This document shows positions 1-64,000 of a DNA stretch of 64,000 nucleotides, piece by piece. How positions within the stretch are numbered: position 1 is the first letter of the stretch; the number at the start of each line of letters is the position of its first letter. Made by a program: the position numbers and the translations under genes. The stretch is from Halegenticoccus soli. GTDB lineage: Archaea; Halobacteriota; Halobacteria; Halobacteriales; Haloferacaceae. The DNA is taken from assembly GCF_002844195.1 (NCBI RefSeq), contig NZ_PEND01000003.1, positions 434,001 to 498,000 of the forward strand, in the 5' to 3' direction. The notes beneath the pieces were generated by a model, which was not told the origin of the DNA, did not search any database, and worked only from the letters and a program-made list of their open reading frames with translations.

Positions 1-853
1 GCGAGGTTTCCGGGATGGGGATCGCCGTGATACACACCGTGTTCGAGCCCCATCGTGAAGTACACGTTCGCGACATCTCTCGCAACCCGTTTCGGGTCGT
101 GGCCCTTCGATTCGAGTTCGTCAACGTCGGTGACCTTCGTCCCCTCAACGTAGGTCATAGTGAGCCCTCGTTCCGAGGAAACTTCTTGGTAGACATGTGG
201 GATGACGGCCGCTTCGTTGCCGTCGCGTTCGAAGTTTGACCGGATCTCCGCCATCATTCGGGCTTCCCGCTCGAAGTCGAGTTCCTCCAGAATGATGCGC
301 TCGAAGTCGTCAGCCATGTTTCGGAGCGAAAACTGGAGGCGCTCGGGGGCAAGCAGCATCACCAGCGGGATGAGTCGGCGGATGATGCGAAGATCAGTCT
401 CGATCAGGTCTTTGACGCCAGGCCGTCGAACCTTCACAGCGACTTGGTCACCCAGATACGTCGCTCGATAGACACCTGCGCCAGCGACCCACCCGCAATC
501 GGTTCCGGATCGAAGTCATCGTAGGAGTGATAGCCGACATCGTCGGCGAGGGCGGGGATCATCTCGCGATACGGCCCCGTCGGGACTGCATCCTGCAGCG
601 TGACGACCTCCTCGGCGTACACTGGTGGGACGACGTCAGGGCGAGTCGAGAGGACCTGCCCGATCTTCACGAACGTCGGCCCGAGATCGAGCATGGCGTC
701 GCGAAGCCGGCGGGAACGCTGCGCGTGCGTCTCGCGAGAGATCGAACGGGAACGTCCGAAGAGCAGAAATCGACGTCGGTCGCGAAGGAATAGTATCCCA
801 AACGGGACGAGTTTGCCCAGAATCCGGAAGAGTCGGAGAGAAAATCTGACCAT
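1..853 (-). pseudogene. ABC1/UbiB (AarF) family kinase-like protein, frameshifted and cut by window start
   Basis: The minus strand encodes an ABC1/UbiB atypical kinase. The N-terminal part reads through an LGPTFVKIGQ motif and an AGGSLAQV loop, both typical of the family, which is linked to isoprenoid quinone/lipid metabolism. Translation breaks at about 472-475, where an extra GT dinucleotide (GTGTC for GTC) shifts the frame. In the other frame the protein continues to the window edge with the ATP-binding VAVKV lysine segment, an ERIILEELDFERE segment and the catalytic HGDPHPGN motif. Both halves are well conserved, so this is a recent frameshift or a sequencing error. The frame is open upstream to 985, but the Met at 853 fits the usual family N-terminus better. 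The C-terminus lies outside the window. Confidence 0.8.
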
Positions 854-1122
854 CAGAGTCAACACCGAATTCTCCCGTCGTCCCCTAATAGATACGTGTT
901 GGAGGTGTTCCGAAATCACCATTCGGGTGGGCGCCGAAGCATTCTGATGAATGTCTACCGATCCGATCTGTGGGATGGAGCTCACACCTGATGACGCCTC
1001 CCCACCAACTCGCTTGAACTTGCGTTTGAGGACCGGCGGCGTTTCGTTCTTGCACTCAATTCCCGTCCGCAGACTGCTATTCCTCTGATATTACTAAGGC
1101 ACTTCTCAACGAAGTCTCGCCA

Positions 1123-2253
1123 ATGAGCGCGCTTGACGACGTTACGCGGTATCGTCGTAATAGACAGGACGAGATCGATAGTGCGACCGTCTACGAGGCC
1201 ATGGCCTCAGCGGAGTCTCAACCACAGCTCGCGGAGGTCTATCAGCGCCTTGCGGCGACCGAGCGTGAACACGCGGAGTTCTGGGCCGAAAAACTTCGCG
1301 AGACGGGCGCCGAACGTTCGACGCCACAGCCGTCTTGGAGAGCTCGTGTACTCGCGTGGCTCGCCGGTCACTTCGGCCCTGACGTCGTCGCCCCGACGAT
1401 GCGCGCCGGAGAAGCAACTGGCGGTGCGGGATACGCCACGCAACCCGAAGTCGAGGGAACGGGGATAGCCGCTGACGAGCGGTCCCACGATCGCCTGCTT
1501 GCAGCAATCTCCGAGGCACCTGGCCGTGGCGCAGAAGGGAACGTCCTCGCCCGCCTCGAAGGGCGACATCGAGCAACTAGTGGCAACGCCCTCCGGGCCG
1601 CCGTTCTGGGGGCGAACGACGGCCTCGTGTCGAACCTGAGTCTCGTGATGGGTGTCGCAGGGGCTGCTCTCGACGCGACAGCCATCCTCATTACTGGATT
1701 GGCTGGGCTGCTCGCCGGTGCCGGGTCGATGGCGATGGGCGAGTGGCTCTCCGTCCAGAGTTCGCGGGAACTCTACCAGCGCCAGATCGACATCGAAGCC
1801 GCCGAACTCGCTGAAGTTCCCGAAGAGGAGGAAGAAGAGTTGGCGCTCATCTACGAAGCGAAAGGCCTCTCCCGAGACCAAGCAGAGCAGCTCGCAGAAC
1901 GACTGGTAGCAGATGAGGCCACAGCGCTCGATACACTTGCTCGTGAGGAGTTGGGCATCGATCCCGAGGAGCTGGGCGGGTCTGCCTGGGAAGCTGCAGG
2001 TGCGTCGTTCATCCTCTTCGCACTGGGAGCGATTGTCCCCGTCATCCCGTTCTTCGCATTCACCGGAATCACTGCTGTCGGGACGAGTCTGCTGTTGAGT
2101 GCTATTGCACTCTTTCTAGTTGGTGGGGCGATTACGGTGTTGACGGGCCGTAGCGTTCTGTATTCCGGTGCCAGACAAGTCGTGATCGGACTCGCCGCCG
2201 CGGGACTTACCTACGGCGTTGGGACGCTCATCGGCGTGTCTCTCGCCGGGTGA
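1123..2253 (+). CDS. Ferritin-like domain fused to VIT1/CCC1 iron/manganese transporter
   Basis: This 376-aa protein has two parts. Residues about 1-140 form a ferritin-like four-helix domain with the pattern EIDSATVYEAMA...EREHAEFW and a second ERSHDRLL helix, giving the Glu/His ligands of a di-iron site. Residues about 155-376 are a VIT1/CCC1 transporter domain beginning LRAAVLGANDGLVSNLSLVMG, with about five membrane segments and an acidic cytoplasmic stretch (EVPEEEEEE). The family (membrane-bound ferritin, MbfA-like, or erythrin-VIT) exports or sequesters Fe/Mn. The ATG at 1123 starts the conserved helix directly. The gene stands alone and intact between two damaged genes. Confidence 0.88.
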   Translation: MSALDDVTRYRRNRQDEIDSATVYEAMASAESQPQLAEVYQRLAATEREHAEFWAEKLRETGAERSTPQPSWRARVLAWLAGHFGPDVVAPTMRAGEATGGAGYATQPEVEGTGIAADERSHDRLLAAISEAPGRGAEGNVLARLEGRHRATSGNALRAAVLGANDGLVSNLSLVMGVAGAALDATAILITGLAGLLAGAGSMAMGEWLSVQSSRELYQRQIDIEAAELAEVPEEEEEELALIYEAKGLSRDQAEQLAERLVADEATALDTLAREELGIDPEELGGSAWEAAGASFILFALGAIVPVIPFFAFTGITAVGTSLLLSAIALFLVGGAITVLTGRSVLYSGARQVVIGLAAAGLTYGVGTLIGVSLAG

Positions 2254-2430
2254 ACGAGGAAGACGGGAAATTGGCGATGGGGCTCGAAGAGACGGGTGGT
2301 TACTCGGCCGAGAAACTCGACATCGAGCGAAGTGACCATGTTCGAGAGATCAGACAATGATTCGCGCGGCTTCGTAACTGGTTAGACTGCTCAAAATCCA
2401 GTTGAGACGAACTACCTCTTAAGTTCAGGA

Positions 2431-2733
2431 TTATTCCTGTAATGGGGGCTGCAGTCCTACCGTTTCGAGATACTGGTTCTCCCAGTCCCTTCGGGCCTCG
2501 ATTTCACGGACATCACGCGGTGTGATCGTATAGACGTTAGCCCGTTCATCGAGTTCCCCTTTCTCCAGTAAGCAGTTCTCGACGAGATTATCGAGGTTCG
2601 GATAGAGTCGCCCGTGATTGATCTCTTGCTCGTAATAGTCGTCGAGTTCGGTCTTTACCGCGAGCCCGTGTGTCTCCTTGAGCCCAATGATCACGTACAA
2701 GATATCCCGCTAGAACCCAATTAGATCGTGCAT
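2431..2733 (-). pseudogene. PadR-family transcriptional regulator with in-frame amber codon
   Basis: This is a winged-helix PadR regulator of about 100 aa, with the recognition segment EINHGRLYPNLDNLVE. Read from the ATG at 2733 the product starts MHDLIGF, then meets TAG (2710-2712), then continues RDILYVIIGLKETHGLAVK. The paralogue at 59252-59545 starts MHDLTGFQRDLLYVI, so the stop replaces a Gln codon (CAG to TAG). The rest of the frame is intact. Translation could restart at the TTG at 2700, but the first helix would be lost. PadR proteins usually repress a neighbouring gene. Here the neighbours are also remnants, so this is probably a recently inactivated copy. Confidence 0.75.
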
Positions 2734-2762
2734 CCGTCTATTCCCTATACTTCTACGAGCGC

Positions 2763-3077
2763 GTGAGTCGTGGTGTGAACTACTCGCTCGAGCTGCTCAT
2801 CCCATCAGTCGTGTTCGAGCGCACCCGTGTCGCGTTTCCAATACTCACAGAGGAACCGCTGGATGACGAGAATGTGAGTCTGCGTACTGCATCGATCCCT
2901 TTCAGTTTCGGGCTCGGGGTCGTCGATTCAGCCGAATCAGGCATCATCGTCTTCACGGATCAAGGCGTGCGTGGAATCCCCGTGAACGACACCACAGAAG
3001 CGCTCGACTGGGCGACAAACCAGTATGAACGCGCGAAACAGGGTGCTAACCCGGTTTTCCTCCGAGGCCGTGTCTAA
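2763..3077 (+). pseudogene. C-terminal remnant of FilR1/DUF1724-type HTH regulator
   Basis: The 104-aa frame resembles the C-terminal half of haloarchaeal winged-helix regulators with a FilR1 (DUF1724) domain. It reads a VNYSLELLIPSVVFE strand-helix, then SFGLGVVDSAESGIIVFTDQGVRG, then a final TTEALDWATNQYERAK helix. The N-terminal DNA-binding domain is absent. The frame is open upstream into the start of the opposite-strand PadR gene, but no HTH sequence appears there, so the 5' half has been lost. It could be expressed from the GTG at 2763 as a free sensor domain, though a relic is more likely. Confidence 0.5.
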
Positions 3078-3775
3078 CTAAGAGGAAGATCAGCTGTCTA
3101 GTTACTATTCAAGCCATACACTCCTGAATAGAAATTACGCATTAAATCCCTCCTCCGAGACTGTGTAGACTTGACTACGATTACTCCCACCCGATTTGAT
3201 GAAGGCTGCTGATGACCGTCTCTTTGTTTAGCGGTGAGAGGGGTGGATCAAGGCTCTTGTAGCTGTCTGTCTTTCGAGACTTCAATCGGAAAGCGGCCCA
3301 TCGCTTTTTGCCAAGGAACACGGACAACTTACTGCCACAAACTTACACCCGCTAACACCCGGTGTTAGCTGCCGACTTCTGGGTCTATTTCTTATCTTCA
3401 ATATCCACGCTAACCTCGTGAACCACGCTCTCTATTTCGCCGATATCACGCATAACACGCCCTCAGACCCGGGGAATTCCGTCACTCCGGTTCCGAAAAC
3501 GTCAGGATCTCGAGCTAACAGGTGGTGTGAGCTGGATCACGACCCTCACCGACAGCAACGCTGCCGCTTGCTGCCGCTTTCGAAAATCCACCACAGACTA
3601 GCTCACACCCAAGAACAAGACCGCTTGGACCGTACCACAACCGTGGTTATACTATCGGGGGCGGAATCCCCGTGAATAGAACCGCACGAGTGAGCACCAC
3701 GGACCATCGCTGACACCCACCACCGGTGGCCGAGCTCACACCACCGGTTAGCTCTCGGCTTTGACACATAGACAT
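3078..3775. repeat. Intergenic region with 19-nt inverted repeats (iteron/operator-like)
   Basis: No convincing gene lies here. The stretch holds three 19-nt dyads with the same geometry, two 7-nt arms around a 5-nt centre. They are at 3351-3369 (GCTAACA-N5-TGTTAGC, perfect), 3514-3532 (GCTAACA-N5-TGTGAGC, 6 of 7 paired) and 3734-3752 (GCTCACA-N5-GGTTAGC, imperfect). There is also a half site, GCTCACA, at 3601. The cluster lies just 3' of the minus-strand gene at 3776. A related gene at 53024 has similar dyads in the same relative place. A plus-strand frame at 3418-3675 has no family features and I do not call it. Confidence 0.5.
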
Positions 3776-4189
3776 CTACAGACCCTCCTGGTCGAGGTAG
3801 ATCACGAGCTTGTTCGTCTCTCCCGAAAAATCAAGCTCACAGCGCCGAGGCGAGTCCTGAACGAGTTCATGAATCTTCTCGAAGACACGCTTGACCTGCG
3901 AGGTGGTCAGGTTCTCATCGCGTCCCAACCTCACTTCACAAGCGACTGCCGGACTGTTGAATGTGATCTGCCAACCAACGTTGTCCGTTATCGGCATCCC
4001 AATTTCACCAGCATACGCGAGCAGATCACGCGCCCGGTAGTGCACTTGGTAGACGCGATTGGCCAGGTCCTCTGGCCCATTCCGCGGTAGCTGTGTGATC
4101 TTCTCCTGCCCGGCAACCGCTCCGTCAGTGAATTCAGCGTCTACTTCGTCGACGAGCGCATGCAGCTTTCGTGTGAGCTGTGCATACAT
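3776..4189 (-). CDS. Plasmid-type haloarchaeal protein of unknown function (short relative of the 53024 protein)
   Basis: This protein of about 137 aa starts MYAQLTRKLHALVDEVDAEF. An upstream in-frame Met at 4243 would add an Arg-rich extension. I do not recognise a named family. The C-terminal about 90 residues share a pattern with the last third of the protein at 53024-53899: RVYxVHxRAR, then a GExGxxIxD segment, a charged strand, a VxRxxEKIxEL helix, a SPxxC segment and a terminal beta-strand. Both genes are minus-strand and both are followed by CTnACA-type inverted repeats. This suggests a DNA-associated plasmid or virus function, but that is inference. Confidence 0.55.
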   Translation of the reverse strand: MYAQLTRKLHALVDEVDAEFTDGAVAGQEKITQLPRNGPEDLANRVYQVHYRARDLLAYAGEIGMPITDNVGWQITFNSPAVACEVRLGRDENLTTSQVKRVFEKIHELVQDSPRRCELDFSGETNKLVIYLDQEGL

Positions 4190-4271
4190 GACCCGCCTTG
4201 AATACTTCTTTATGCGTCTCCGTCGGTGGTAAGAGAATGGCACCTTATGATTGGAGTGAACACTTTCTGAA

Positions 4272-4466
4272 GTGTATAACTGTATGCAGTCATTGTATGT
4301 TAGTTTGTTGGGTATTCGTAATGTGCAGCCAGATACGGAAGATAGAGGTGAGGAGGAAATAGTAACACAAGATATTCGTAAAAATTTTCCAGAGCCATAT
4401 ACAGCTGTGAAATTATCGCTGACTCAGCTCGTTATCGCTGTGCAAAAACTGTATGAACTTGAATAA
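4272..4466 (+). CDS. Possible small ORF, unknown
   Basis: A 64-aa AT-rich frame sits in an otherwise empty interval between the gene ending at 4243 and the beta-helix pseudogene. It has an acidic middle (DTEDRGEEEIV) and a helical end. Base composition differs from the flanking genes. No homology is recognised, and it may be a chance frame. Confidence 0.2.
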   Translation: MYNCMQSLYVSLLGIRNVQPDTEDRGEEEIVTQDIRKNFPEPYTAVKLSLTQLVIAVQKLYELE

Positions 4467-4555
4467 ATCTAAACTGAGTCGACGAATAAAGACCTTACAA
4501 CTCATACTGGAGGGTCCATCACGGAGTAACCCTCGCCCTCAGTAGTCAGCAAGCC

Positions 4556-5527
4556 GTGATCCGCCACGGGCGCGTTGAGGCAATTCACGGCTATGAGGTC
4601 ATGGACGGCCAATACACCGGCGAGAGCATCCTCTTCAAAATTGGCATTCCCGATGATCCGCACACGGGCCACCTCATCTTTGGCGGCTTCATCTTCGATT
4701 GGGGATGGCACAAAGACGCCGGCATGCAAGCACTCGCCGCGCTCGTCGACCTCATCAACATGCGCACCGGCAGCCGCCACTACGAGGATACCATCAATAC
4801 GCGCTCGACCTCCGGACCTGCGGGGACAAACCCCTCCTGGAGTACGTCCGGAATCACTGGGGCGCCCGGACAAGAGGGGACGATGGTCTTCTCGCGGATT
4901 CAGACCGGCGGCTGGCCTGATAACGGATTGTACGTCAAAGGCGGCGACGGGCGGAAGATTGTCACGAACTGTGTCGCCGTCAATTCGAACGTCGCGAACA
5001 TCCGGACGAACGGCGGCGACGCCTGACGGCCCGTCTCCTGGATCGACGGCGCCGAGACACAAGCGGAAGCCGGCGCGAACGCTTCGGGCGGCGACGTCGG
5101 TCTCACAGAGAGCGCGAACCAGAGCGGAGATACCGGACGAGAGGCGCAACAGCGCCCACAGTATCCGCATTCAACGATTGAGAACTGCCTCGTCGTTGTC
5201 GACCGCCCGCTCGATAAGACGTTCATCAATCAGCGCGGTGTCCGCCTCGACGACGGCGCGCCCATTCTCCGTAACTCGCGAATTATCCTGAAGCGCCCGA
5301 ACGGCTACGGTGCGACTGTCCTCGCGCCGACGAACGGCGCTCACGTCGAAAACGTCGATATCGACCTGCACGCCGAAACGATCGGCCTCATCGTCAACGG
5401 AGTGAACGCGACCGTCGAGGGGCTCCGCGTCCGAACCCACGGCTTCGATGGCTCGCGGACGAACGCGCTCGTCGGCCACGGCGACTTTTCTGACGTGCTG
5501 CTCGATGGTGTGCCGCTTTCCGTCTAA
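4556..5527 (+). pseudogene. Right-handed beta-helix repeat protein, C-terminal part with in-frame TGA
   Basis: One reading frame runs from before 4556 to TAA at 5525-5527 and is interrupted once by TGA at 5024-5026, most simply a CGA (Arg) to TGA change. It encodes parallel beta-helix rungs: TMVFSRIQTGGWPDNGLYVKG, RKIVTNCVAVNSNVANIR, then STIENCLVVVDRPLDKTF, GVRLDDGAPILRNSRIIL and GAHVENVDIDLHAETIGL. Haloarchaea encode many such secreted or surface right-handed beta-helix proteins (polysaccharide lyase or adhesin folds). The frame is open only to about 4488 and lacks a signal peptide, so the 5' end is missing too. It is probably a decayed gene. Confidence 0.65.
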
Positions 5528-5552
5528 CTTCCGTTCATCTCTTTAGAATTAC

Positions 5553-5828
5553 ATGCTTCTGTGGAGCGTTGATGGTACTCTGTCTCTGGGTGGCTCGATT
5601 CCGAAAGAGGTGGCACGCCGGTACGTCGAAGTAGTGTGGAACAGGGGTGACATCAACGCGATGGACGAGATCCTGACTGCGCACCAACTCTACCACGACC
5701 CAACTGGCGACGCCGAAGAACCTCTTTCGGAGTTCAAGGACTTCATCCAGGGATATCGGCAGGCGTTTCCAGATTTGCACCTTAAGGTAGATCGTTACAT
5801 CGCCGAAGGCGACTCTGTCACGTTTTGA
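5553..5828 (+). pseudogene. SnoaL-like ester cyclase, 3' truncated
   Basis: The 91-aa product matches the start of SnoaL/ester-cyclase (NTF2-fold) proteins: VARRYVEVVWNRGDINAMDEI, then YHDPTGDAEEPLSEFKDFIQGYRQAFPDLHLKVDRYIAEGDSV. Family members are about 130-140 aa and go on with two or three more beta-strands after the EGD motif. Here the frame ends in VTF-stop, so the last third is missing. The next 80 bp carry no continuation I can see. It is a truncated relic unless the short form is functional. Confidence 0.6.
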
Positions 5829-5910
5829 AGCTAGTCGTGATCGACAATCGTGCGTCGAAGCGTACCTCTACAGTCTGCATGCAACTGAGCGTTAAAGATC
5901 GACTTGGGTT

Positions 5911-7611
5911 CTAGAGTCGGTAGACAGTGGCTTCATACGGCCGGAATTCATGCCGTTTTGGGTTGGTTGAGGTGCTCTCATAATTGGTGATGAGTACTTT
6001 TGCATTGGCAGTGTTGATTGACGGACAGTCGAAGGTGGTGGGCTTATCCGACCAGTTGAGAACTACCAGTATCGTCTCATCGCCGAGTGTTCGTCTGTAA
6101 GCGTAGATCTGTTCGTCGTTGGGGAGTAAGAGGTTGTACTCACCGTATACCAGCACATCCTCGGCATGCCGGAGGTCGATCAATTCCTTGTAGTACTGCC
6201 AGATCGAATCCGTGTCATCGATGGCCGACTCAACGTTGATACTTGTGTAGTTTCTGTTGAGTTTGAGCCACGGTTCGCTGTCGGTGAACCCTGCATTGGT
6301 CTCGCTGGACCACTGCATCGGCGTCCGTGAGTGATCGCGACTTCGGTAGTTGACGAGGTCGGCAGCTTCTTCGTAGGATTCAATCCGGCCCTCAGCAAGC
6401 AGCATTTCGACAATCCCGGTTGTCATCGGGTCGTCGATCTCATCGAGACTCACAAACTCGGCGTTCGTCATACCGATTTCATCTCCTTGGTAGATGTACG
6501 GGGTTCCACGGAGTGTCAACAGAAACGTTGCGATGAGTTTAGCGCTCTCTCTATGATAGCCCTCGTCGTCGCCGAACCGTGAGAGAATCCGTGGCAAGTC
6601 GTGATTTCCGAGAAATACCGCATCCCACCACTCTCCGGCTAGTTCGTTCTGACAGCGGGTCATGATCGCTTTGAACTCCGAGAGGTCCCATTTGCCCCAT
6701 CCATCGAGGGTCCATTGTCCCTCTGGTCCCTCGTCGACGGTGAGATGGTTAAATTGAAAAGCCATATCCAAGCCACCGCCGCCCTCTACAAGGTATTCTG
6801 CGGTTTGATCGATGCTTGTTTCTCCCATCTCACCGACGGTCATCACGTCGTAGTCCGCGAGGGTGTCGTCATATACCTCTTGGAGGTACGTGTGGATGTG
6901 AGGACCATGGCTGTAGTGTTCTACTCCAACGAGCGTGCGGTCTGGATCACCGTCTGGAAGTCCTTCCGTTTTCGAGATGAAATTAATGGCATCCATGCGG
7001 AAGCCGTCAATTCCTTTTTCCAGCCACCAGGTAACCATCTCCTTGATGTCTTCGCGGACGTCAGGGTTCCGCCAATTCAGATCTGGTTGGTTCTCGTCGA
7101 ATAGGTGGAGATACCATTGTCCGCGTTTCTCATCGTAGGTCCATGCTGGCCCACCGAAGATGGAGTTCCAATTGTTCGGTGGGTTGTCCGGTGCGCCATC
7201 CCGCCAGTAGTAGTAGTCTTCGTATTTGCCGTCACGTTGTCGAGACCGCTGAAACCACTCATGTTCCTTCGAGGTATGGTTGATAACGAGATCCATGATC
7301 AACCGCATATCCCGTGTGTGTAACTCCGCCAGTAACGTCTCCCAGTCAGCCATCGTGCCGAACTCATTCATAATGGCACGATAGTTGCGGATATCATATC
7401 CATTATCGGCATTTGGGGAATCGTATACTGGGCAAAGCCAGATGACGTCTACGCCCAATTTGTCGAGATATGTAACCTTATCTGTGATTCCCGGAATATC
7501 GCCAATTCCATCACTATCGCTATCGTTGAAACTCCTCGGATAGATCTGATAGACGACTGCTTCCTTCCACCATTCCGTATCGACCTGTTCAAGTACGGTG
7601 TGTTGACTCAT
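5911..7611 (-). CDS. GH13 alpha-glucosidase / oligo-1,6-glucosidase
   Basis: This 566-aa glycoside hydrolase family 13 enzyme is complete. It starts with WWKEAVVYQIYPRSFNDSDSDGIGD (residues about 14-38) and carries region I DLVINH (107-112), nucleophile Asp207 in GFRMDAINF, acid/base Glu261 in TVGEM, and NHD (336-338) as the third catalytic segment. The pattern and length match oligo-1,6-glucosidase/alpha-glucosidase of the MalL/AglA group, which releases glucose from maltose- or isomaltose-type oligosaccharides in the cytoplasm. There is no signal peptide. Together with the divergent ABC importer 1.5 kb away it suggests uptake of intact oligosaccharides and intracellular hydrolysis. Confidence 0.9.
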   Translation of the reverse strand: MSQHTVLEQVDTEWWKEAVVYQIYPRSFNDSDSDGIGDIPGITDKVTYLDKLGVDVIWLCPVYDSPNADNGYDIRNYRAIMNEFGTMADWETLLAELHTRDMRLIMDLVINHTSKEHEWFQRSRQRDGKYEDYYYWRDGAPDNPPNNWNSIFGGPAWTYDEKRGQWYLHLFDENQPDLNWRNPDVREDIKEMVTWWLEKGIDGFRMDAINFISKTEGLPDGDPDRTLVGVEHYSHGPHIHTYLQEVYDDTLADYDVMTVGEMGETSIDQTAEYLVEGGGGLDMAFQFNHLTVDEGPEGQWTLDGWGKWDLSEFKAIMTRCQNELAGEWWDAVFLGNHDLPRILSRFGDDEGYHRESAKLIATFLLTLRGTPYIYQGDEIGMTNAEFVSLDEIDDPMTTGIVEMLLAEGRIESYEEAADLVNYRSRDHSRTPMQWSSETNAGFTDSEPWLKLNRNYTSINVESAIDDTDSIWQYYKELIDLRHAEDVLVYGEYNLLLPNDEQIYAYRRTLGDETILVVLNWSDKPTTFDCPSINTANAKVLITNYESTSTNPKRHEFRPYEATVYRL

Positions 7612-7710
7612 TCTTGGAGTGAAATCCGTTTCCAGATTAGATTCGACCGCTCGATCGCTTCGAGTGACCGATCATCGAAAGGGATGGTAACCACACTTCT
7701 ACCCCTCTCG

Positions 7711-8805
7711 TCAGTCAGCATTTGGGATCGGTTTAGCGGTGTTCTGTAGCGCTACCGTCTGACTGCTTTCTGAGGACCGATAGATGGCATCGATGACACG
7801 CTGAACGGTAATCCCCTCTTCAACGGTGTTGTGATCGGGGTGTTCTCCTGTGCGCACACCCTCAAGGAAGACCGCCTGTTCGGCTTGGTGGGTGTTGCTT
7901 TGCTGGGTTGTAACAGTACTTTCGATGAGGTGGTTTAAACCACCAAATCCTGCTTCGTAGAGCGTCAATTCATGTGTTCCTCGGTCGAATTTTGCTCCTG
8001 CCTCGGTGCCACGAATAATGAATTCGTCGTTCGTTGGACGATTGGTCGCCCATGCAACCTCCAGCGAAATGGTCCGGCCCTCAGTACAGCGGATGAATGC
8101 ACTCACCGAGTCATCAACGTTGAAATCTGCAGGTCCAGCATCCTTGCCCCACATTTCGACGAACGTATAGTCGTCACGTCCGCCGAATTGCGACCGTGTG
8201 GCGCCTGCCACCTCAACAACCTTCGGGTAATCGAGAAAGTAGAGCGCAAGGTCAATGGCATGGACACCGAGGTCGATGAGGGCCCCGCCACCCGCGATAT
8301 CCTTGTTCGTAAACCACGACCCGCGGCCGGGGATACCCCGTTGTCGAATATAATTCGCTTCAATATGCGTTATCTCACCGAATCGGCCCTCACGCTGGTA
8401 GTCTTTGATGACCTTAGCGGCGTTGCTGAAGCGATTGTTGAAGCCGACCATACAGAACCCGTCAGCCTTGGTGGCAGTGGAGGCAATACGATCTGCACTC
8501 TCAAGGGAGTGCGCAAGCGGTTTTTCCAGGAGCACATCAAGTCCAGCGTTGAGTGCGCTGACAGCATACTCCTCGTGGAAGCGATTTGGCGTCGTGATAA
8601 CGACCGCGTCGGCGACTTCATAGAGAGCGTCCGCGTCCTCGTACGCAGGGGCTCCGAACGATGCTTCGAATCGTGTGCGAGCTGTCTCATCGATGTCAAG
8701 GCCACCTACGAGGTCTGCATCAAGTGCTTCCAGTTGTGCCGCATGGTGATGGCCAATGTTCCCGAGACCAATCAGGCCAACTCGTGGTCGACGAGCAACG
8801 CTCAT
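7711..8805 (-). CDS. Gfo/Idh/MocA family NAD(P)-dependent oxidoreductase
   Basis: This protein of about 364 aa has an N-terminal Rossmann fold with RVGLIGLGNIGHHHAAQL (GxGxxG), a family-typical VVITTPNRFHEEYAVSAL segment and the EKPLA motif whose Lys is catalytic in inositol and glucose-fructose dehydrogenases. The C-terminal alpha/beta domain includes GGGALIDLGVHAIDL with the conserved Asp/His of the active site. It probably oxidises or isomerises a sugar or cyclitol. The Met at 8805 (MSVARRPRVG) is preferred to the one at 8814. It is co-oriented with the GH13 gene about 100 bp downstream and divergent from the ABC importer, so it is likely part of the same sugar regulon. Confidence 0.88.
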   Translation of the reverse strand: MSVARRPRVGLIGLGNIGHHHAAQLEALDADLVGGLDIDETARTRFEASFGAPAYEDADALYEVADAVVITTPNRFHEEYAVSALNAGLDVLLEKPLAHSLESADRIASTATKADGFCMVGFNNRFSNAAKVIKDYQREGRFGEITHIEANYIRQRGIPGRGSWFTNKDIAGGGALIDLGVHAIDLALYFLDYPKVVEVAGATRSQFGGRDDYTFVEMWGKDAGPADFNVDDSVSAFIRCTEGRTISLEVAWATNRPTNDEFIIRGTEAGAKFDRGTHELTLYEAGFGGLNHLIESTVTTQQSNTHQAEQAVFLEGVRTGEHPDHNTVEEGITVQRVIDAIYRSSESSQTVALQNTAKPIPNAD

Positions 8806-9131
8806 GCGCCCCACCCCTGGCCGAAGCGGTGTTCCGAGTTTGATCTTTCTGCGTGAACAAACTCGCTGGATCCACCAGAGTGATCCCAGTGTATTGGATC
8901 TCCATTAGCCTGGCCCTTTCTTGGAACAGTCCGCGAAGAATCATTACACAGTACTGGTCGTGGCTGCCGAAATGTGGGTTGGATCTTCATTGTGTGGAAT
9001 TCATCTGTGAGCGATACTGCTCTGTTCACTAACCCCCAAAGAAGCACGATGACTTAAATTCGATCAAAATCTTAACCTTCTGCTTGATTCAAAATCCTTA
9101 TGGTAGGGTGTGTCACAACTGTGGATGCACC
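8806..9131. promoter_or_regulatory. Divergent intergenic region of the sugar locus
   Basis: About 325 bp separate the minus-strand dehydrogenase from the plus-strand ABC operon. It contains AT-rich stretches at about 9050-9080 (ACTTAAATTCG, AATCTTAACC) that could serve as the archaeal TATA region of the ABC operon. No clear dyad operator was found by eye. It is a likely place for control by the TrmB protein encoded at the end of the locus. Confidence 0.35.
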
Positions 9132-10607
9132 ATGACGAACAATCACAATGAATCCGTGATGCAGTCGCCAGTGTCACGCCGCTGCTTCGTCAAAGCAGTT
9201 GGTGTGACGAGCGGTGTGGCGAGTATCACTGGCTGTATCGGAGGAGGTGACGAAGACAGGCCTAAGAACGCAACGGCTGAGCAAACAGTTATCCGGTGGT
9301 ATGGCGGTGCAGGTGCCAGCGAATCGGAAGAGGTCAAAACCAAAGTCCGTGAAGTGTTGTGGAGCGCAGGCCTTCCTCAAGACATCTTCGTCGAGCCGAC
9401 CGCGAGTTCGGGGAACACCGGTTCGACCTACGATTTGTTTCGGACGTGGCTGACGGCAGGTCTGGAGAGTCCAGACGTATTCAGCATGGATTCTGGGTGG
9501 ACGATTCCCTTCATCGAACGAGGTCAACTCCAGAATCTCGAGGAACTGATGGACACGAAGACAATCAGTACGGTCAAGAACGAATTTTTTGGGGCAAGTG
9601 TCGCTTCGACGAGCGGGGATGACGGAACCCTGTACGGTATCCCCTGGTTTCCGGACTTCCCGACGATGCAGTACCGCAAGGATCTCGTCGAGGAGGTTGG
9701 CTATGACACCGACGGGTGGCAAACCAATCCGATGAGCTGGAAGCGGTTTGCCGAGATTACCGCAGACGTCATGAAACAAACAGGTACAAAATATGGCTAT
9801 ACCTTCCAGGCGGCCAACTACGCGGGGCTGTCATGCTGTAACTATAACGAGTGGATGACCACATGGGGCGGCGCCTACTTTGGTGGTGTCGATAATCTGT
9901 TCGGGCCGGTCGGCGGTCGTCCAGTCACGGTCAACAAAGAAGGCAGCGTTGACGCTCTCAAGATGGTTCGGACGTTCATTCATGGCGAAGATGACGAATA
10001 TGGGATGGACATTTCCGGTAACATTGCGCCTACAGCAACGCTGGGGTGGGAAGAGGAAACGTCCCGCAAACCGTTTACGAACGGTCATGCCGTGATGCAC
10101 CGGAACTGGCCATATGCCATCAATATAAGCGGGGTGGCGGAATATCTGGGCGAAAAGCTGGGTGTGATGCCGCTTCCCTACGGTGTCAAGGAGAGCAACG
10201 CTCCGTTTTCAGGTATTGGCGGTACCGCATCAGCATTAGGAGGGTGGAACTCCGTAATTAATCCTAACTCCACGAAGAAAGACGCCGCTGTAGAATTACT
10301 CAAAGCGCTGATGACCGACGAATATATGCTGTGGCAATTCGAGAATTTGGGGTTTTTACCCGCGAAACCAGCGCTCTTCAACTCCGATGCTGCACGGAGC
10401 GTTCCGGTTATGGGACGGTACGTAGACGCTCTACGAACCGCCGGGAAAAATGCTATCCCACGCCCAGTTACCGTCGCATGGCCCGATCAATCTCCTGCAA
10501 TTGCTAATACCGTGAACAGCGCCCTCCAGAAGGGGAGCAAGAAGTCTCCTCAACAGGCAATGGACGAACTTGCAAACACAGTCGAGAAGATAGAGGACAT
10601 TTCCTAA
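9132..10607 (+). CDS. ABC transporter extracellular sugar-binding lipoprotein
   Basis: This is an extracellular solute-binding protein of family 1 (MalE-like), about 491 aa from the ATG at 9132; the first ATG at 9084 would add 16 residues. The N-terminus has a Tat-type SRRCFVKAVG motif followed by a hydrophobic stretch and the lipobox TGC (Cys35), as usual for haloarchaeal lipoproteins anchored outside the membrane. The body has the typical YGIPWFPDFPTMQYRKDLVEEVGY segment and late GGTASALGGWNSVINPNSTKK. It binds a sugar or oligosaccharide for the permeases encoded 9 bp downstream. It is the first gene of a tight four-gene operon. Confidence 0.9.
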   Translation: MTNNHNESVMQSPVSRRCFVKAVGVTSGVASITGCIGGGDEDRPKNATAEQTVIRWYGGAGASESEEVKTKVREVLWSAGLPQDIFVEPTASSGNTGSTYDLFRTWLTAGLESPDVFSMDSGWTIPFIERGQLQNLEELMDTKTISTVKNEFFGASVASTSGDDGTLYGIPWFPDFPTMQYRKDLVEEVGYDTDGWQTNPMSWKRFAEITADVMKQTGTKYGYTFQAANYAGLSCCNYNEWMTTWGGAYFGGVDNLFGPVGGRPVTVNKEGSVDALKMVRTFIHGEDDEYGMDISGNIAPTATLGWEEETSRKPFTNGHAVMHRNWPYAINISGVAEYLGEKLGVMPLPYGVKESNAPFSGIGGTASALGGWNSVINPNSTKKDAAVELLKALMTDEYMLWQFENLGFLPAKPALFNSDAARSVPVMGRYVDALRTAGKNAIPRPVTVAWPDQSPAIANTVNSALQKGSKKSPQQAMDELANTVEKIEDIS

Positions 10608-10616
10608 CAAATCACA

Positions 10617-11579
10617 ATGAAAGCTGAGAATAAGCGGACAGGCGGACTTCCACGACCAGATTACGCCCTCGCCAATAAGATCGAGACGCTCCCGGAAGAA
10701 TTGTACGCATACCTCTTGGTGGTGCCAGCGTTCCTGATGGTGGGAGTCGTCGCCTTATGGCCGTTGCTGGAGACGTTCAGTATGTCTCTCCATGCTGATA
10801 CACTCACCGGAATTACGGTCGGCGAGTTCGTTGGCATCGAGAACTACGTAGCCGTGTTGACTGGGCAACGTGCTGTGGTGCTCCCCAGTTCCCTCTGGTA
10901 CGCTGTTGGACTGACAGTCGCGTTTACCGCCGTGAGTGTCTCCCTTGAGACGATCGTCGGACTTGCGCAAGCTCTGATACTTGACCAGGAGTTCCGCGGA
11001 CGTGCATGGGTCAGGATGGCAATCATTCTTCCGTGGGCTGTTCCCGTGGTCGTTCAGGGGATGATGTTTTACCTCCTATTCGAACCGAGTGTTGGCTTTT
11101 TGGTCGCACCGTTGCAGGAGCTCGGCCTCTTTTCGTCGACGCCATTGGCGAACACGCAAGACTCACTGATTTTGATCACGCTCTCGGACGCGTGGAAAAC
11201 CTCCGCGTTCATGGCGCTGATCATCCTTGCAGGGTTGCAGAGTATCGATCGGAGTCTCTACGACGTGAGCAGAGTTGCCGGTGCCACTGCCTGGCAACGG
11301 TTTAAGTTCATCACGTTTCCCCTCGTGCTGCCTGCGGTGTTGGTTGGGATGCTGTTTCGGACGTTGGGGGCACTGAAGGTGTACGGGCTCATCGAGGTCC
11401 TCTCAGGGTGCCAGACGGTTCCGTCGATGAGCTGTCTTGTCGTCTCGGCGTTTCGGTCGAACCGCTACGGAACAGGAGCAACGCTGGCGTTCTTCACCGC
11501 TCTCATAATCAGTCTGTTCATCCTGGTGTATCTGGTGAAATTTGTGGACAGTCTGCGGGATATCGGAGGGGACTCCTGA
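10617..11579 (+). CDS. ABC transporter permease (MalF-like)
   Basis: This 320-aa membrane protein has six predicted transmembrane segments, starting with AYLLVVPAFLMVGVVALWPLL. The cytoplasmic EAA loop reads YDVSRVAGATAWQRFKFITFP (about residues 219-239), the contact site for the ATPase. The sequence matches the MalF/UgpA type of carbohydrate importer. Only 9 bp separate it from the lipoprotein gene and 1 bp from the next permease, so translation is probably coupled. Confidence 0.9.
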   Translation: MKAENKRTGGLPRPDYALANKIETLPEELYAYLLVVPAFLMVGVVALWPLLETFSMSLHADTLTGITVGEFVGIENYVAVLTGQRAVVLPSSLWYAVGLTVAFTAVSVSLETIVGLAQALILDQEFRGRAWVRMAIILPWAVPVVVQGMMFYLLFEPSVGFLVAPLQELGLFSSTPLANTQDSLILITLSDAWKTSAFMALIILAGLQSIDRSLYDVSRVAGATAWQRFKFITFPLVLPAVLVGMLFRTLGALKVYGLIEVLSGCQTVPSMSCLVVSAFRSNRYGTGATLAFFTALIISLFILVYLVKFVDSLRDIGGDS

Positions 11580-11580
11580 G

Positions 11581-12510
11581 ATGACGACTGCACAGAACAC
11601 CGAGATCGAAAGTGAAGGCGGACCGTTTACCCGCTGGGTGAGAAACGCCATTGATAACCCCGGGAAAGTGCACAGAGCAATGTTTTACGTCGCGCTCGTC
11701 TTCTTTCTGTTCACGACACTATTTCCCATTTACTGGCTCGTCGTGCTGGCGCTCACGCCAAACAACCTCATCGTGGACATGGGAGTGGTCCCACACGGGT
11801 TCAATCTCTCCGTCTTCGCCGAATTGTGGGAACTCGTGCCCCTCCACCTCTACATGTTCAATAGTTTCGTGATTGCCACGGTGACGACAGTGTATGTGTT
11901 GCTCGTCTCAAGTTTGTCCGGATACGCGTTCGGGCGGCTCGAATTCCGGGGAAAAGGAGGCCTTCTACTGCTGCTGTTAATTATCTCGTTTTTCCCGCCA
12001 GCGGCATTCCTGTTGCCGTTGTTCAAACTCTTCACTGGAAACGTGGTTGTCTTCGGGCTCCACAGTCCGAACCTGTTCAATTCGATGGGCGCGATCATTA
12101 TTCCGTTCAGTGGACTATTCTTACCGCTTTCAGTGTTCATTCTGACGACATTCTATAGCCAGATTCCAGACGGGCTCGAAGACGCTGCACGTGTGGAGGG
12201 AACGACCCGGTTCGGTGCGTTGTTCAGGGTCATCATGCCGCTCTCGGCACCTGGGCTATCAACCGCCGGAATTCTGACGTTTATCGCCGTTTATAACGAG
12301 TTCTTCTTCTCGTTCCTGTTGTCGACAGGTGACCCCGAGAATGGAGCTCCCCTCGTCTGGGGCATCTTGGCTTTTCAGGGACAATACGCCAGTATGTACA
12401 ACTATATGGCTGCTGCAAGTCTTATTGGCATTCTCCCAATCGCACTTCTAGTGGTTGTCGCACAGGAGAAGATCGTCAGTGGACTCACCGCAGGAGCAAT
12501 TAAGGAGTGA
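11581..12510 (+). CDS. ABC transporter permease (MalG-like)
   Basis: This protein of about 309 aa starts from the ATG at 11581, 1 bp after the stop of the first permease; a frame start at 11542 would overlap that gene. It has six membrane segments (FYVALVFFLFTTLFPIYWLV first) and the EAA loop LEDAARVEGTTRFGALFRVIMP, typical of MalG/UgpE proteins. It forms the heterodimeric channel with the preceding permease. The next gene, the ATPase, starts 6 bp downstream. Confidence 0.9.
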   Translation: MTTAQNTEIESEGGPFTRWVRNAIDNPGKVHRAMFYVALVFFLFTTLFPIYWLVVLALTPNNLIVDMGVVPHGFNLSVFAELWELVPLHLYMFNSFVIATVTTVYVLLVSSLSGYAFGRLEFRGKGGLLLLLLIISFFPPAAFLLPLFKLFTGNVVVFGLHSPNLFNSMGAIIIPFSGLFLPLSVFILTTFYSQIPDGLEDAARVEGTTRFGALFRVIMPLSAPGLSTAGILTFIAVYNEFFFSFLLSTGDPENGAPLVWGILAFQGQYASMYNYMAAASLIGILPIALLVVVAQEKIVSGLTAGAIKE

Positions 12511-12516
12511 TCACCG

Positions 12517-13698
12517 ATGGGAGACATTAAACTCGAACGCGTAACCAAACGGTACGACGATGTAACGGCTGTTGACGATATGAACATGCACGTTCAGGAC
12601 GGGGAATTCGTCTGTCTCGTTGGTCCTTCAGGGTGTGGCAAATCCACCACCATGGAGATGGTCGCCGGGCTCACTCTGCCCACCGAGGGCGACGTCACCA
12701 TCAGCGGGACTAACGTGACTACTCATCCACCCAAGGACCGGGGCATCGCGATGGTGTTTCAGAATATCGCGTTGTTTCCTCATATGAACGTGTATGACAA
12801 CATGAGCTTCGGGCTTCGGCTCCGAAACTTCGACAAAAAGGAGATTGATCGCCGTGTCGAGCGAGCGGCGGATATTCTCCAAATCAAGAACCTATTGAAC
12901 CGAAAGCCATCAGAGCTGTCTGGTGGCCAGCGGCAACGCGTGGCCATTGGACGCGCAATCGTCCGAGAGCCCGAGGCGTTCTTGATGGACGAACCGCTGG
13001 CGAATCTCGATGCAAAGCTTCGCGTCCATATGCGCACGGAGCTACAGCGACTCCACAAGGAACTGCAGACGACGATCATCTACGTGACGCACGACCAAGC
13101 AGAGGCCATGACGATGTCTGACCGGATTGCGGTCCTCAACGACGGCGAACTCCAGCAGATCGATCCACCGCTGATCTGCTACAACGAACCAGCTAACCGC
13201 TTCGTCGCAGGATTCATCGGATCTCCATCGATGAACTTTATCGACGGTGAGGTTACCGCAGACGGATTTGACTCGGAATTCGTCTCCGTCGAGTTTGATC
13301 CGGTCGGCTATGACGTGCCCGTGGGTACTTCTGTAACCCTCGGTATCCGCCCAGAGGATGTCTATCTGGCTGACGATCGTGACGGAGTTCTGTACCCAAC
13401 GAAGCTCATCGACACAGTTACTGACGTCATGGAACCAATGGGCGACGAAATCTTCGTCTACTTACTTCATGAGACTCGCGAAACCACCACCATGGACGAA
13501 AGCCAACACCGCTCTAAGCAACTGTTGATGAGTGTCGATTCCGCCACCGAGATCTCCGAAGAAGATCACGTTGCTGTCTTCCTCGACCGGACGAAACTCC
13601 ATTTATTCGATCAAAAGTCTGGGGAGGCAATTGCCCATGGCCTCGAAACGTCTACGCGGGACCACGCGGCCACCCAGAACACTACGCCCAAAAACTAA
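12517..13698 (+). CDS. ABC transporter ATP-binding protein (MalK/UgpC type)
   Basis: This 393-aa ATPase has Walker A GPSGCGKST (36-44), Q-loop in VFQNIALFP, signature LSGGQ (134-138), Walker B FLMDEP (155-160) and H-loop His192 in YVTHDQ. The C-terminal about 150 residues form the MalK-type regulatory OB/TOBE region (SVTLGIRPEDVYL). It powers the importer formed with the two upstream permeases. The last residues are acidic and polar and vary in the family. Confidence 0.92.
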   Translation: MGDIKLERVTKRYDDVTAVDDMNMHVQDGEFVCLVGPSGCGKSTTMEMVAGLTLPTEGDVTISGTNVTTHPPKDRGIAMVFQNIALFPHMNVYDNMSFGLRLRNFDKKEIDRRVERAADILQIKNLLNRKPSELSGGQRQRVAIGRAIVREPEAFLMDEPLANLDAKLRVHMRTELQRLHKELQTTIIYVTHDQAEAMTMSDRIAVLNDGELQQIDPPLICYNEPANRFVAGFIGSPSMNFIDGEVTADGFDSEFVSVEFDPVGYDVPVGTSVTLGIRPEDVYLADDRDGVLYPTKLIDTVTDVMEPMGDEIFVYLLHETRETTTMDESQHRSKQLLMSVDSATEISEEDHVAVFLDRTKLHLFDQKSGEAIAHGLETSTRDHAATQNTTPKN

Positions 13699-14129
13699 CC
13701 ATGTTCACTTACATGACCACTGTGTAGAGTAGCGGGGTCACGGTGCCGGTCTTCTTTTAGATATCTGGCGGTTACGCACCTTACCGGGCGGCGAACGTAC
13801 TCCCACTGATCCGCTAAGTCATTCGAGGCTCGCTGCTGATACGGACCGAAGGAAGCACACAGGACTTCGACGAGTACGAGCAACAACTCCTTGAAGTCTA
13901 TAGAAACCACTCTCACCGACCCAATGGCCACACGCTATAGTATAGTTCCCTGACTACTCTTTCCGGCGTTACTATATTTTGATCTTCCACGCATCCTCAC
14001 TCCCAGTGCTCGAAGATTCACCGCGTGTTCAGTCGAACGAGATGGCCTACTCATCGGGGTAGATTGCGTGGCACATAGCTCATAGTTGAATGGACAATCA
14101 AATTATCGACGAGCTACAACTGCTAGTAC
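13699..14129. other. 431-bp intergenic stretch
   Basis: It separates the ABC operon from the TrmB gene. No gene, RNA or strong repeat is visible. A minus-strand frame at 13695-13931 lacks any family pattern. AT-rich segments at about 13935-13985 could hold the promoter of the regulator. Confidence 0.3.
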
Positions 14130-15209
14130 ATGTCTCAGCACGGTGAGAAAGACGAACCAATGCTCAGAGAAGAGCTGGGCGACTTCGGCTTCTCGGACAA
14201 GGAGATTGATGTCTATCTCGCTCTCTTGTCCCGAGGAGAGGCAACGACGAGTACCATCTCTGAAGACGCCGACGTCTCACAACAGGCAGTTTACAACATC
14301 ACTGATCGACTCGAAGACCGTGGCTTCGTTCATGTCAACGATCACGCGTCGCCAAAGACGATCCGTGCGGTACCGCCGGAGGAATCGATGGCGCAGCTTT
14401 CAAAGCGGATTGACGCGATTACACCGATTCTTACGGATCGGTTTAACGACACCAAGCCTCAGACGCCCGAGCTGAAGATGGTAAAGTCGCAGGAGACCGC
14501 AATCAAACGGCTGCGGAATGCAATCACACAGGCACAACAAGAAGTGATTGTTGCCATTCCGGAACATGTGTATCCAGATATTGAAGCAGAACTCCATGCT
14601 GCACTCGAGCGAGATCTCCTTATCTTCCTCTTCGTCCAAGATGTTGACAACCTTGAAGAAGCGAGGAACCGCTTCGCAGACGCTGCGAGTGTTGTTCGCT
14701 GTTGGAAAGAAAGTATCCTGTTCCTCTATGCAACAGACACCCAGTCAGCAAATCCAGCCACAAATCAGGCCGCGCTAATTGGTGATGCTCAATTACTTGT
14801 AGGAAAACATAAATCCGGGGACGGCGTTGCAGTCTCTGAAAGACATCTTGCAGGATCGGTTCACGGGGTGTATTTTAGCGCCTACTGGCCAGCAGGCACG
14901 GAAGTCTTCATTACCGACCCAGATCCGCTCCCGAAGACGTTTGAGTGGTTCCGCCAAGCAGTCTTTCAGGCGATGCTTCATCAGAACGCAGGAACCGATC
15001 TCTGGGCCGAGATCGACACAACCACCGGTGAGACGATCTCCGGGAAAGTAAGCCAGATTCGTCAGGCACTCGTTAAGCCAACAACAAACGCGTACACATT
15101 GGAAACAAGTTTCTACCTTGAAACTGATGCAGGCGAGATTAGCGTTGGGGGACAGAATGCGATTCTCGAAGATTACGAAGCCACAACCGTCACGCTCCGT
15201 ACCAGCTGA
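14130..15209 (+). CDS. TrmB-family sugar-sensing transcriptional regulator
   Basis: This 359-aa regulator has an N-terminal winged helix (residues about 11-80: LGDFGFSDKEIDVYLALLSRGEATTSTISEDADVSQQAVYNITDRLEDRGFV), which is the TrmB HTH. A central PLD-like/TrmB sensor region follows (IPEHVYPDIEAELHAAL), then a C-terminal beta-rich sugar-binding domain (VHGVYFSAYWPAGTEVFITDPDPLPKTFEWFRQAVFQAML). TrmB proteins repress or activate sugar transport and glycolysis genes and respond to the transported sugar. Its place after the ABC importer, on the same strand, makes the sugar locus its likely target. Confidence 0.9.
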   Translation: MSQHGEKDEPMLREELGDFGFSDKEIDVYLALLSRGEATTSTISEDADVSQQAVYNITDRLEDRGFVHVNDHASPKTIRAVPPEESMAQLSKRIDAITPILTDRFNDTKPQTPELKMVKSQETAIKRLRNAITQAQQEVIVAIPEHVYPDIEAELHAALERDLLIFLFVQDVDNLEEARNRFADAASVVRCWKESILFLYATDTQSANPATNQAALIGDAQLLVGKHKSGDGVAVSERHLAGSVHGVYFSAYWPAGTEVFITDPDPLPKTFEWFRQAVFQAMLHQNAGTDLWAEIDTTTGETISGKVSQIRQALVKPTTNAYTLETSFYLETDAGEISVGGQNAILEDYEATTVTLRTS

Positions 15210-15609
15210 TCGACAGGCGGTATGAATCCGTCACTATCAGAATAATCTGTGGGTATACCACTATCTCACTACAGAACAAGGAGGTCGAGGGCTAGTGACT
15301 CAAGCACCATTCAAACCTACTTGCTGAGAGTTTGAGCACGGCTACGCTGGATTGTTAGCAACGAGCAAATAGCGAGCACTCTGCCAAGGGCGCTATTCAT
15401 TAGTACGCTACAAATCGCTCATCCGACACGCTTTGCATGTACGGACCTACAGGCGATCGTGAGACCAGAAGGCAGGTCTATTCACGTGAAAAGGACCAGC
15501 GTAGACGTGACAGACGCAGCACTGGTAAGTACGTCTTACCGGTCCTGCCGTTTCGAGAATGGATATTCTCATGGATATCTGAGAACGCGAATTGAATTCA
15601 CGCTGATTC

Positions 15610-15734
15610 GGCTCTGTTGAAACCATCTCGCCGTCTTGCGATTTGTTGAGATGCTAGTTTCACATCGGGTCCGCGAAAACCGGTGGGAAGAGTCGCTCTC
15701 CTCAATGTCAACGCTGAATGATTTCAACAGAGCC
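15610..15734. mobile_element. 125-bp MITE with GGCTCTGTTGAAA terminal inverted repeats
   Basis: The left end GGCTCTGTTGAAA (15610-15622) and the right end TTTCAACAGAGCC (15722-15734) are exact inverted repeats of 13 nt. The 99 bp between them have no coding capacity. From memory, ends of this type resemble haloarchaeal IS6-group elements, so this may be a non-autonomous derivative. I see no target duplication. Confidence 0.6.
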
Positions 15735-15770
15735 GTTAGATATAGTTTCTAATTCTAATCTATGATATTG

Positions 15771-16052
15771 CCAATAACCGCCAGACTTCACACTATTCCC
15801 GGACTTCAGCCCTAGAAAACACTCCAAGAAGAGGAGACAGTTTCTCCGAATCCTTTCAGAACGTAGGTACATCGGTAGCACCCACCCATTCACTCAAGCC
15901 CTTCGTAGTCGTATCTCCCCCTGCGCTCTTCCCGTGGGCGCTGATCGTAGCCGCTTGTGTTGTCAAATTACTGTCAACCATAACAGGCTCGCATGCCGGC
16001 TGCGATCACTCCATCGTTCCACACCTCATACACCATAGACGGATTAAAGAAC
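15771..16052. repeat. Diverged repeat, copy A (second copy at 42105-42395)
   Basis: This 282-bp segment aligns along its whole length to 42105-42395 in the same orientation, with many substitutions and small indels. Well-kept blocks include CTAGAAAACAC, CTGATCGTAGCCGCTTG and GATTAAAGAAC. Each copy contains a minus-strand mini-ORF. It could be a decayed gene, a decayed IS or a small transcribed unit. Confidence 0.7.
15856..15981 (-). CDS. Conserved mini-ORF, 41 aa, unknown (copy A)
   Basis: The 41-aa frame starts MVDSNLTTQAATISAHGKSA and ends WVGATDVPTF. The related segment at 42189-42293 encodes 34 aa starting MQAATISANGKSA and ending WVGATDPPPF. Both frames end at the same TGA. Within the shared frame most base differences fall at third codon positions (AGC/AGT, GGG/GGT, ACT/ACG, GCT/GCG, ACC/ACA), which suggests selection on a peptide at some time. 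The family is not recognised. It may instead be a shared relic of a larger protein. Confidence 0.4.
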   Translation of the reverse strand: MVDSNLTTQAATISAHGKSAGGDTTTKGLSEWVGATDVPTF

Positions 16053-16110
16053 ATACATTCAACTCATGAACCTAACTAACCCACAAACAAAACCGTGGGT
16101 TAGACTAACC

Positions 16111-16389
16111 TCACTCAGCAGGCCATCCATCAAAGATCACCGACGTTGGCAGCATCCACTGCTCGTCCCAACCAACGACCTGCTCGGCGGACTCGAGATA
16201 CGAGTCGAGGTGGCGCATCTCCGGGTTCAGATGCTCGAAGATGTCCGTCACGCGCTTCAGCTCGCCCGTCTCCGGATCAAAGCGAGAGACGAGCCCAGTA
16301 CGTTCGTTCGCGTGGTGGAAGTACCCTTCCCAGTCGATACCGAGCGCTTTGTGCGTTTCTCCGATGGAGCGACGTGGTCGTGAGTGCAC
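16111..16389 (-). pseudogene. Unidentified protein fragment
   Basis: The 92-aa frame starts at a GTG and has good haloarchaeal composition (EGYFHHANERTGLVSRF, then DPETGELKRVTDIFEHLNPE, then WMLPTSVIFDGWPAE). I do not recognise the family. The 5' side is not clearly open and the fragment lies between relics, so it may be the tail of a decayed gene. The next 500 bp (16390-16887) show no gene. Confidence 0.35.
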
Positions 16390-16887
16390 AGGCGATACAG
16401 CAAACTATTCCGAGGCGGACGGGTTCGTTGATATGGTCTTTCGAGCTCCATTCAGAAAGGCCAGTCGAAGCATTCAACCAACGAGGCTCAATCTAGCAGT
16501 GCCCTCTGAGATTAAACCCATTTAGATATCACGAAATCATCTGCATTGAGAAGACCAGCTTCAACTTCTCACAACCTCGGAGGATGGGTTTGATGTATAT
16601 TTTTTTTCACCGTGGTTGGGAGCGAACTAGCTGGTCAGTAGAACATGCGCATCTTGCACGGGTGTGGTGACGAACTAGATAGTAGCTTCACCTGTGAAAG
16701 TACCGCTACTCACTCCGCCAACATATCCAACTCGAACGAATAATACTCAATCTCACCGGACCTCTTGTAGCAGAGTATATGGACTCCTGTACGTTACGTC
16801 TCGACGTTCCTCAATTCGAGGACTGCGTAAATCGTAGCGTCGCGCTTTAATAATAACAGTACGTAGTCTCAACTGAGAGTCGTGACG

Positions 16888-17307
16888 ATGAAACCTCGCA
16901 TTAGGGTGATTACCCTCGGAGTTGCCGATCTGAAGCGTTCGACCCGGTTCTACGAGGACGGCTTGGGGCTACCACTCCAAGGCATATTCGGGAACGATGC
17001 TGACGAGAGCACGGTTGCGTTCTTCGACATCAACGATGACATGATCCTTGCCCTCTATCCCAAGGACTGGTTGGCCAAGGACGCGAACGTTGAATCCGCA
17101 GACCGAGGTGGTACATCCTTCTCTATCGGCCAGACCGTTGAATCCAAGGACGAGGTTGACGAGGTCGTCGAGCAGGCAGCCAACGCCGGTGCGGCAGTCC
17201 CAGAACCGCCGCGTGATCGGGTCTGGGGCGGGTACTCGGGATACTTCCGGGATCTCGATGGGCACCTCTGGGAGATCGTCTGGAACCCTGACTTGGTTGA
17301 TAATTGA
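16888..17307 (+). CDS. VOC (glyoxalase/bleomycin-resistance) family protein
   Basis: This 139-aa protein has the two beta-alpha-beta-beta-beta modules of the vicinal oxygen chelate fold. It starts RIRVITLGVADLKRSTRFYEDGLGLPL and ends GYFRDLDGHLWEIVWNPDL. The latter carries the His and Glu that act as metal ligands in glyoxalase-like members. Its substrate cannot be told from sequence. The ATG at 16888 is preferred to the GTG at 16882. Downstream it abuts an IS5-type relic. Confidence 0.85.
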   Translation: MKPRIRVITLGVADLKRSTRFYEDGLGLPLQGIFGNDADESTVAFFDINDDMILALYPKDWLAKDANVESADRGGTSFSIGQTVESKDEVDEVVEQAANAGAAVPEPPRDRVWGGYSGYFRDLDGHLWEIVWNPDLVDN

Positions 17308-17930
17308 CCTGACGCCTAGAGTCCCCTCTGTACACCGTCAGACTTTTCTGGTCATCGTACCCCTCATCTCCGAGGAAAGTCGCCACTTTGTCGGTATTCC
17401 GCTTGATGAGTGACGGCGCGATCTGCGAGTCATGCTTTCTTGTCGTCGTCACGTGCAGATCGAGGATCGCATTCGCTCTCGTATCGACCAACAACGTGAC
17501 TTTCAACTGCTGGATCGTCAGTTTCGCCCGCTTCGTATAGCGTTTCGAGGCGTGACTGCGGTCGAAACCGGAGGCGTCGTCCCACCACAAGCAACTCTGA
17601 AGACCTTCACGGATGTGTCGAGTCGGGAATACAAGGCCGGAATAGAGGGGCTCGGATTCGGCGTTCTCACAGAGGTAAGCAGCGGAGCTAGTATCTGCTC
17701 CGCCGTACTCACTCACCACCCACCGAGAAAGAACTCAAGGCTGTCCTTTCGTCAACATACTGTCTCTATCTACGCGGGGCTACCTCATCGTGAATCGAAC
17801 GCTGACAGCGTCGGCGTCGTCCGCTCCGCCAAATACTCAGTAATCTCAGCACGACGCCTGCCGAGCGGCGCACATTCGCTTTCTACTGCTCTGAGTAAGA
17901 CGCCCGCATAAAATTCCGATTCGTACCGTG
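17308..17930 (-). mobile_element. IS5-type insertion sequence relic (transposase fragment)
   Basis: On the minus strand residues read DDASGFDRSHASKRYTKRAK, LTIQQLKVTLLVDTRANAIL and DKVATFLGDEGYDDQK. These are the first two acidic catalytic segments of an IS5-family DDE transposase. The frame is broken by several stops upstream of 17720, and the third catalytic segment and 3' end are missing beyond about 17340, so the element is dead. Confidence 0.65.
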
Positions 17931-17950
17931 CTGGCAATTCAAGTGCGAGT

Positions 17951-18385
17951 ATGACACGATTTCAAGAGCATTTCCTGGTATCCGAAGAGGCGCCTTCTGA
18001 TTGGGAAGTCGTCGATAATATAGAGCTCGGGAACTGTCGGGGACGGAAGAGACCCGTTTTGGATCTGATTAAAACGGGGGGATGGTGGTGTGTCAACCCG
18101 TTGAACGTCCTCGTGGTGCCTCTGAGCACGTTCACACTCACGATCTATCCAACGATATTAAAATCCTATGGATTATTAATTTCGAGTTGTGATCACCGAA
18201 TACTATTAGACAATTACACCGAACTCATGACCAGGGATCATCCCCACGGGGTAGACGGTGTGTCACAACACGAGAGCTTCCGGTTTCCGTGGCTTCCAAG
18301 ACAGGACAACTCTTTTTGGCGGTTGGTCAGTTTCAGATACCCACAACCCACGTTATCTCGAAGATTAAGTATAAATATCCAGTGA
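17951..18385 (+). CDS. Uncertain ORF, possibly non-coding
   Basis: A 144-aa frame with one hydrophobic stretch (NVLVVPLSTFTLTIYPTILKSYGLL). The C-terminal half is basic and low in acidic residues, unlike haloarchaeal proteins, and no family is recognised. The first 60 residues have more normal composition, so the frame could be an old gene with a damaged end. Confidence 0.2.
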   Translation: MTRFQEHFLVSEEAPSDWEVVDNIELGNCRGRKRPVLDLIKTGGWWCVNPLNVLVVPLSTFTLTIYPTILKSYGLLISSCDHRILLDNYTELMTRDHPHGVDGVSQHESFRFPWLPRQDNSFWRLVSFRYPQPTLSRRLSINIQ

Positions 18386-18454
18386 AGGCGAGAGATTGAC
18401 GGCTGTAAGTCGCCTGACTCTTTATTTTGAGGCTCAACAAAGCAGTAGGTCGTT

Positions 18455-18622
18455 ATGGCAGACCTGATCGTCAACTCGGCTGTCAAAGACGCACTTGAAG
18501 GTCACAACGTCTCGGGCGAGTTCTACGACGCTCTCGATGAACGAGTCCAAGAACTTCTCGACCACGCCAGTCGGCGTGCGGAGGAAAACGGCCGGAAAAC
18601 GGTCCAGCCGCGCGATCTCTAA
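18455..18622 (+). CDS. DUF1931 histone-fold-like mini-protein
   Basis: This 55-aa protein reads MADLIVNSAVKDALEGHNVS, then a FYDALDERVQELLDHASRRA helix and a terminal RKTVQPRDL. It matches the small haloarchaeal DUF1931 proteins, which have a histone-like helix-strand-helix arrangement ending in the TVQPRDL motif used in histone dimers. It is shorter than classic archaeal histones and may bind DNA or pair with another histone-fold protein. The ATG at 18455 is the only good start. A short open tail (18636-18768) follows in another frame without recognisable identity. Confidence 0.8.
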   Translation: MADLIVNSAVKDALEGHNVSGEFYDALDERVQELLDHASRRAEENGRKTVQPRDL

Positions 18623-18755
18623 CGAGCCAGGACGCGTCTTCAACCAGTGCCGCCCCCAACTCGTCTGATGAGCCACTGGAACCGCCAGCTCCAGCACTTT
18701 CAGTAGATCCTCTTGTGGTCCGCAATAAGGAGATTGACGACCTGCTTTGCGGCTC

Positions 18756-19040
18756 CTAGTGAGCGATCTGGGGGACGGTTTCACGCTGCCACTCCGCCCA
18801 TTCACGGAGTGTGTCGAGTCCGTGATCAATCACCGCATAGAAATTCGTCCGCCGGTCGAGCGTCCCCTTTTCGACGTAGTCTTGCTGGACAAGCGTGTCT
18901 AAGTTTGGGTACAACCGTCCATGGTTGATTTCCTCTTCGTACACGTGTTCAAGCTCCTCTTTGATATCTTGGCCTGATGGGTGCTCGAAGCCGGCGATCA
19001 CGACGAGGAGGTCACGCTGGCTGCCGCTGAGTTCAAACAT
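18756..19040 (-). CDS. PadR-family transcriptional regulator
   Basis: This 94-aa winged-helix regulator starts from the Met at 19040 (MFELSGSQRDLLVVIAGFE). The recognition-helix/wing region is VYEEEINHGRLYPNLDTLVQ, as in the paralogues at 2431 and 59252. The family forms dimers and usually represses a nearby gene in response to small molecules. The first Met at 19079 would add 13 variable residues. Its target is not evident; a VOC-family pseudogene lies about 200 bp upstream of its start. Confidence 0.85.
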   Translation of the reverse strand: MFELSGSQRDLLVVIAGFEHPSGQDIKEELEHVYEEEINHGRLYPNLDTLVQQDYVEKGTLDRRTNFYAVIDHGLDTLREWAEWQRETVPQIAH

Positions 19041-19250
19041 GCGACTAAGAAATAAATTGGGTTCGCTATCATTATTCATGCATAATACTATGTAGCGTAA
19101 CTATGCTACCTAGCAACAATTTTATTTGGAGCGTCATTGGGGGCAGGTTCAGTGGAATCGTTTGAAACTAGAATGAAGGCTTCAAGATCAAATAACTTCG
19201 ATTACAGACGACATCTTGAATCGTGAGAACAACCGTAAACCGCCGTCAAC

Positions 19251-19640
19251 TCACTCACTGCGTGTTGCAATCACCCAGAGATTGCCCTCGGGACCTTCTA
19301 CTATGGCTCGCCGATATGGATCCGCATCTGTCTGTTGTGGCTGCTTGACAACGAGAGCACCAGCTTAAAGCGCCTCTTGATAGACGACATCAACGTCTAG
19401 GACATAAAGATGGACCATCGACGAGCCTACTGGGGGGGTGTGAGTTCCTTCCCCAAGCATGACAACTGTGTCGTCAATTCGCAGTTCAACGTGCATAGCG
19501 GACCCATCAGATCGCTCATATCGACGAAGGGTAGTCGCGCCAAATACGGTCGTGAGAAAGTCGATGAGACGCTCTGCGTCTTCAGCTACCAAGTATGGCG
19601 AGACACTCGAATATCCCTCTGGTTTGAACTGATCACTCAT
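19251..19640 (-). pseudogene. VOC family (PhnB-like) protein with in-frame ochre codon
   Basis: The frame starts MSDQFKPEGYSSVSPYLVAE and encodes a PhnB/glyoxalase-like domain: ERLIDFLTTVFGATTLRRYE, then VELRIDDTVVMLGEG. At 19365-19367 a TAA interrupts it (YQEAL-stop-AGALVVKQP). The same frame then continues to a normal C-terminus, GPEGNLWVIATRSE, with TGA at 19251-19253. The stop probably replaced a Glu codon. The truncated product lacks the last strand and a metal ligand, so it is likely inactive. Confidence 0.75.
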
Positions 19641-20157
19641 GGTAAACTCCTTGCTCTGTAGGGTGGTGGGCAAGTACATAGTAGTAGCGACAGGGAAGAA
19701 AGAGACCTACAAGAGTGGTGGCGAGGTTTCTCTGATTAATTTTGTTAGTTGAGGAGAAGCCGTCCGAAGGAGAGTAATAACATCACCTAATAACAGACTC
19801 TATTAAATTCAATATTATTGATATCCGCATACCCCCCGCACCGTTTATCGGTGAAGCCTGGCGCGGCACCAGCGATAGAGGGGACACAGTTTACCTGTCG
19901 TCAAGCATAAACGGGATTCTAACCGCATGAATTTCTAGTAAATTATCACCTAAGTTCAACAAATACTTCAAAATACGTAAATTACATGAATTTCTTTGTA
20001 GAGCTCCCCTCTATCTCCGAGATTGTGTTTTCTGTTCGTGCGGGCAAGTCATGGCGCTTGACGATCCAGCCTATTTCTTCCTACCCGAGATGAATATATG
20101 TTATCTTTTCATTGAATCTATAATGAATGGGGATGTATTTTATATGGTCAAGATGAT
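19641..20157. other. 517-bp intergenic stretch, AT-rich
   Basis: No gene is visible. Composition is AT-rich, especially at 19790-20000 and 20080-20160, and it probably contains the promoter of the monooxygenase-like gene. No dyads or repeats stood out. Confidence 0.3.
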
Positions 20158-20475
20158 ATGCCAAATGGAATGATCGTACTTCATGCGATGTTTCCTATCG
20201 ATTTGAATCGTCGCACCGAAGCACTGGATCTTATCGAAGATCTTGCTGAACAGTCCCGGCAGGAAGAGGGAATAATCAAGTATCATGCCACAATAGACAT
20301 CACAGATCCACACCTTATATGGTTCTTTGAACTGTACAAGAACGAAGCTGCATTTACGGCACATACGGAAACAGCGCACTTTCGAGAGTTTGAGGAAGCA
20401 CTGCCACGCCTACTCAGTGGTGAACCGACAATCCACCAATTTGAGGTCGAAGATGTTTCAGACATCAAATTGTAG
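20158..20475 (+). CDS. Antibiotic biosynthesis monooxygenase (ABM) / quinol monooxygenase-like protein
   Basis: This protein of about 105 aa has a dimeric alpha/beta ABM fold. A first strand (IVLHAMFPI) and helix (RRTEALDLIEDLAEQSRQEEGIIKYH) are followed by IWFFELYKNEAAFTAHTETAHFREFEEALP with the conserved His residues of YgiN-like proteins. Members oxidise quinols or act in heme or small-molecule detoxification. The Met at 20158 or 20170 could be the start. It stands alone and no partner is apparent. Confidence 0.8.
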   Translation: MPNGMIVLHAMFPIDLNRRTEALDLIEDLAEQSRQEEGIIKYHATIDITDPHLIWFFELYKNEAAFTAHTETAHFREFEEALPRLLSGEPTIHQFEVEDVSDIKL

Positions 20476-20547
20476 AACCGAGATAGCAACGATTGTCCGA
20501 GTTAGGTCGCAAAATAGTCTCTGTACCTCTTGCGCCAAAGTTAGCCC

Positions 20548-20739
20548 TTACTCCTCGTTTTCAGACGTCGCCTTAATTTCTTCGAGTCGATTGACGAGAT
20601 CATTGACCGATGATCCCGATTCAAACGTGAGTTCTCCATCGTGATCGTGTTCGTGAGCGTCCACACCTTCGCTTTCTTCGCGCTCAGTACTAACGTCGTG
20701 ATTCTGCTGTTCAGACTCATCGTAACTCCCAAATCCCAT
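20548..20739 (-). CDS. DUF5786-like small acidic protein
   Basis: This 63-aa very acidic protein starts MGFGSYDESEQQ, has a central DAHEHDHDGELTFESGSS and ends with a helical DLVNRLEEIK segment. A paralogue with the same first twelve residues and the same FESGSSVxDLV core lies at 26121-26303. The family is widespread in haloarchaea and has no assigned function. The conserved start supports the chosen Met. Confidence 0.8.
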   Translation of the reverse strand: MGFGSYDESEQQNHDVSTEREESEGVDAHEHDHDGELTFESGSSVNDLVNRLEEIKATSENEE

Positions 20740-20960
20740 AGTCAGCCATAATGGCTCTGTAGACTAAAATCACCCGGGCCCATTCCGACTCGTCTGCAGA
20801 CATCGCATAAACTGAGCGGAAGTACGAGATACGCCTACAGTAGCGCTTCACTCACCTCCCAGTCAAGCGAACCGGCAAGGAGGAGCCTGACCTGAAATAC
20901 TTAGGAACGGTCATTTAACCGAAGCACTTGTGTACGGAGGGTCAGTTAGAAGAACAGGCA

Positions 20961-21209
20961 ATGACGAACTGCCGACGAAAGACCACGGTCTGTGGAAGCG
21001 AGACTGATTGGAATATTGAAAATGTCACCCGACGTGCCGTCTGGACGAATGAGGAAACAGAGTGCGCAAACTGTGGCTCACCAGTTAGTCTGAATATCGG
21101 CCATTATGTTGTGACTCTTCGGCCCGCACAGCCAACTGATATTGAAGCGGAGCCATGTCAGGTCGAACTCTGTTCACGCCACTGTGTTGAGAAGTGGGTT
21201 CCTTCGTAA
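20961..21209 (+). CDS. Small zinc-finger protein (haloarchaeal, DUF7576-like)
   Basis: This protein of about 82 aa starts from the ATG at 20961 (MTNCRRK). It has CANCGSPVSLNIGHYVVTLR and later CSRHCVEKW, a treble-clef-like CxxC...CxxxC zinc site close to haloarchaeal zinc-finger miniproteins. An upstream frame start at 20928 would add 11 residues. It lies next to a macro-domain relic. Its function is unknown, and protein or nucleic-acid binding is inferred from the zinc site. Confidence 0.65.
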   Translation: MTNCRRKTTVCGSETDWNIENVTRRAVWTNEETECANCGSPVSLNIGHYVVTLRPAQPTDIEAEPCQVELCSRHCVEKWVPS

Positions 21210-21242
21210 ATCGGCTTTTTATACGAACCTATAGTGTGATGG

Positions 21243-21462
21243 ATGTATAGAGTTCGCCGTTATCCAAGGCGATATCGTCCCTCAAAGCGCTAATGCACTC
21301 GTGAACACCACAGGTACAAGTCTTCAGTTGGGGAGTGGTGTCGCTGGTGCCCTTGGACACGGAGCTATCGCCCGAGTTGATCTCGGTGCTCTCGCAGTGG
21401 CTACTGCATATGATCTTGACGCAGAAGGCATTATAGAGATTCGAGGAGAATACCCGTGCCTT
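21243..21462 (+). pseudogene. Macro-domain (ADP-ribose binding) gene relic
   Basis: Translation gives EFAVIQGDIVPQSANALVNT, TGTSLQLGSGVAGALGHGA, then VDLGALAVATAYDLDAEG. This matches the first half of the intact macro-domain protein at 40679-41179 (VVQGDI, LVNAAGTSLQMGSGVAGAL, VDLGEVAVTDAYELDAE), with an internal deletion of about 13 residues. There is no good start and the frame ends just before the tnpB element, so the gene was probably cut by that insertion. Confidence 0.7.
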
Positions 21463-21588
21463 TAGACGCAGGATGAATTCGACAACACCTGCACAGTCCA
21501 CCGTCGATAACAGGGCCGGATATTCCACTGTTCTCACCCCAAATCTTTACAAGAGGATAGAGTATAAGCGCTTATACAAACGTTTCAG

Positions 21589-22908
21589 ATGCTGGAAGTC
21601 CACCGAACCCATCGAGCGAACATCCTCAACCACAGCCAAGTGGCTGAGATGCTCGACCATCACGGGTGGAGTGCTAGCAAACTCTAGAACGTCGCCAACT
21701 ACTACTCCCGGCAAGTCTGGGAGGAAACGGAGGAGATTCCCGACCATGGCGATCTCAAAGCCGAGTTGAAGGGTCACTCAAAGTACAAGGGGCTACAGAG
21801 TCAGTCCAGTCAGCGCGTTCTGGAGGAACTCGCTGAAGCCTTCAACTCATGGTACGAAAAGAGGAAGTCAGACAGTCGAGCGAATCCCCCCGACTACCGC
21901 AAAAAGAACTACTACGACGATGATGGCAACCGTGTCCACGAAGAGCATCCTCGCTCGACGGTGACGTGGAAGCAGAACGGTATTAAGCACGATGCCAAAA
22001 ACAACCGTGTGCGACTCTCGAAGGGTGTGAATCATAAGGCACACCCGAGAGCGTTGGAGTACATCCTTGTCGAGTACGAGACGCGCCCCGGAGTCACGGT
22101 TGAGAACCTGCAACAGGTTCGCGCCGTCTACGACAAGGCGAAGGAGCGATGGGAACTGCACCTCGTCTGCAAAGACGAGATCGAGACACCCGACTCACCC
22201 GGCGAGGAAACAGCGGGTATCGACCTTGGTATCTGCAACTTCGCCGCCATCGCATACAGCACCGAACAAGCCGACCTGTACCCCGGCAACCGCTTGAAAC
22301 AAGACGGGTACTACTTCCCGAAGGAGATCGCCAAGTGCGATGATTCGGGCGGCGACCGCGCCACGCGGCTCAACCACAAGTGGTCGGAACGCCGAACCCA
22401 CTTCTTCCACAACCTCGCCAAACACATCGTTGAACGGTGTGTGCAGCGAGAGGTTGGCCATATCAACGTTGGTGCGTTGAGCGGCGTCCGTGAAGACGAG
22501 AACGACAAGTCAAAGAACTGGGGGAAGCACGGGAACCTTGACTTGCATGGGTGGGCGTTCGACCGCTTCACCTCGATTCTCGAATACAAGGCCAAGGTCG
22601 AGGGCATCAAGATCGCTGAAGTGTCCGAACGCGACACGAGTAAGACGTGTTGCGTGTGCGGGAGAGGAGACGACCGTCAGCGTGTCGAGCGTGGCCTATA
22701 CGTCTGTGAGGAGTGTGATGCGGCGTTCAACGCTGACGTGAACGGGGCGGAGAACATCCGATTCGACATCAACGAAAGTAACTCCGAGTCTTCGGCCAGT
22801 TTAGACGAAGATAGGAGTACCGGCTGGTTGGCACAGCCCGGAGTCTACCTTCACGACTTGTCCAGCGGATTCCAACCGCAGGAACAAGTGGGAGACTGCA
22901 AACCATAA
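21589..22908 (+). pseudogene. tnpB: TnpB RNA-guided nuclease with in-frame amber codon 33
   Basis: The full frame starts at ATG 21589 (MLEVHRTHRANILNHSQVAE) and has TAG at 21685-21687, probably from a Trp TGG codon (ASKL-stop-NVANYYSRQVWEE). After that it is intact to 22908. RuvC motifs are visible: Asp in GIDLGICNFAA, the second motif region INVGALSGVRED, and Asp in FNADVNGAENI. A zinc ribbon CxxC (CCVCGRG) pairs with CEEC. The product without the first 59 residues (restart at 21766) would lack the N-terminal wedge region, so nuclease activity is doubtful, though the element could be mobilised in trans. Confidence 0.75.
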
Positions 22909-22960
22909 TATCCCAAACGCCGTCGGGATTCCTCCGTCTTCAGGCGGAGGAGGATGTCAA
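22909..22960 (+). ncRNA. Predicted 3' end of tnpB guide (omega/re) RNA
   Basis: The hairpin at 22931-22950, immediately downstream of tnpB, is the expected scaffold end of the guide RNA of IS605/IS1341 elements. The guide would be read from the DNA flanking the right end after about 22960. This placement is by analogy with studied TnpB systems, and transcription cannot be seen here. Confidence 0.4.
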
Positions 22961-23097
22961 GAACTCACTTGCTGTCTGTTTTGAGTATCAGCGCCTTCCT
23001 CTGCATTCAATGTTAACGGATATATACCCGCTACGATCTTCTATATGAATTGGAGCGTGATCTATATTTAGGTTGAATATTCAATAATTAGGGCGTC

Positions 23098-24276
23098 TTA
23101 GAGGCTCTCCCACGCAATGGCTGCGCGCTTGGCTGAGGTAACGTCAGCGATCCACCGTGCAGCAATCGCTTTTTTGAGGAGTTTCGCCCCTGGTCCGCCA
23201 AACGTGGTAAGGGGAACGCCCGTGACGTCATGGGCAACGGCTTTCTCGCCAACTGAGATAACGGTACCTTTGTCCTTATGAACCCATGATTTAAGTGGAG
23301 CACCACGAACAGCACGGGCGAGATTCTCACCGGCTACCTCGGCTGCCTGCCAGGCAGCCTGTGCAGTGGGTGGCGCAACAGAGTCAGTTCCTTGATCGAT
23401 GAGCGCCGAGTCACCGATCGCGAACACACGCTCATCGCTGGTCTGGAAGTCCGTCCCTGCAAACAGACGATTGCTTCGCTCGTTCTTCTCAAGCTCTACG
23501 TCGGTCAGCTCTTCTTGGCCGGTAATTCCACCAGTCCAAATAAGAACATCATACACCAGTTCCTGTGGGTCTTCCTCTTCACCCCCGCCAAGATAAACAG
23601 TCTCGTCGTTAACTTTTGAAATGAACTCTCCCGTCAAGATGTTAATGTCCTTCTCGAGGAGACGTTTACGGAGTGCACCTTGGACCTCTGGATCCTGCCC
23701 AGGGAAGATCCGATCAAGTCCCTCCACAAGCGTGATCTCAATTGGCGCATTTTGGTCATCGCGGTACTCCGCGATTTCGCCTGCAGCTTGAATACCTGAG
23801 AGCCCTGCACCACCGATAAGTATCTGACCTGGATCGGTTTGGGTGCTCGCCTGCGCAGCAGCTATAATCTGCTCGTTAATAGTCCGCGCATCTTCGAGAC
23901 TCTTCAAGGTCAATGAATGCTCACGAAGGCCATCAATCCCGTAGAAAGCCGTTGCACTGCCGAGCGCGACAAGAAGATAGTCGTACTCGACTGTCCTCTC
24001 GTCAAGTTCGACCAGACGGTTTTCAGTATCAATGTTTTTAACGTGCCCCTGAATGAAGTCCGTCTCGGCGGACTTGATGTCGCTGATGGGGAGGGCGATC
24101 TTCGATTCAACGCTTGGATCACGGATGGCACGGTGAACCTCATGGAGGACAAGATGATACTCATGCTCTGAGACCCACGTGAGCTCCGCTTCGGTGTCGC
24201 CGATCTCCTTCTCAAACGATTTGACCGCACCTGCCCCGGCATAGCCGGCACCGAGGACAACTACTTGTTGAGTCAC
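23098..24276 (-). CDS. NAD(P)/FAD-dependent oxidoreductase (type II NADH dehydrogenase-like)
   Basis: This protein of about 392 aa starts from a GTG at 24276 (VTQQVVVLGAGYAGAGAVKSF), which places the FAD-binding GxGxxG right at the N-terminus. An ATG at 24345 would add 23 unlikely residues. A second nucleotide-binding motif, ILIGGAGLSGIQAAGEIAE, binds NAD(P)H, and the late RVFAIGDSALI binds FAD. Overall architecture and C-terminus match NDH-2 / sulfide:quinone-type enzymes that pass electrons from NADH to quinones at the membrane. It is monocistronic. Confidence 0.88.
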   Translation of the reverse strand: MTQQVVVLGAGYAGAGAVKSFEKEIGDTEAELTWVSEHEYHLVLHEVHRAIRDPSVESKIALPISDIKSAETDFIQGHVKNIDTENRLVELDERTVEYDYLLVALGSATAFYGIDGLREHSLTLKSLEDARTINEQIIAAAQASTQTDPGQILIGGAGLSGIQAAGEIAEYRDDQNAPIEITLVEGLDRIFPGQDPEVQGALRKRLLEKDINILTGEFISKVNDETVYLGGGEEEDPQELVYDVLIWTGGITGQEELTDVELEKNERSNRLFAGTDFQTSDERVFAIGDSALIDQGTDSVAPPTAQAAWQAAEVAGENLARAVRGAPLKSWVHKDKGTVISVGEKAVAHDVTGVPLTTFGGPGAKLLKKAIAARWIADVTSAKRAAIAWESL

Positions 24277-24519
24277 ATCTGTCGGTGTGTGAAACGTATA
24301 TAAGTGAATTTTGTTTTGCGCAGGAATTTGCCTCCTGTAGTTCAATAATCACGCAACGGATCTGTAGCGACGTGGTACGAATCACTGCAAGAACTGTCGG
24401 TAGATCCTACAGAAACACTGCTTGGGAAGGAGAGTCGGAATCTCCAAGGCCAATATCCAACCCTTCGAGGCGGACAGACGAGCAAGAATCAGCACTACTG
24501 TGAGAACGACTACTGTTAC

Positions 24520-25671
24520 CTAGGGTCGTTTCAAAGCTCCTTCTTTATCAAACAAACTGTGGCTATCCTTCGGTTCTCCGGGGTAGGCACGAGCAGCATC
24601 AGCATCGAACTCGACGCCCAGACCTGGCTTGTCAGGTACAGCGATTGCGCCATTTTCGACCTCAAAGTCGTGCTTCACGATCTCGTCTCCCCACTCAACA
24701 TCTCGGCTCATGTGTTCGAGCACTTCGAGGTTCTCAATTCCTGCACAGAGATGCAGCGCTGCGGCCGTGCTCACGCCCGCGTTGGGATTGTGCGGCGCGA
24801 ACGTCATGTAGCGCGCCTTCGCGATCGCCGCGGCGTGCTGTAACTCCTGAAGGCTGCCAAAGTTCGTCACGTCGGGCTGGATGATATCGCACGCTTGCAC
24901 CCGAGAGAGTTCCTCGATAGTCTCGTTATTGTAGAGCCGTTCGCCAGTTGCGACGGGCATGTCGACCTGACGGGTCACTTCAGCCATCACCTCCTTGTCT
25001 TCGAGTTCGACCGGCTCTTCGAGGAACATGATGTCGTACTCTCCGAGCGCGTTCGCGACGTCGATCGCACCGCGGCGGGTAAACCGGCCGTGACAGTCGA
25101 GCGCGATGCCGACATCCCAGCCAACAGCGTCGCGGACTGCTTCGAGCAGGTCGGCAACCTCGCCGATCTGGTCGTTCGTGAGCGAGTACTCGTAGTGGGC
25201 GAACGGATCGCACTTCAGCGCGGGATACCCCTGCTCTTTCACGGCCTTCTCCGCGTGGTGGGCGTAGTTCTCGGGCGTCCGCTCGCCGATGTGCCACCCG
25301 TTCGCGTACACGGGAATCTCGTCGTGGACCTTCCCACCGAGCAGCTTCCACACCGGCTCGCCGTAGTACTTGCCGGCGATGTCCCACAGTGCGATGTCAA
25401 TCGCGGCGGCGACGGCGTTGATGAGTTTGCCCGCCCGCCACGCGAACGGGTACCGACGGAGCATCCGATTGATCCGCTTTCGGTTCAGCGGATCCTCACC
25501 GATGACGTAGTGTTTGTGCGCCTCGGCTGTTGCCTCGAGCGCCGCGGTCAGCCCTTCACCACTCAGCGCCTCTCCGACGCCGGTGATCCCCTCGTCGGTT
25601 TCTACCTGGACGAAGAACCAGTTTCGCCAGTCCGCATCGACGACAAACGTCTCCACATCTGTAACCTGCAT
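24520..25671 (-). CDS. Enolase-superfamily sugar-acid dehydratase (galactonate dehydratase-like, mandelate racemase group)
   Basis: This 383-aa protein has an N-terminal capping domain (NWFFVQVETDEGITGVGEAL) and a TIM barrel with the three metal ligands: Asp in IALDCHGRF, Glu in FLEEPVE and Glu in ATGERL. A catalytic His is likely in APHNPNAG. Such proteins dehydrate aldonic acids such as D-galactonate or D-gluconate to 2-keto-3-deoxy acids, a step of semi-phosphorylative sugar oxidation in haloarchaea. The product specificity is not certain. A 22-bp palindrome lies 79 bp upstream of the start. Confidence 0.88.
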   Translation of the reverse strand: MQVTDVETFVVDADWRNWFFVQVETDEGITGVGEALSGEGLTAALEATAEAHKHYVIGEDPLNRKRINRMLRRYPFAWRAGKLINAVAAAIDIALWDIAGKYYGEPVWKLLGGKVHDEIPVYANGWHIGERTPENYAHHAEKAVKEQGYPALKCDPFAHYEYSLTNDQIGEVADLLEAVRDAVGWDVGIALDCHGRFTRRGAIDVANALGEYDIMFLEEPVELEDKEVMAEVTRQVDMPVATGERLYNNETIEELSRVQACDIIQPDVTNFGSLQELQHAAAIAKARYMTFAPHNPNAGVSTAAALHLCAGIENLEVLEHMSRDVEWGDEIVKHDFEVENGAIAVPDKPGLGVEFDADAARAYPGEPKDSHSLFDKEGALKRP

Positions 25672-25749
25672 AGGAACAACTCAAACGGGATGGAGTAAAC
25701 CAGTTACGAATACGGAGAATCGTCGAGGATCGGGAGGAATTTCGACCGA

Positions 25750-25771
25750 GTTACAATCATATGATTGTAAC
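25750..25771. promoter_or_regulatory. Perfect 22-bp palindrome upstream of the dehydratase gene
   Basis: The left arm GTTACAATCAT is followed without a gap by its exact complement, ending at 25771. It lies 79 bp before the ATG of the minus-strand dehydratase gene, in a 450-bp region with no other features. The size and symmetry suit a dimeric repressor or activator operator, for example of IclR type, but the cognate protein is not identified. Confidence 0.6.
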
Positions 25772-26120
25772 GGAGGGCGGGAGATGACTCTAAGCGAATA
25801 TTGAAGTGAATCACTGGCAGCGTATTAGAAGTTACGGACGCTCAATGAACATACTTGTACATTCAGAAGGTGTTGAGCGTTTTTTCTCCTGTTTTTCCAA
25901 GGAGTTTGTCACAGATCAAAACGAGAGCGGGAGTGCTACTTGAGAATGGCACAAGGAGGCACATTCCATAGGTATAACCAGAGAGTCACTCTGATTTGAG
26001 AGGGTTCGATTACACCTACCCGGTGAGGGGAGGGACGTAGCTTGATGAGAGGTAGACGGATATCTGTGGGCCAAAGACCAACCCAGGCTGGTAGCGAGAC
26101 CACCAAAAGAGATTGCGCGA

Positions 26121-26303
26121 CTAGTCTTCGGTTTTTTTCATATCGGAGAGTTTACTAACGAGGTCAGTAACTGATGACCCAGATTCGAACGAAACCGTCC
26201 CTTCGTGTTCGTTTACGTGAACGTTCACACCTTCACTCTCATCATCGTCATCGTTGACTTCGTGCTTCTGCTGCTCGGATTCGTCATAGCTCCCAAATCC
26301 CAT
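26121..26303 (-). CDS. DUF5786-like small acidic protein (paralogue)
   Basis: This 60-aa protein starts MGFGSYDESEQQ, has an acidic linker (NDDDDESEG), the core VSFESGSSVTDLVSKL and a short charged tail. It is the paralogue of the protein at 20548-20739, which has the same strand and layout. It sits alone, with no operon partner. Function unknown. Confidence 0.8.
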   Translation of the reverse strand: MGFGSYDESEQQKHEVNDDDDESEGVNVHVNEHEGTVSFESGSSVTDLVSKLSDMKKTED

Positions 26304-26345
26304 ATGTGCTGATCACGGTCCTGAGACTAAAAGTATCCGATTACA

Positions 26346-26385
26346 CTCGTTGACATCCCCCCGCCCTAAAGGACGAGGCTTTGTG
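26346..26385 (-). mobile_element. IS1341-type right-end hairpin relic
   Basis: Read on the minus strand it is CCTCGTCCTTTAGGGCGGGG followed by GGATGTCAACG, the same end signature as the right end of the tnpB element at 22931-22960. No nuclease gene is attached, and the adjacent minus-strand frame belongs to an unrelated gene. This is a solo element end. Confidence 0.5.
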
Positions 26386-26482
26386 CCTGCTTTCACGTTA
26401 CGCACCAAAACTGGTACTCGATTCAACTATACACCCACTGGATTGTTAACAAAAGAGTGGAAGGGACCAATCCTTTCGCCAA

Positions 26483-27343
26483 TCAAACAACAAGCCCTTC
26501 GAAGTCTTTCCGTATTGCATCAACGATTGCGTCCCGGTCATACTCACCTGCTGTTGCACTCACAAGCGTTATCTCCTCTTCGTCGACGGGAATCCAAATT
26601 TGGAGGAACCCTTGTGATCCCACCATGTAGTCAACTCGAGAGGCAGGCTTCTGCCACAATTCAGCCGCTTCACCAGTATATTTCGGATGAATCCCCTTCG
26701 GAATAGATTTGGTCGTCTCATATCTGAAATCTGGATCCTGCTCGAGCTGTTTACGAACGTTCGCGGCGATCGTGTGGCGGTCGGCGTCCTCTTTGATTTG
26801 CGTATGTACGGATTGAATAGCTTGTGAGACGAACTTCTCCAGGTTCTTTGCAGGAACGATCTTATCAGCATCCTCGAGGATTTCCTGTTCTTGGATTCGT
26901 GGTTCACAGCTCAGACCAAAGACAATTCGATCACTCGACGGTTCGTGGCAGACGCCGAGGTTCGCTCGTGGCCGATCACCGAGTTGAGGAAGGTACGTAT
27001 CGGGGAGTTCGAGCAGCCGTACTGTCTCGAGTTCGCGATAGACAGAATAGTGCTCTCGTAAAAACGTCTTGAATTGGGACATTTCTCGCTTTGAGGGTGA
27101 GAGAAAGATGAACTGCTCTAACACTTCAGGAGTGGGATCGTCATCCTGGTAGAAAAATGTGTGACTCCGGTAGTTATCGAGTGCGAACCAAACGAGAAAA
27201 TCGAGTGGACCATCGTCTACAAAGATTGCTTCTTCCACGATTTGTTCGGAAAACTTCGGGCATCGAGTAGAGACATGATCAACGAGACGCTGCATATAGT
27301 CTCCCGGGTCGAGTCCGTACTCCGAGATGAATTCCCGAGGCAT
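26483..27343 (-). CDS. Hypothetical protein, 286 aa
   Basis: A complete frame with normal acidic haloarchaeal composition and a good ATG. I recognise no family. It has no membrane segments or signal peptide. Notable segments are WFALDNYRSHTFFYQDDD near the N-terminus, a middle with EPRIQEQEILEDADKIVPAK and a long charged helix region (KFVSQAIQSVHTQIKEDADRH), and an IWIPVDEEEITLVSATAGEYD end. It is isolated, flanked by a solo IS end and by a 360-bp interval without genes. Confidence 0.6.
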   Translation of the reverse strand: MPREFISEYGLDPGDYMQRLVDHVSTRCPKFSEQIVEEAIFVDDGPLDFLVWFALDNYRSHTFFYQDDDPTPEVLEQFIFLSPSKREMSQFKTFLREHYSVYRELETVRLLELPDTYLPQLGDRPRANLGVCHEPSSDRIVFGLSCEPRIQEQEILEDADKIVPAKNLEKFVSQAIQSVHTQIKEDADRHTIAANVRKQLEQDPDFRYETTKSIPKGIHPKYTGEAAELWQKPASRVDYMVGSQGFLQIWIPVDEEEITLVSATAGEYDRDAIVDAIRKDFEGLVV

Positions 27344-27706
27344 ACAGGTAGATACGATTACGCCCTAATAAAACCCGCTCGAAGCGCATCTTCAGGAACA
27401 CTCTGAGAAAGTTCTACTCGTAGAGCGCAGTTGGACCTCGATCCTCCTGAATAGAGTGTGGCTCGGCTATGAGCGTCGTCACAAGGGGCTCGGTTCGGGG
27501 GTAAACTTCGTCATCACCACACCAACAGGGAGTGGACTTCTGAGTCACATTAGATATTTCTATGTTTCCTTTCTAAAACCGTAGAAGAAGCTGACCACAC
27601 GCTGAATCTCGGCCACATGAGGATTTAGAAGAGAGACCAGAATGAGAGGATTGATAATAACATAGTCACCGCAAAGTAAATAGCAACTTCCTCATAACGC
27701 GTCTAT

Positions 27707-27967
27707 ATGACAGAGGAAACACGGAGTGGAGGAGTTAATGCTCAAGCCGTCCAAGAGGCAATCGACTGTGTTGTCCGCGAATTCGGATATCCTTCCGATA
27801 TTCTCCTCCACTATACGTTTATCAATGGCCGAAAAAAGACGATTCTTGAAGTTCGAACGCCGAATGAAGAGCTCAAGTATGAACTCACATATGACGGAAC
27901 CAACGACGAAAACGAACCGCAGGTCTCTCGACCGGTAAAAAAGAGTTCCGTCATGGACAATGAGTGA
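27707..27967 (+). CDS. Hypothetical small protein
   Basis: This 86-aa acidic protein starts MTEETRSGGVNAQAVQEAID, has an N-terminal helix and then strands (LLHYTFINGRKKTILEVRT). It has a credible start and composition, but no family is recognised. It is convergent with the DUF7504-like gene, with only a few bases between the two stops. Confidence 0.5.
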   Translation: MTEETRSGGVNAQAVQEAIDCVVREFGYPSDILLHYTFINGRKKTILEVRTPNEELKYELTYDGTNDENEPQVSRPVKKSSVMDNE

Positions 27968-27976
27968 ATGGATCCG

Positions 27977-28627
27977 TTAGCGGTGTGCAAATGACCGCGT
28001 TGACTCGAGCTCAAACTTCAGAGCCCCCGTAGAAGTCCGAGAAACCCATACGACAGCATCAGCGATGTGCGAAATGTCGCTGAGTGTACTGCTGTCGTGA
28101 GCAGCAAAATCGACCCCGTAGAGCGCGATTCCACCGTTTGCACGGAGAGCTGAAAGTCGTTCAAGGAACCGCTTAACACGCGGAGTAGGCGTAGTTGCTA
28201 ACAACGGATCAAGCGAGCAAATAGCGAGATGTCGCGGCGTCGCTCGAAGTGCTTCAAGATGCGTAAGCTCGGAAAGACCAAGAGCAAGACGTTCAAGATC
28301 ACTTGAAGAGGGAATAAACATGACCGGGGAATCACCGTACACCGCACGAACGTATTGAGGCGACGTTGTATCGATGAGTCCAATTGAGGGGGAATCGTCC
28401 GCAGCAGACAGCGATGAATACCGGTCAATCGCTGTTTCTGCGCTTTCCTGTGTCGTCACAATAAGGGCACTCTCGGCAGAAGTGCCGTATTGGCACAGTA
28501 ACCGAAGGCAGAGTCCAGAGCCCGTAAGATCAAACGGCCCAGTAACAAGCAAGGTACTTCCAGGCGTCACAGTCGACAGTAACTCGGTGACGCTCGACTC
28601 GTCTTCCGAATCCTGAGGCGGCGTCAT
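27977..28627 (-). CDS. DUF7504-like RecA/KaiC-fold protein
   Basis: This protein of about 216 aa starts from the Met at 28627 (MTPPQDSEDESSVTELLSTV). A degenerate P-loop region reads STLLVTGPFDLTGSGLCLRLL, followed by IVTTQESAETAIDRY, and a late Walker-B-like strand GGIALYGVDFA. This resembles the haloarchaeal DUF7504 family of KaiC-like proteins that often lack a full Walker A. The start follows the stop of the zinc-ribbon gene by 4 bp, so the two form an operon. An upstream start at 28792 would overlap that gene. Confidence 0.65.
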   Translation of the reverse strand: MTPPQDSEDESSVTELLSTVTPGSTLLVTGPFDLTGSGLCLRLLCQYGTSAESALIVTTQESAETAIDRYSSLSAADDSPSIGLIDTTSPQYVRAVYGDSPVMFIPSSSDLERLALGLSELTHLEALRATPRHLAICSLDPLLATTPTPRVKRFLERLSALRANGGIALYGVDFAAHDSSTLSDISHIADAVVWVSRTSTGALKFELESTRSFAHR

Positions 28628-28631
28628 AGGA

Positions 28632-28853
28632 TCAACCACTCTCGCTGCGTTCAGCGGTCTTGGTCGGAGATGAAGCGAGTTGAGAGAGAGTTTTAGCAGG
28701 GTAGTACCGAGCACCACAGTGTAGACACTTAGCGACGAGAAGGCGTGGTTGCTCGCTCCCATCCCCGTTTTCAGGACGGATACGGAGATCAAGGGGGATC
28801 TCGGTCAACTCTGTGCCACAGTCTGCGCAGGGCAGGTCGGTTTCTGTTATCAT
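28632..28853 (-). CDS. Zinc-ribbon mini-protein
   Basis: This 73-aa protein starts MITETDLPCADCGTELTEIP and has a second cysteine pair in KCLHCGARYYPAKTL, giving a four-Cys zinc ribbon. The stop is 4 bp before the DUF7504-like gene, so the two are co-transcribed and perhaps partners. It could be a nucleic-acid or protein adaptor. The nuclease gene aCPSF1 lies 280 bp upstream on the same strand. Confidence 0.65.
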   Translation of the reverse strand: MITETDLPCADCGTELTEIPLDLRIRPENGDGSEQPRLLVAKCLHCGARYYPAKTLSQLASSPTKTAERSESG

Positions 28854-29135
28854 GGATGGATTCAGTGTTGAAGTGGAGGGGCGTGAGTTCCGCCAGAGAG
28901 GCCCACTGATCGCCGCCTCACCGGACGGAAGCAGACCCAGTGGGTGTCCGAACCTCGTACCGTCAAGAAAGCCCCCGAGGTAGGGCAATCCAGGGCACAG
29001 AGAACGGGCGGACCGCACCGTTGTACGCCTTACAATCACGTTGGTTAGGCTAAAATAGGTTTCGCTTCCAGAAAGATGATACTGGAACCGTATATCTCCG
29101 TACACAGCGGATCTCAGAGAGAAGCGGTCAGTCTG

Positions 29136-31043
29136 TTACACGAATCGGAACGTTTCCAAATTCCGGGGGGCGTACGTTCGTGCGTTAAACTTCTGATAGA
29201 GAGCTGAAGAGAGCTGATCAGTTGCGTCTTCATCACCGTGTACACAGAGAATCGTCTGCGGGCGCGGATTCATCGTTTTCACAAACTCCTCAAGGCCAGC
29301 ACGGTCAGCATGGCCAGAGAAGCCGCTGACAGACTCAACACGGAAGCGTAGTGTAACTCGTGTCGTCCTTCCAGATTGATCAGACAGGGGGAGTTCACGA
29401 TTACCGCTCTGGAGACGCCGACCAAGTGTTCCGGCGGCCTGATAGCCGACAAAGATGAGTGTATTCGTCGGCTCACGTCCTAAGAGTTCAAGCCACGACA
29501 TGATTGGCCCACCCGTGACCATCCCAGACGTCGAAAGAATGATACAGGGGTCTCCACTCGCAATGCGCTCACGCATCTCTTCCCCACCATCGACCTGCCG
29601 GAATTGCTCTGCAAGGAAGGGATTATGATCTTGATGAAGGATCTGTCGACGAAGTCCATCACGAAGGAACTCGGGATATGCGGTGTGAATAGCGGTTGCT
29701 TCGCGGATCATTCCGTCGAGGTAAATGGGCATCGTCGGAATGCGGTCAGTGCGCATCGCTTCCTCCAGCACTAACATGAGCTCCTGAGACCGTCCAACAG
29801 CAAACGATGGAATGACCACTTTCCCTTGATTGTTGTACGTTTCGGTGATTAGTTCGAGTAACCGTTCTTCGCTGTCCTCTTGGTCTGTTTGGTAATCGCC
29901 CCGTCGACCGTACGTTGACTCCAGGATGAGTGTTTCAGCGCGTGGGAAATCAGTAACAGCACCGTTGAAGAGTCGCGTCTTCGTGTAATGAATATCCCCA
30001 GAGAAGATGATGTTGTGGAGGCCGTCACCGATATGGAAGTGAGCAATTGCGCTTCCAAGAATGTGTCCTGCATTGTGTAGCGTGAGTTTAATATCCGGAG
30101 CAATGTCCGTCACATCGCCATACTCGAGAGTGATTGTATGTTTGAGCGCCTCTCGAACCATCTCACTCGTATACGGGGGCGTCCGGCCTTCCTTCGTCGC
30201 AACACTGAGATAATCAAGCTGCAGGAGTCCCATGAGATCGCGAGTTGGGGCGGTTGTGTAGATCGGCCCATCATACCCATATTTGAATAACAATGGAAGG
30301 AGAGCACTGTGATCCAAGTGGGCATGAGTAAGAACAACCGCATCGAGATCGGGGAGAGGATTGGCTTCCGGTGCTTGGAGATATGGGACTTCACCCTCAG
30401 CACCAGGTTTATCGCCACAGTCAATGAGGATCCGGGTTTCTGGCGTACTGAGGATGAACCCGGCTCGACCCACTTCACGACAGCAGCCAAGCGTTGTGAC
30501 GCGAACCCACTCTGTCTCATGGGTCGAGGTTCGATGAATACGATCTCCAACCCGTTTGAGAAAGGTACGTCGCTCCGCTCGTTCTTGCTTGAGGAAATTG
30601 CGGACGTTGGAAACAGTCGATGACTCTATTGGCGGTGTTCGAAGAACTTCTGGAGTCCAGCCGACTTCTTGAGTAATTTCTCGTAGGGTACTTCCATGTC
30701 TTCCGACCGCGAGACCGGCTTTTTCGGCTTCGATTAAAACCTCACCCGTCTCTGGGTAGAACTCAAGGTCTCCAATTTCGGCCTCTTCGGGGATAATGTC
30801 GAGAATTGTCGACTTTGCCTCTCCAACGGGAACAAGCCCATCTGACGTTGGCCGAATAGTAAGTCGTTTTCTGAGCGTTCTAGCAAGCCGTCGAACGAGT
30901 CCGTCATGTTCTGCGAACTCCTGTGGTGTATCAGTATAGACAATCAGTTGGGGTCCCTCATACATGACATCTGTAACCGACAGACCAGCAGGTAGTTCGG
31001 CTTCAATCGTCTCCTTCAACTCAGTAAGGTCATCTGATGTCAT
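29136..31043 (-). CDS. fttA: Archaeal CPSF1 / FttA beta-CASP ribonuclease (transcription termination factor)
   Basis: This 635-aa protein has the layout of aCPSF1: two N-terminal KH-like domains (residues 1-150, with GRHG at 114-117), a metallo-beta-lactamase domain with THAHLDH (239-245), and the beta-CASP domain with ILESTYGRRGDYQTDQEDSE and SGFSGHAD. A final CVHGDEDAT His motif completes the active site. The family cleaves RNA 3' ends and terminates transcription. Length and motifs are normal, so it should be active. The core genome normally carries one copy; whether this is that copy or an extra one cannot be seen here. Confidence 0.92.
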   Translation of the reverse strand: MTSDDLTELKETIEAELPAGLSVTDVMYEGPQLIVYTDTPQEFAEHDGLVRRLARTLRKRLTIRPTSDGLVPVGEAKSTILDIIPEEAEIGDLEFYPETGEVLIEAEKAGLAVGRHGSTLREITQEVGWTPEVLRTPPIESSTVSNVRNFLKQERAERRTFLKRVGDRIHRTSTHETEWVRVTTLGCCREVGRAGFILSTPETRILIDCGDKPGAEGEVPYLQAPEANPLPDLDAVVLTHAHLDHSALLPLLFKYGYDGPIYTTAPTRDLMGLLQLDYLSVATKEGRTPPYTSEMVREALKHTITLEYGDVTDIAPDIKLTLHNAGHILGSAIAHFHIGDGLHNIIFSGDIHYTKTRLFNGAVTDFPRAETLILESTYGRRGDYQTDQEDSEERLLELITETYNNQGKVVIPSFAVGRSQELMLVLEEAMRTDRIPTMPIYLDGMIREATAIHTAYPEFLRDGLRRQILHQDHNPFLAEQFRQVDGGEEMRERIASGDPCIILSTSGMVTGGPIMSWLELLGREPTNTLIFVGYQAAGTLGRRLQSGNRELPLSDQSGRTTRVTLRFRVESVSGFSGHADRAGLEEFVKTMNPRPQTILCVHGDEDATDQLSSALYQKFNARTYAPRNLETFRFV

Positions 31044-31438
31044 AGGTCGATCGGGCAGGTGGGGGAAGTGGTTGGGAGTCCATAGCGACTATTGTCATGA
31101 GCATTTGTTCGCCAATTGTACACCATTTTGAAACCTATTTTCCGGAAGACATCGTTTGAAGGCCGAACACGAGAGGTATCGGTTTCACACCCACCGTCTT
31201 TGGTAATGATGAGTGGAACGACCGATAGAGATCCCCTCTCCGTTGAGATACCGGATGAAGTTATTCAGTTACAGTCAGTTCAAGTTTAAAAACGTTTGGA
31301 AAACCACCTCCCGCTGGTACGTAAGTGCCCCAAGAGACGGCGAACGCTATCACCACCAGTACAGCGAGTCCAGATGGACGTCATCAGGTTAGAGGAGAAA
31401 GTACTCTGAAAACCTCCCGCAGAGATCACGGAGACGAT
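31044..31438. other. 395-bp intergenic stretch
   Basis: No gene is visible upstream of the nuclease gene. AT-rich patches (about 31120-31145 and 31265-31305) may hold its promoter. A short plus-strand frame at 31325-31522 overlaps the winged-helix gene and is not credible. Confidence 0.25.
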
Positions 31439-31723
31439 TCACCTCATTGGGAAGAGATTAGATTCTACCGGGTGGTATGTGACGCTTCGCGCATCGAAGG
31501 GGTTTGGCCTCCGTTCGATTAGTCCGGCTGCATCCAGGTCCGCGACAGCATCGCGGATCGTTCGTTTGGGGAGAAGTGTGGCCTCTAGAAGTGTTTGCGG
31601 GGATGCTGGTCCGTCACGTTCGAGCACCCAGTAGACGAGTTTCACACTCGGGGGAGCATGTCGAAGCCAATTCCGCTTCGTATCGATGGTTTGTGATTGA
31701 GGTGAGTTAGTAATAGTGATCAC
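31439..31723 (-). CDS. Winged-helix (MarR-like) transcriptional regulator
   Basis: The 94-aa protein is a single winged helix: SVKLVYWVLERDGPASPQTLLEA, then LLPKRTIRDAVADLDAAGLIERR and a wing PFDARSVTYHPV. It resembles small haloarchaeal MarR/ArsR-type regulators without an effector domain. It lies alone between the nuclease gene and the ADP-ribosylglycohydrolase gene on the same strand, with gaps of several hundred bases on both sides. Target unknown. Confidence 0.75.
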   Translation of the reverse strand: MITITNSPQSQTIDTKRNWLRHAPPSVKLVYWVLERDGPASPQTLLEATLLPKRTIRDAVADLDAAGLIERRPNPFDARSVTYHPVESNLFPMR

Positions 31724-32268
31724 CGGTATCCGAAAGGTACACTATAAGAGTAGATTGGTTCACATAAATTTTTCTCCGGCGTGCGAATACACGGTCTGTT
31801 AAGAACTTGATTAGGTGGAGAATGTCACGATGGTCGTTTTGATGTAGTGACGAGGAGATGTACGGAGTTCCTGCCTGTGAAGAGATCACGGCAGGGCACT
31901 GACTTTTGTGACTGACCACCTCGTCATCAGACGAGTTACCCTCAGCCGGACAGGCCTCATTGGGCACTACCCACCATGAAGCGACGTTAGTTCACCTACG
32001 GTGACTACCTCTAATCTATTGCGCGTTGTACTTAATTCTTCGCACGAACGCTCGCTGGCACCAGTATTAACGACTAGAAGTGAGTTGAACTTGGTCCCAA
32101 AGCTATATAACTGAAATTTGTCACTTAGTATTCAGGCCCACATCAGGCCCTCTCGTGCCTCTGAGCCCTTCGGACCATTTCACGTGTCTGTTGACACTGA
32201 GGGACTTCCACAAAAACCACACAAACAGCTCCAACACTATGCGTTTTCAATGATCAGACTGAGAAGCA
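31724..32268. other. 545-bp intergenic stretch
   Basis: The minus-strand frame at 31707-31967 has no family features and I do not call it. Nothing else, neither repeats nor RNA, was recognised. It may hold the promoter of the winged-helix gene. Confidence 0.25.
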
Positions 32269-33216
32269 TTATCTCGAGAAAAGGTCGCTGGCTTCCGTGG
32301 CATCAACTTGCTTCCAGAGAGTACGAGCAAGCTGCGTCAATTCATTGGAATGGTCGACCGTATCGATCCAGCGTTGCGGAAGCGAGGAGACACCGTGTCT
32401 GGCACCAGCGACCGCCCCTGCAATAGCTGCGACCGTGTCAGTATCACCTCCGGCATTGACCGCATTGATGATTGCAGATTGTGCATCAGGAGCAGTAAGC
32501 CCATAGTAGAGTGCTGTCCGAAGCGTGTCCACCACGTATCCCGATGGCTCGAGAGCTGCGGGATCGACGTCGTCAGGAAGAGCAGAAAGCGTTTCAATGA
32601 GTTCGCGTGGTGCGTCTTCCTCTACACGGCTCAGTGCAATTGAAAGAGGGTCTTCACGGCCGGTGAGAATTCCAGCAAGCGTGAGATTCAGCACTGAACA
32701 CCCGTACGTACAGCGCAAATCAGCGTGGGTGAGAAGCGACGAATGCCGACTCACAGAGTCAAGAAAACCGAAATTAGTTGGATACGTGACGGCAAGCGGT
32801 GCACATCGCATCACACTTCCATTGCCAGCATTCGTCCCTTCAGCACTTTCGCTCCAAACGCGTTTCCCAGTGATCTCCCACGGTTCGCCTGCATCAATTC
32901 GGTGGAGAACCTTCCGTGTCATCCGTCCACCGCCAAATGCGCCCTCTCTATACCACTCGACAAAGCGGCTTACGATATCTTTGGGATCGTAGGTGCCTTG
33001 GTGTGCCAAACTCCGTGCAATACATAAGGCCAACTCCGTATCGTCAGTTACTGTCCCAGGTGAACGGTCGTGGACGCCACCTCCCACCATCTCAGTGAGT
33101 GTCCCATAGGTGGCTTGAATCTGATCGGCTGACAATCCCTCGACTGGACGACCGAGTGCGTCACCACAGGCGAGGCCGAGGAAGACACCGGTAGCGTGGG
33201 TAACTTGGCGAGCCAT
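32269..33216 (-). CDS. ADP-ribosylglycohydrolase (DraG/ARH family)
   Basis: This 315-aa all-alpha hydrolase removes ADP-ribose from proteins or nucleic acids or cleaves related N-glycosides. Residues seen are GLACGDALGRPVEG (14-27), the metal-binding TDD (57-59) in GTVTDDTELAL, NGSVMRCAPLA (132-142), and the second metal site GGDTDT (256-261). All dinuclear-Mg ligands appear present, so it should be active. A macro-domain protein gene at 40679 and its relic at 21243 indicate other ADP-ribose functions in the same region. Confidence 0.9.
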   Translation of the reverse strand: MARQVTHATGVFLGLACGDALGRPVEGLSADQIQATYGTLTEMVGGGVHDRSPGTVTDDTELALCIARSLAHQGTYDPKDIVSRFVEWYREGAFGGGRMTRKVLHRIDAGEPWEITGKRVWSESAEGTNAGNGSVMRCAPLAVTYPTNFGFLDSVSRHSSLLTHADLRCTYGCSVLNLTLAGILTGREDPLSIALSRVEEDAPRELIETLSALPDDVDPAALEPSGYVVDTLRTALYYGLTAPDAQSAIINAVNAGGDTDTVAAIAGAVAGARHGVSSLPQRWIDTVDHSNELTQLARTLWKQVDATEASDLFSR

Positions 33217-33303
33217 AGTTAGACGTACTGGTTCCAGATACCTGTCTGTTTGCTTGATTCGGTGATGCTAACTCACTCGATTTATGTAGGATTCTCCGTG
33301 AAC

Positions 33304-33345
33304 TGCCTCGGGGTCAAGCCCCGAGGCACCCGGCCTGCTCCGCCT
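33304..33345. repeat. Strong hairpin (IS1341-type end relic or terminator)
   Basis: TGCCTCGGGG (33304-33313) and CCCCGAGGCA (33319-33328) form a perfect 10-bp stem with a TCAAG loop, followed by a GC-rich tail. It resembles the solo tnpB right ends elsewhere in the window. It lies in the 300-bp gap between the glycohydrolase and MFS genes and could also act as a terminator. Confidence 0.45.
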
Positions 33346-33514
33346 GTAGAAGAGAGCTGTGCGATGACGTCAGTCATGTATAAATCCTAGGACGCTTCGT
33401 TTCCGCAAAGTCTGTCTGATCCGGTCGATTATTCAGCTCTGATTCGAGCGTTCTCCGCTCGTCAGAAGTGATGGGAGTGGGCCAAAGCACCGTTACAAGC
33501 GACTTCCGAGAAAT

Positions 33515-34756
33515 TCACCAGTGGGTGAGCGCATGGCGCCCATATTGGGATGAGAGAACGAAAAAGAAGGTAAGAACGCCACTCAGTGCAGCAGCACCAC
33601 CAAGGAAGAAGACCCACTCCATTCCACTCGTACTCATGAGATAGCCCCCAATGAGAGGAGCAATAATAGTGCCTGGCCGCCAGACAAGCGACCGAATCCC
33701 AAAGCTACTGGCAATACCCTCTCCAATGCCTTCGTCAGCAAACAGTGCCATACTCGCAGGTTCACGGAAACTATCCGCCACGCCGAGGAGTCCGTTTAAA
33801 AGGATCACGACAAGGTATGTTGCCGACTGCTGGCCGAGCCCGAGTACCCCTGTAGGAAGCCCTAACAACTGGCCAAGCGCTGGAGCAAACGGAATGGCAA
33901 GCGCGAGGAGGCCATAGAGCCCGCCCCCGACAAACACAAAGAGAGCCCGACCAAACCGGTCAGAAAGACGGCCAGTGTAGGGCTGACAGAGCATATTCGT
34001 GAATTTCTCAACCGCAAGGACAGTACCAACGATGAAGGCGCTCAGTCCGAGCCCGCCACGGGCTGCTGACACACCAACATAAATCGGGATCCATTTACGC
34101 ACGAGTGTCACGGAAACGGCGTACTGCGCGCGAAAGCTTGTCAGCGTAAGGATTCGTTTATTGAAGGCAAGTTCAGCGAACGCAAAGCCACCAACAGAGG
34201 TATCGTCTGCATCGAGATACCGCCAGACACCGAGGAATGCGAGCATGAGCAACAGCGCGAGGATCACAAACACAGCGGTGAACCCATAGTGGGTGTACAG
34301 CACCCCTGCACCGAGTGTCCCGATGATACCGGCCGCCATCCGCCAGGAATTGTACTTTCCAATGTAGGTTGCGCGATCGGTAGTCGGTGCCAATTCACCA
34401 ATCAAGGCTAAACTCAAGAGTCCAGTGCCGACGATGCCGAGTCCTTGAAGTGTCCGTGCGGCGATGAACCCAATGCTCGTTGAGATCACCGCGAAGAAGA
34501 GATACGATGCAATGCTCAGGAGAAGTGCACCCAGGAGCAGTGTTCGCTTATCGTATCTGTCCCCTGCCCACCCCAACGGAACGATAGCTACCGTCCGGCC
34601 AACAGCAAGGGCAGTGATAAACAGTCCCACGACAAATCCCGAGGGGTTGAGAATGTCGATATAGGTAGGAAGGAGCGTAAGGACGGAGATGAATCCGAGA
34701 CTGGCTGCAAATCGAGTCAAATACAGCGAATAGAATTGAAACTCTCGTGAGCCCAT
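33515..34756 (-). CDS. Major facilitator superfamily transporter
   Basis: This 413-aa membrane protein has about twelve hydrophobic helices. The motif-A loop between helices 2 and 3 is PLGWAGDRYDKRTLLLGALL, and a related GRLSDRFGRALFVFVGGGLY follows helix 8. Both are typical of drug or metabolite exporters of the MFS. The start is the Met of MGSREFQFYSLYLTRFAASL. The substrate is unknown. No partner genes adjoin it. Confidence 0.85.
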   Translation of the reverse strand: MGSREFQFYSLYLTRFAASLGFISVLTLLPTYIDILNPSGFVVGLFITALAVGRTVAIVPLGWAGDRYDKRTLLLGALLLSIASYLFFAVISTSIGFIAARTLQGLGIVGTGLLSLALIGELAPTTDRATYIGKYNSWRMAAGIIGTLGAGVLYTHYGFTAVFVILALLLMLAFLGVWRYLDADDTSVGGFAFAELAFNKRILTLTSFRAQYAVSVTLVRKWIPIYVGVSAARGGLGLSAFIVGTVLAVEKFTNMLCQPYTGRLSDRFGRALFVFVGGGLYGLLALAIPFAPALGQLLGLPTGVLGLGQQSATYLVVILLNGLLGVADSFREPASMALFADEGIGEGIASSFGIRSLVWRPGTIIAPLIGGYLMSTSGMEWVFFLGGAAALSGVLTFFFVLSSQYGRHALTHW

Positions 34757-35032
34757 CTGATCTCTGCTTACCGCAGAAAAGCAAAAGCGCTTCTGAAGCC
34801 AGCAAAATAACGAGGGCAGAATGACTAGTTCAGTGAGTACGCTGTCAGGGTGAAATAAACGTGGAAAACGGCTCTTGTTATTTTGAGACGCATCCCCTTT
34901 GGTTCTCGGCCGATTAAGGCTGGAGTTAGCAACGAGAAGCGACTTACTCCTATCTCTGAGCGCTGGGTAGAGTGGAGAAGTCGAGCTCTTCAGGACGAAC
35001 TACCTCAGATTGAGGAAGCGAGATCTATCGAT
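34757..35032. other. Intergenic stretch before tRNA-Met
   Basis: 276 bp without a recognised gene. It lies 3' of the minus-strand tRNA and 5' of the minus-strand MFS gene, so it may contain a tRNA terminator and the MFS promoter. Confidence 0.25.
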
Positions 35033-35106
35033 AGCGGGAGGTGGATTTGAACCACCGGTCTCCAGATCATGAGCCTGGCGGAATCTCCTGGCTATCCCAT
35101 CCCGCT
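35033..35106 (-). tRNA. tRNA-Met (CAU), initiator-like body with altered anticodon stem
   Basis: The reverse complement folds as a 74-nt tRNA. The acceptor is AGCGGGA/TCCCGCT, there is a D arm, the anticodon arm is CCAGG-CTCATGA-TCTGG with anticodon CAT, and the T arm is GGTGG-TTCAAAT-CCACC. The A1-U72 end pair is the archaeal initiator feature. The anticodon stem does not have the three stacked G-C pairs usual for initiators: it pairs C-G, C-G, A-U, G-C, G-U. There is no intron and no encoded CCA. Confidence 0.88.
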
Positions 35107-35175
35107 ACTACAGTAATTCGACACAGACAAAATAAGCGTTAAGAAGTTAGTCTCGTGTGGGGAGTAGTGACTTGA

Positions 35176-35346
35176 TTACCTCGGCTGTCTGATCCACCGC
35201 CAAACGACTTGCTCGGACAGCTTGTGGTACTCGCCTTTCGCGACACTTTGGCAGTTTTCGCATGCCAACTCGAAGATTCTGTACGTATCTAGTTCAACCT
35301 CACAGTGCTCGCCACACTCAGGACAGGAAACAGCCGGCGATACCAT
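35176..35346 (-). CDS. CPxCG zinc-ribbon mini-protein
   Basis: This 56-aa protein starts MVSPAVSCPECGEHCEVELD and continues with ACENCQSVAKGEYHK and a WRWIRQPR tail. The CxxC pairs form a zinc ribbon typical of small haloarchaeal CPxCG proteins, some of which have been linked to regulation. It was found on the minus strand directly upstream of the tRNA. It has a good ATG at 35346 and TAA at 35176. Confidence 0.65.
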   Translation of the reverse strand: MVSPAVSCPECGEHCEVELDTYRIFELACENCQSVAKGEYHKLSEQVVWRWIRQPR

Positions 35347-35599
35347 TACGCCCGAGTTCTTACTCTTGAACTATATCACTACGTATTCTGCCCTGTCGCT
35401 TGCTCAATAGCACTTGGAGTTCGTTTATCTACCCTACGTACGATAACTGGGATAGCGAGCCAGTCGGGCAACTTGTGACTGTAGAATGCAGAGTACTCTT
35501 TTTCCACCCCTCAATAAACATCCGTATCGTACTATAGATCACGTTCGGCACGGAACCCCAACGATTAAGCGAATTGAGTGAAGACAAGCTAGTATCAAT

Positions 35600-35830
35600 A
35601 CGCTCGCCAGGTGTGAGACTCAGCCAAGCGGGTGAAAACGGTACGTGCCCGATGAGGCTTTGCGGCTGAGGGCACGTAGAGACTCTCTCCGGTGATTCGT
35701 TCCGCAGGCACACCGGAGGTCCCACGGTCGCCATACGTGGTAGAACGAATGAACAGGTCCGCTGGGAGTCTGCTCCCCAGACAGGACTGATGTCTGCTCT
35801 TTCGCCCTATTTTTGACTCGTATGGCGCTC
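35600..35830. repeat. Structured non-coding segment with long-range hairpins
   Basis: Two nested pairings are clear: ACGTGCCC (35643-35650) with GGGCACGT (35670-35677), and CTCCGGTG (35687-35694) with CACCGGAG (35711-35718). The minus-strand frames across it are Ser/Pro/Arg-rich with no family pattern. The rest of the interval 35347-35921 holds no recognisable gene. It could be a decayed IS end or a structured RNA. Confidence 0.35.
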
Positions 35831-35921
35831 GCACTATGTGTCAGACATAAAATATCATATAGAACATAAATGGATAAAGAACGGCGCAAGTGAAGGCGCA
35901 GAGGGTCACATACGATAGTCG

Positions 35922-36240
35922 TTAGGTCGAACTCACCACGGCGACAGCGGAGTCCGCATTTCGGATGATATATTCGGAGGTGTGGCCGAGGAACGCCCGT
36001 CGCGACGTCGGGCGGATACTCGTCTCCATCACAATGAGATCGTTCTGGTTTTCCGCCGCTAGGTCAACGAGTTCGTCCTCGGGCTCGCGATCAGAGACGA
36101 TCACGTTTGTTCGCACCTCCGCCCCCGTTTATCGACCGAGCTGGGCCTCTTCGTCGACGATTTCGACGTCGATGTCACGGGCTTCTTGTAAATCCGGCCG
36201 GACCAACACCACCAGCCACCCAACATCGGATGATAGTTGG
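35922..36240 (-). pseudogene. UspA-domain relic
   Basis: The frame ends VDLAAENQNDLIVMETSIRP, then RRAFLGHTSEYIIRNADSAV and AVVSST. This matches the C-terminal half of a universal stress protein domain, including the GxTSEYIIRNA nucleotide-binding end. Upstream the same frame reads DLQEARDIDVEIVDEEAQLGR, then TAA, then TGAEVRTNVIVSDR, so a stop splits the domain. It may derive from a permease-UspA fusion like that at 38166. Confidence 0.6.
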
Positions 36241-36258
36241 GAATACGACCCCGCCGAC

Positions 36259-37602
36259 CTAGACTAACTGGAGAATGTTTCCATTCGAGGTGATATGGAG
36301 ATCACGGCCGATCTCGTACCCCTGACTCCCGGCCAGATCAACGTAGCCGGAGAACCCGCTCATATTCTGGTGAGCAGGGATGACGTGCTGGGGTTGGAGC
36401 GCATCGAGCATCGCGTAGTGGCCTTCTTGTGCCAGATGGCCCGAAACGTGGACGTCATCGTACACCCGTGCGCCCTGCATTCCGAGCAACTTCTCAGATT
36501 GGTACCGCTGGCCCTCGTTCGTCGGTTCGGGGATCACGCGGGCAGAGAAAATCACCTTGTCACCCTGATCGAGTTCGTACGGCGTTTCACCGCGTCCCAT
36601 CCGAGTAAGCATCGCGCGCGGTTCGCCTTGATGGCCCGTCACAACGGGCAAGAAGTGCTCTTTGCCTTCGTCCATAATCCGTTTGAACGTACGATCGATG
36701 GACTTCCGATGTCCGTACATCCCGAGATCATCGGGGAACGTTGCGGCGCCGATCCGTTCGGCCGTTCCGGAGTATTTCTCCATTGACCGACCAAGGAGAA
36801 CGGGCTGGCGGCCGATGTCTTTAGCGAATTCCACAAGACTCGTTACACGAGCGATGTGGCTCGAGAACGTCGTCGCAACGATGCCACCGTCATACTCTTC
36901 GAGGCTCCGCATAACGTCCTGGAGCTGACTTCGGGCGACAGCCTCACTTGGTGTACGGCCCTTCCTGTTCGCGTTTGTGCAATCTTCGATGTAACAGAGT
37001 ACGCCGTTCCCTTGCCGACCGATCTCTCGGAAGCGCTCCATATCAATCGGATCGCCGATGACGGGCGTGTGGTCGATGCGCTTGTCGAGACCGTAAACGA
37101 CGGCGCCTTCCGGGGTGTGGAGAACGGGATTAATAGCGTCAATAACCGAGTGGGTAACGTTGACGAATTCGAGTTCACACCGCTCACCGATCTTCATTGT
37201 TTCGCCAGCGTCCATCTCGAGAAGGTCGTTCTGGACGTCGAACTTCCCCTCGTCCTGAATCTCGTTTTTAACAAGTTCGAGTGTGAACGGGGTAGCAACG
37301 ATCGGTGCATTGTACCGGTGCGCTAGTTTGCTGATTGCGCCAATGTGGTCGAGATGGCCGTGCGTAGGAACAATCGCTTGGACGTCGCCCTCAAGCTCGG
37401 ACATGATTCGATCGTCGGGGATTGCGCCCATGTCGATAAGATCGAGCGAGTGCATGCGCTCGGTTGCAATGTTGTCATGAATCAGTACCTTCGAGAGATT
37501 GAGTCCCATGTCGAAGACAACGATGTTGTCGCCGGCACGGACAGCCGTCATCTGACGGCCAACTTCTTCGTAGCCGCCAATGGTCGCAATTTCGATTTCC
37601 AT
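36259..37602 (-). CDS. rnj: Ribonuclease J (beta-CASP metallo-beta-lactamase)
   Basis: This 447-aa protein has the RNase J motif THGHLDH (80-86), [18 protein letters not shown], a beta-CASP domain with [15 protein letters not shown] and LLGRSMEKY, and [12 protein letters not shown] near the C-terminus. Archaeal RNase J is a 5'-3' exonuclease in RNA decay. Length and motifs are normal for euryarchaeal aRNase J. It is the second beta-CASP nuclease in the window, 5 kb from aCPSF1, and both are on the minus strand. A UspA relic lies just downstream. Confidence 0.92.
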
Positions 37603-38165
37603 AGTTGGGGTCCGATCAGAGCAGTCCCAGAACTCGTCAAAGTACGCCTGGTGAAGGAGAGGAGGTATGAACTAGGATTTCGACAGTCGATCAGTATGGA
37701 ATCGCAATAATCGACGTGTCTGGGTTACATAGCCTTCTCGGGGACAACGCGTATTTCGGTTACGTGGAGACTGACGGCCACGACGTAAATACCCTCTGAA
37801 ATCGGGTCTTTTGGCTTGGATGGTCGTCACCACGATGCGTAGTCGTCATGAATTCGGTTTCTCCTCGCTCCCATTATGAAGGCGGTCTTCTGCTCCCTAT
37901 CGATTTGCGTGGGTGTCCCTGAGATGGAATTCGAGTCGTTTATGCCCTAGGCGTTTGATGTCTTTCTTGAATCGGTTTGTGACCCTCGTAGGGACGTTTT
38001 CTTCATCTCTCAAGTCAATATCTCTGATGAGTGGTACAACACGCAACACGGCCTCGATGATAAAGTACTCTCTCAAGAGGGTACCGTGGACGGGGACGCT
38101 CGTCGAACAAGAAGTAACCACCTGTCACAGATCAGTACCTGAGTGAGCATCCAACGAGAGACCCA
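37603..38165. other. 563-bp intergenic stretch
   Basis: It separates the divergent RNase J and permease genes. A minus-strand frame at 37897-38121 (VLRVVPLIRDIDLRDEENVP, then NRFKKDIKRL) has some coding character but no recognised family, so it is not called. Promoters for both neighbours must lie here. Confidence 0.3.
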
Positions 38166-40370
38166 ATGACAAAAGATCTCGAACGAGACCTCGGCCTTCC
38201 CGCGGTCCTGGCCATTAGTATCGGCGCAATGATCGGGAGCGGAATTTTTATTCTCCCAGCCTTAGCGATCAAAATCGCAGGTCCCGGAGTCGTTCTTGCC
38301 TATCTAGTTGCCGGACTGCTCGTGGTTCCTGCAGCGTTGAGCAAGTCCGAGATGGCAACGGCGATGCCTGAGGCTGGCGGGACGTACATATACATCGAAC
38401 GGGGAATGGGACCGTTACTGGGAACTGTCGCCGGCGTCGGAACGTGGTTCTCCCTCGCATTCAAGGGTGCCTTGGCCCTCGTCGGCGGCGTTCCGTACCT
38501 CGTTCTCCTCTTCGATTTGCCAGTCAGACCCGTGGCGCTCACGCTCGCAATCGTCCTCATCGTCGTCAATATGCTCGGAGTCAAACAGACTGGCCGACTC
38601 CAAGTCGCCATCGTCGTCGTCATGCTCGCTGCACTCGTCTGGTTCATTTTCGGTGGGACTCCTGCTGTCACGATGGCACAGTACGACGGATTTTTCGACG
38701 ACGGCATTGGTGGATTACTCGCCGCGACGGGGCTCGTCTTCGTATCCTATGCAGGGGTGACAAAGGTCGCAAGCGTCGCTGAAGAAGTCGAACGGCCCAG
38801 CCGCAACATCCCAATTGGGATCCTTGGATCGCTGGTCTTCACTACGATCTTGTACGTACTCATCGTGGCCGTTATGGTCGGTGTCTCGTCTCTCGAGGAT
38901 CTCGCAGAGACAGAAACGCCAATGGCGATCGCCGCTGACGCGACACTCGCGCAGGCGGGAGTTATTGCGGTCGTTCTCGCGGCGATCCTTGCGCTCATCA
39001 GCACCGCGAACGCTGGTATCCTTTCGTCCTCTCGGTATCCCTTTGCGATGAGTCGAGACAACCTTGCCCCTGCTCGGTTTGCTGCTGTGAGCGATCGGTT
39101 CCAAACGCCAACGACGGCAATCACGCTGACCGGCGGCGTAATGCTCGTACTGATTGCATTCGTCCCGATCCTCGAAATTGCAAAGCTTGCAAGCGCATTC
39201 CAGATTCTCGTGTTCGTCCTTATCAACGTGGCCCTAATCGCGTTCCGCCGCGCCGAGCTCGACGACTACGAGCCGGCATTTGAATCTCCGCTCTATCCAG
39301 TAATGCAACTCTTCGGTATCTTCAGTGGACTCGTGCTCCTTACGCAGATGGGGACGATCGCACTCGTTGGTGCGGTTGTCATCACGGGCGGGAGTATCAT
39401 CTGGTACTGGTTCTATGCGCGCCCGCGAACTGATCGTGAAGGTGTTGCCGTGGACACGATTCGCCGCAAGACTGGTCGAAGCGCCATCGGTCGGACGGAA
39501 GCGTCGCTCGCTCCAGCGGCCTACGATGTCGTTGTTGCTCTTACAGAAGGGACAACCGAGGAGCGCGAACGGCGGCTCGTTCACATCGCTGCCGACATGG
39601 CCCGAAAGCACGATGGCGGTGTCACAGTTGTGCAGTTCGACGAAGTGCCGGACCAGATCCCACTCGACTACGCGTCCGAAACGCAGTCGCCAGCCGATCT
39701 TCGATTTGAGGCACAGACGGACCACGTTTCAGCGGAGTTCGATGTTCTGATCCAGTACGGTGAAATAGTCAGCCACGACACAAGACACGCGATCGTGAAC
39801 TTCGCGCAGCACGAACGAGCCGATGCGATCCTTATGGAACGTCAACCGGGACGACTTCGCCACCGATTCCTCGGTAGCCCGGTCGAGTGGATTCTTCGCC
39901 ACGCACCGTGCGACGTCGTCCTCGTCGAAGATCGTGAGTTCGATGACGTCTCCGAAATCACGGTGCTGACCGATCAAGGCCCGTACGACCCCTCGAAGGT
40001 CCGGATTGCAGATGCTCTTGCGAGCGAACTGGGTGTGGCTGTCCGGCTTGTGTACGCGGTCGAGTCCTCAGTCACGACTGATTTCAAGCGGACTATTGAG
40101 GATTACCACTCGGAACTTGTTGACCTGTGTTCGGCCCCCGTCACGACCGAAATCGCCGAGACCGATGGCTCGATACAGGATCTCAGCTCCATCGCACAAT
40201 CGGCTGAGTTCCTCGTCATGAGCCGGAACCACAAGCTGCGGTACGAGTTCCAAAGCAGCCCCACCGACCGGGTGATCGACGCTGTAGAGTGTCCCGCACT
40301 CGGCGTCCACACTCACGAATCAGACCGTCCCGGTCTCCTCGGTCGGCTTGTCGAACGTATCGTCTTCTGA
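38166..40370 (+). CDS. APC-family amino acid permease with C-terminal UspA domains
   Basis: This 734-aa protein has an N-terminal APC-superfamily transporter (about residues 1-430; LPAVLAISIGAMIGSGIFIL contains the GxGIF substrate loop, and later STANAGILSSSRYPFAMSRD). Two UspA-type domains follow (about 450-590 and 600-720), with DAILMERQPGRLRHRFLGSP and HAPCDVVLVED. Such cationic amino acid transporter/USP fusions are common in haloarchaea, where the cytoplasmic USP domain is thought to sense nucleotide or stress. The gene appears monocistronic, with a good ATG. Confidence 0.9.
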   Translation: MTKDLERDLGLPAVLAISIGAMIGSGIFILPALAIKIAGPGVVLAYLVAGLLVVPAALSKSEMATAMPEAGGTYIYIERGMGPLLGTVAGVGTWFSLAFKGALALVGGVPYLVLLFDLPVRPVALTLAIVLIVVNMLGVKQTGRLQVAIVVVMLAALVWFIFGGTPAVTMAQYDGFFDDGIGGLLAATGLVFVSYAGVTKVASVAEEVERPSRNIPIGILGSLVFTTILYVLIVAVMVGVSSLEDLAETETPMAIAADATLAQAGVIAVVLAAILALISTANAGILSSSRYPFAMSRDNLAPARFAAVSDRFQTPTTAITLTGGVMLVLIAFVPILEIAKLASAFQILVFVLINVALIAFRRAELDDYEPAFESPLYPVMQLFGIFSGLVLLTQMGTIALVGAVVITGGSIIWYWFYARPRTDREGVAVDTIRRKTGRSAIGRTEASLAPAAYDVVVALTEGTTEERERRLVHIAADMARKHDGGVTVVQFDEVPDQIPLDYASETQSPADLRFEAQTDHVSAEFDVLIQYGEIVSHDTRHAIVNFAQHERADAILMERQPGRLRHRFLGSPVEWILRHAPCDVVLVEDREFDDVSEITVLTDQGPYDPSKVRIADALASELGVAVRLVYAVESSVTTDFKRTIEDYHSELVDLCSAPVTTEIAETDGSIQDLSSIAQSAEFLVMSRNHKLRYEFQSSPTDRVIDAVECPALGVHTHESDRPGLLGRLVERIVF

Positions 40371-40678
40371 GTCTCGGAACCACACTCGACGACCGTCGTC
40401 GGTCAGGCCGTGTAAGAATTCACCTTTTGCCCTCATGCAACCTCCCTACGCCAGGTATAACTCGAATGTGGCCCCTCCCCGCTACGCGGGGGCGTCACTG
40501 CCACCGTCACCGAGGACGAAATCGCGCTGGTGAGTGCGACCGTGAGTACCGACGGCCGAAGAGCCGTCGACAATGCGGTTTAGGAAGCGTCCGAGACGGC
40601 GGTTGCGTGACCAAAAACAGCCAGCAGGAATAGCCCACGTTGTAATTCGACCACATACTATCAAGGATAGTGTCTTGA
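40371..40678. other. Intergenic stretch with short GC-rich hairpins
   Basis: No credible gene. Two hairpins are visible: CCCCGC-TAC-GCGGGG (about 40477-40491) and CGACGGC-N6-GCCGTCG (about 40543-40562). The first, a 3-nt-loop hairpin, is like those in the tnpB 3' relics, so this may be another decayed element end. Confidence 0.3.
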
Positions 40679-41179
40679 TTAGAACTGGTCTGCGATTTCG
40701 ACGAGGGTCTGATATTCTGACTCCGAGTACGCGATGACGCGGACATCAGTCAGTGTCGTCGGCTCGTACGCCCAAACTTCTTCGCAGACGAGTTGGGCAC
40801 CAGACTCAAAATCAAAGCCGGCGGCTCCCGTTCCGAGAATTGGAACGACGAGCGACTCACAGTTGAGTTCGTCAGCTTTTTTGAGCGCTTTGCGAGTCGC
40901 GTCGCGAATGCTCTCTGACGTCGCTCGTCCGTCACCGTAGTGCGGCATGGCAGCCGCATGGATTACGTACTCCGCATCGAGTTCGTAGGCGTCAGTGACC
41001 GCAACCTCGCCAAGGTCGACTGGTCCCTTCGAGACAGCTTCCTCATTGATCGGCCCTTTCGCGCCACGTCGAAGGGCGCCGGCGACACCACTGCCCATCT
41101 GAAGACTCGTCCCTGCGGCGTTCACGAGGACGTCTGCTCGTTGCGTGGCGATGTCTCCCTGAACAACAGTGAACTCCAT
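40679..41179 (-). CDS. Macro-domain protein (ADP-ribose binding/hydrolysing)
   Basis: The protein of about 166 aa is one macro domain: MEFTVVQGDIATQRADVLVNAAGTS, then QMGSGVAGALRRGA, DAEYVIHAAAMPHYGDG and a late VVPILGTGAAGFD. These form the ADP-ribose pocket, with NAA and the GSGVAGAL loop conserved. Members remove ADP-ribose from proteins or DNA or bind it. The Met at 41179 is preferred over 41215 because it directly precedes the first strand. A relic with the same sequence pattern lies at 21243. The DraG-like gene at 32269 is functionally related. Confidence 0.88.
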   Translation of the reverse strand: MEFTVVQGDIATQRADVLVNAAGTSLQMGSGVAGALRRGAKGPINEEAVSKGPVDLGEVAVTDAYELDAEYVIHAAAMPHYGDGRATSESIRDATRKALKKADELNCESLVVPILGTGAAGFDFESGAQLVCEEVWAYEPTTLTDVRVIAYSESEYQTLVEIADQF

Positions 41180-42104
41180 GGTAGACCATAGGTAGGCAAA
41201 GTAGTAAAATCCCAACTCCGAGTGTCAATCCACGACGTTTCTTTGCCCTCACAGAAGAAGTAGTATTTCATACGGGTGGGCTGATGACTCAATGAAAGCG
41301 CCAGCGTAAAACAGCGTCGTTAGGCCTCCATGACCATCTCCTCACTGTTCTAGGCGGCCACCGACAGCAACGAGATGGCCAGTTTCCGAACGCTGGAAGT
41401 CGAACGTCCTCACTAATGCGTTCAGGTTTCCTATTTATATTCTGCATGAAGGGCTGAGGAGACCGTCATCACCGCTACGCTTCTCGACGGGTTGTAGTTA
41501 CACTTCCCCGAAGAACTGGAGATCAAGACGAGCATCGTTCAAAACCGGTCCTGGACCTGTGCGATACCGCCGAACACAACGTTGAGCCTGTACCGTTCTG
41601 GAAGCTGGATAGGTAGGATACTGCCGACAACATTGCTGCCCCCGCCGCCTCCGAATCCGAGTGCTAAGTCGGACTCGAAGAGTGCTTCGAGCAAGTTTAT
41701 TCCCGTTCACTCTTTCAAACTTTCAAAGTGATCTGCTGCCACGTGAGCGTTAATCGTCGGTGGCAGGCATTTCATTAACGGGCGGTTCGAGTCCGTATAT
41801 CTCTATGGAGTTTATAGACCGTCTAAAGCGCAGATAATTGGAGGTGAGAGCACTGGTGCCGGTGAGTACACGTGAGAACGACCCCCTATAATTTAGATCA
41901 CAAAAGCATCTTAGACGTTACTGAAGGAAGACAATTAGAGCCTGTGAGTTGTATCCAGAACTGCGAGAGTTTGCGGTGACAGTACGTAGTAATTCAACTC
42001 GGCACTGCATTTCGCGTTGGAGGCATGCTTGTTGAGTAGCCAGCCACTCTGGGATTGAGCACTACAATTCCGGATATAAGATATAATCCCAACCTATGGG
42101 GCTC
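41180..42104. other. Gene-poor decayed stretch
   Basis: About 0.9 kb with no intact gene. A minus-strand stretch at about 41530-41680 reads ALGFGGGGGSNVVGSILPIQ, then RYRLNVVFGGIAQVQDRF, then a stop, perhaps a protein tail. The plus strand at 41290-41480 has several stops. It looks like eroded DNA next to the diverged repeat copy B. Confidence 0.3.
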
Positions 42105-42395
42105 CCAATAACCACCAGACGACCCACTATTCCCGAACTTTAGTCCTAGAAAACACCCCAAAAGAGGTGATAGATACCGCCGATCCCATCAGAATGGGGG
42201 TGGATCTGTCGCACCCACCCAACCACTCAGGCCCTTCGTCGTCGTATCTCTCATTGCACTCTTACCGTTGGCACTGATCGTAGCCGCTTGCATCGTTGAA
42301 CCACTGCCAATCTAGTGATTACAGACTCGCCTTCCAGCTGCGATTACTCCATCGTTCCGTTCTACACTTCATAAACCACATACTGATTAAAGAAC
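42105..42395. repeat. Diverged repeat, copy B (first copy at 15771-16052)
   Basis: This 291-bp segment aligns throughout with 15771-16052. The block order and orientation are the same: CCAATAACC, CTAGAAAACACC, CACCCACCCA, CTGATCGTAGCCGCTTG, ACTCCATCGTTCC and GATTAAAGAAC. Unlike copy A it has no MITE next to it. Confidence 0.7.
42189..42293 (-). CDS. Conserved mini-ORF, 34 aa, unknown (copy B)
   Basis: The frame starts MQAATISANGKSAMRDTTTK and ends GLSGWVGATDPPPF before a TGA shared with copy A at 15856-15981. Of the 34 residues most match copy A, while silent third-position changes are frequent. That pattern favours former or present coding function. No Shine-Dalgarno sequence is evident, and leaderless starts are common in haloarchaea. 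Confidence 0.4.
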   Translation of the reverse strand: MQAATISANGKSAMRDTTTKGLSGWVGATDPPPF

Positions 42396-42629
42396 GTGCG
42401 CTCTGGCAGTTGCGAATGAGTCTCGCCAAGAAAACTCCTACAGTCTCCTACTTCGAGGAATGGTCGAGAAGTTCCCGCGCCAAGTCTACAGATAATACAG
42501 GCTGAGTACCTGAGACTTGACCTTAGGGTAGTTCACAGAAACAAGCTAATGTGGGTCTCAGGACAGGTACCAGCGACGTCTCTCCTCAGGGAAGATCATA
42601 GAAAACCCAACGGTAGCTTCCGAACTGGC

Positions 42630-42775
42630 TATGCTATTTAGGCTATTCTTTCAATTTGTGAATGTTATTCGATTTGCGGAATTCCTGAAGTAAGAGGGGG
42701 CCCAGGATAGTCCTTGGCAAATTTTCGCACGCGTCGGGAATAGGAGAAAGAGGCTACTCTTTCTGCTATTCTGAC
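42630..42775. repeat. TGCTATT/AATAGG motif cluster
   Basis: Copies include TGCTATTTA (about 42632), GGCTATTCTT (42641-42650), GAATAGGA (about 42738) and CTGCTATTCT (about 42763). The same short motif recurs at 43880-43925, 44010-44085, 45370-45445 and 45510-45560, always around the TA-like and partition operons. Confidence 0.45.
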
Positions 42776-42788
42776 CTTGAGCCACAAA

Positions 42789-43238
42789 TTAGAACCCTTG
42801 ATGGAACTCCGGGAGAACGTCTTCAAGGAGCTCTTCTATGATCTCCCAAAGAATGAGAGACGGGGTTTCGTGCTCAAATGTGACGCCCCACCGACCTTCA
42901 GCTTCCCCTGCCGAGTACTGGAAGTGGGCACGACCGAGATCGGGGTGATCTTCGTCTTGATGCCATCCAGCATGAAATCCCGTATTTGGATCGCTATAGT
43001 TTACGCGAAACCAGTCATGAGGACTCTGGCGATACCACGTAACGATGAGTTCCGGCGACTTCGGCCCAGTCGGTGGGTCAAGACGAGTCGGTTCAAACGT
43101 CGCTTTCAGTTGTTTCGCCTCAACGTCGTTCGGAAGGTATTCGACAGTCGCTACGTAAGGGACGCGGTCAAGAACGTCACGCTTGAGCTGTTCGTACAAG
43201 TGAGCGTTCGGATCACCGCCAGGGTGGGGGACTGACAT
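42789..43238 (-). CDS. Toxin-like protein (DUF6516/TumE-like) of a putative toxin-antitoxin pair
   Basis: This 149-aa acidic protein has NDVEAKQLKATFEPTRLDPP, then LIVTWYRQSPHDWFRVNYSD and a His-rich segment GFHAGWHQDEDHPDLGRAHF before a SLILWEIIEELLEDVL helix. The layout resembles TumE/DUF6516-type toxins, in which an arginine/aromatic strand is followed by an HHxH-type segment and a final helix. The gene follows the HTH gene by 3 bp. The assignment is by resemblance only. Confidence 0.5.
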   Translation of the reverse strand: MSVPHPGGDPNAHLYEQLKRDVLDRVPYVATVEYLPNDVEAKQLKATFEPTRLDPPTGPKSPELIVTWYRQSPHDWFRVNYSDPNTGFHAGWHQDEDHPDLGRAHFQYSAGEAEGRWGVTFEHETPSLILWEIIEELLEDVLPEFHQGF

Positions 43239-43241
43239 CCG

Positions 43242-43781
43242 TCAGTTACCGGCCTCGGCGCGTTCTGCAGGGGTCAGGAGATCCCACTCGCGGATGGCGA
43301 GGCCAACGACCTGGATGCGTCGCTGGAGATGGTCCCACTCGCGTGCGATGTCACGTCGCCGGGTCTCTTCGTCGGGGCCAAGCTCCTCGTCAGCGAGTGT
43401 TGCCCGGAGTTGATTCGGTGAGTCGACGTTGAACTCAGTCTTCCACTCTCGGATTTGGGCTTTCATCTTTGCGAGTCGGTTGGTCAACTCGTCGGCAGTG
43501 CGGCTCCCATCACGGAGTCGCATTGCCTCCTGCATCATCTGATGACGGTAATCTGGGTAGTACGTGGTGTGAGCACCACGGTCATCCCGCCGAAGGATGC
43601 CATCGTCGACAAGACGCTCCAAAACCCGCTTCGTCGGTTCATGCGACCACTTTGCTTCTGATGCGATCCAGTTGACAGTCTTCGGCTCGGCCAGCTGCCG
43701 AGCGACCATTCGGACGCGATCTTCACCCGTAGTCTGGCGGTCAATTAGCCCGTTCCCTGAGTCCCGTGTATCGTCAGTCAT
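43242..43781 (-). CDS. HTH regulator, putative antitoxin partner (DUF7342-like)
   Basis: This protein of about 179 aa starts from the Met at 43781 (MTDDTRDSGNGL). The winged helix is VRMVARQLAEPKTVNWIASE, then AKWSHEPTKRVLERLVDDGI and LRRDDRGAHTTYYPD. A long amphipathic region follows (DELTNRLAKMKAQIREWKTEF). Its stop is 3 bp from the next gene, so the two form an operon. The order regulator-then-partner suits autoregulated toxin-antitoxin modules of haloarchaeal plasmids. An AATAGAC/TGCTATT cluster upstream (43880-43925) may be its operator. Confidence 0.6.
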   Translation of the reverse strand: MTDDTRDSGNGLIDRQTTGEDRVRMVARQLAEPKTVNWIASEAKWSHEPTKRVLERLVDDGILRRDDRGAHTTYYPDYRHQMMQEAMRLRDGSRTADELTNRLAKMKAQIREWKTEFNVDSPNQLRATLADEELGPDEETRRRDIAREWDHLQRRIQVVGLAIREWDLLTPAERAEAGN

Positions 43782-44009
43782 GTCTCTTACTTCGGCCTCT
43801 GTCCACATATAGATTGAGCCTCTTTCGACCTATATCGAATACTAATGGAATCAAACTCGGTTAGCGTTCTGTTGGGTAAGGATAGAACAATAGACTATTT
43901 GTGCTATTTGAATATTCCAAGAAGATTGTACGATTTACACGAACTCTGGAATTCATCTACTGATGAACTCAAGACGAAGCAGGAGTTTCGAAGCGACTTG
44001 AATCGGGAC

Positions 44010-44085
44010 TAAGAAATAGCATGAATAGAAGAAATAGAAAAGACAGTATTAAGAACAAGAATAGCAATCTATTGGTGCTATTTTT
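44010..44085. repeat. AATAGCA/TGCTATT motif cluster downstream of the partition operon
   Basis: Within 75 bp there are GAAATAGCATG, TGAATAGAAG, AAATAGAAAAG, GAATAGCAATC and GGTGCTATTTTT. It abuts the 3' end of the parA partner gene. It could be part of a centromere (parS) or an operator array. Confidence 0.5.
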
Positions 44086-44482
44086 GAATCGCGTCTTCGC
44101 GTGCCTGCTCAAACCGTTCGGCGACCTCAGCAACGAGATCTTCTTCAACTACCGTCCGTAACAACGCATCAGTCATTTCACGAACAACGATGTTCTGATA
44201 GCCTCGCTGATTAAGATCGCGCTCCAACTCATAGTTGAGCCATGAGTCAAAGTTCTCAATGGTCTCTTTGCGGGCGTAGAAAGGCCGCTGAAGTGCTGCC
44301 TCATATGAGAACGCCGTCTCAGTCATTGGGTCACGATCCTCTAGGTGATCTCCATCGTAATCCTTAGTTGTCGTACTCGTAGTTGCTGGATTAGATGATT
44401 GCTGAGAAGATTGAGACTCGTCTTGCTGGTCGGGAGTGTCCTCTAGTGTCTCACCGAGATCAGCAAATGGATCGTCAGTCAT
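44078..44482 (-). CDS. Partner of ParA (putative centromere-binding/ParB-like protein)
   Basis: This 134-aa acidic protein has a disordered N-terminus (DTPDQQDESQSSQQSSNPAT) and a helical C-terminal half (FSYEAALQRPFYARKETIEN, then FDSWLNYELERDLNQRGYQN, then VVREMTDALLRTVVEEDLVA). It overlaps the end of parA by 8 bp (ATGA-type coupling), the usual place of the second partition gene. I cannot name the DNA-binding family. Confidence 0.6.
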   Translation of the reverse strand: MTDDPFADLGETLEDTPDQQDESQSSQQSSNPATTSTTTKDYDGDHLEDRDPMTETAFSYEAALQRPFYARKETIENFDSWLNYELERDLNQRGYQNIVVREMTDALLRTVVEEDLVAEVAERFEQAREDAIQK

Positions 44483-45431
44483 GTCTCACCACCTCGCCAG
44501 CTTCGACGATGTGCGCGAGTTCGGCGAAACACTTGAGCTGATCGCAGTCGGGGTCATAGTCTAAGAGCGGCATCCGCTCTCCGTATGCTTTCGTGATGCT
44601 CGTTCGGTCTCGAATGCCTGGTGTGAGTTCGTTGTCGCCAGCGCCGACAGCCTCCCAGTCAGTAATCCGTGCAAAATTCGGGATTCGATCCTGCAAGCTG
44701 TCGTGAGAGTTGAGTCGTTCGAGGAGCTTGCGGTCCTGGGTCTGGTGGTCGATCCGTTCACTCAGCATGTTCGGAACGAGTGCGAGAACGTCGACGTTCA
44801 GATGTTTGCGCAAGGGAGCAATCTGCCGCTCAATAGTTCGCTCAAGGCCAGACATAGCCTCGTTGCCAGGCGCGAGCGGCAGAACCAAATTCGTCGTTGC
44901 AACGAGGGCATTATCGGTCAACCGTGACCGATACGCAGGAGAGTCGGTCACGACATAGTCATACACCTCGTCGAGCATCGGGTCAACAACCTCTCGCTTC
45001 AACAAGGCAGACGGTTGGAAGACGTCACCGACGACGATTTCTCGTTCAACCTGCTCAAGGTCCTCACTCGATGGGAGAAGATCGAATTCATAGCCAGTTT
45101 CATAAATGATAGAAGCAGGATCTGCGTCATCGAAGAAGACATCACCGATACTCTCGGTTGTATCATGATAGTGGTTGTCAAAGCCGAGCCCGACTGAAGC
45201 GTGCCCGTTCGGGTCAAGATCAATAAGAAGCACGTCATGACCGTGAGCAGCCAGTTGTCGCGCGAGATTCACTGCAATGGTGGACTTTCCTACCCCACCC
45301 TTGAGCATACAGACAGAAACCGCCCGTGAAGTTCCGTCTGTGTTGATCGATTGGTAGGGGGTAGTTAGATGAGTCGTACTATTCGTACTATTCGTTCGAG
45401 TTAAGCTATTCCTGCTATTCGTCCCAGTCAT
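44475..45431 (-). CDS. parA: ParA-family plasmid partition ATPase
   Basis: This protein of about 318 aa starts from the Met at 45431 (MTGTNSRNSLT). It has the deviant Walker A CMLKGGVGKST (44-51 KGGVGKST), Walker A' VLLIDLDPNGHASVGLG, and a Walker-B-like VVTDSPAY region. ParA ATPases segregate low-copy replicons by binding DNA and a partner protein. An earlier in-frame start at 45515 is possible, but the N-terminal extension is not conserved-looking. It overlaps its downstream partner gene, and AATAGCA-type motifs flank both sides of the operon. Confidence 0.88.
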   Translation of the reverse strand: MTGTNSRNSLTRTNSTNSTTHLTTPYQSINTDGTSRAVSVCMLKGGVGKSTIAVNLARQLAAHGHDVLLIDLDPNGHASVGLGFDNHYHDTTESIGDVFFDDADPASIIYETGYEFDLLPSSEDLEQVEREIVVGDVFQPSALLKREVVDPMLDEVYDYVVTDSPAYRSRLTDNALVATTNLVLPLAPGNEAMSGLERTIERQIAPLRKHLNVDVLALVPNMLSERIDHQTQDRKLLERLNSHDSLQDRIPNFARITDWEAVGAGDNELTPGIRDRTSITKAYGERMPLLDYDPDCDQLKCFAELAHIVEAGEVVRHD

Positions 45432-45560
45432 TCTATTCAGAAATAGAATCTCATGAGCACATATATCTATGGGTGCCAGATAGACGCCACCATGATAAGA
45501 GCTCAAATATCCCAAATAGGTAAAATAGCATAGAAAGTATTCTACTCGAAAATAGCGTGT
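45370..45560. promoter_or_regulatory. parA upstream region with CTATTC/AATAG motif array
   Basis: The array reads GTACTATTCGTACTATTCG, AAGCTATTCCTGCTATTCG, TTCTATTCAGAAATAGAATC (a near-palindrome), then further out CCAAATAGG, AAAATAGCATAG and AAAATAGCG. The first copies overlap the parA 5' end and the rest lie upstream. Autoregulation of par operons by ParA or its partner at such repeats is common. The assignment here is inference from position and repetition. Confidence 0.5.
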
Positions 45561-45719
45561 GGTTTCCTCGTTCGCAGCTATCCTACGATCTCTGCGGACG
45601 ATTCCTGTCGGTGGTTACGCGTTGAGTACAAAGCTCCGTCCCGCAGGGTTGGACAGGGCAAGCAATCTAATTGAACACGTGAGTTTCCGAGCTGAGATCA
45701 AAAACCGCGAAGCTCTCCC

Positions 45720-46270
45720 GTGGTGACTTCCGCTGCTCCACACTTTGAAAGTGGTAGCCGTGAACTACCCTGTCCTACCGTGCTCGGGGCTACTCGCCCC
45801 TCGCTTATCGAGGACAGGGCTTCCTGGTTCTGCGTCGGCACGTGCACCCGACGTGGGCATAGCGGTTCCAGACTCCGCAGGCGACTTCCCTTCACAGGTG
45901 GTTCGGAGTGTCCTACTCCTCCCAGATGGACACTCGGCCACACCCGACGGTGCGCGCTTCGTGTCGTCGTTCGAAAGGCACGACGCGCCTTTCGTGATGA
46001 CGAAACGGCAGAGCCGTTTCGAACCACGCGTGAACACCATCGGAAGCGTGGTGAGCATCGTACTATCCTTAGCAACCGCACAGAGAGTAACTGTAACGGA
46101 GATGGTGTCTGAGAACCGTGCGGGCGTCGCCAGAACGCGGAGCGTTCTGGCTGCCAACCAGAAGCCTGCGGCTTCTGGTGACGTTGACGAGACGCAAAGC
46201 GTCTCGTTCGCACACAAGAGCGAAGCTCTTGTGAACGCTGTCTCCCCTCCCTACTCGCTCCCGTTGGTCG
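45720..46270 (-). mobile_element. IS1341-type tnpB 3'-end relic with tandem 3-nt-loop hairpins
   Basis: On the minus strand the frame includes RSRTLRTTCEGKSPAESGTA and ends ADAEPGSPVLDKRGASSPEH before a stop, the type of C-terminus seen in haloarchaeal TnpB proteins. The segment is largely homologous, inverted, to 63240-63690. It holds four consecutive hairpins at 46129-46151, 46157-46179, 46187-46207 and 46213-46233, all with 9-10-bp perfect arms and exactly 3-nt loops. A fifth lies at 46001-46021. No RuvC catalytic part is present. Confidence 0.6.
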
Positions 46271-46434
46271 CTCGCTGAGGAAGGGAACTTAGCGCCTCAA
46301 TTCAGCTAAACCGGTGTTGCCAGTAACGAAATCGAACTCAACTACACTAGTTGCACTACCTCGTACCAAGTAGCGGTCAATCTCCTCGCCGAAATTCGCG
46401 TGTCAAGTCATCCTTGTCGGCGGATAGACCCCGA

Positions 46435-46475
46435 CCGAAGGAATCCCACGGCTGTAGCCGTGGGAGGATGTCGAA
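46435..46475 (+). mobile_element. IS1341-type right-end hairpin relic
   Basis: CCCACGGCTG/TAGCCGTGGG (46446-46465) followed by AGGATGTCG matches the right-end hairpin signature of the tnpB element (stem, then GGATGTC). No tnpB reading frame is attached on the left, so it is a solo end between the relic at 45720-46270 and the replication origin boxes. Confidence 0.5.
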
Positions 46476-46566
46476 GCGTCGTCTGAGATCGTGCTCGTAC
46501 GTTGCTTGGTGGAGGGCACACCGATCCCCCCCATCTCTAGGAGAGGGGTCGTCAGACGCGCGCAAG

Positions 46567-46653
46567 ACACCCCTCGTTTTGAATGAGAAGTGAGCTCGAG
46601 AGCCCAGAGGAGGACCGCCCCTCGTGAAACCTGTCATTCAAAACGAGGGGGGT
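46567..46653. other. Replication origin ORB-like boxes, downstream side of orc
   Basis: There are two facing boxes: ACCCCTCGTTTTGAATGAG (46569-46587) and its inverted copy GTCATTCAAAACGAGGGGG (46633-46651). Haloarchaeal origin recognition boxes have a comparable shape with a G-run. They flank the 3' side of the orc gene. Their inverted orientation is typical of an archaeal origin. Confidence 0.6.
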
Positions 46654-46722
46654 ATGAAACATGGGATGCCGAAACTTCCGTCAGGATGGAAACGCCGAAC
46701 ACAAGAGGAATGGCTCTCGAAT

Positions 46723-48015
46723 TCACACCCCTTCAAGCTCTTTCAACCGATCGTCACTCCGGAGAACAGCCGAGAGGACGATATCCGGATCACGGAGTAA
46801 CTCGTGTTCTAAATACACCCCTTGATTAGGGCCACCGCCGACTCGCGTCGATTCAGTAACCCCAATGAGGGACATTTTTTTAAGAATTTGGTAGACACGC
46901 TCATCGCTTACCACGTTTGATCGGACGTCTCGCGCCACGAGTTCATACCGATCATAGATCTCACTCGTTCTGTACGGCTGTTCTCGATGTAAGTTTAGTT
47001 TCGCAAGCGCATAGAGGATGAGTTTCGCTTGAGGAGTCGTCACTTCGATTGTCTCCTTCACTTGATCGACCTCTGCCTTTTCTTTTGCTTGCTCAATATG
47101 ATCGATCTTGACGTGCGTCTCGTCTTGACGTTCAGCAAGATCGCCCGCTAACCGGAGAATGTCGACGGCCTTCCGCGCATCGCCATGTTCGTCTGCAGAG
47201 ATTTCAGCGGTTAGAGGAATGACGCCATCTTGAAGAACCTCATCCCGAAAGGCATCACGTCGGTGTTCGAGAATCAACTCGAGTTGCCGAGCGTCGTAGG
47301 GTTCAAAAACGAATTCAGATGTCCGCATTGAGCTTTCAACACGCGCGTTGAGCTTCTTTCCATATTCAACTTGATTCGAAATGGCGATAATCCCGATATA
47401 GGCATCAGTGTGGCCCGCCTCTCGGGCACGAGAGAGCTCGTGGAGAATATCGACGCTGTTGTCGAGTTTATCCACTTCATCAAGGATAATGATCACACCG
47501 TCGTAATGGTCGTTGAGAATCTCGTACGCATAGCTAAAGTACTCAGTTGAACCGAGGCCAAATCGTGGGATATCAATCCCGGCGTTCGCATCGCTCTCCA
47601 AATCCATGGCAATCTTCCGAGCGACACGTGTTTCAGTATTGTGACTTTTACACTCAACATAGACGCTCCCGGCATCCACCTGGAGCGCGCGAGCAGATTG
47701 AACCGCTCGTCGGCTCACGTGCTGTGTGACGAGTGATTTCCCCGTTCCAGTCTCCCCAAGGATAATGACGTGATTCGGTTGCTCTCCATGGACCACATGG
47801 CGAATTTCATTCGCAACCGCTTCGATCTCGGGATCTCGGCCGACAATTCGGTCTTCCTCAGGAACAGTTCCGACGACAAGTAAATCACGATTCGCGAAAA
47901 TCGGTGACCCAAGTGGCCCCTCTTCTTTATCCAGGCCAAAGAGCGGATCTTTCGACGGATCGTGAAGAGAGTCTCTCGGCAGGTCGCGAGAGTCACCATC
48001 GGCGTCGTCAGTCAT
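46723..48015 (-). CDS. orc: Orc1/Cdc6 replication initiator
   Basis: This 430-aa AAA+ protein has Walker A GETGTGKS (87-94), Walker B IIILDE (175-180), sensor/arginine segments (ISNQVEYGKKLNARVESSMR) and a C-terminal winged helix (SEIYDRYELVARDVRSNVVS, then DERVYQILKKMSLIGV). It binds origin recognition boxes and loads MCM. ORB-like boxes lie on both sides of the gene, including one 37 bp before the start. Together with the nearby parA this indicates an autonomous replicon origin. Confidence 0.92.
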   Translation of the reverse strand: MTDDADGDSRDLPRDSLHDPSKDPLFGLDKEEGPLGSPIFANRDLLVVGTVPEEDRIVGRDPEIEAVANEIRHVVHGEQPNHVIILGETGTGKSLVTQHVSRRAVQSARALQVDAGSVYVECKSHNTETRVARKIAMDLESDANAGIDIPRFGLGSTEYFSYAYEILNDHYDGVIIILDEVDKLDNSVDILHELSRAREAGHTDAYIGIIAISNQVEYGKKLNARVESSMRTSEFVFEPYDARQLELILEHRRDAFRDEVLQDGVIPLTAEISADEHGDARKAVDILRLAGDLAERQDETHVKIDHIEQAKEKAEVDQVKETIEVTTPQAKLILYALAKLNLHREQPYRTSEIYDRYELVARDVRSNVVSDERVYQILKKMSLIGVTESTRVGGGPNQGVYLEHELLRDPDIVLSAVLRSDDRLKELEGV

Positions 48016-48051
48016 AGACAGACTGAAACACTACTACCGTAAATAATTAAT

Positions 48052-48070
48052 CCACCCCGTTTTGAATCTA
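48052..48070. other. ORB-like box at the orc promoter
   Basis: The sequence CACCCCGTTTTGAATCTA resembles the CCCCTCGTTTTGAATGAG boxes with a shortened G-run complement. It begins 37 bp before the orc ATG and may serve autoregulation. Confidence 0.45.
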
Positions 48071-48169
48071 CGACCGGGAATTCAACAAGGTATGCCCGCA
48101 ATACGGCAGAAACCAATCTGATACTGAAAACCGCGGTTGGATTGAGATCAAAAGGGCAGTTTGAGAGAA

Positions 48170-48580
48170 GCTTCGAGCGCATACCCGCATCTTCAGGCGC
48201 GGGTCGAACGGTAGGCCCGGCTTAGCATCCGCCGTTGGTTGCCGGGCCGGAGATCCTACGGCGGGACGGTCACGCGTCTGTACGTCCTGGTTCCGTGTGC
48301 TACTCTAGCGGAGAGAGCCATGCCAGAGAAGATACGCATGCCGATAACTCGGCTGGAGACGGGGCCTGAGTGACCGGGCCATAGCCCTCTCACGGGAGGT
48401 AACCCGAGAGGTTCCCCCGGTGTCTTGCGCGAGCGAAGCTCTCGCGGACTCGTCAGAAGACACAGTCTTCCGAGATGTCGCCGGTTCCTGTGAGAGTGCG
48501 GGGTAAACCCTCGAAGGCCACTGGCCGATATCCCGCGGTGGGATGCCACGCCTTGAGGGCGTGGAGGTCACTGATCTTGA
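48170..48580 (+). mobile_element. Non-coding IS1341-like element (two end-type hairpins, internal hairpins)
   Basis: The segment starts near a hairpin ACCCGCATCT/CAGGCGCGGGT (48182-48204) and ends at CCACGCCTTG/AGGGCGTGG (48546-48564) followed by AGGTCAC. Inside are short hairpins including GAAGAC-ACA-GTCTTC (about 48452-48466). No tnpB frame is visible. It lies between the orc promoter and the main ORB array, so it appears to have been inserted in the origin. The boundaries are approximate. Confidence 0.45.
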
Positions 48581-48823
48581 GACCCCCCCCTCGTTTTGAA
48601 TGAGTCTACTCCGGTTCTAGCCGTCAGTGATCGAACCGAGGACCACCCCTGGTTTTGAGTGAGAAATACAGCGGAGACCGGAAATTGAGACCCCCCTGGT
48701 TTTGAGTGAGAAATACAGCGGAGACCGGAAATTGAGACCCCCCTGGTTTTGAGTGAGGGAAATGGACTCACCATCCCTTCGTATGAGATTACTGCCCCAC
48801 ACCCCCCTAATTTGGAATGAGAG
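48581..48823. other. Origin ORB array, with three boxes at 47-bp spacing
   Basis: Five boxes read in one direction: CCCCCTCGTTTTGAATGAG (48586-48604), CACCCCTGGTTTTGAGTGAG (ends 48663), CCCCCCTGGTTTTGAGTGAG twice (ending 48710 and 48757) and ACCCCCCTAATTTGGAATGAG-like (48799-48823). The middle three are in a direct repeat of exactly 47 bp that includes AAATACAGCGGAGACCGG. This is the probable Orc1 binding array and DNA unwinding region of the origin. Confidence 0.65.
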
Positions 48824-49508
48824 TACCATTGGTACTACTCCTATGATTCTCTACGACTCGATATCCACGATCGTCTTTGCAATACCTCTCGGTGGGGATC
48901 ACTGCGTTTTTACTCGATCAATGTTTCCCTATACGACCGGGCTTAATACAGGAAGATTTATATTGGAGTAGTGAGTAAAGTTCATTAAGTTATTCAGGAG
49001 CAAAGACGAAGATATCTTCGTCGACAATGAGAACACTAGTAATTCGTAATTTGAAAATGTCTATCGTGTAGGTGCTTTCCCGTGTAAATTCTATTTGAGG
49101 ATAAGAGAACCAGCACTAGTGGCATCTCATTCAAAACGAGGGGGGTGGGTGATGCTCTACCACCTGTGTCGTGCCTCGATTCCTCGTCACAGACACGACC
49201 CTGGAAGGAACTCCTAACCGTGATGAAGATACTTGCGGACCATCCACTCATCGTTTCTGTTCTTCGGTCTGATCGATTAGGCTCGGTCCTAGCTGCTAGC
49301 TGTGGTGTGAAAAAGAAGGCGTGTTCGAAATGATCGCTCCTCCCTGCCTGGTGATGGGACATTACCTTCATGCAAAACACCGATCCTCCTGTCTTCATGA
49401 ATTCGCCCGTGTTAACCTCGTGATAAGGGTAAGTACGAAGTTCTACTCACCCTGGATTTTTACACCTTCAGAAGAAAGTGCCTAGAACCCCAGCTTAGAG
49501 GGTTCCCT
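48824..49508. other. AT-rich origin flank with a distal inverted ORB
   Basis: The stretch has AT-rich tracts (48860-49070), which could be the duplex unwinding element, then an inverted box TCATTCAAAACGAGGGGGG (49127-49145). Boxes in opposite orientation on each side of an AT-rich core are the usual plan of archaeal origins. No gene is credible here. Confidence 0.5.
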
Positions 49509-49679
49509 ATGAGTGCACTTACCTGGCTCGTACGGACTGTCATCGAGGAACGACCTGATGAGGTATTCTGTCAATGTCGTCGCTGTGGAATGACGCTACA
49601 ATCGTCTGCTACTAAATGTTCCCACTGTGGCTCAACTGACATCCATCAGTATGACCTCTCCCCACATTCATTCAACTAA
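49509..49679 (+). CDS. Zinc-ribbon mini-protein
   Basis: This 56-aa protein starts MSALTWLVRTVIEERPDEVF, then carries CQCRRCGMTLQSSATKCSHC, a four-Cys rubredoxin-like zinc ribbon, and ends QYDLSPHSFN. Many haloarchaeal plasmids encode such proteins. Start and stop are clear. Role unknown; nucleic-acid binding is a guess. Confidence 0.65.
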   Translation: MSALTWLVRTVIEERPDEVFCQCRRCGMTLQSSATKCSHCGSTDIHQYDLSPHSFN

Positions 49680-49817
49680 CTGGCTTCCTCTACGGATTTG
49701 TGACTTTTCTTGCCCTCGAAACACTCACCCGTTGTGGTCAAACATTCACAATGAGATGAGGTTGGTGACTAGATTCTCAACATCAAGACAAACGAAGGGG
49801 TTTACCTACTCCCGTCT

Positions 49818-49979
49818 ATGGCGCAGTCGATGTCTGAAATCACCCTGAAGCAAGAGACGCTCGATCGCCTTGACCAACTGCGTGTTGACGACGAGCCGTA
49901 TGATGAAATCGTTAACGAACTCATTAATATCTATGAAGCTGAGGAATTGTCCCTGTATCGGGTAGGTGACGAGTTCTAA
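49818..49979 (+). CDS. Small DUF7557-like protein (antitoxin-like)
   Basis: This 53-aa protein starts MAQSMSEITLKQETLDRLDQ and has an acidic DDEPYDEIVNELINIYEAEE helix. It resembles the small haloarchaeal DUF7557 proteins, with the pattern of a ribbon-helix-helix antitoxin (beta strand, then two helices). No toxin gene adjoins it. The second Met (MSEITLK, 12 bp later) is an alternative start. Confidence 0.55.
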   Translation: MAQSMSEITLKQETLDRLDQLRVDDEPYDEIVNELINIYEAEELSLYRVGDEF

Positions 49980-50129
49980 TTCTTCATCTCTTTTCTGTCG
50001 AATGTTCACCTCTGGCCCCCTCCAAAGCAGTGATATCTCTATCCGCTATTTTCCACGAAGCTAGTAGACGTGTCTGTACGCGGTACTCAGATTATGCCCG
50101 ATGTCTTACTCACTCAGCAAAGAGACTAC

Positions 50130-50160
50130 TCCCACGACTCAAGTCGTGGGCTTTCTCCTT
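50130..50160. mobile_element. IS1341-type end hairpin relic
   Basis: CCCACGACTC/AAGTCGTGGG (about 50132-50151) forms a strong stem followed by CTTTCTCC. Similar hairpins mark tnpB ends in this window. No tnpB frame adjoins. Confidence 0.4.
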
Positions 50161-50201
50161 GATTGCGTGTAACCTCGGAACCTACAGACGATGAGTACAG
50201 A

Positions 50202-50226
50202 GTTTAGTTTAGTTTAGTTTAGTTTA
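50202..50226. repeat. Tandem TTTAG pentanucleotide repeat
   Basis: About five copies of the 5-nt unit TTTAG lie in a row, about 135 bp before the CBS-domain gene. It may be a slippage site affecting promoter spacing. Confidence 0.7.
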
Positions 50227-50361
50227 TCTTTCAACTTCTACCAGTTATCTTCCTAACAATGTTCATAATCACGCGTTTCGGGAGCGGTATTGTATACGAA
50301 ACGCTGGGATTTCCAGCCATCACGGTGAACACGTTTCACGAGAAATACCCCTAGTGGAACA

Positions 50362-50787
50362 ATGCCTGTTGGTCACCTCGGTCCTGACGACGTCGTAACG
50401 GCAACCAGAGATACACCAGTCGATGAGATCATCGCCCAACTTGCTGCAGAGAGTGTCGGTGCAATCGTTATCACGGAAGACGACAAGCCCGTCGGCATCG
50501 TCACCGATCGAGATGTTGTCCTTGCACTGAACGAGACGGAAGACTTCACCTCTCTCACCGCTGCAGACGTTATGACAGAAGATCCCGTGACGCTCCAGGA
50601 AGGAGAGGAGGCGATGGAAATTTCACGAACCATCGAGGAGCATCACGTCCGCCGTATCCCGGTGGTCGACGAAAACGGTACACTCACTGGGATCGTCACA
50701 CTTGATGATCTCGTAGCGACGATCGGCGAGCAGCTCGATAACATTGCAGAGACGATTGAGGTGCAGTCGCCTGAGTACAGTCCCTAG
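50362..50787 (+). CDS. CBS-domain pair protein
   Basis: This 141-aa protein consists of two CBS domains (VGHLGPDDVVTATRDTPVDE through PVGIVTDRDVVLAL, and DVMTEDPVTLQEGEEAMEIS through IVTLDDLVATIGE). The paired IVTxxDxxxA motifs bind adenosine nucleotides. Stand-alone CBS proteins regulate partner enzymes or sense energy state. The partner is not evident; the gene is alone. Confidence 0.88.
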   Translation: MPVGHLGPDDVVTATRDTPVDEIIAQLAAESVGAIVITEDDKPVGIVTDRDVVLALNETEDFTSLTAADVMTEDPVTLQEGEEAMEISRTIEEHHVRRIPVVDENGTLTGIVTLDDLVATIGEQLDNIAETIEVQSPEYSP

Positions 50788-51023
50788 TCTGCACGCTGGG
50801 GTTCGGTACCTGCCACGCTTCTTGGTGTGAATCTGGTTCTGGGATCTCAGTATCTGCTGAGTAAGTAGTCTGTGAGAGGTACCTACGCGTCTGACCGCTC
50901 CTGACCCTTTTAGAGAGTTAGTTCTCGCTGAATGGTGAGGCTCGGTACGTCGAGTTCCTCGTGGGCCACTGAGAGAGCAATATATATTTGCGCGTAGATC
51001 TATTAGTTGATTGTATCTGGCGC

Positions 51024-51350
51024 ATGAAAAACGGCCTTTCTGAGACAGAACAAGCAGGATTGGAATTAATCTACGACCAAAATGGGATCTATCAGAGCGA
51101 ATTTTGGAAAGAGCTAGATATTTCTTCACGGCAAGGAAGTAGAATCGTGACGACGCTCCTCGATGAAGAGCTTATTAAACGGGAAGAAACGGCATACAAT
51201 GGTCGAGTCACCTACTTTTTGACACCGACAGCGAAGTTGCTCGATTTCAGTCTCCTCATGGCAGGAGATCTGATCTCGCCGTTTATCGGAGAGAGTGAGA
51301 CAAATCCTCAGTCGGCTGAGTTCTCTAGCTGGATTATGCGCCTTCGCTAA
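51024..51350 (+). CDS. MarR-like winged-helix protein (DUF7343-like)
   Basis: This protein of about 108 aa starts from the ATG at 51024 (MKNGLSETEQAGLELIYDQN). The winged helix GIYQSEFWKELDISSRQGSR is followed by IVTTLLDEELIKREETAYNG, with a wing VTYFLTPTA. The pattern matches DUF7343 MarR-type regulators. An earlier GTG-type start at 50988 would add 12 residues. The target is unknown, and the region downstream is relic-rich. Confidence 0.75.
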   Translation: MKNGLSETEQAGLELIYDQNGIYQSEFWKELDISSRQGSRIVTTLLDEELIKREETAYNGRVTYFLTPTAKLLDFSLLMAGDLISPFIGESETNPQSAEFSSWIMRLR

Positions 51351-51490
51351 GAGAATTTTGTCTAGTTCGATGCAGGTGCTCTTTGTTCTTACTGCCCTGC
51401 CAGACGAATTGTCAAATCCCGTATTGGCACTGCGCAGATCTCAGAGAGAAACAGAAATACCTATAGCTGAGATACAGACTAGCTTGGGTG

Positions 51491-51652
51491 ATGTTTTCAC
51501 TCGACCACGACCACGTTACTGGCGGGATTGCCATCGACGACGTTGAAGATCTCACGCTTGTTGTCACCCGAGATGGGTGCTACCAGAGGCAGATCTATGA
51601 GTACTTCGAGCAAAAGCGCATGGAAAAGCGCGCATACGGATTCTACGAGTAA
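51491..51652 (+). CDS. Small hypothetical protein
   Basis: This 53-aa frame starts MFSLDHDHVTGGIAIDDVED and ends KRMEKRAYGFYE. The composition is protein-like and acidic, with a strand (LTLVVTRDG) and a terminal helix. No family is recognised. It may be the tail of a longer lost gene, since it sits just before a tnpB relic. Confidence 0.4.
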   Translation: MFSLDHDHVTGGIAIDDVEDLTLVVTRDGCYQRQIYEYFEQKRMEKRAYGFYE

Positions 51653-51769
51653 AGACGGCTTCGTATCGACTGCGTTCCACTCTCCCCTCTTCCAACTAAC
51701 CCACACCAGCTCAGCGACTTTGAACTGACGTTGAACGGCAAGAGTCACCAGCCTATTGCTGGGGGCTGA

Positions 51770-51880
51770 TTGCTGGGAGTCCACATCAAAGCCCTCCCCT
51801 CAACGAGCGAACCCCGTATGGGGTGAGCGAAGTAGGATAGGGTAGGGTAGTTTACCTCTCTCATCAGAAGAGACAGAGAA
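51770..51880 (+). mobile_element. IS1341-type tnpB C-terminal tail relic
   Basis: On the plus strand AGSPHQSPPLNERTPYGVSE-VG-stop (about 51776-51852) is the kind of C-terminus found in haloarchaeal TnpB. It includes the hairpin ACCCCGTATGGGGT that codes for the TPYG segment. The following GGGTAGTTTAC also occurs at the ends of the relics at 45720 and 63640. No upstream tnpB remains. The rest of 51653-52163 has no recognisable gene. Confidence 0.55.
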
Positions 51881-52163
51881 CCGCGTTCGCTTACGTAGTG
51901 GGATGGCTGTCGAAGGTGAGCTTCGCACCAAACCCGAGCAGCACGCTTCCACTCATGTATTGTACTACGCGACGAGTCTGGTGATAGGACGTGGTGAAAA
52001 GTCTGTCCCTACGTGTCAATACGGTCTCAGGTGCGCGGAGTGTGGGCGCAGCGCATATTCAGTCGGTAGTGAATCCCTTTTGCGTCGTGACGCACCTACC
52101 CAACTTGGAGACCGCTCGAAGTTCAACACGGCCAGAGAGTGGCTTCTCGTCGGAGTTTTTGCA

Positions 52164-52643
52164 TTAGTCGAGATACCGCGGATGAACCCATACAAGATCA
52201 TCTCCGTAGGCATCGATCCACGCGCGTGCGTCACTCACGTCTGCAACCCGTTCTCCAGATTCGGACACACCATGTTTGTCGAACTCAACGGCAACGAGTG
52301 CCTCTGCCGCAGTGTTACAGTAGAGAGCTCTCGTACACTCGGCATCTAAGGCCACGAGTTCTCGGGTTCCTTGTTCGTAGCGAGTGAGTGTGTGAGCTAT
52401 TTTCGCGGCGTGGTCCCCGTGGCGGTATCTGTTGATCGTAACGAACAGGCCAGTATGGATATCGAGATGCGTCCAGTAGCTGAACGTCCTGCCGCAGCTT
52501 GGACACGTGAGGTGTGGAAGACTACTCTCTACTGTCTCGGTATATTCCCAGCGAGGGTGGTAGTCGCCACAGTGTTCGCAGAGTGGATGTTCGCCCTGAC
52601 GCGCCGTCGTCTTGGACGTGGGTTCTGTGGAGTCACTCGACAT
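52164..52643 (-). CDS. Hypothetical zinc-finger protein, 159 aa
   Basis: It starts MSSDSTEPTSKTTARQGEHP and then has CEHCGDYHPRWEY and CPSCGRTFSYWTH, two CxxC pairs that form a zinc site near the N-terminus. The C-terminal two-thirds (TRYEQGTRELVALDAECTRA) is alpha/beta without recognised family. The minus-strand frame is open to 52898, but the extension is Arg/Pro-rich and unlikely. It is co-oriented with the cassette at 53-54.8 kb. Confidence 0.55.
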   Translation of the reverse strand: MSSDSTEPTSKTTARQGEHPLCEHCGDYHPRWEYTETVESSLPHLTCPSCGRTFSYWTHLDIHTGLFVTINRYRHGDHAAKIAHTLTRYEQGTRELVALDAECTRALYCNTAAEALVAVEFDKHGVSESGERVADVSDARAWIDAYGDDLVWVHPRYLD

Positions 52644-52799
52644 GGACGGTCGATACTGTGTGGAGACGCGACATAGGCCGATGGGTGTCAGTTCCGTATG
52701 TTCCGATACCCAATCGAAGACGACGGGGGCGGCATGTCGATACGGCATCGGTCGACAGATTGTCGAGGAGATCCCCACTCCCGGTCTCCCCCTGCAATT

Positions 52800-53015
52800 C
52801 TTACACCTGCTGTAAGCGGACACTCTCCCGTGGCTGTCCCCATGACTGCCGTCGACTGCCGTTCGAGAAGCCGCACTCACTACTACCCACCCCGCCAACC
52901 CAACCGCCCAGTCCTCATACAGCGAGGGAACGTGCTCCTAGCGTGATGGGATGCGGCCGACTATGCGATCGCGATTACACCCACGAGGGTGCACCCGACT
53001 TACAACAGCTGTAAG
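52800..53015. repeat. Two CTTACA-N5-TGTAAG dyads downstream of the 53024 gene
   Basis: CTTACA-CCTGC-TGTAAG at 52800-52816 and CTTACA-ACAGC-TGTAAG at 52999-53015 are perfect 17-nt dyads, 199 bp apart. The 6-nt arms and N5 centre match the geometry of the GCTAACA-N5-TGTTAGC sites near 3351. The second dyad lies 9 bp from the stop of the coiled-coil gene. The rest of 52644-53023 has no gene I can support. Confidence 0.6.
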
Positions 53016-53023
53016 ACCCGAAG

Positions 53024-53899
53024 TCATTCACCGTGCCCCCGAGCGAACGAGGGACCGCGACCATCACTCATCCGCAGTTCGAGGACGTACTTGCCCTCGC
53101 CCTTCTGCCCCCGCCTGCACCACAACGGCGACCCATGAGCGAGTTCGGCGAGTTTCTCGATCGCTCGGTACACTTCGACCCACTGGAAGCGCTGGCCGAA
53201 CACCGCTTCGAGATGCGTCTTCAACTTGTCCTTCTTCGAGCACAAGCGAACGCGCTTCCCGTTGGCGTCGCTGATCTTGGTTCCCCATTCGCCGAAGTGC
53301 AGTGCGATCTCACGCGCGCGTTCATGGACGGGGTAGACGCGATCGACAACTGCCTCCGCACCATGGCGGATGAACCGCTCTAATTTCGAGAGGTGCTGGG
53401 CGTCTTCACCGCCCTGTTCGGTCGACAGTGCGTCAGGCTTCTGGATCCCAAGGTCATCTTCACATTGAGAGAGTCGAGCACGGATTTGCGCGTCGGCTTT
53501 CGTCCGTGTAATCTGCTCTTGGCGGAGATCCTTTGTGAGTTGCTCGGGATCGGCTGCTTCGAGGTCGTCAACGCGCTTCGAGAGCGATTTGGACCGCTTG
53601 CAACTCGAATCGAGGAGTCGACCGACGGGCTGGCCGGCGATCCAGATGTTCTCAAGTGCTGCGTCAGCGTCGTCGTCGACATCGCGGAGCTCGACGTGTT
53701 GGCGGGCTTCGAGATCGTCGAGGCGCTTCTCGTAGGCGTCGAGTTGGGCGTCCTTCTCGGCGAGTTGCTCTCGTAGGTGCTCGTTTTCAGCCTGGAGGTG
53801 CTCAACCGTCGTTTCGAGTTCGGCGAGGCGCTCCATGACCGCCTGGTGGTCGGTCTCGACGGACGAGTTCGAGCGGCCAGTGGGTGAGTGGGTGCTCAT
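53024..53899 (-). CDS. Coiled-coil protein with C-terminal domain shared with the 3776 protein
   Basis: This 291-aa protein starts MSTHSPTGRSNSSVETD and forms a long coiled coil at about residues 18-75 (MERLAELETTVEHLQAENEH). The C-terminal third carries the domain also present in the gene at 3776-4189: DRVYPVHERAREIALHFGEW, then GTKISDANGKRV, later EVYRAIEKLAEL and a final YVLELRMSD. Family unknown. It is the last gene of a five-gene minus-strand cassette and overlaps the preceding gene by 4 bp. The coiled coil suggests oligomerisation. DNA binding is inferred only from the nearby dyads. Confidence 0.65.
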   Translation of the reverse strand: MSTHSPTGRSNSSVETDHQAVMERLAELETTVEHLQAENEHLREQLAEKDAQLDAYEKRLDDLEARQHVELRDVDDDADAALENIWIAGQPVGRLLDSSCKRSKSLSKRVDDLEAADPEQLTKDLRQEQITRTKADAQIRARLSQCEDDLGIQKPDALSTEQGGEDAQHLSKLERFIRHGAEAVVDRVYPVHERAREIALHFGEWGTKISDANGKRVRLCSKKDKLKTHLEAVFGQRFQWVEVYRAIEKLAELAHGSPLWCRRGQKGEGKYVLELRMSDGRGPSFARGHGE

Positions 53900-54249
53900 T
53901 CGGGCACCTCCTGTGCAGTGTGGTAGGTGACGTGCGTTCGGCGGGTGGTCTCGATGATCGTCGGGCTAATGAGGACGGGCCAGGTCTGTTGGGTCTGGCC
54001 GTCTTGGGTGATGCCGATGCGTCCTTCACAGAGGAGGTGGGTGCCGAGCGTGGGCGGGAGCTCGTCGAAGGAGAGGGGTGCACAGCTGAGACAGTAGCAC
54101 GCCGCGAGGTGCCACCGGGTGTCTTGTCTGTTCTGGTGGAGTCGGACGGTCACCGGATCGCATTCAGTGAGTTTGCGAGTGCACTCGGTGCAGGTGGTGG
54201 TCGTGCCGGTGTCGATGCGTAGGCCCAAGAGCAATTGCTCAAGCAACAT
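53896..54249 (-). CDS. Small Cys-rich protein of the cassette
   Basis: This 117-aa protein starts MLLEQLLLGLRIDTGTTTTC. Cysteines in CTECTRKLTEC and CYCLSC probably bind zinc. The C-terminal half (ISPTIIETTRRTHVTYHT) is beta-rich. It overlaps the 53899 start by 4 bp (ATGA), which indicates translational coupling. No family is recognised. Confidence 0.55.
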   Translation of the reverse strand: MLLEQLLLGLRIDTGTTTTCTECTRKLTECDPVTVRLHQNRQDTRWHLAACYCLSCAPLSFDELPPTLGTHLLCEGRIGITQDGQTQQTWPVLISPTIIETTRRTHVTYHTAQEVPE

Positions 54250-54266
54250 TGGAATGGGGAGGAAGG

Positions 54267-54404
54267 TTAGTCGCGCTGGAGTTCGAGCGCCGATTCAGTG
54301 TACAGACGTTTTTTTCCCGAGGGGAACTCGGAGGTTTCGAGGTAGATCTCGATCCGGAGGGTTCGGCTGAACGGAAGGGTGAATTCGGTGTGGAGGACGC
54401 TCAT
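54267..54404 (-). CDS. Small cassette protein, 45 aa
   Basis: It starts MSVLHTEFTLPFSRTLRIEI, is beta-rich and ends LYTESALELQRD. Its ATG overlaps the stop of the preceding 46-aa gene, and an 18-bp gap separates it from the next one. It is called because of the coupled arrangement rather than homology. Confidence 0.4.
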   Translation of the reverse strand: MSVLHTEFTLPFSRTLRIEIYLETSEFPSGKKRLYTESALELQRD

Positions 54405-54541
54405 TTGTGGCCCTCCATGACACAGAAACACTCGAAGCACGGGAGTGTGCCGAGTTCGGCGCAGGTGTCGCACGCTGTGGGGAGTTGGGTTTGGATGTGG
54501 GTCGAAGCGCTAGGCTTACAGGAGTTGCAGAGATCAAGCAT
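54401..54541 (-). CDS. Cys-rich mini-protein, 46 aa
   Basis: It starts MLDLCNSCKPSASTHIQTQL and ends CDTCAELGTLPCFECFCVME-GHK, with seven Cys in pairs consistent with two zinc sites. The start overlaps the stop of the upstream gene (54541-54544) and its stop overlaps the next start. It is probably a zinc-knuckle protein of the cassette. Confidence 0.45.
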   Translation of the reverse strand: MLDLCNSCKPSASTHIQTQLPTACDTCAELGTLPCFECFCVMEGHK

Positions 54542-63690: not shown

Positions 63691-63901
63691 CTCCGGTTCA
63701 TTCGGCGTCCGTACAATCGCCAGTGTCCGGCAGAACCGAACAGTCGGCGGACGAACTGCTCCGTCCATCACATTCATACTGTTGTAACGCCCACGTGAGA
63801 ATCACATTCACAAGGGACGATTGCACACGTCTCTATTTTCCCTCTGGGGGTGAAATGGATCTGAGCGCCTGGATCAGGTATGTGTAATCGTTTGTTCGGT
63901 C

Positions 63902-64000
63902 ATGGCGGACAAAATCCCAGTCGAGGGTCTTACAGGACCGACCGTCGGGTGGACACGTTCTGTGCTGGGAGAAATCGGCTATCCTGATGTACGAGGTGAG
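63902..64000 (+). CDS. Possible gene start cut by window end
   Basis: An ATG at 63902 opens MADKIPVEGLTGPTVGWTRS and continues VLGEIGYPDVRGE to the window edge without a stop. Codon use looks coding. The family cannot be judged from 33 residues. Confidence 0.3.
   Translation, partial: MADKIPVEGLTGPTVGWTRSVLGEIGYPDVRGE

Follow-up and report, generated by a model that had tools for sequence, protein, structure and literature searches.

Palindromic repeats lodged inside genes are known from bacteria; for haloarchaea we found no earlier report of them in the open-access literature, nor any archaeal REP-like element within genes. The closest known system is that of the CGTC-tagged REPs, which include RPE-4 and RPE-6 of Rickettsia and dRS3 of Neisseria (Di Nocera et al. 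2013, PMC3733652). These are short tagged hairpins, often paired and commonly heterodimeric, that sit in frame in genes and have no dedicated transposase known; they occur in bacteria only (five phyla), with stems of 8 to 9 bp that start with A-T, loops of 4 to 5 nt, and a CCA tail. In REPINs and BIMEs (GTAG-REPs, RAYTs), two tagged hairpins make up one non-autonomous unit, and tandem arrays occur. Rickettsia palindromic elements are tolerated in frame within unrelated conserved genes, and are longer (about 150 bp) and bacterial (PMC10969869). Small mobile repeats (SMRs) of Haloquadratum insert near the ends of PATEs, a category defined in that genus (Dyall-Smith et al. 2011, PMC3119063) by ends related to IS605-type elements and the lack of inverted terminal repeats.

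The window, meaning the whole 64,000-nucleotide stretch of Halegenticoccus soli DNA analysed here, holds four consecutive hairpins (Table 1) that are two tandem copies of a two-hairpin palindromic mobile repeat inserted near the left end of a PATE. The observation is real, and the repeat is an archaeal counterpart of a known kind. Very probably, the two copies are those of a non-autonomous mobile element of 48 to 60 bp, composed of a pair of hairpins with arms of 9 to 10 bp and 3-nt loops and inserting at the target CGR^CR. In comparison with the CGTC-REPs, the haloarchaeal units have stems of 8 to 11 bp, loops of 3 nt closed by a C-G pair, tags at the outer end on either side, spacers of TGGCA or TGTGCGA, and very diverse arms. 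The CGTC tag does lie beside the stem, but loops of 4 to 5 nt, A-T at the first two stem positions and the CCA tail are absent; membership fails on these features, though the units work alike. Unlike REPINs, the units carry CGTC, CGTT or CATC rather than GTAG, often lie in conserved genes, and have no linked RAYT that we could find. We know of no two-hairpin triloop design for Rickettsia palindromic elements.

Table 1. Positions of the hairpins, repeat units and host elements within the window
Feature	Position	Strand	Description
Hairpin 1	46129-46151	none	10-bp arms, loop GGA
Hairpin 2	46157-46179	none	10-bp arms, loop TGC
Hairpin 3	46187-46207	none	9-bp arms, loop AAA
Hairpin 4	46213-46233	none	9-bp arms, loop GAA
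Unit 1	46127-46183	none	57 bp; CG before it (46125-46126), ends in CG; TC-(GCCAGAACGC gga GCGTTCTGGC)-TGCCA-(ACCAGAAGCC tgc GGCTTCTGGT)-GACG, first base pair overlapping the tag
Unit 2	46184-46237		54 bp; TTG-(ACGAGACGC aaa GCGTCTCGT)-TCGCA-(CACAAGAGC gaa GCTCTTGTG)-AACG
Third unit	45967-46026	none	60 bp; spacer TGATGA; one mismatch in its hairpin 1
PATE	about 45760-46307	minus	IS605/IS1341-type lacking the tnpB core; left end at about 46307, right end at about 45760
Right-end stem of PATE	45768-45819	minus	9-bp stem CCCTGTCCT / AGGACAGGG, 34-nt loop
Second PATE copy	63240-63690	plus	left-end site empty; one unit of the third kind (TGATGA spacer) inside

All four hairpins lie where the initial annotation had placed them, with the loops it gave, and a fifth triloop hairpin (46001-46021, loop AGA) was confirmed. 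The window contains five triloop hairpins with arms of at least 9 bp, where chance predicts 0.3; when the local 2 kb was shuffled 500 times, no shuffle gave two or more. Two others that had been called similar, near 40477 and 48452 (actually 48456-48470), have 6-bp arms, belong to another class and are near the chance level; triloop hairpins with 6-bp arms number 33 in the window versus 19 expected. On contig C5 of the same genome (526 kb), 42 triloop hairpins were found versus 10.7 expected, and 140 kb sampled from contigs C1 and C2 gave no excess (6 versus 4.7). Halolamina hairpins had 3-nt loops in 40 cases versus 3.3 expected, 4-nt loops in 10 versus 5.0, and 5-nt loops in 11 versus 2.3.

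What the initial annotation missed is that the hairpins form two-hairpin units whose ends, spacer and target are fixed. The loci read contained 99 non-redundant arrays, of which 86 were pairs and eight were runs of four hairpins. Units measure 48 to 60 bp and comprise two hairpins with stems of about 8 to 11 bp and 3-nt loops between the ends CGTT/CGTC and (G)AACG/GACG, as in GTCC(CCAGAACGC nnn GCGTTCTGG)TGTGCGA(ACGAGACGC nnn GCGTCTCGT)CAACG. The tags seen were CGTC, GTCC, CATC and CGTT; stems begin ACC, GCC, CCA or TCA, and spacers are TGGC or TGTGCGA. To orient a unit, we required GTC or ATC, with up to one additional C, ahead of hairpin 1 together with a spacer starting with T. This rule oriented 87 of about 122 adjacent hairpin pairs (43 with CGTC and 25 with GTCC), and as it selects the tag itself, the evidence lies in the passing share only, which is far above the chance share of a few per cent. 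The arms, initially described as unrelated, proved to be recurring families (CCAGAACGC, ACGAGACGC and CACAAGAGC) widespread in haloarchaea. Arm and spacer variety is wide, and several families may be lumped together here.

The host element fits the PATE definition: at about 550 bp it is too short for a transposase, its ends are related to IS605-type elements, and inverted terminal repeats are lacking. The region has 28 homologous places in its own 4.6-Mb genome. Its right end aligns at 75% identity over 71 nt (E=1e-5) with the DNA just 3' of the intact tnpB genes of L056, L068 and L039, and its left end is common to intact tnpB elements (L028, L029 and L129-L138), including copies from many other genomes. 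The initial annotation had called the locus a tnpB 3' relic; it is indeed derived from tnpB, but the hairpin site lies near the left end and not in the 3' part of that gene. Pfam gave no family for reading frames through the relic, and tblastn with the TnpB tail of L029 yielded no useful match to it, whereas the DNA alignment of the right ends did. The neighboring genes encode ParA and Orc1/Cdc6. The Orc1/Cdc6 gene (46723-48015, minus strand) is flanked by repeats spanning 46567-49146, where CCCCTCGTTTTGAATGAG occurs six times in direct orientation (46570, 48587, 48646, 48693, 48740 and 48804) and in inverted orientation at 46634-46653 and 49127-49146; together with the ParA gene (44475-45515), this looks like the origin and partition region of a replicon. 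Just outside the PATE, a hairpin of the IS200/IS605 end type, TCCCACGGCTGTAGCCGTGGGA within GGAATCCCACGG...GGGAGGATGTC (46444-46465), is probably the end of another element.

Aligning homologous tnpB-element copies and counting their hairpins revealed zero, one or two units at the same left-end point. The site is empty (...GCGGCG^CTGTATCC; ^ marks the junction) in about ten tnpB or PATE copies, such as L022, L024, L025, L027 and L111. One unit of 54 bp is present in about a dozen (L023, L028, L029, L119, L129-L138), and two units are present in the window, L021 and L114. As annotated initially, the second PATE copy of the window reads straight across the insertion point; the extra DNA, put at about 110 bp, measures exactly 111 bp, that is, 57 + 54. 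Unit 2 of the window stands alone at this site in six other copies (L130-L133, L136 and L137), and L119 carries its unit inverted at the same point. Two further loci (L231 and L234) have one unit nested in the spacer of another. The site of the third unit is likewise empty in L024, L025, L111 and L113, and filled in L021, L022, L023 and L112. Palindromes with differing arms and a constant loop size were gained repeatedly, as had been proposed; this is not ordinary duplication, and a role for DNA structure is upheld. In Halolamina salifodinae we also observed a larger repeat block with four triloop hairpins in a row (L173:10239-10544, L175:7143-7248, L192:4668-4924), whose copies are distinguished mainly by their loops and by one pair of arms (GACGAGAATC versus GACGAGAGCC); it looks like a MITE built from two-hairpin units.

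A palindromic insert of 111 bp near a PATE end recalls SMR-A, which is about 110 bp long and inserts in the end palindromes of PATE and IS605 elements (PMC3119063). Identity with SMR-A is nonetheless unlikely, since SMR-A is highly conserved and has inverted terminal repeats, whereas the insert here consists of independent units, each half the size of SMR-A and of varied sequence, that are found as single copies and within host genes as well. The units were set apart from SMR-A (HqIRS42/43/55) by its published description.

Insertions in host genes were clearest in Halolamina salifodinae (G053, NZ_JAGGLC010000001.1), where exact 57-bp units lie in frame in aroE, trpE, dsbA, NIF3 and an FAA-hydrolase gene, the gene families being confirmed by Pfam. 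Each of the five sites is empty in all six other genomes of the genus, so that, as with Rickettsia palindromic elements, the units occupy unrelated conserved genes with empty orthologues. The peptide encoded by an inserted unit is of the kind NESQRLSFANQNASRSGDV, and an AlphaFold model of AroE with the insert had a low pLDDT of 48 (four-sequence alignment). Further frame-preserving sites were found in genes for phosphomannomutase, FtsJ, an amino acid kinase and TnpB; the alignment of DUF2797 was too ragged at its start to be used as a clean empty site. Three TnpB orthologues (L218, L244, L246) share a common insert ahead of the first RuvC motif. Separately, the intact TnpB of L029 has a decayed unit at 3010-3075 in its C-terminal tail (TCAGAAACGC...TGGGCTG...CGAAAATCAC), translated as SSETLRGSDGLRKSLRDFR.

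The clean junctions were TCGG^CG (aroE), TCGA^CA (trpE), CCGG^CG (NIF3), CCGA^CG (dsbA), TCGA^CG (FAA hydrolase) and GCGG^CG (tnpB left end), with GG or GA as the left flank and CG or CA as the right. CGRCG, found at 1.8% of positions, is present at four of the five host-gene sites and at the left-end site. The target can be read as CGR^CR, with insertion 5' of CG or, equivalently, a 2-bp duplication of CG. The duplication is not certain because the right flank in trpE is CA and not CG, a junction that fits insertion 5' of CG better.

Across 13 homologous left-end copies, the arms of the first hairpin had a diversity of 0.00 and its loop 0.73 per site, with saturation at 0.75. The window and L021 are 93% identical, and their differences fall at 1 of 94 arm positions, 6 of 15 loop positions and 31 of 438 positions elsewhere. 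A survey of inverted repeats in 118,019 genomes reports that spacers in general accumulate more substitutions (PMC13155455), so rapid change in the loop is nothing unusual by itself; loop saturation alongside invariant arms is the striking feature. The closing pair is C-G in 145 of 151 hairpins, and among hairpins that the search had not itself selected, 58% have GNA or TNC loops, versus 17% in control hairpins. C(GNA)G triloops form exceptionally stable DNA mini-hairpins. In oriented units, GNA and TNC occur with equal frequency on both strands (54/51), so either DNA strand, and not a particular RNA, carries the stable loop. The loop also inverts in place: in G008, otherwise identical copies differ by GAA versus TTC in one loop. 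Arms that stay paired and conserved, with loops that are near saturation, strand-neutral and inverting, point to a constraint on DNA hairpins rather than on one RNA strand. Apart from this, apparently the same insertion was seen in four Halorubrum species (L215:5056, L216:7888, L220:3046, L240:1019), three of which have the arm CACGAGAGC and the fourth CACAAGAGC, with a matching change in the partner arm.

The initial annotation had offered selection on an RNA scaffold as one explanation, and a structured RNA (omega/reRNA) belonging to the tnpB element, with selection acting on its fold and not its sequence, would agree with arms that vary yet stay paired and with the arrays of contig C5, nearly all of which lie within about 1.5 kb of tnpB or inside PATEs. 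We consider this extremely improbable. The guide RNA of TnpB derives from the 3' end, whereas the window hairpins are at the left (5') end; many tnpB elements have no unit there, and the units also occur in unrelated host genes, from aroE to phosphomannomutase. A TnpB omega RNA would be expected at the 3' end of tnpB and in every active copy, which does not fit the hairpins, and GNA loops show no strand preference. Rfam returned no match except one tRNA. The four hairpins are neither a TnpB RNA scaffold nor ordinary coding sequence.

An origin in place, by template switching or quasipalindrome correction that perfects imperfect repeats with no mobile element involved, would account for loops that invert between near-identical copies and for arms kept identical, as intra-hairpin copying would do. 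It is very unlikely as the source of the units, which are precise 54- or 57-bp blocks sharing arms, spacers and ends at unrelated sites with a fixed target, and in the empty alleles a half-palindrome precursor is absent. Upkeep of the arms and flipping of the loops may nevertheless be due to template switching.

For the mobile two-hairpin element, the mobility signal is insertion polymorphism between species only. The unit may move as single-stranded DNA in a folded state, recognised by its perfect hairpin and mobilised by an enzyme provided in trans. At the right junction, YGA^CG would recreate a target-like site, which we infer gives rise to tandem arrays. The tnpB elements may carry and spread the unit, lengths divisible by three would allow its survival inside genes, and arms could be held by recognition or by copying one from the other. 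Within this scheme, an IS200/IS605-type Y1 (HUH) transposase could be the mover, making the units true archaeal REPINs; bacterial REPs are thought to be moved by RAYTs, of the same superfamily as Y1 (PMC3733652). Tagged hairpin pairs, a short target without clear duplication, triloops stable on either strand and the IS605-type association would suit such an enzyme. A search for Y1 (PF01797) gave matches in 49 of the 63 genomes carrying the CCAGAACGC arm and none in 14, and hairpins at the ends of Y1 transposases mostly have 2- to 4-nt loops, unlike the units; for these two reasons we regard Y1 as a rather unlikely mover. The sole Y1 gene of G053, which has 28 copies of one arm, is also without such hairpins around it. 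More tentatively, the units could represent an undescribed archaeal superfamily of two-hairpin C-NNN-G units that spread as single-stranded DNA to CGR^CR via a non-RAYT enzyme, keep their arms through loop-flipping, hairpin-templated repair and seed proteins with new peptides of 16 to 19 residues; this is possible, though we lean against it.

Of the family's 170 genomes, 63 contain the pattern CCAGAACGC-NNN-GCGTTCTGG, as do 18 of its 28 genera, versus none for a reversed-pattern control; these counts follow one arm only and so understate the family. The highest counts per genome (28, 16 and 15) are all from the genus of Halolamina salifodinae. Among the matches listed in a scan of all species, 74 of 80 loci belong, or are presumed to belong, to haloarchaea; a paired unit is present at 52 of these and at none of the six bacterial loci with the arm.

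Palindromes inside genes are an old puzzle from Rickettsia and other bacteria, as regards how they spread, why they are tolerated in host proteins and whether protein sequence arises from them. Haloarchaea are culturable and genetically tractable, and with exact empty and filled alleles in congeners and a defined target and unit, mobility and the enzyme become testable. Annotators should not mistake inserts of 16 to 19 residues in enzymes of haloarchaea, or hairpins close to tnpB, for domains or guide-RNA parts. PLSDB lists a 135-bp 'MCR-7.1' resistance gene at L361:3374-3508 on a Natrinema plasmid (NZ_CP084883.1), an entry that is probably spurious given its length and host.
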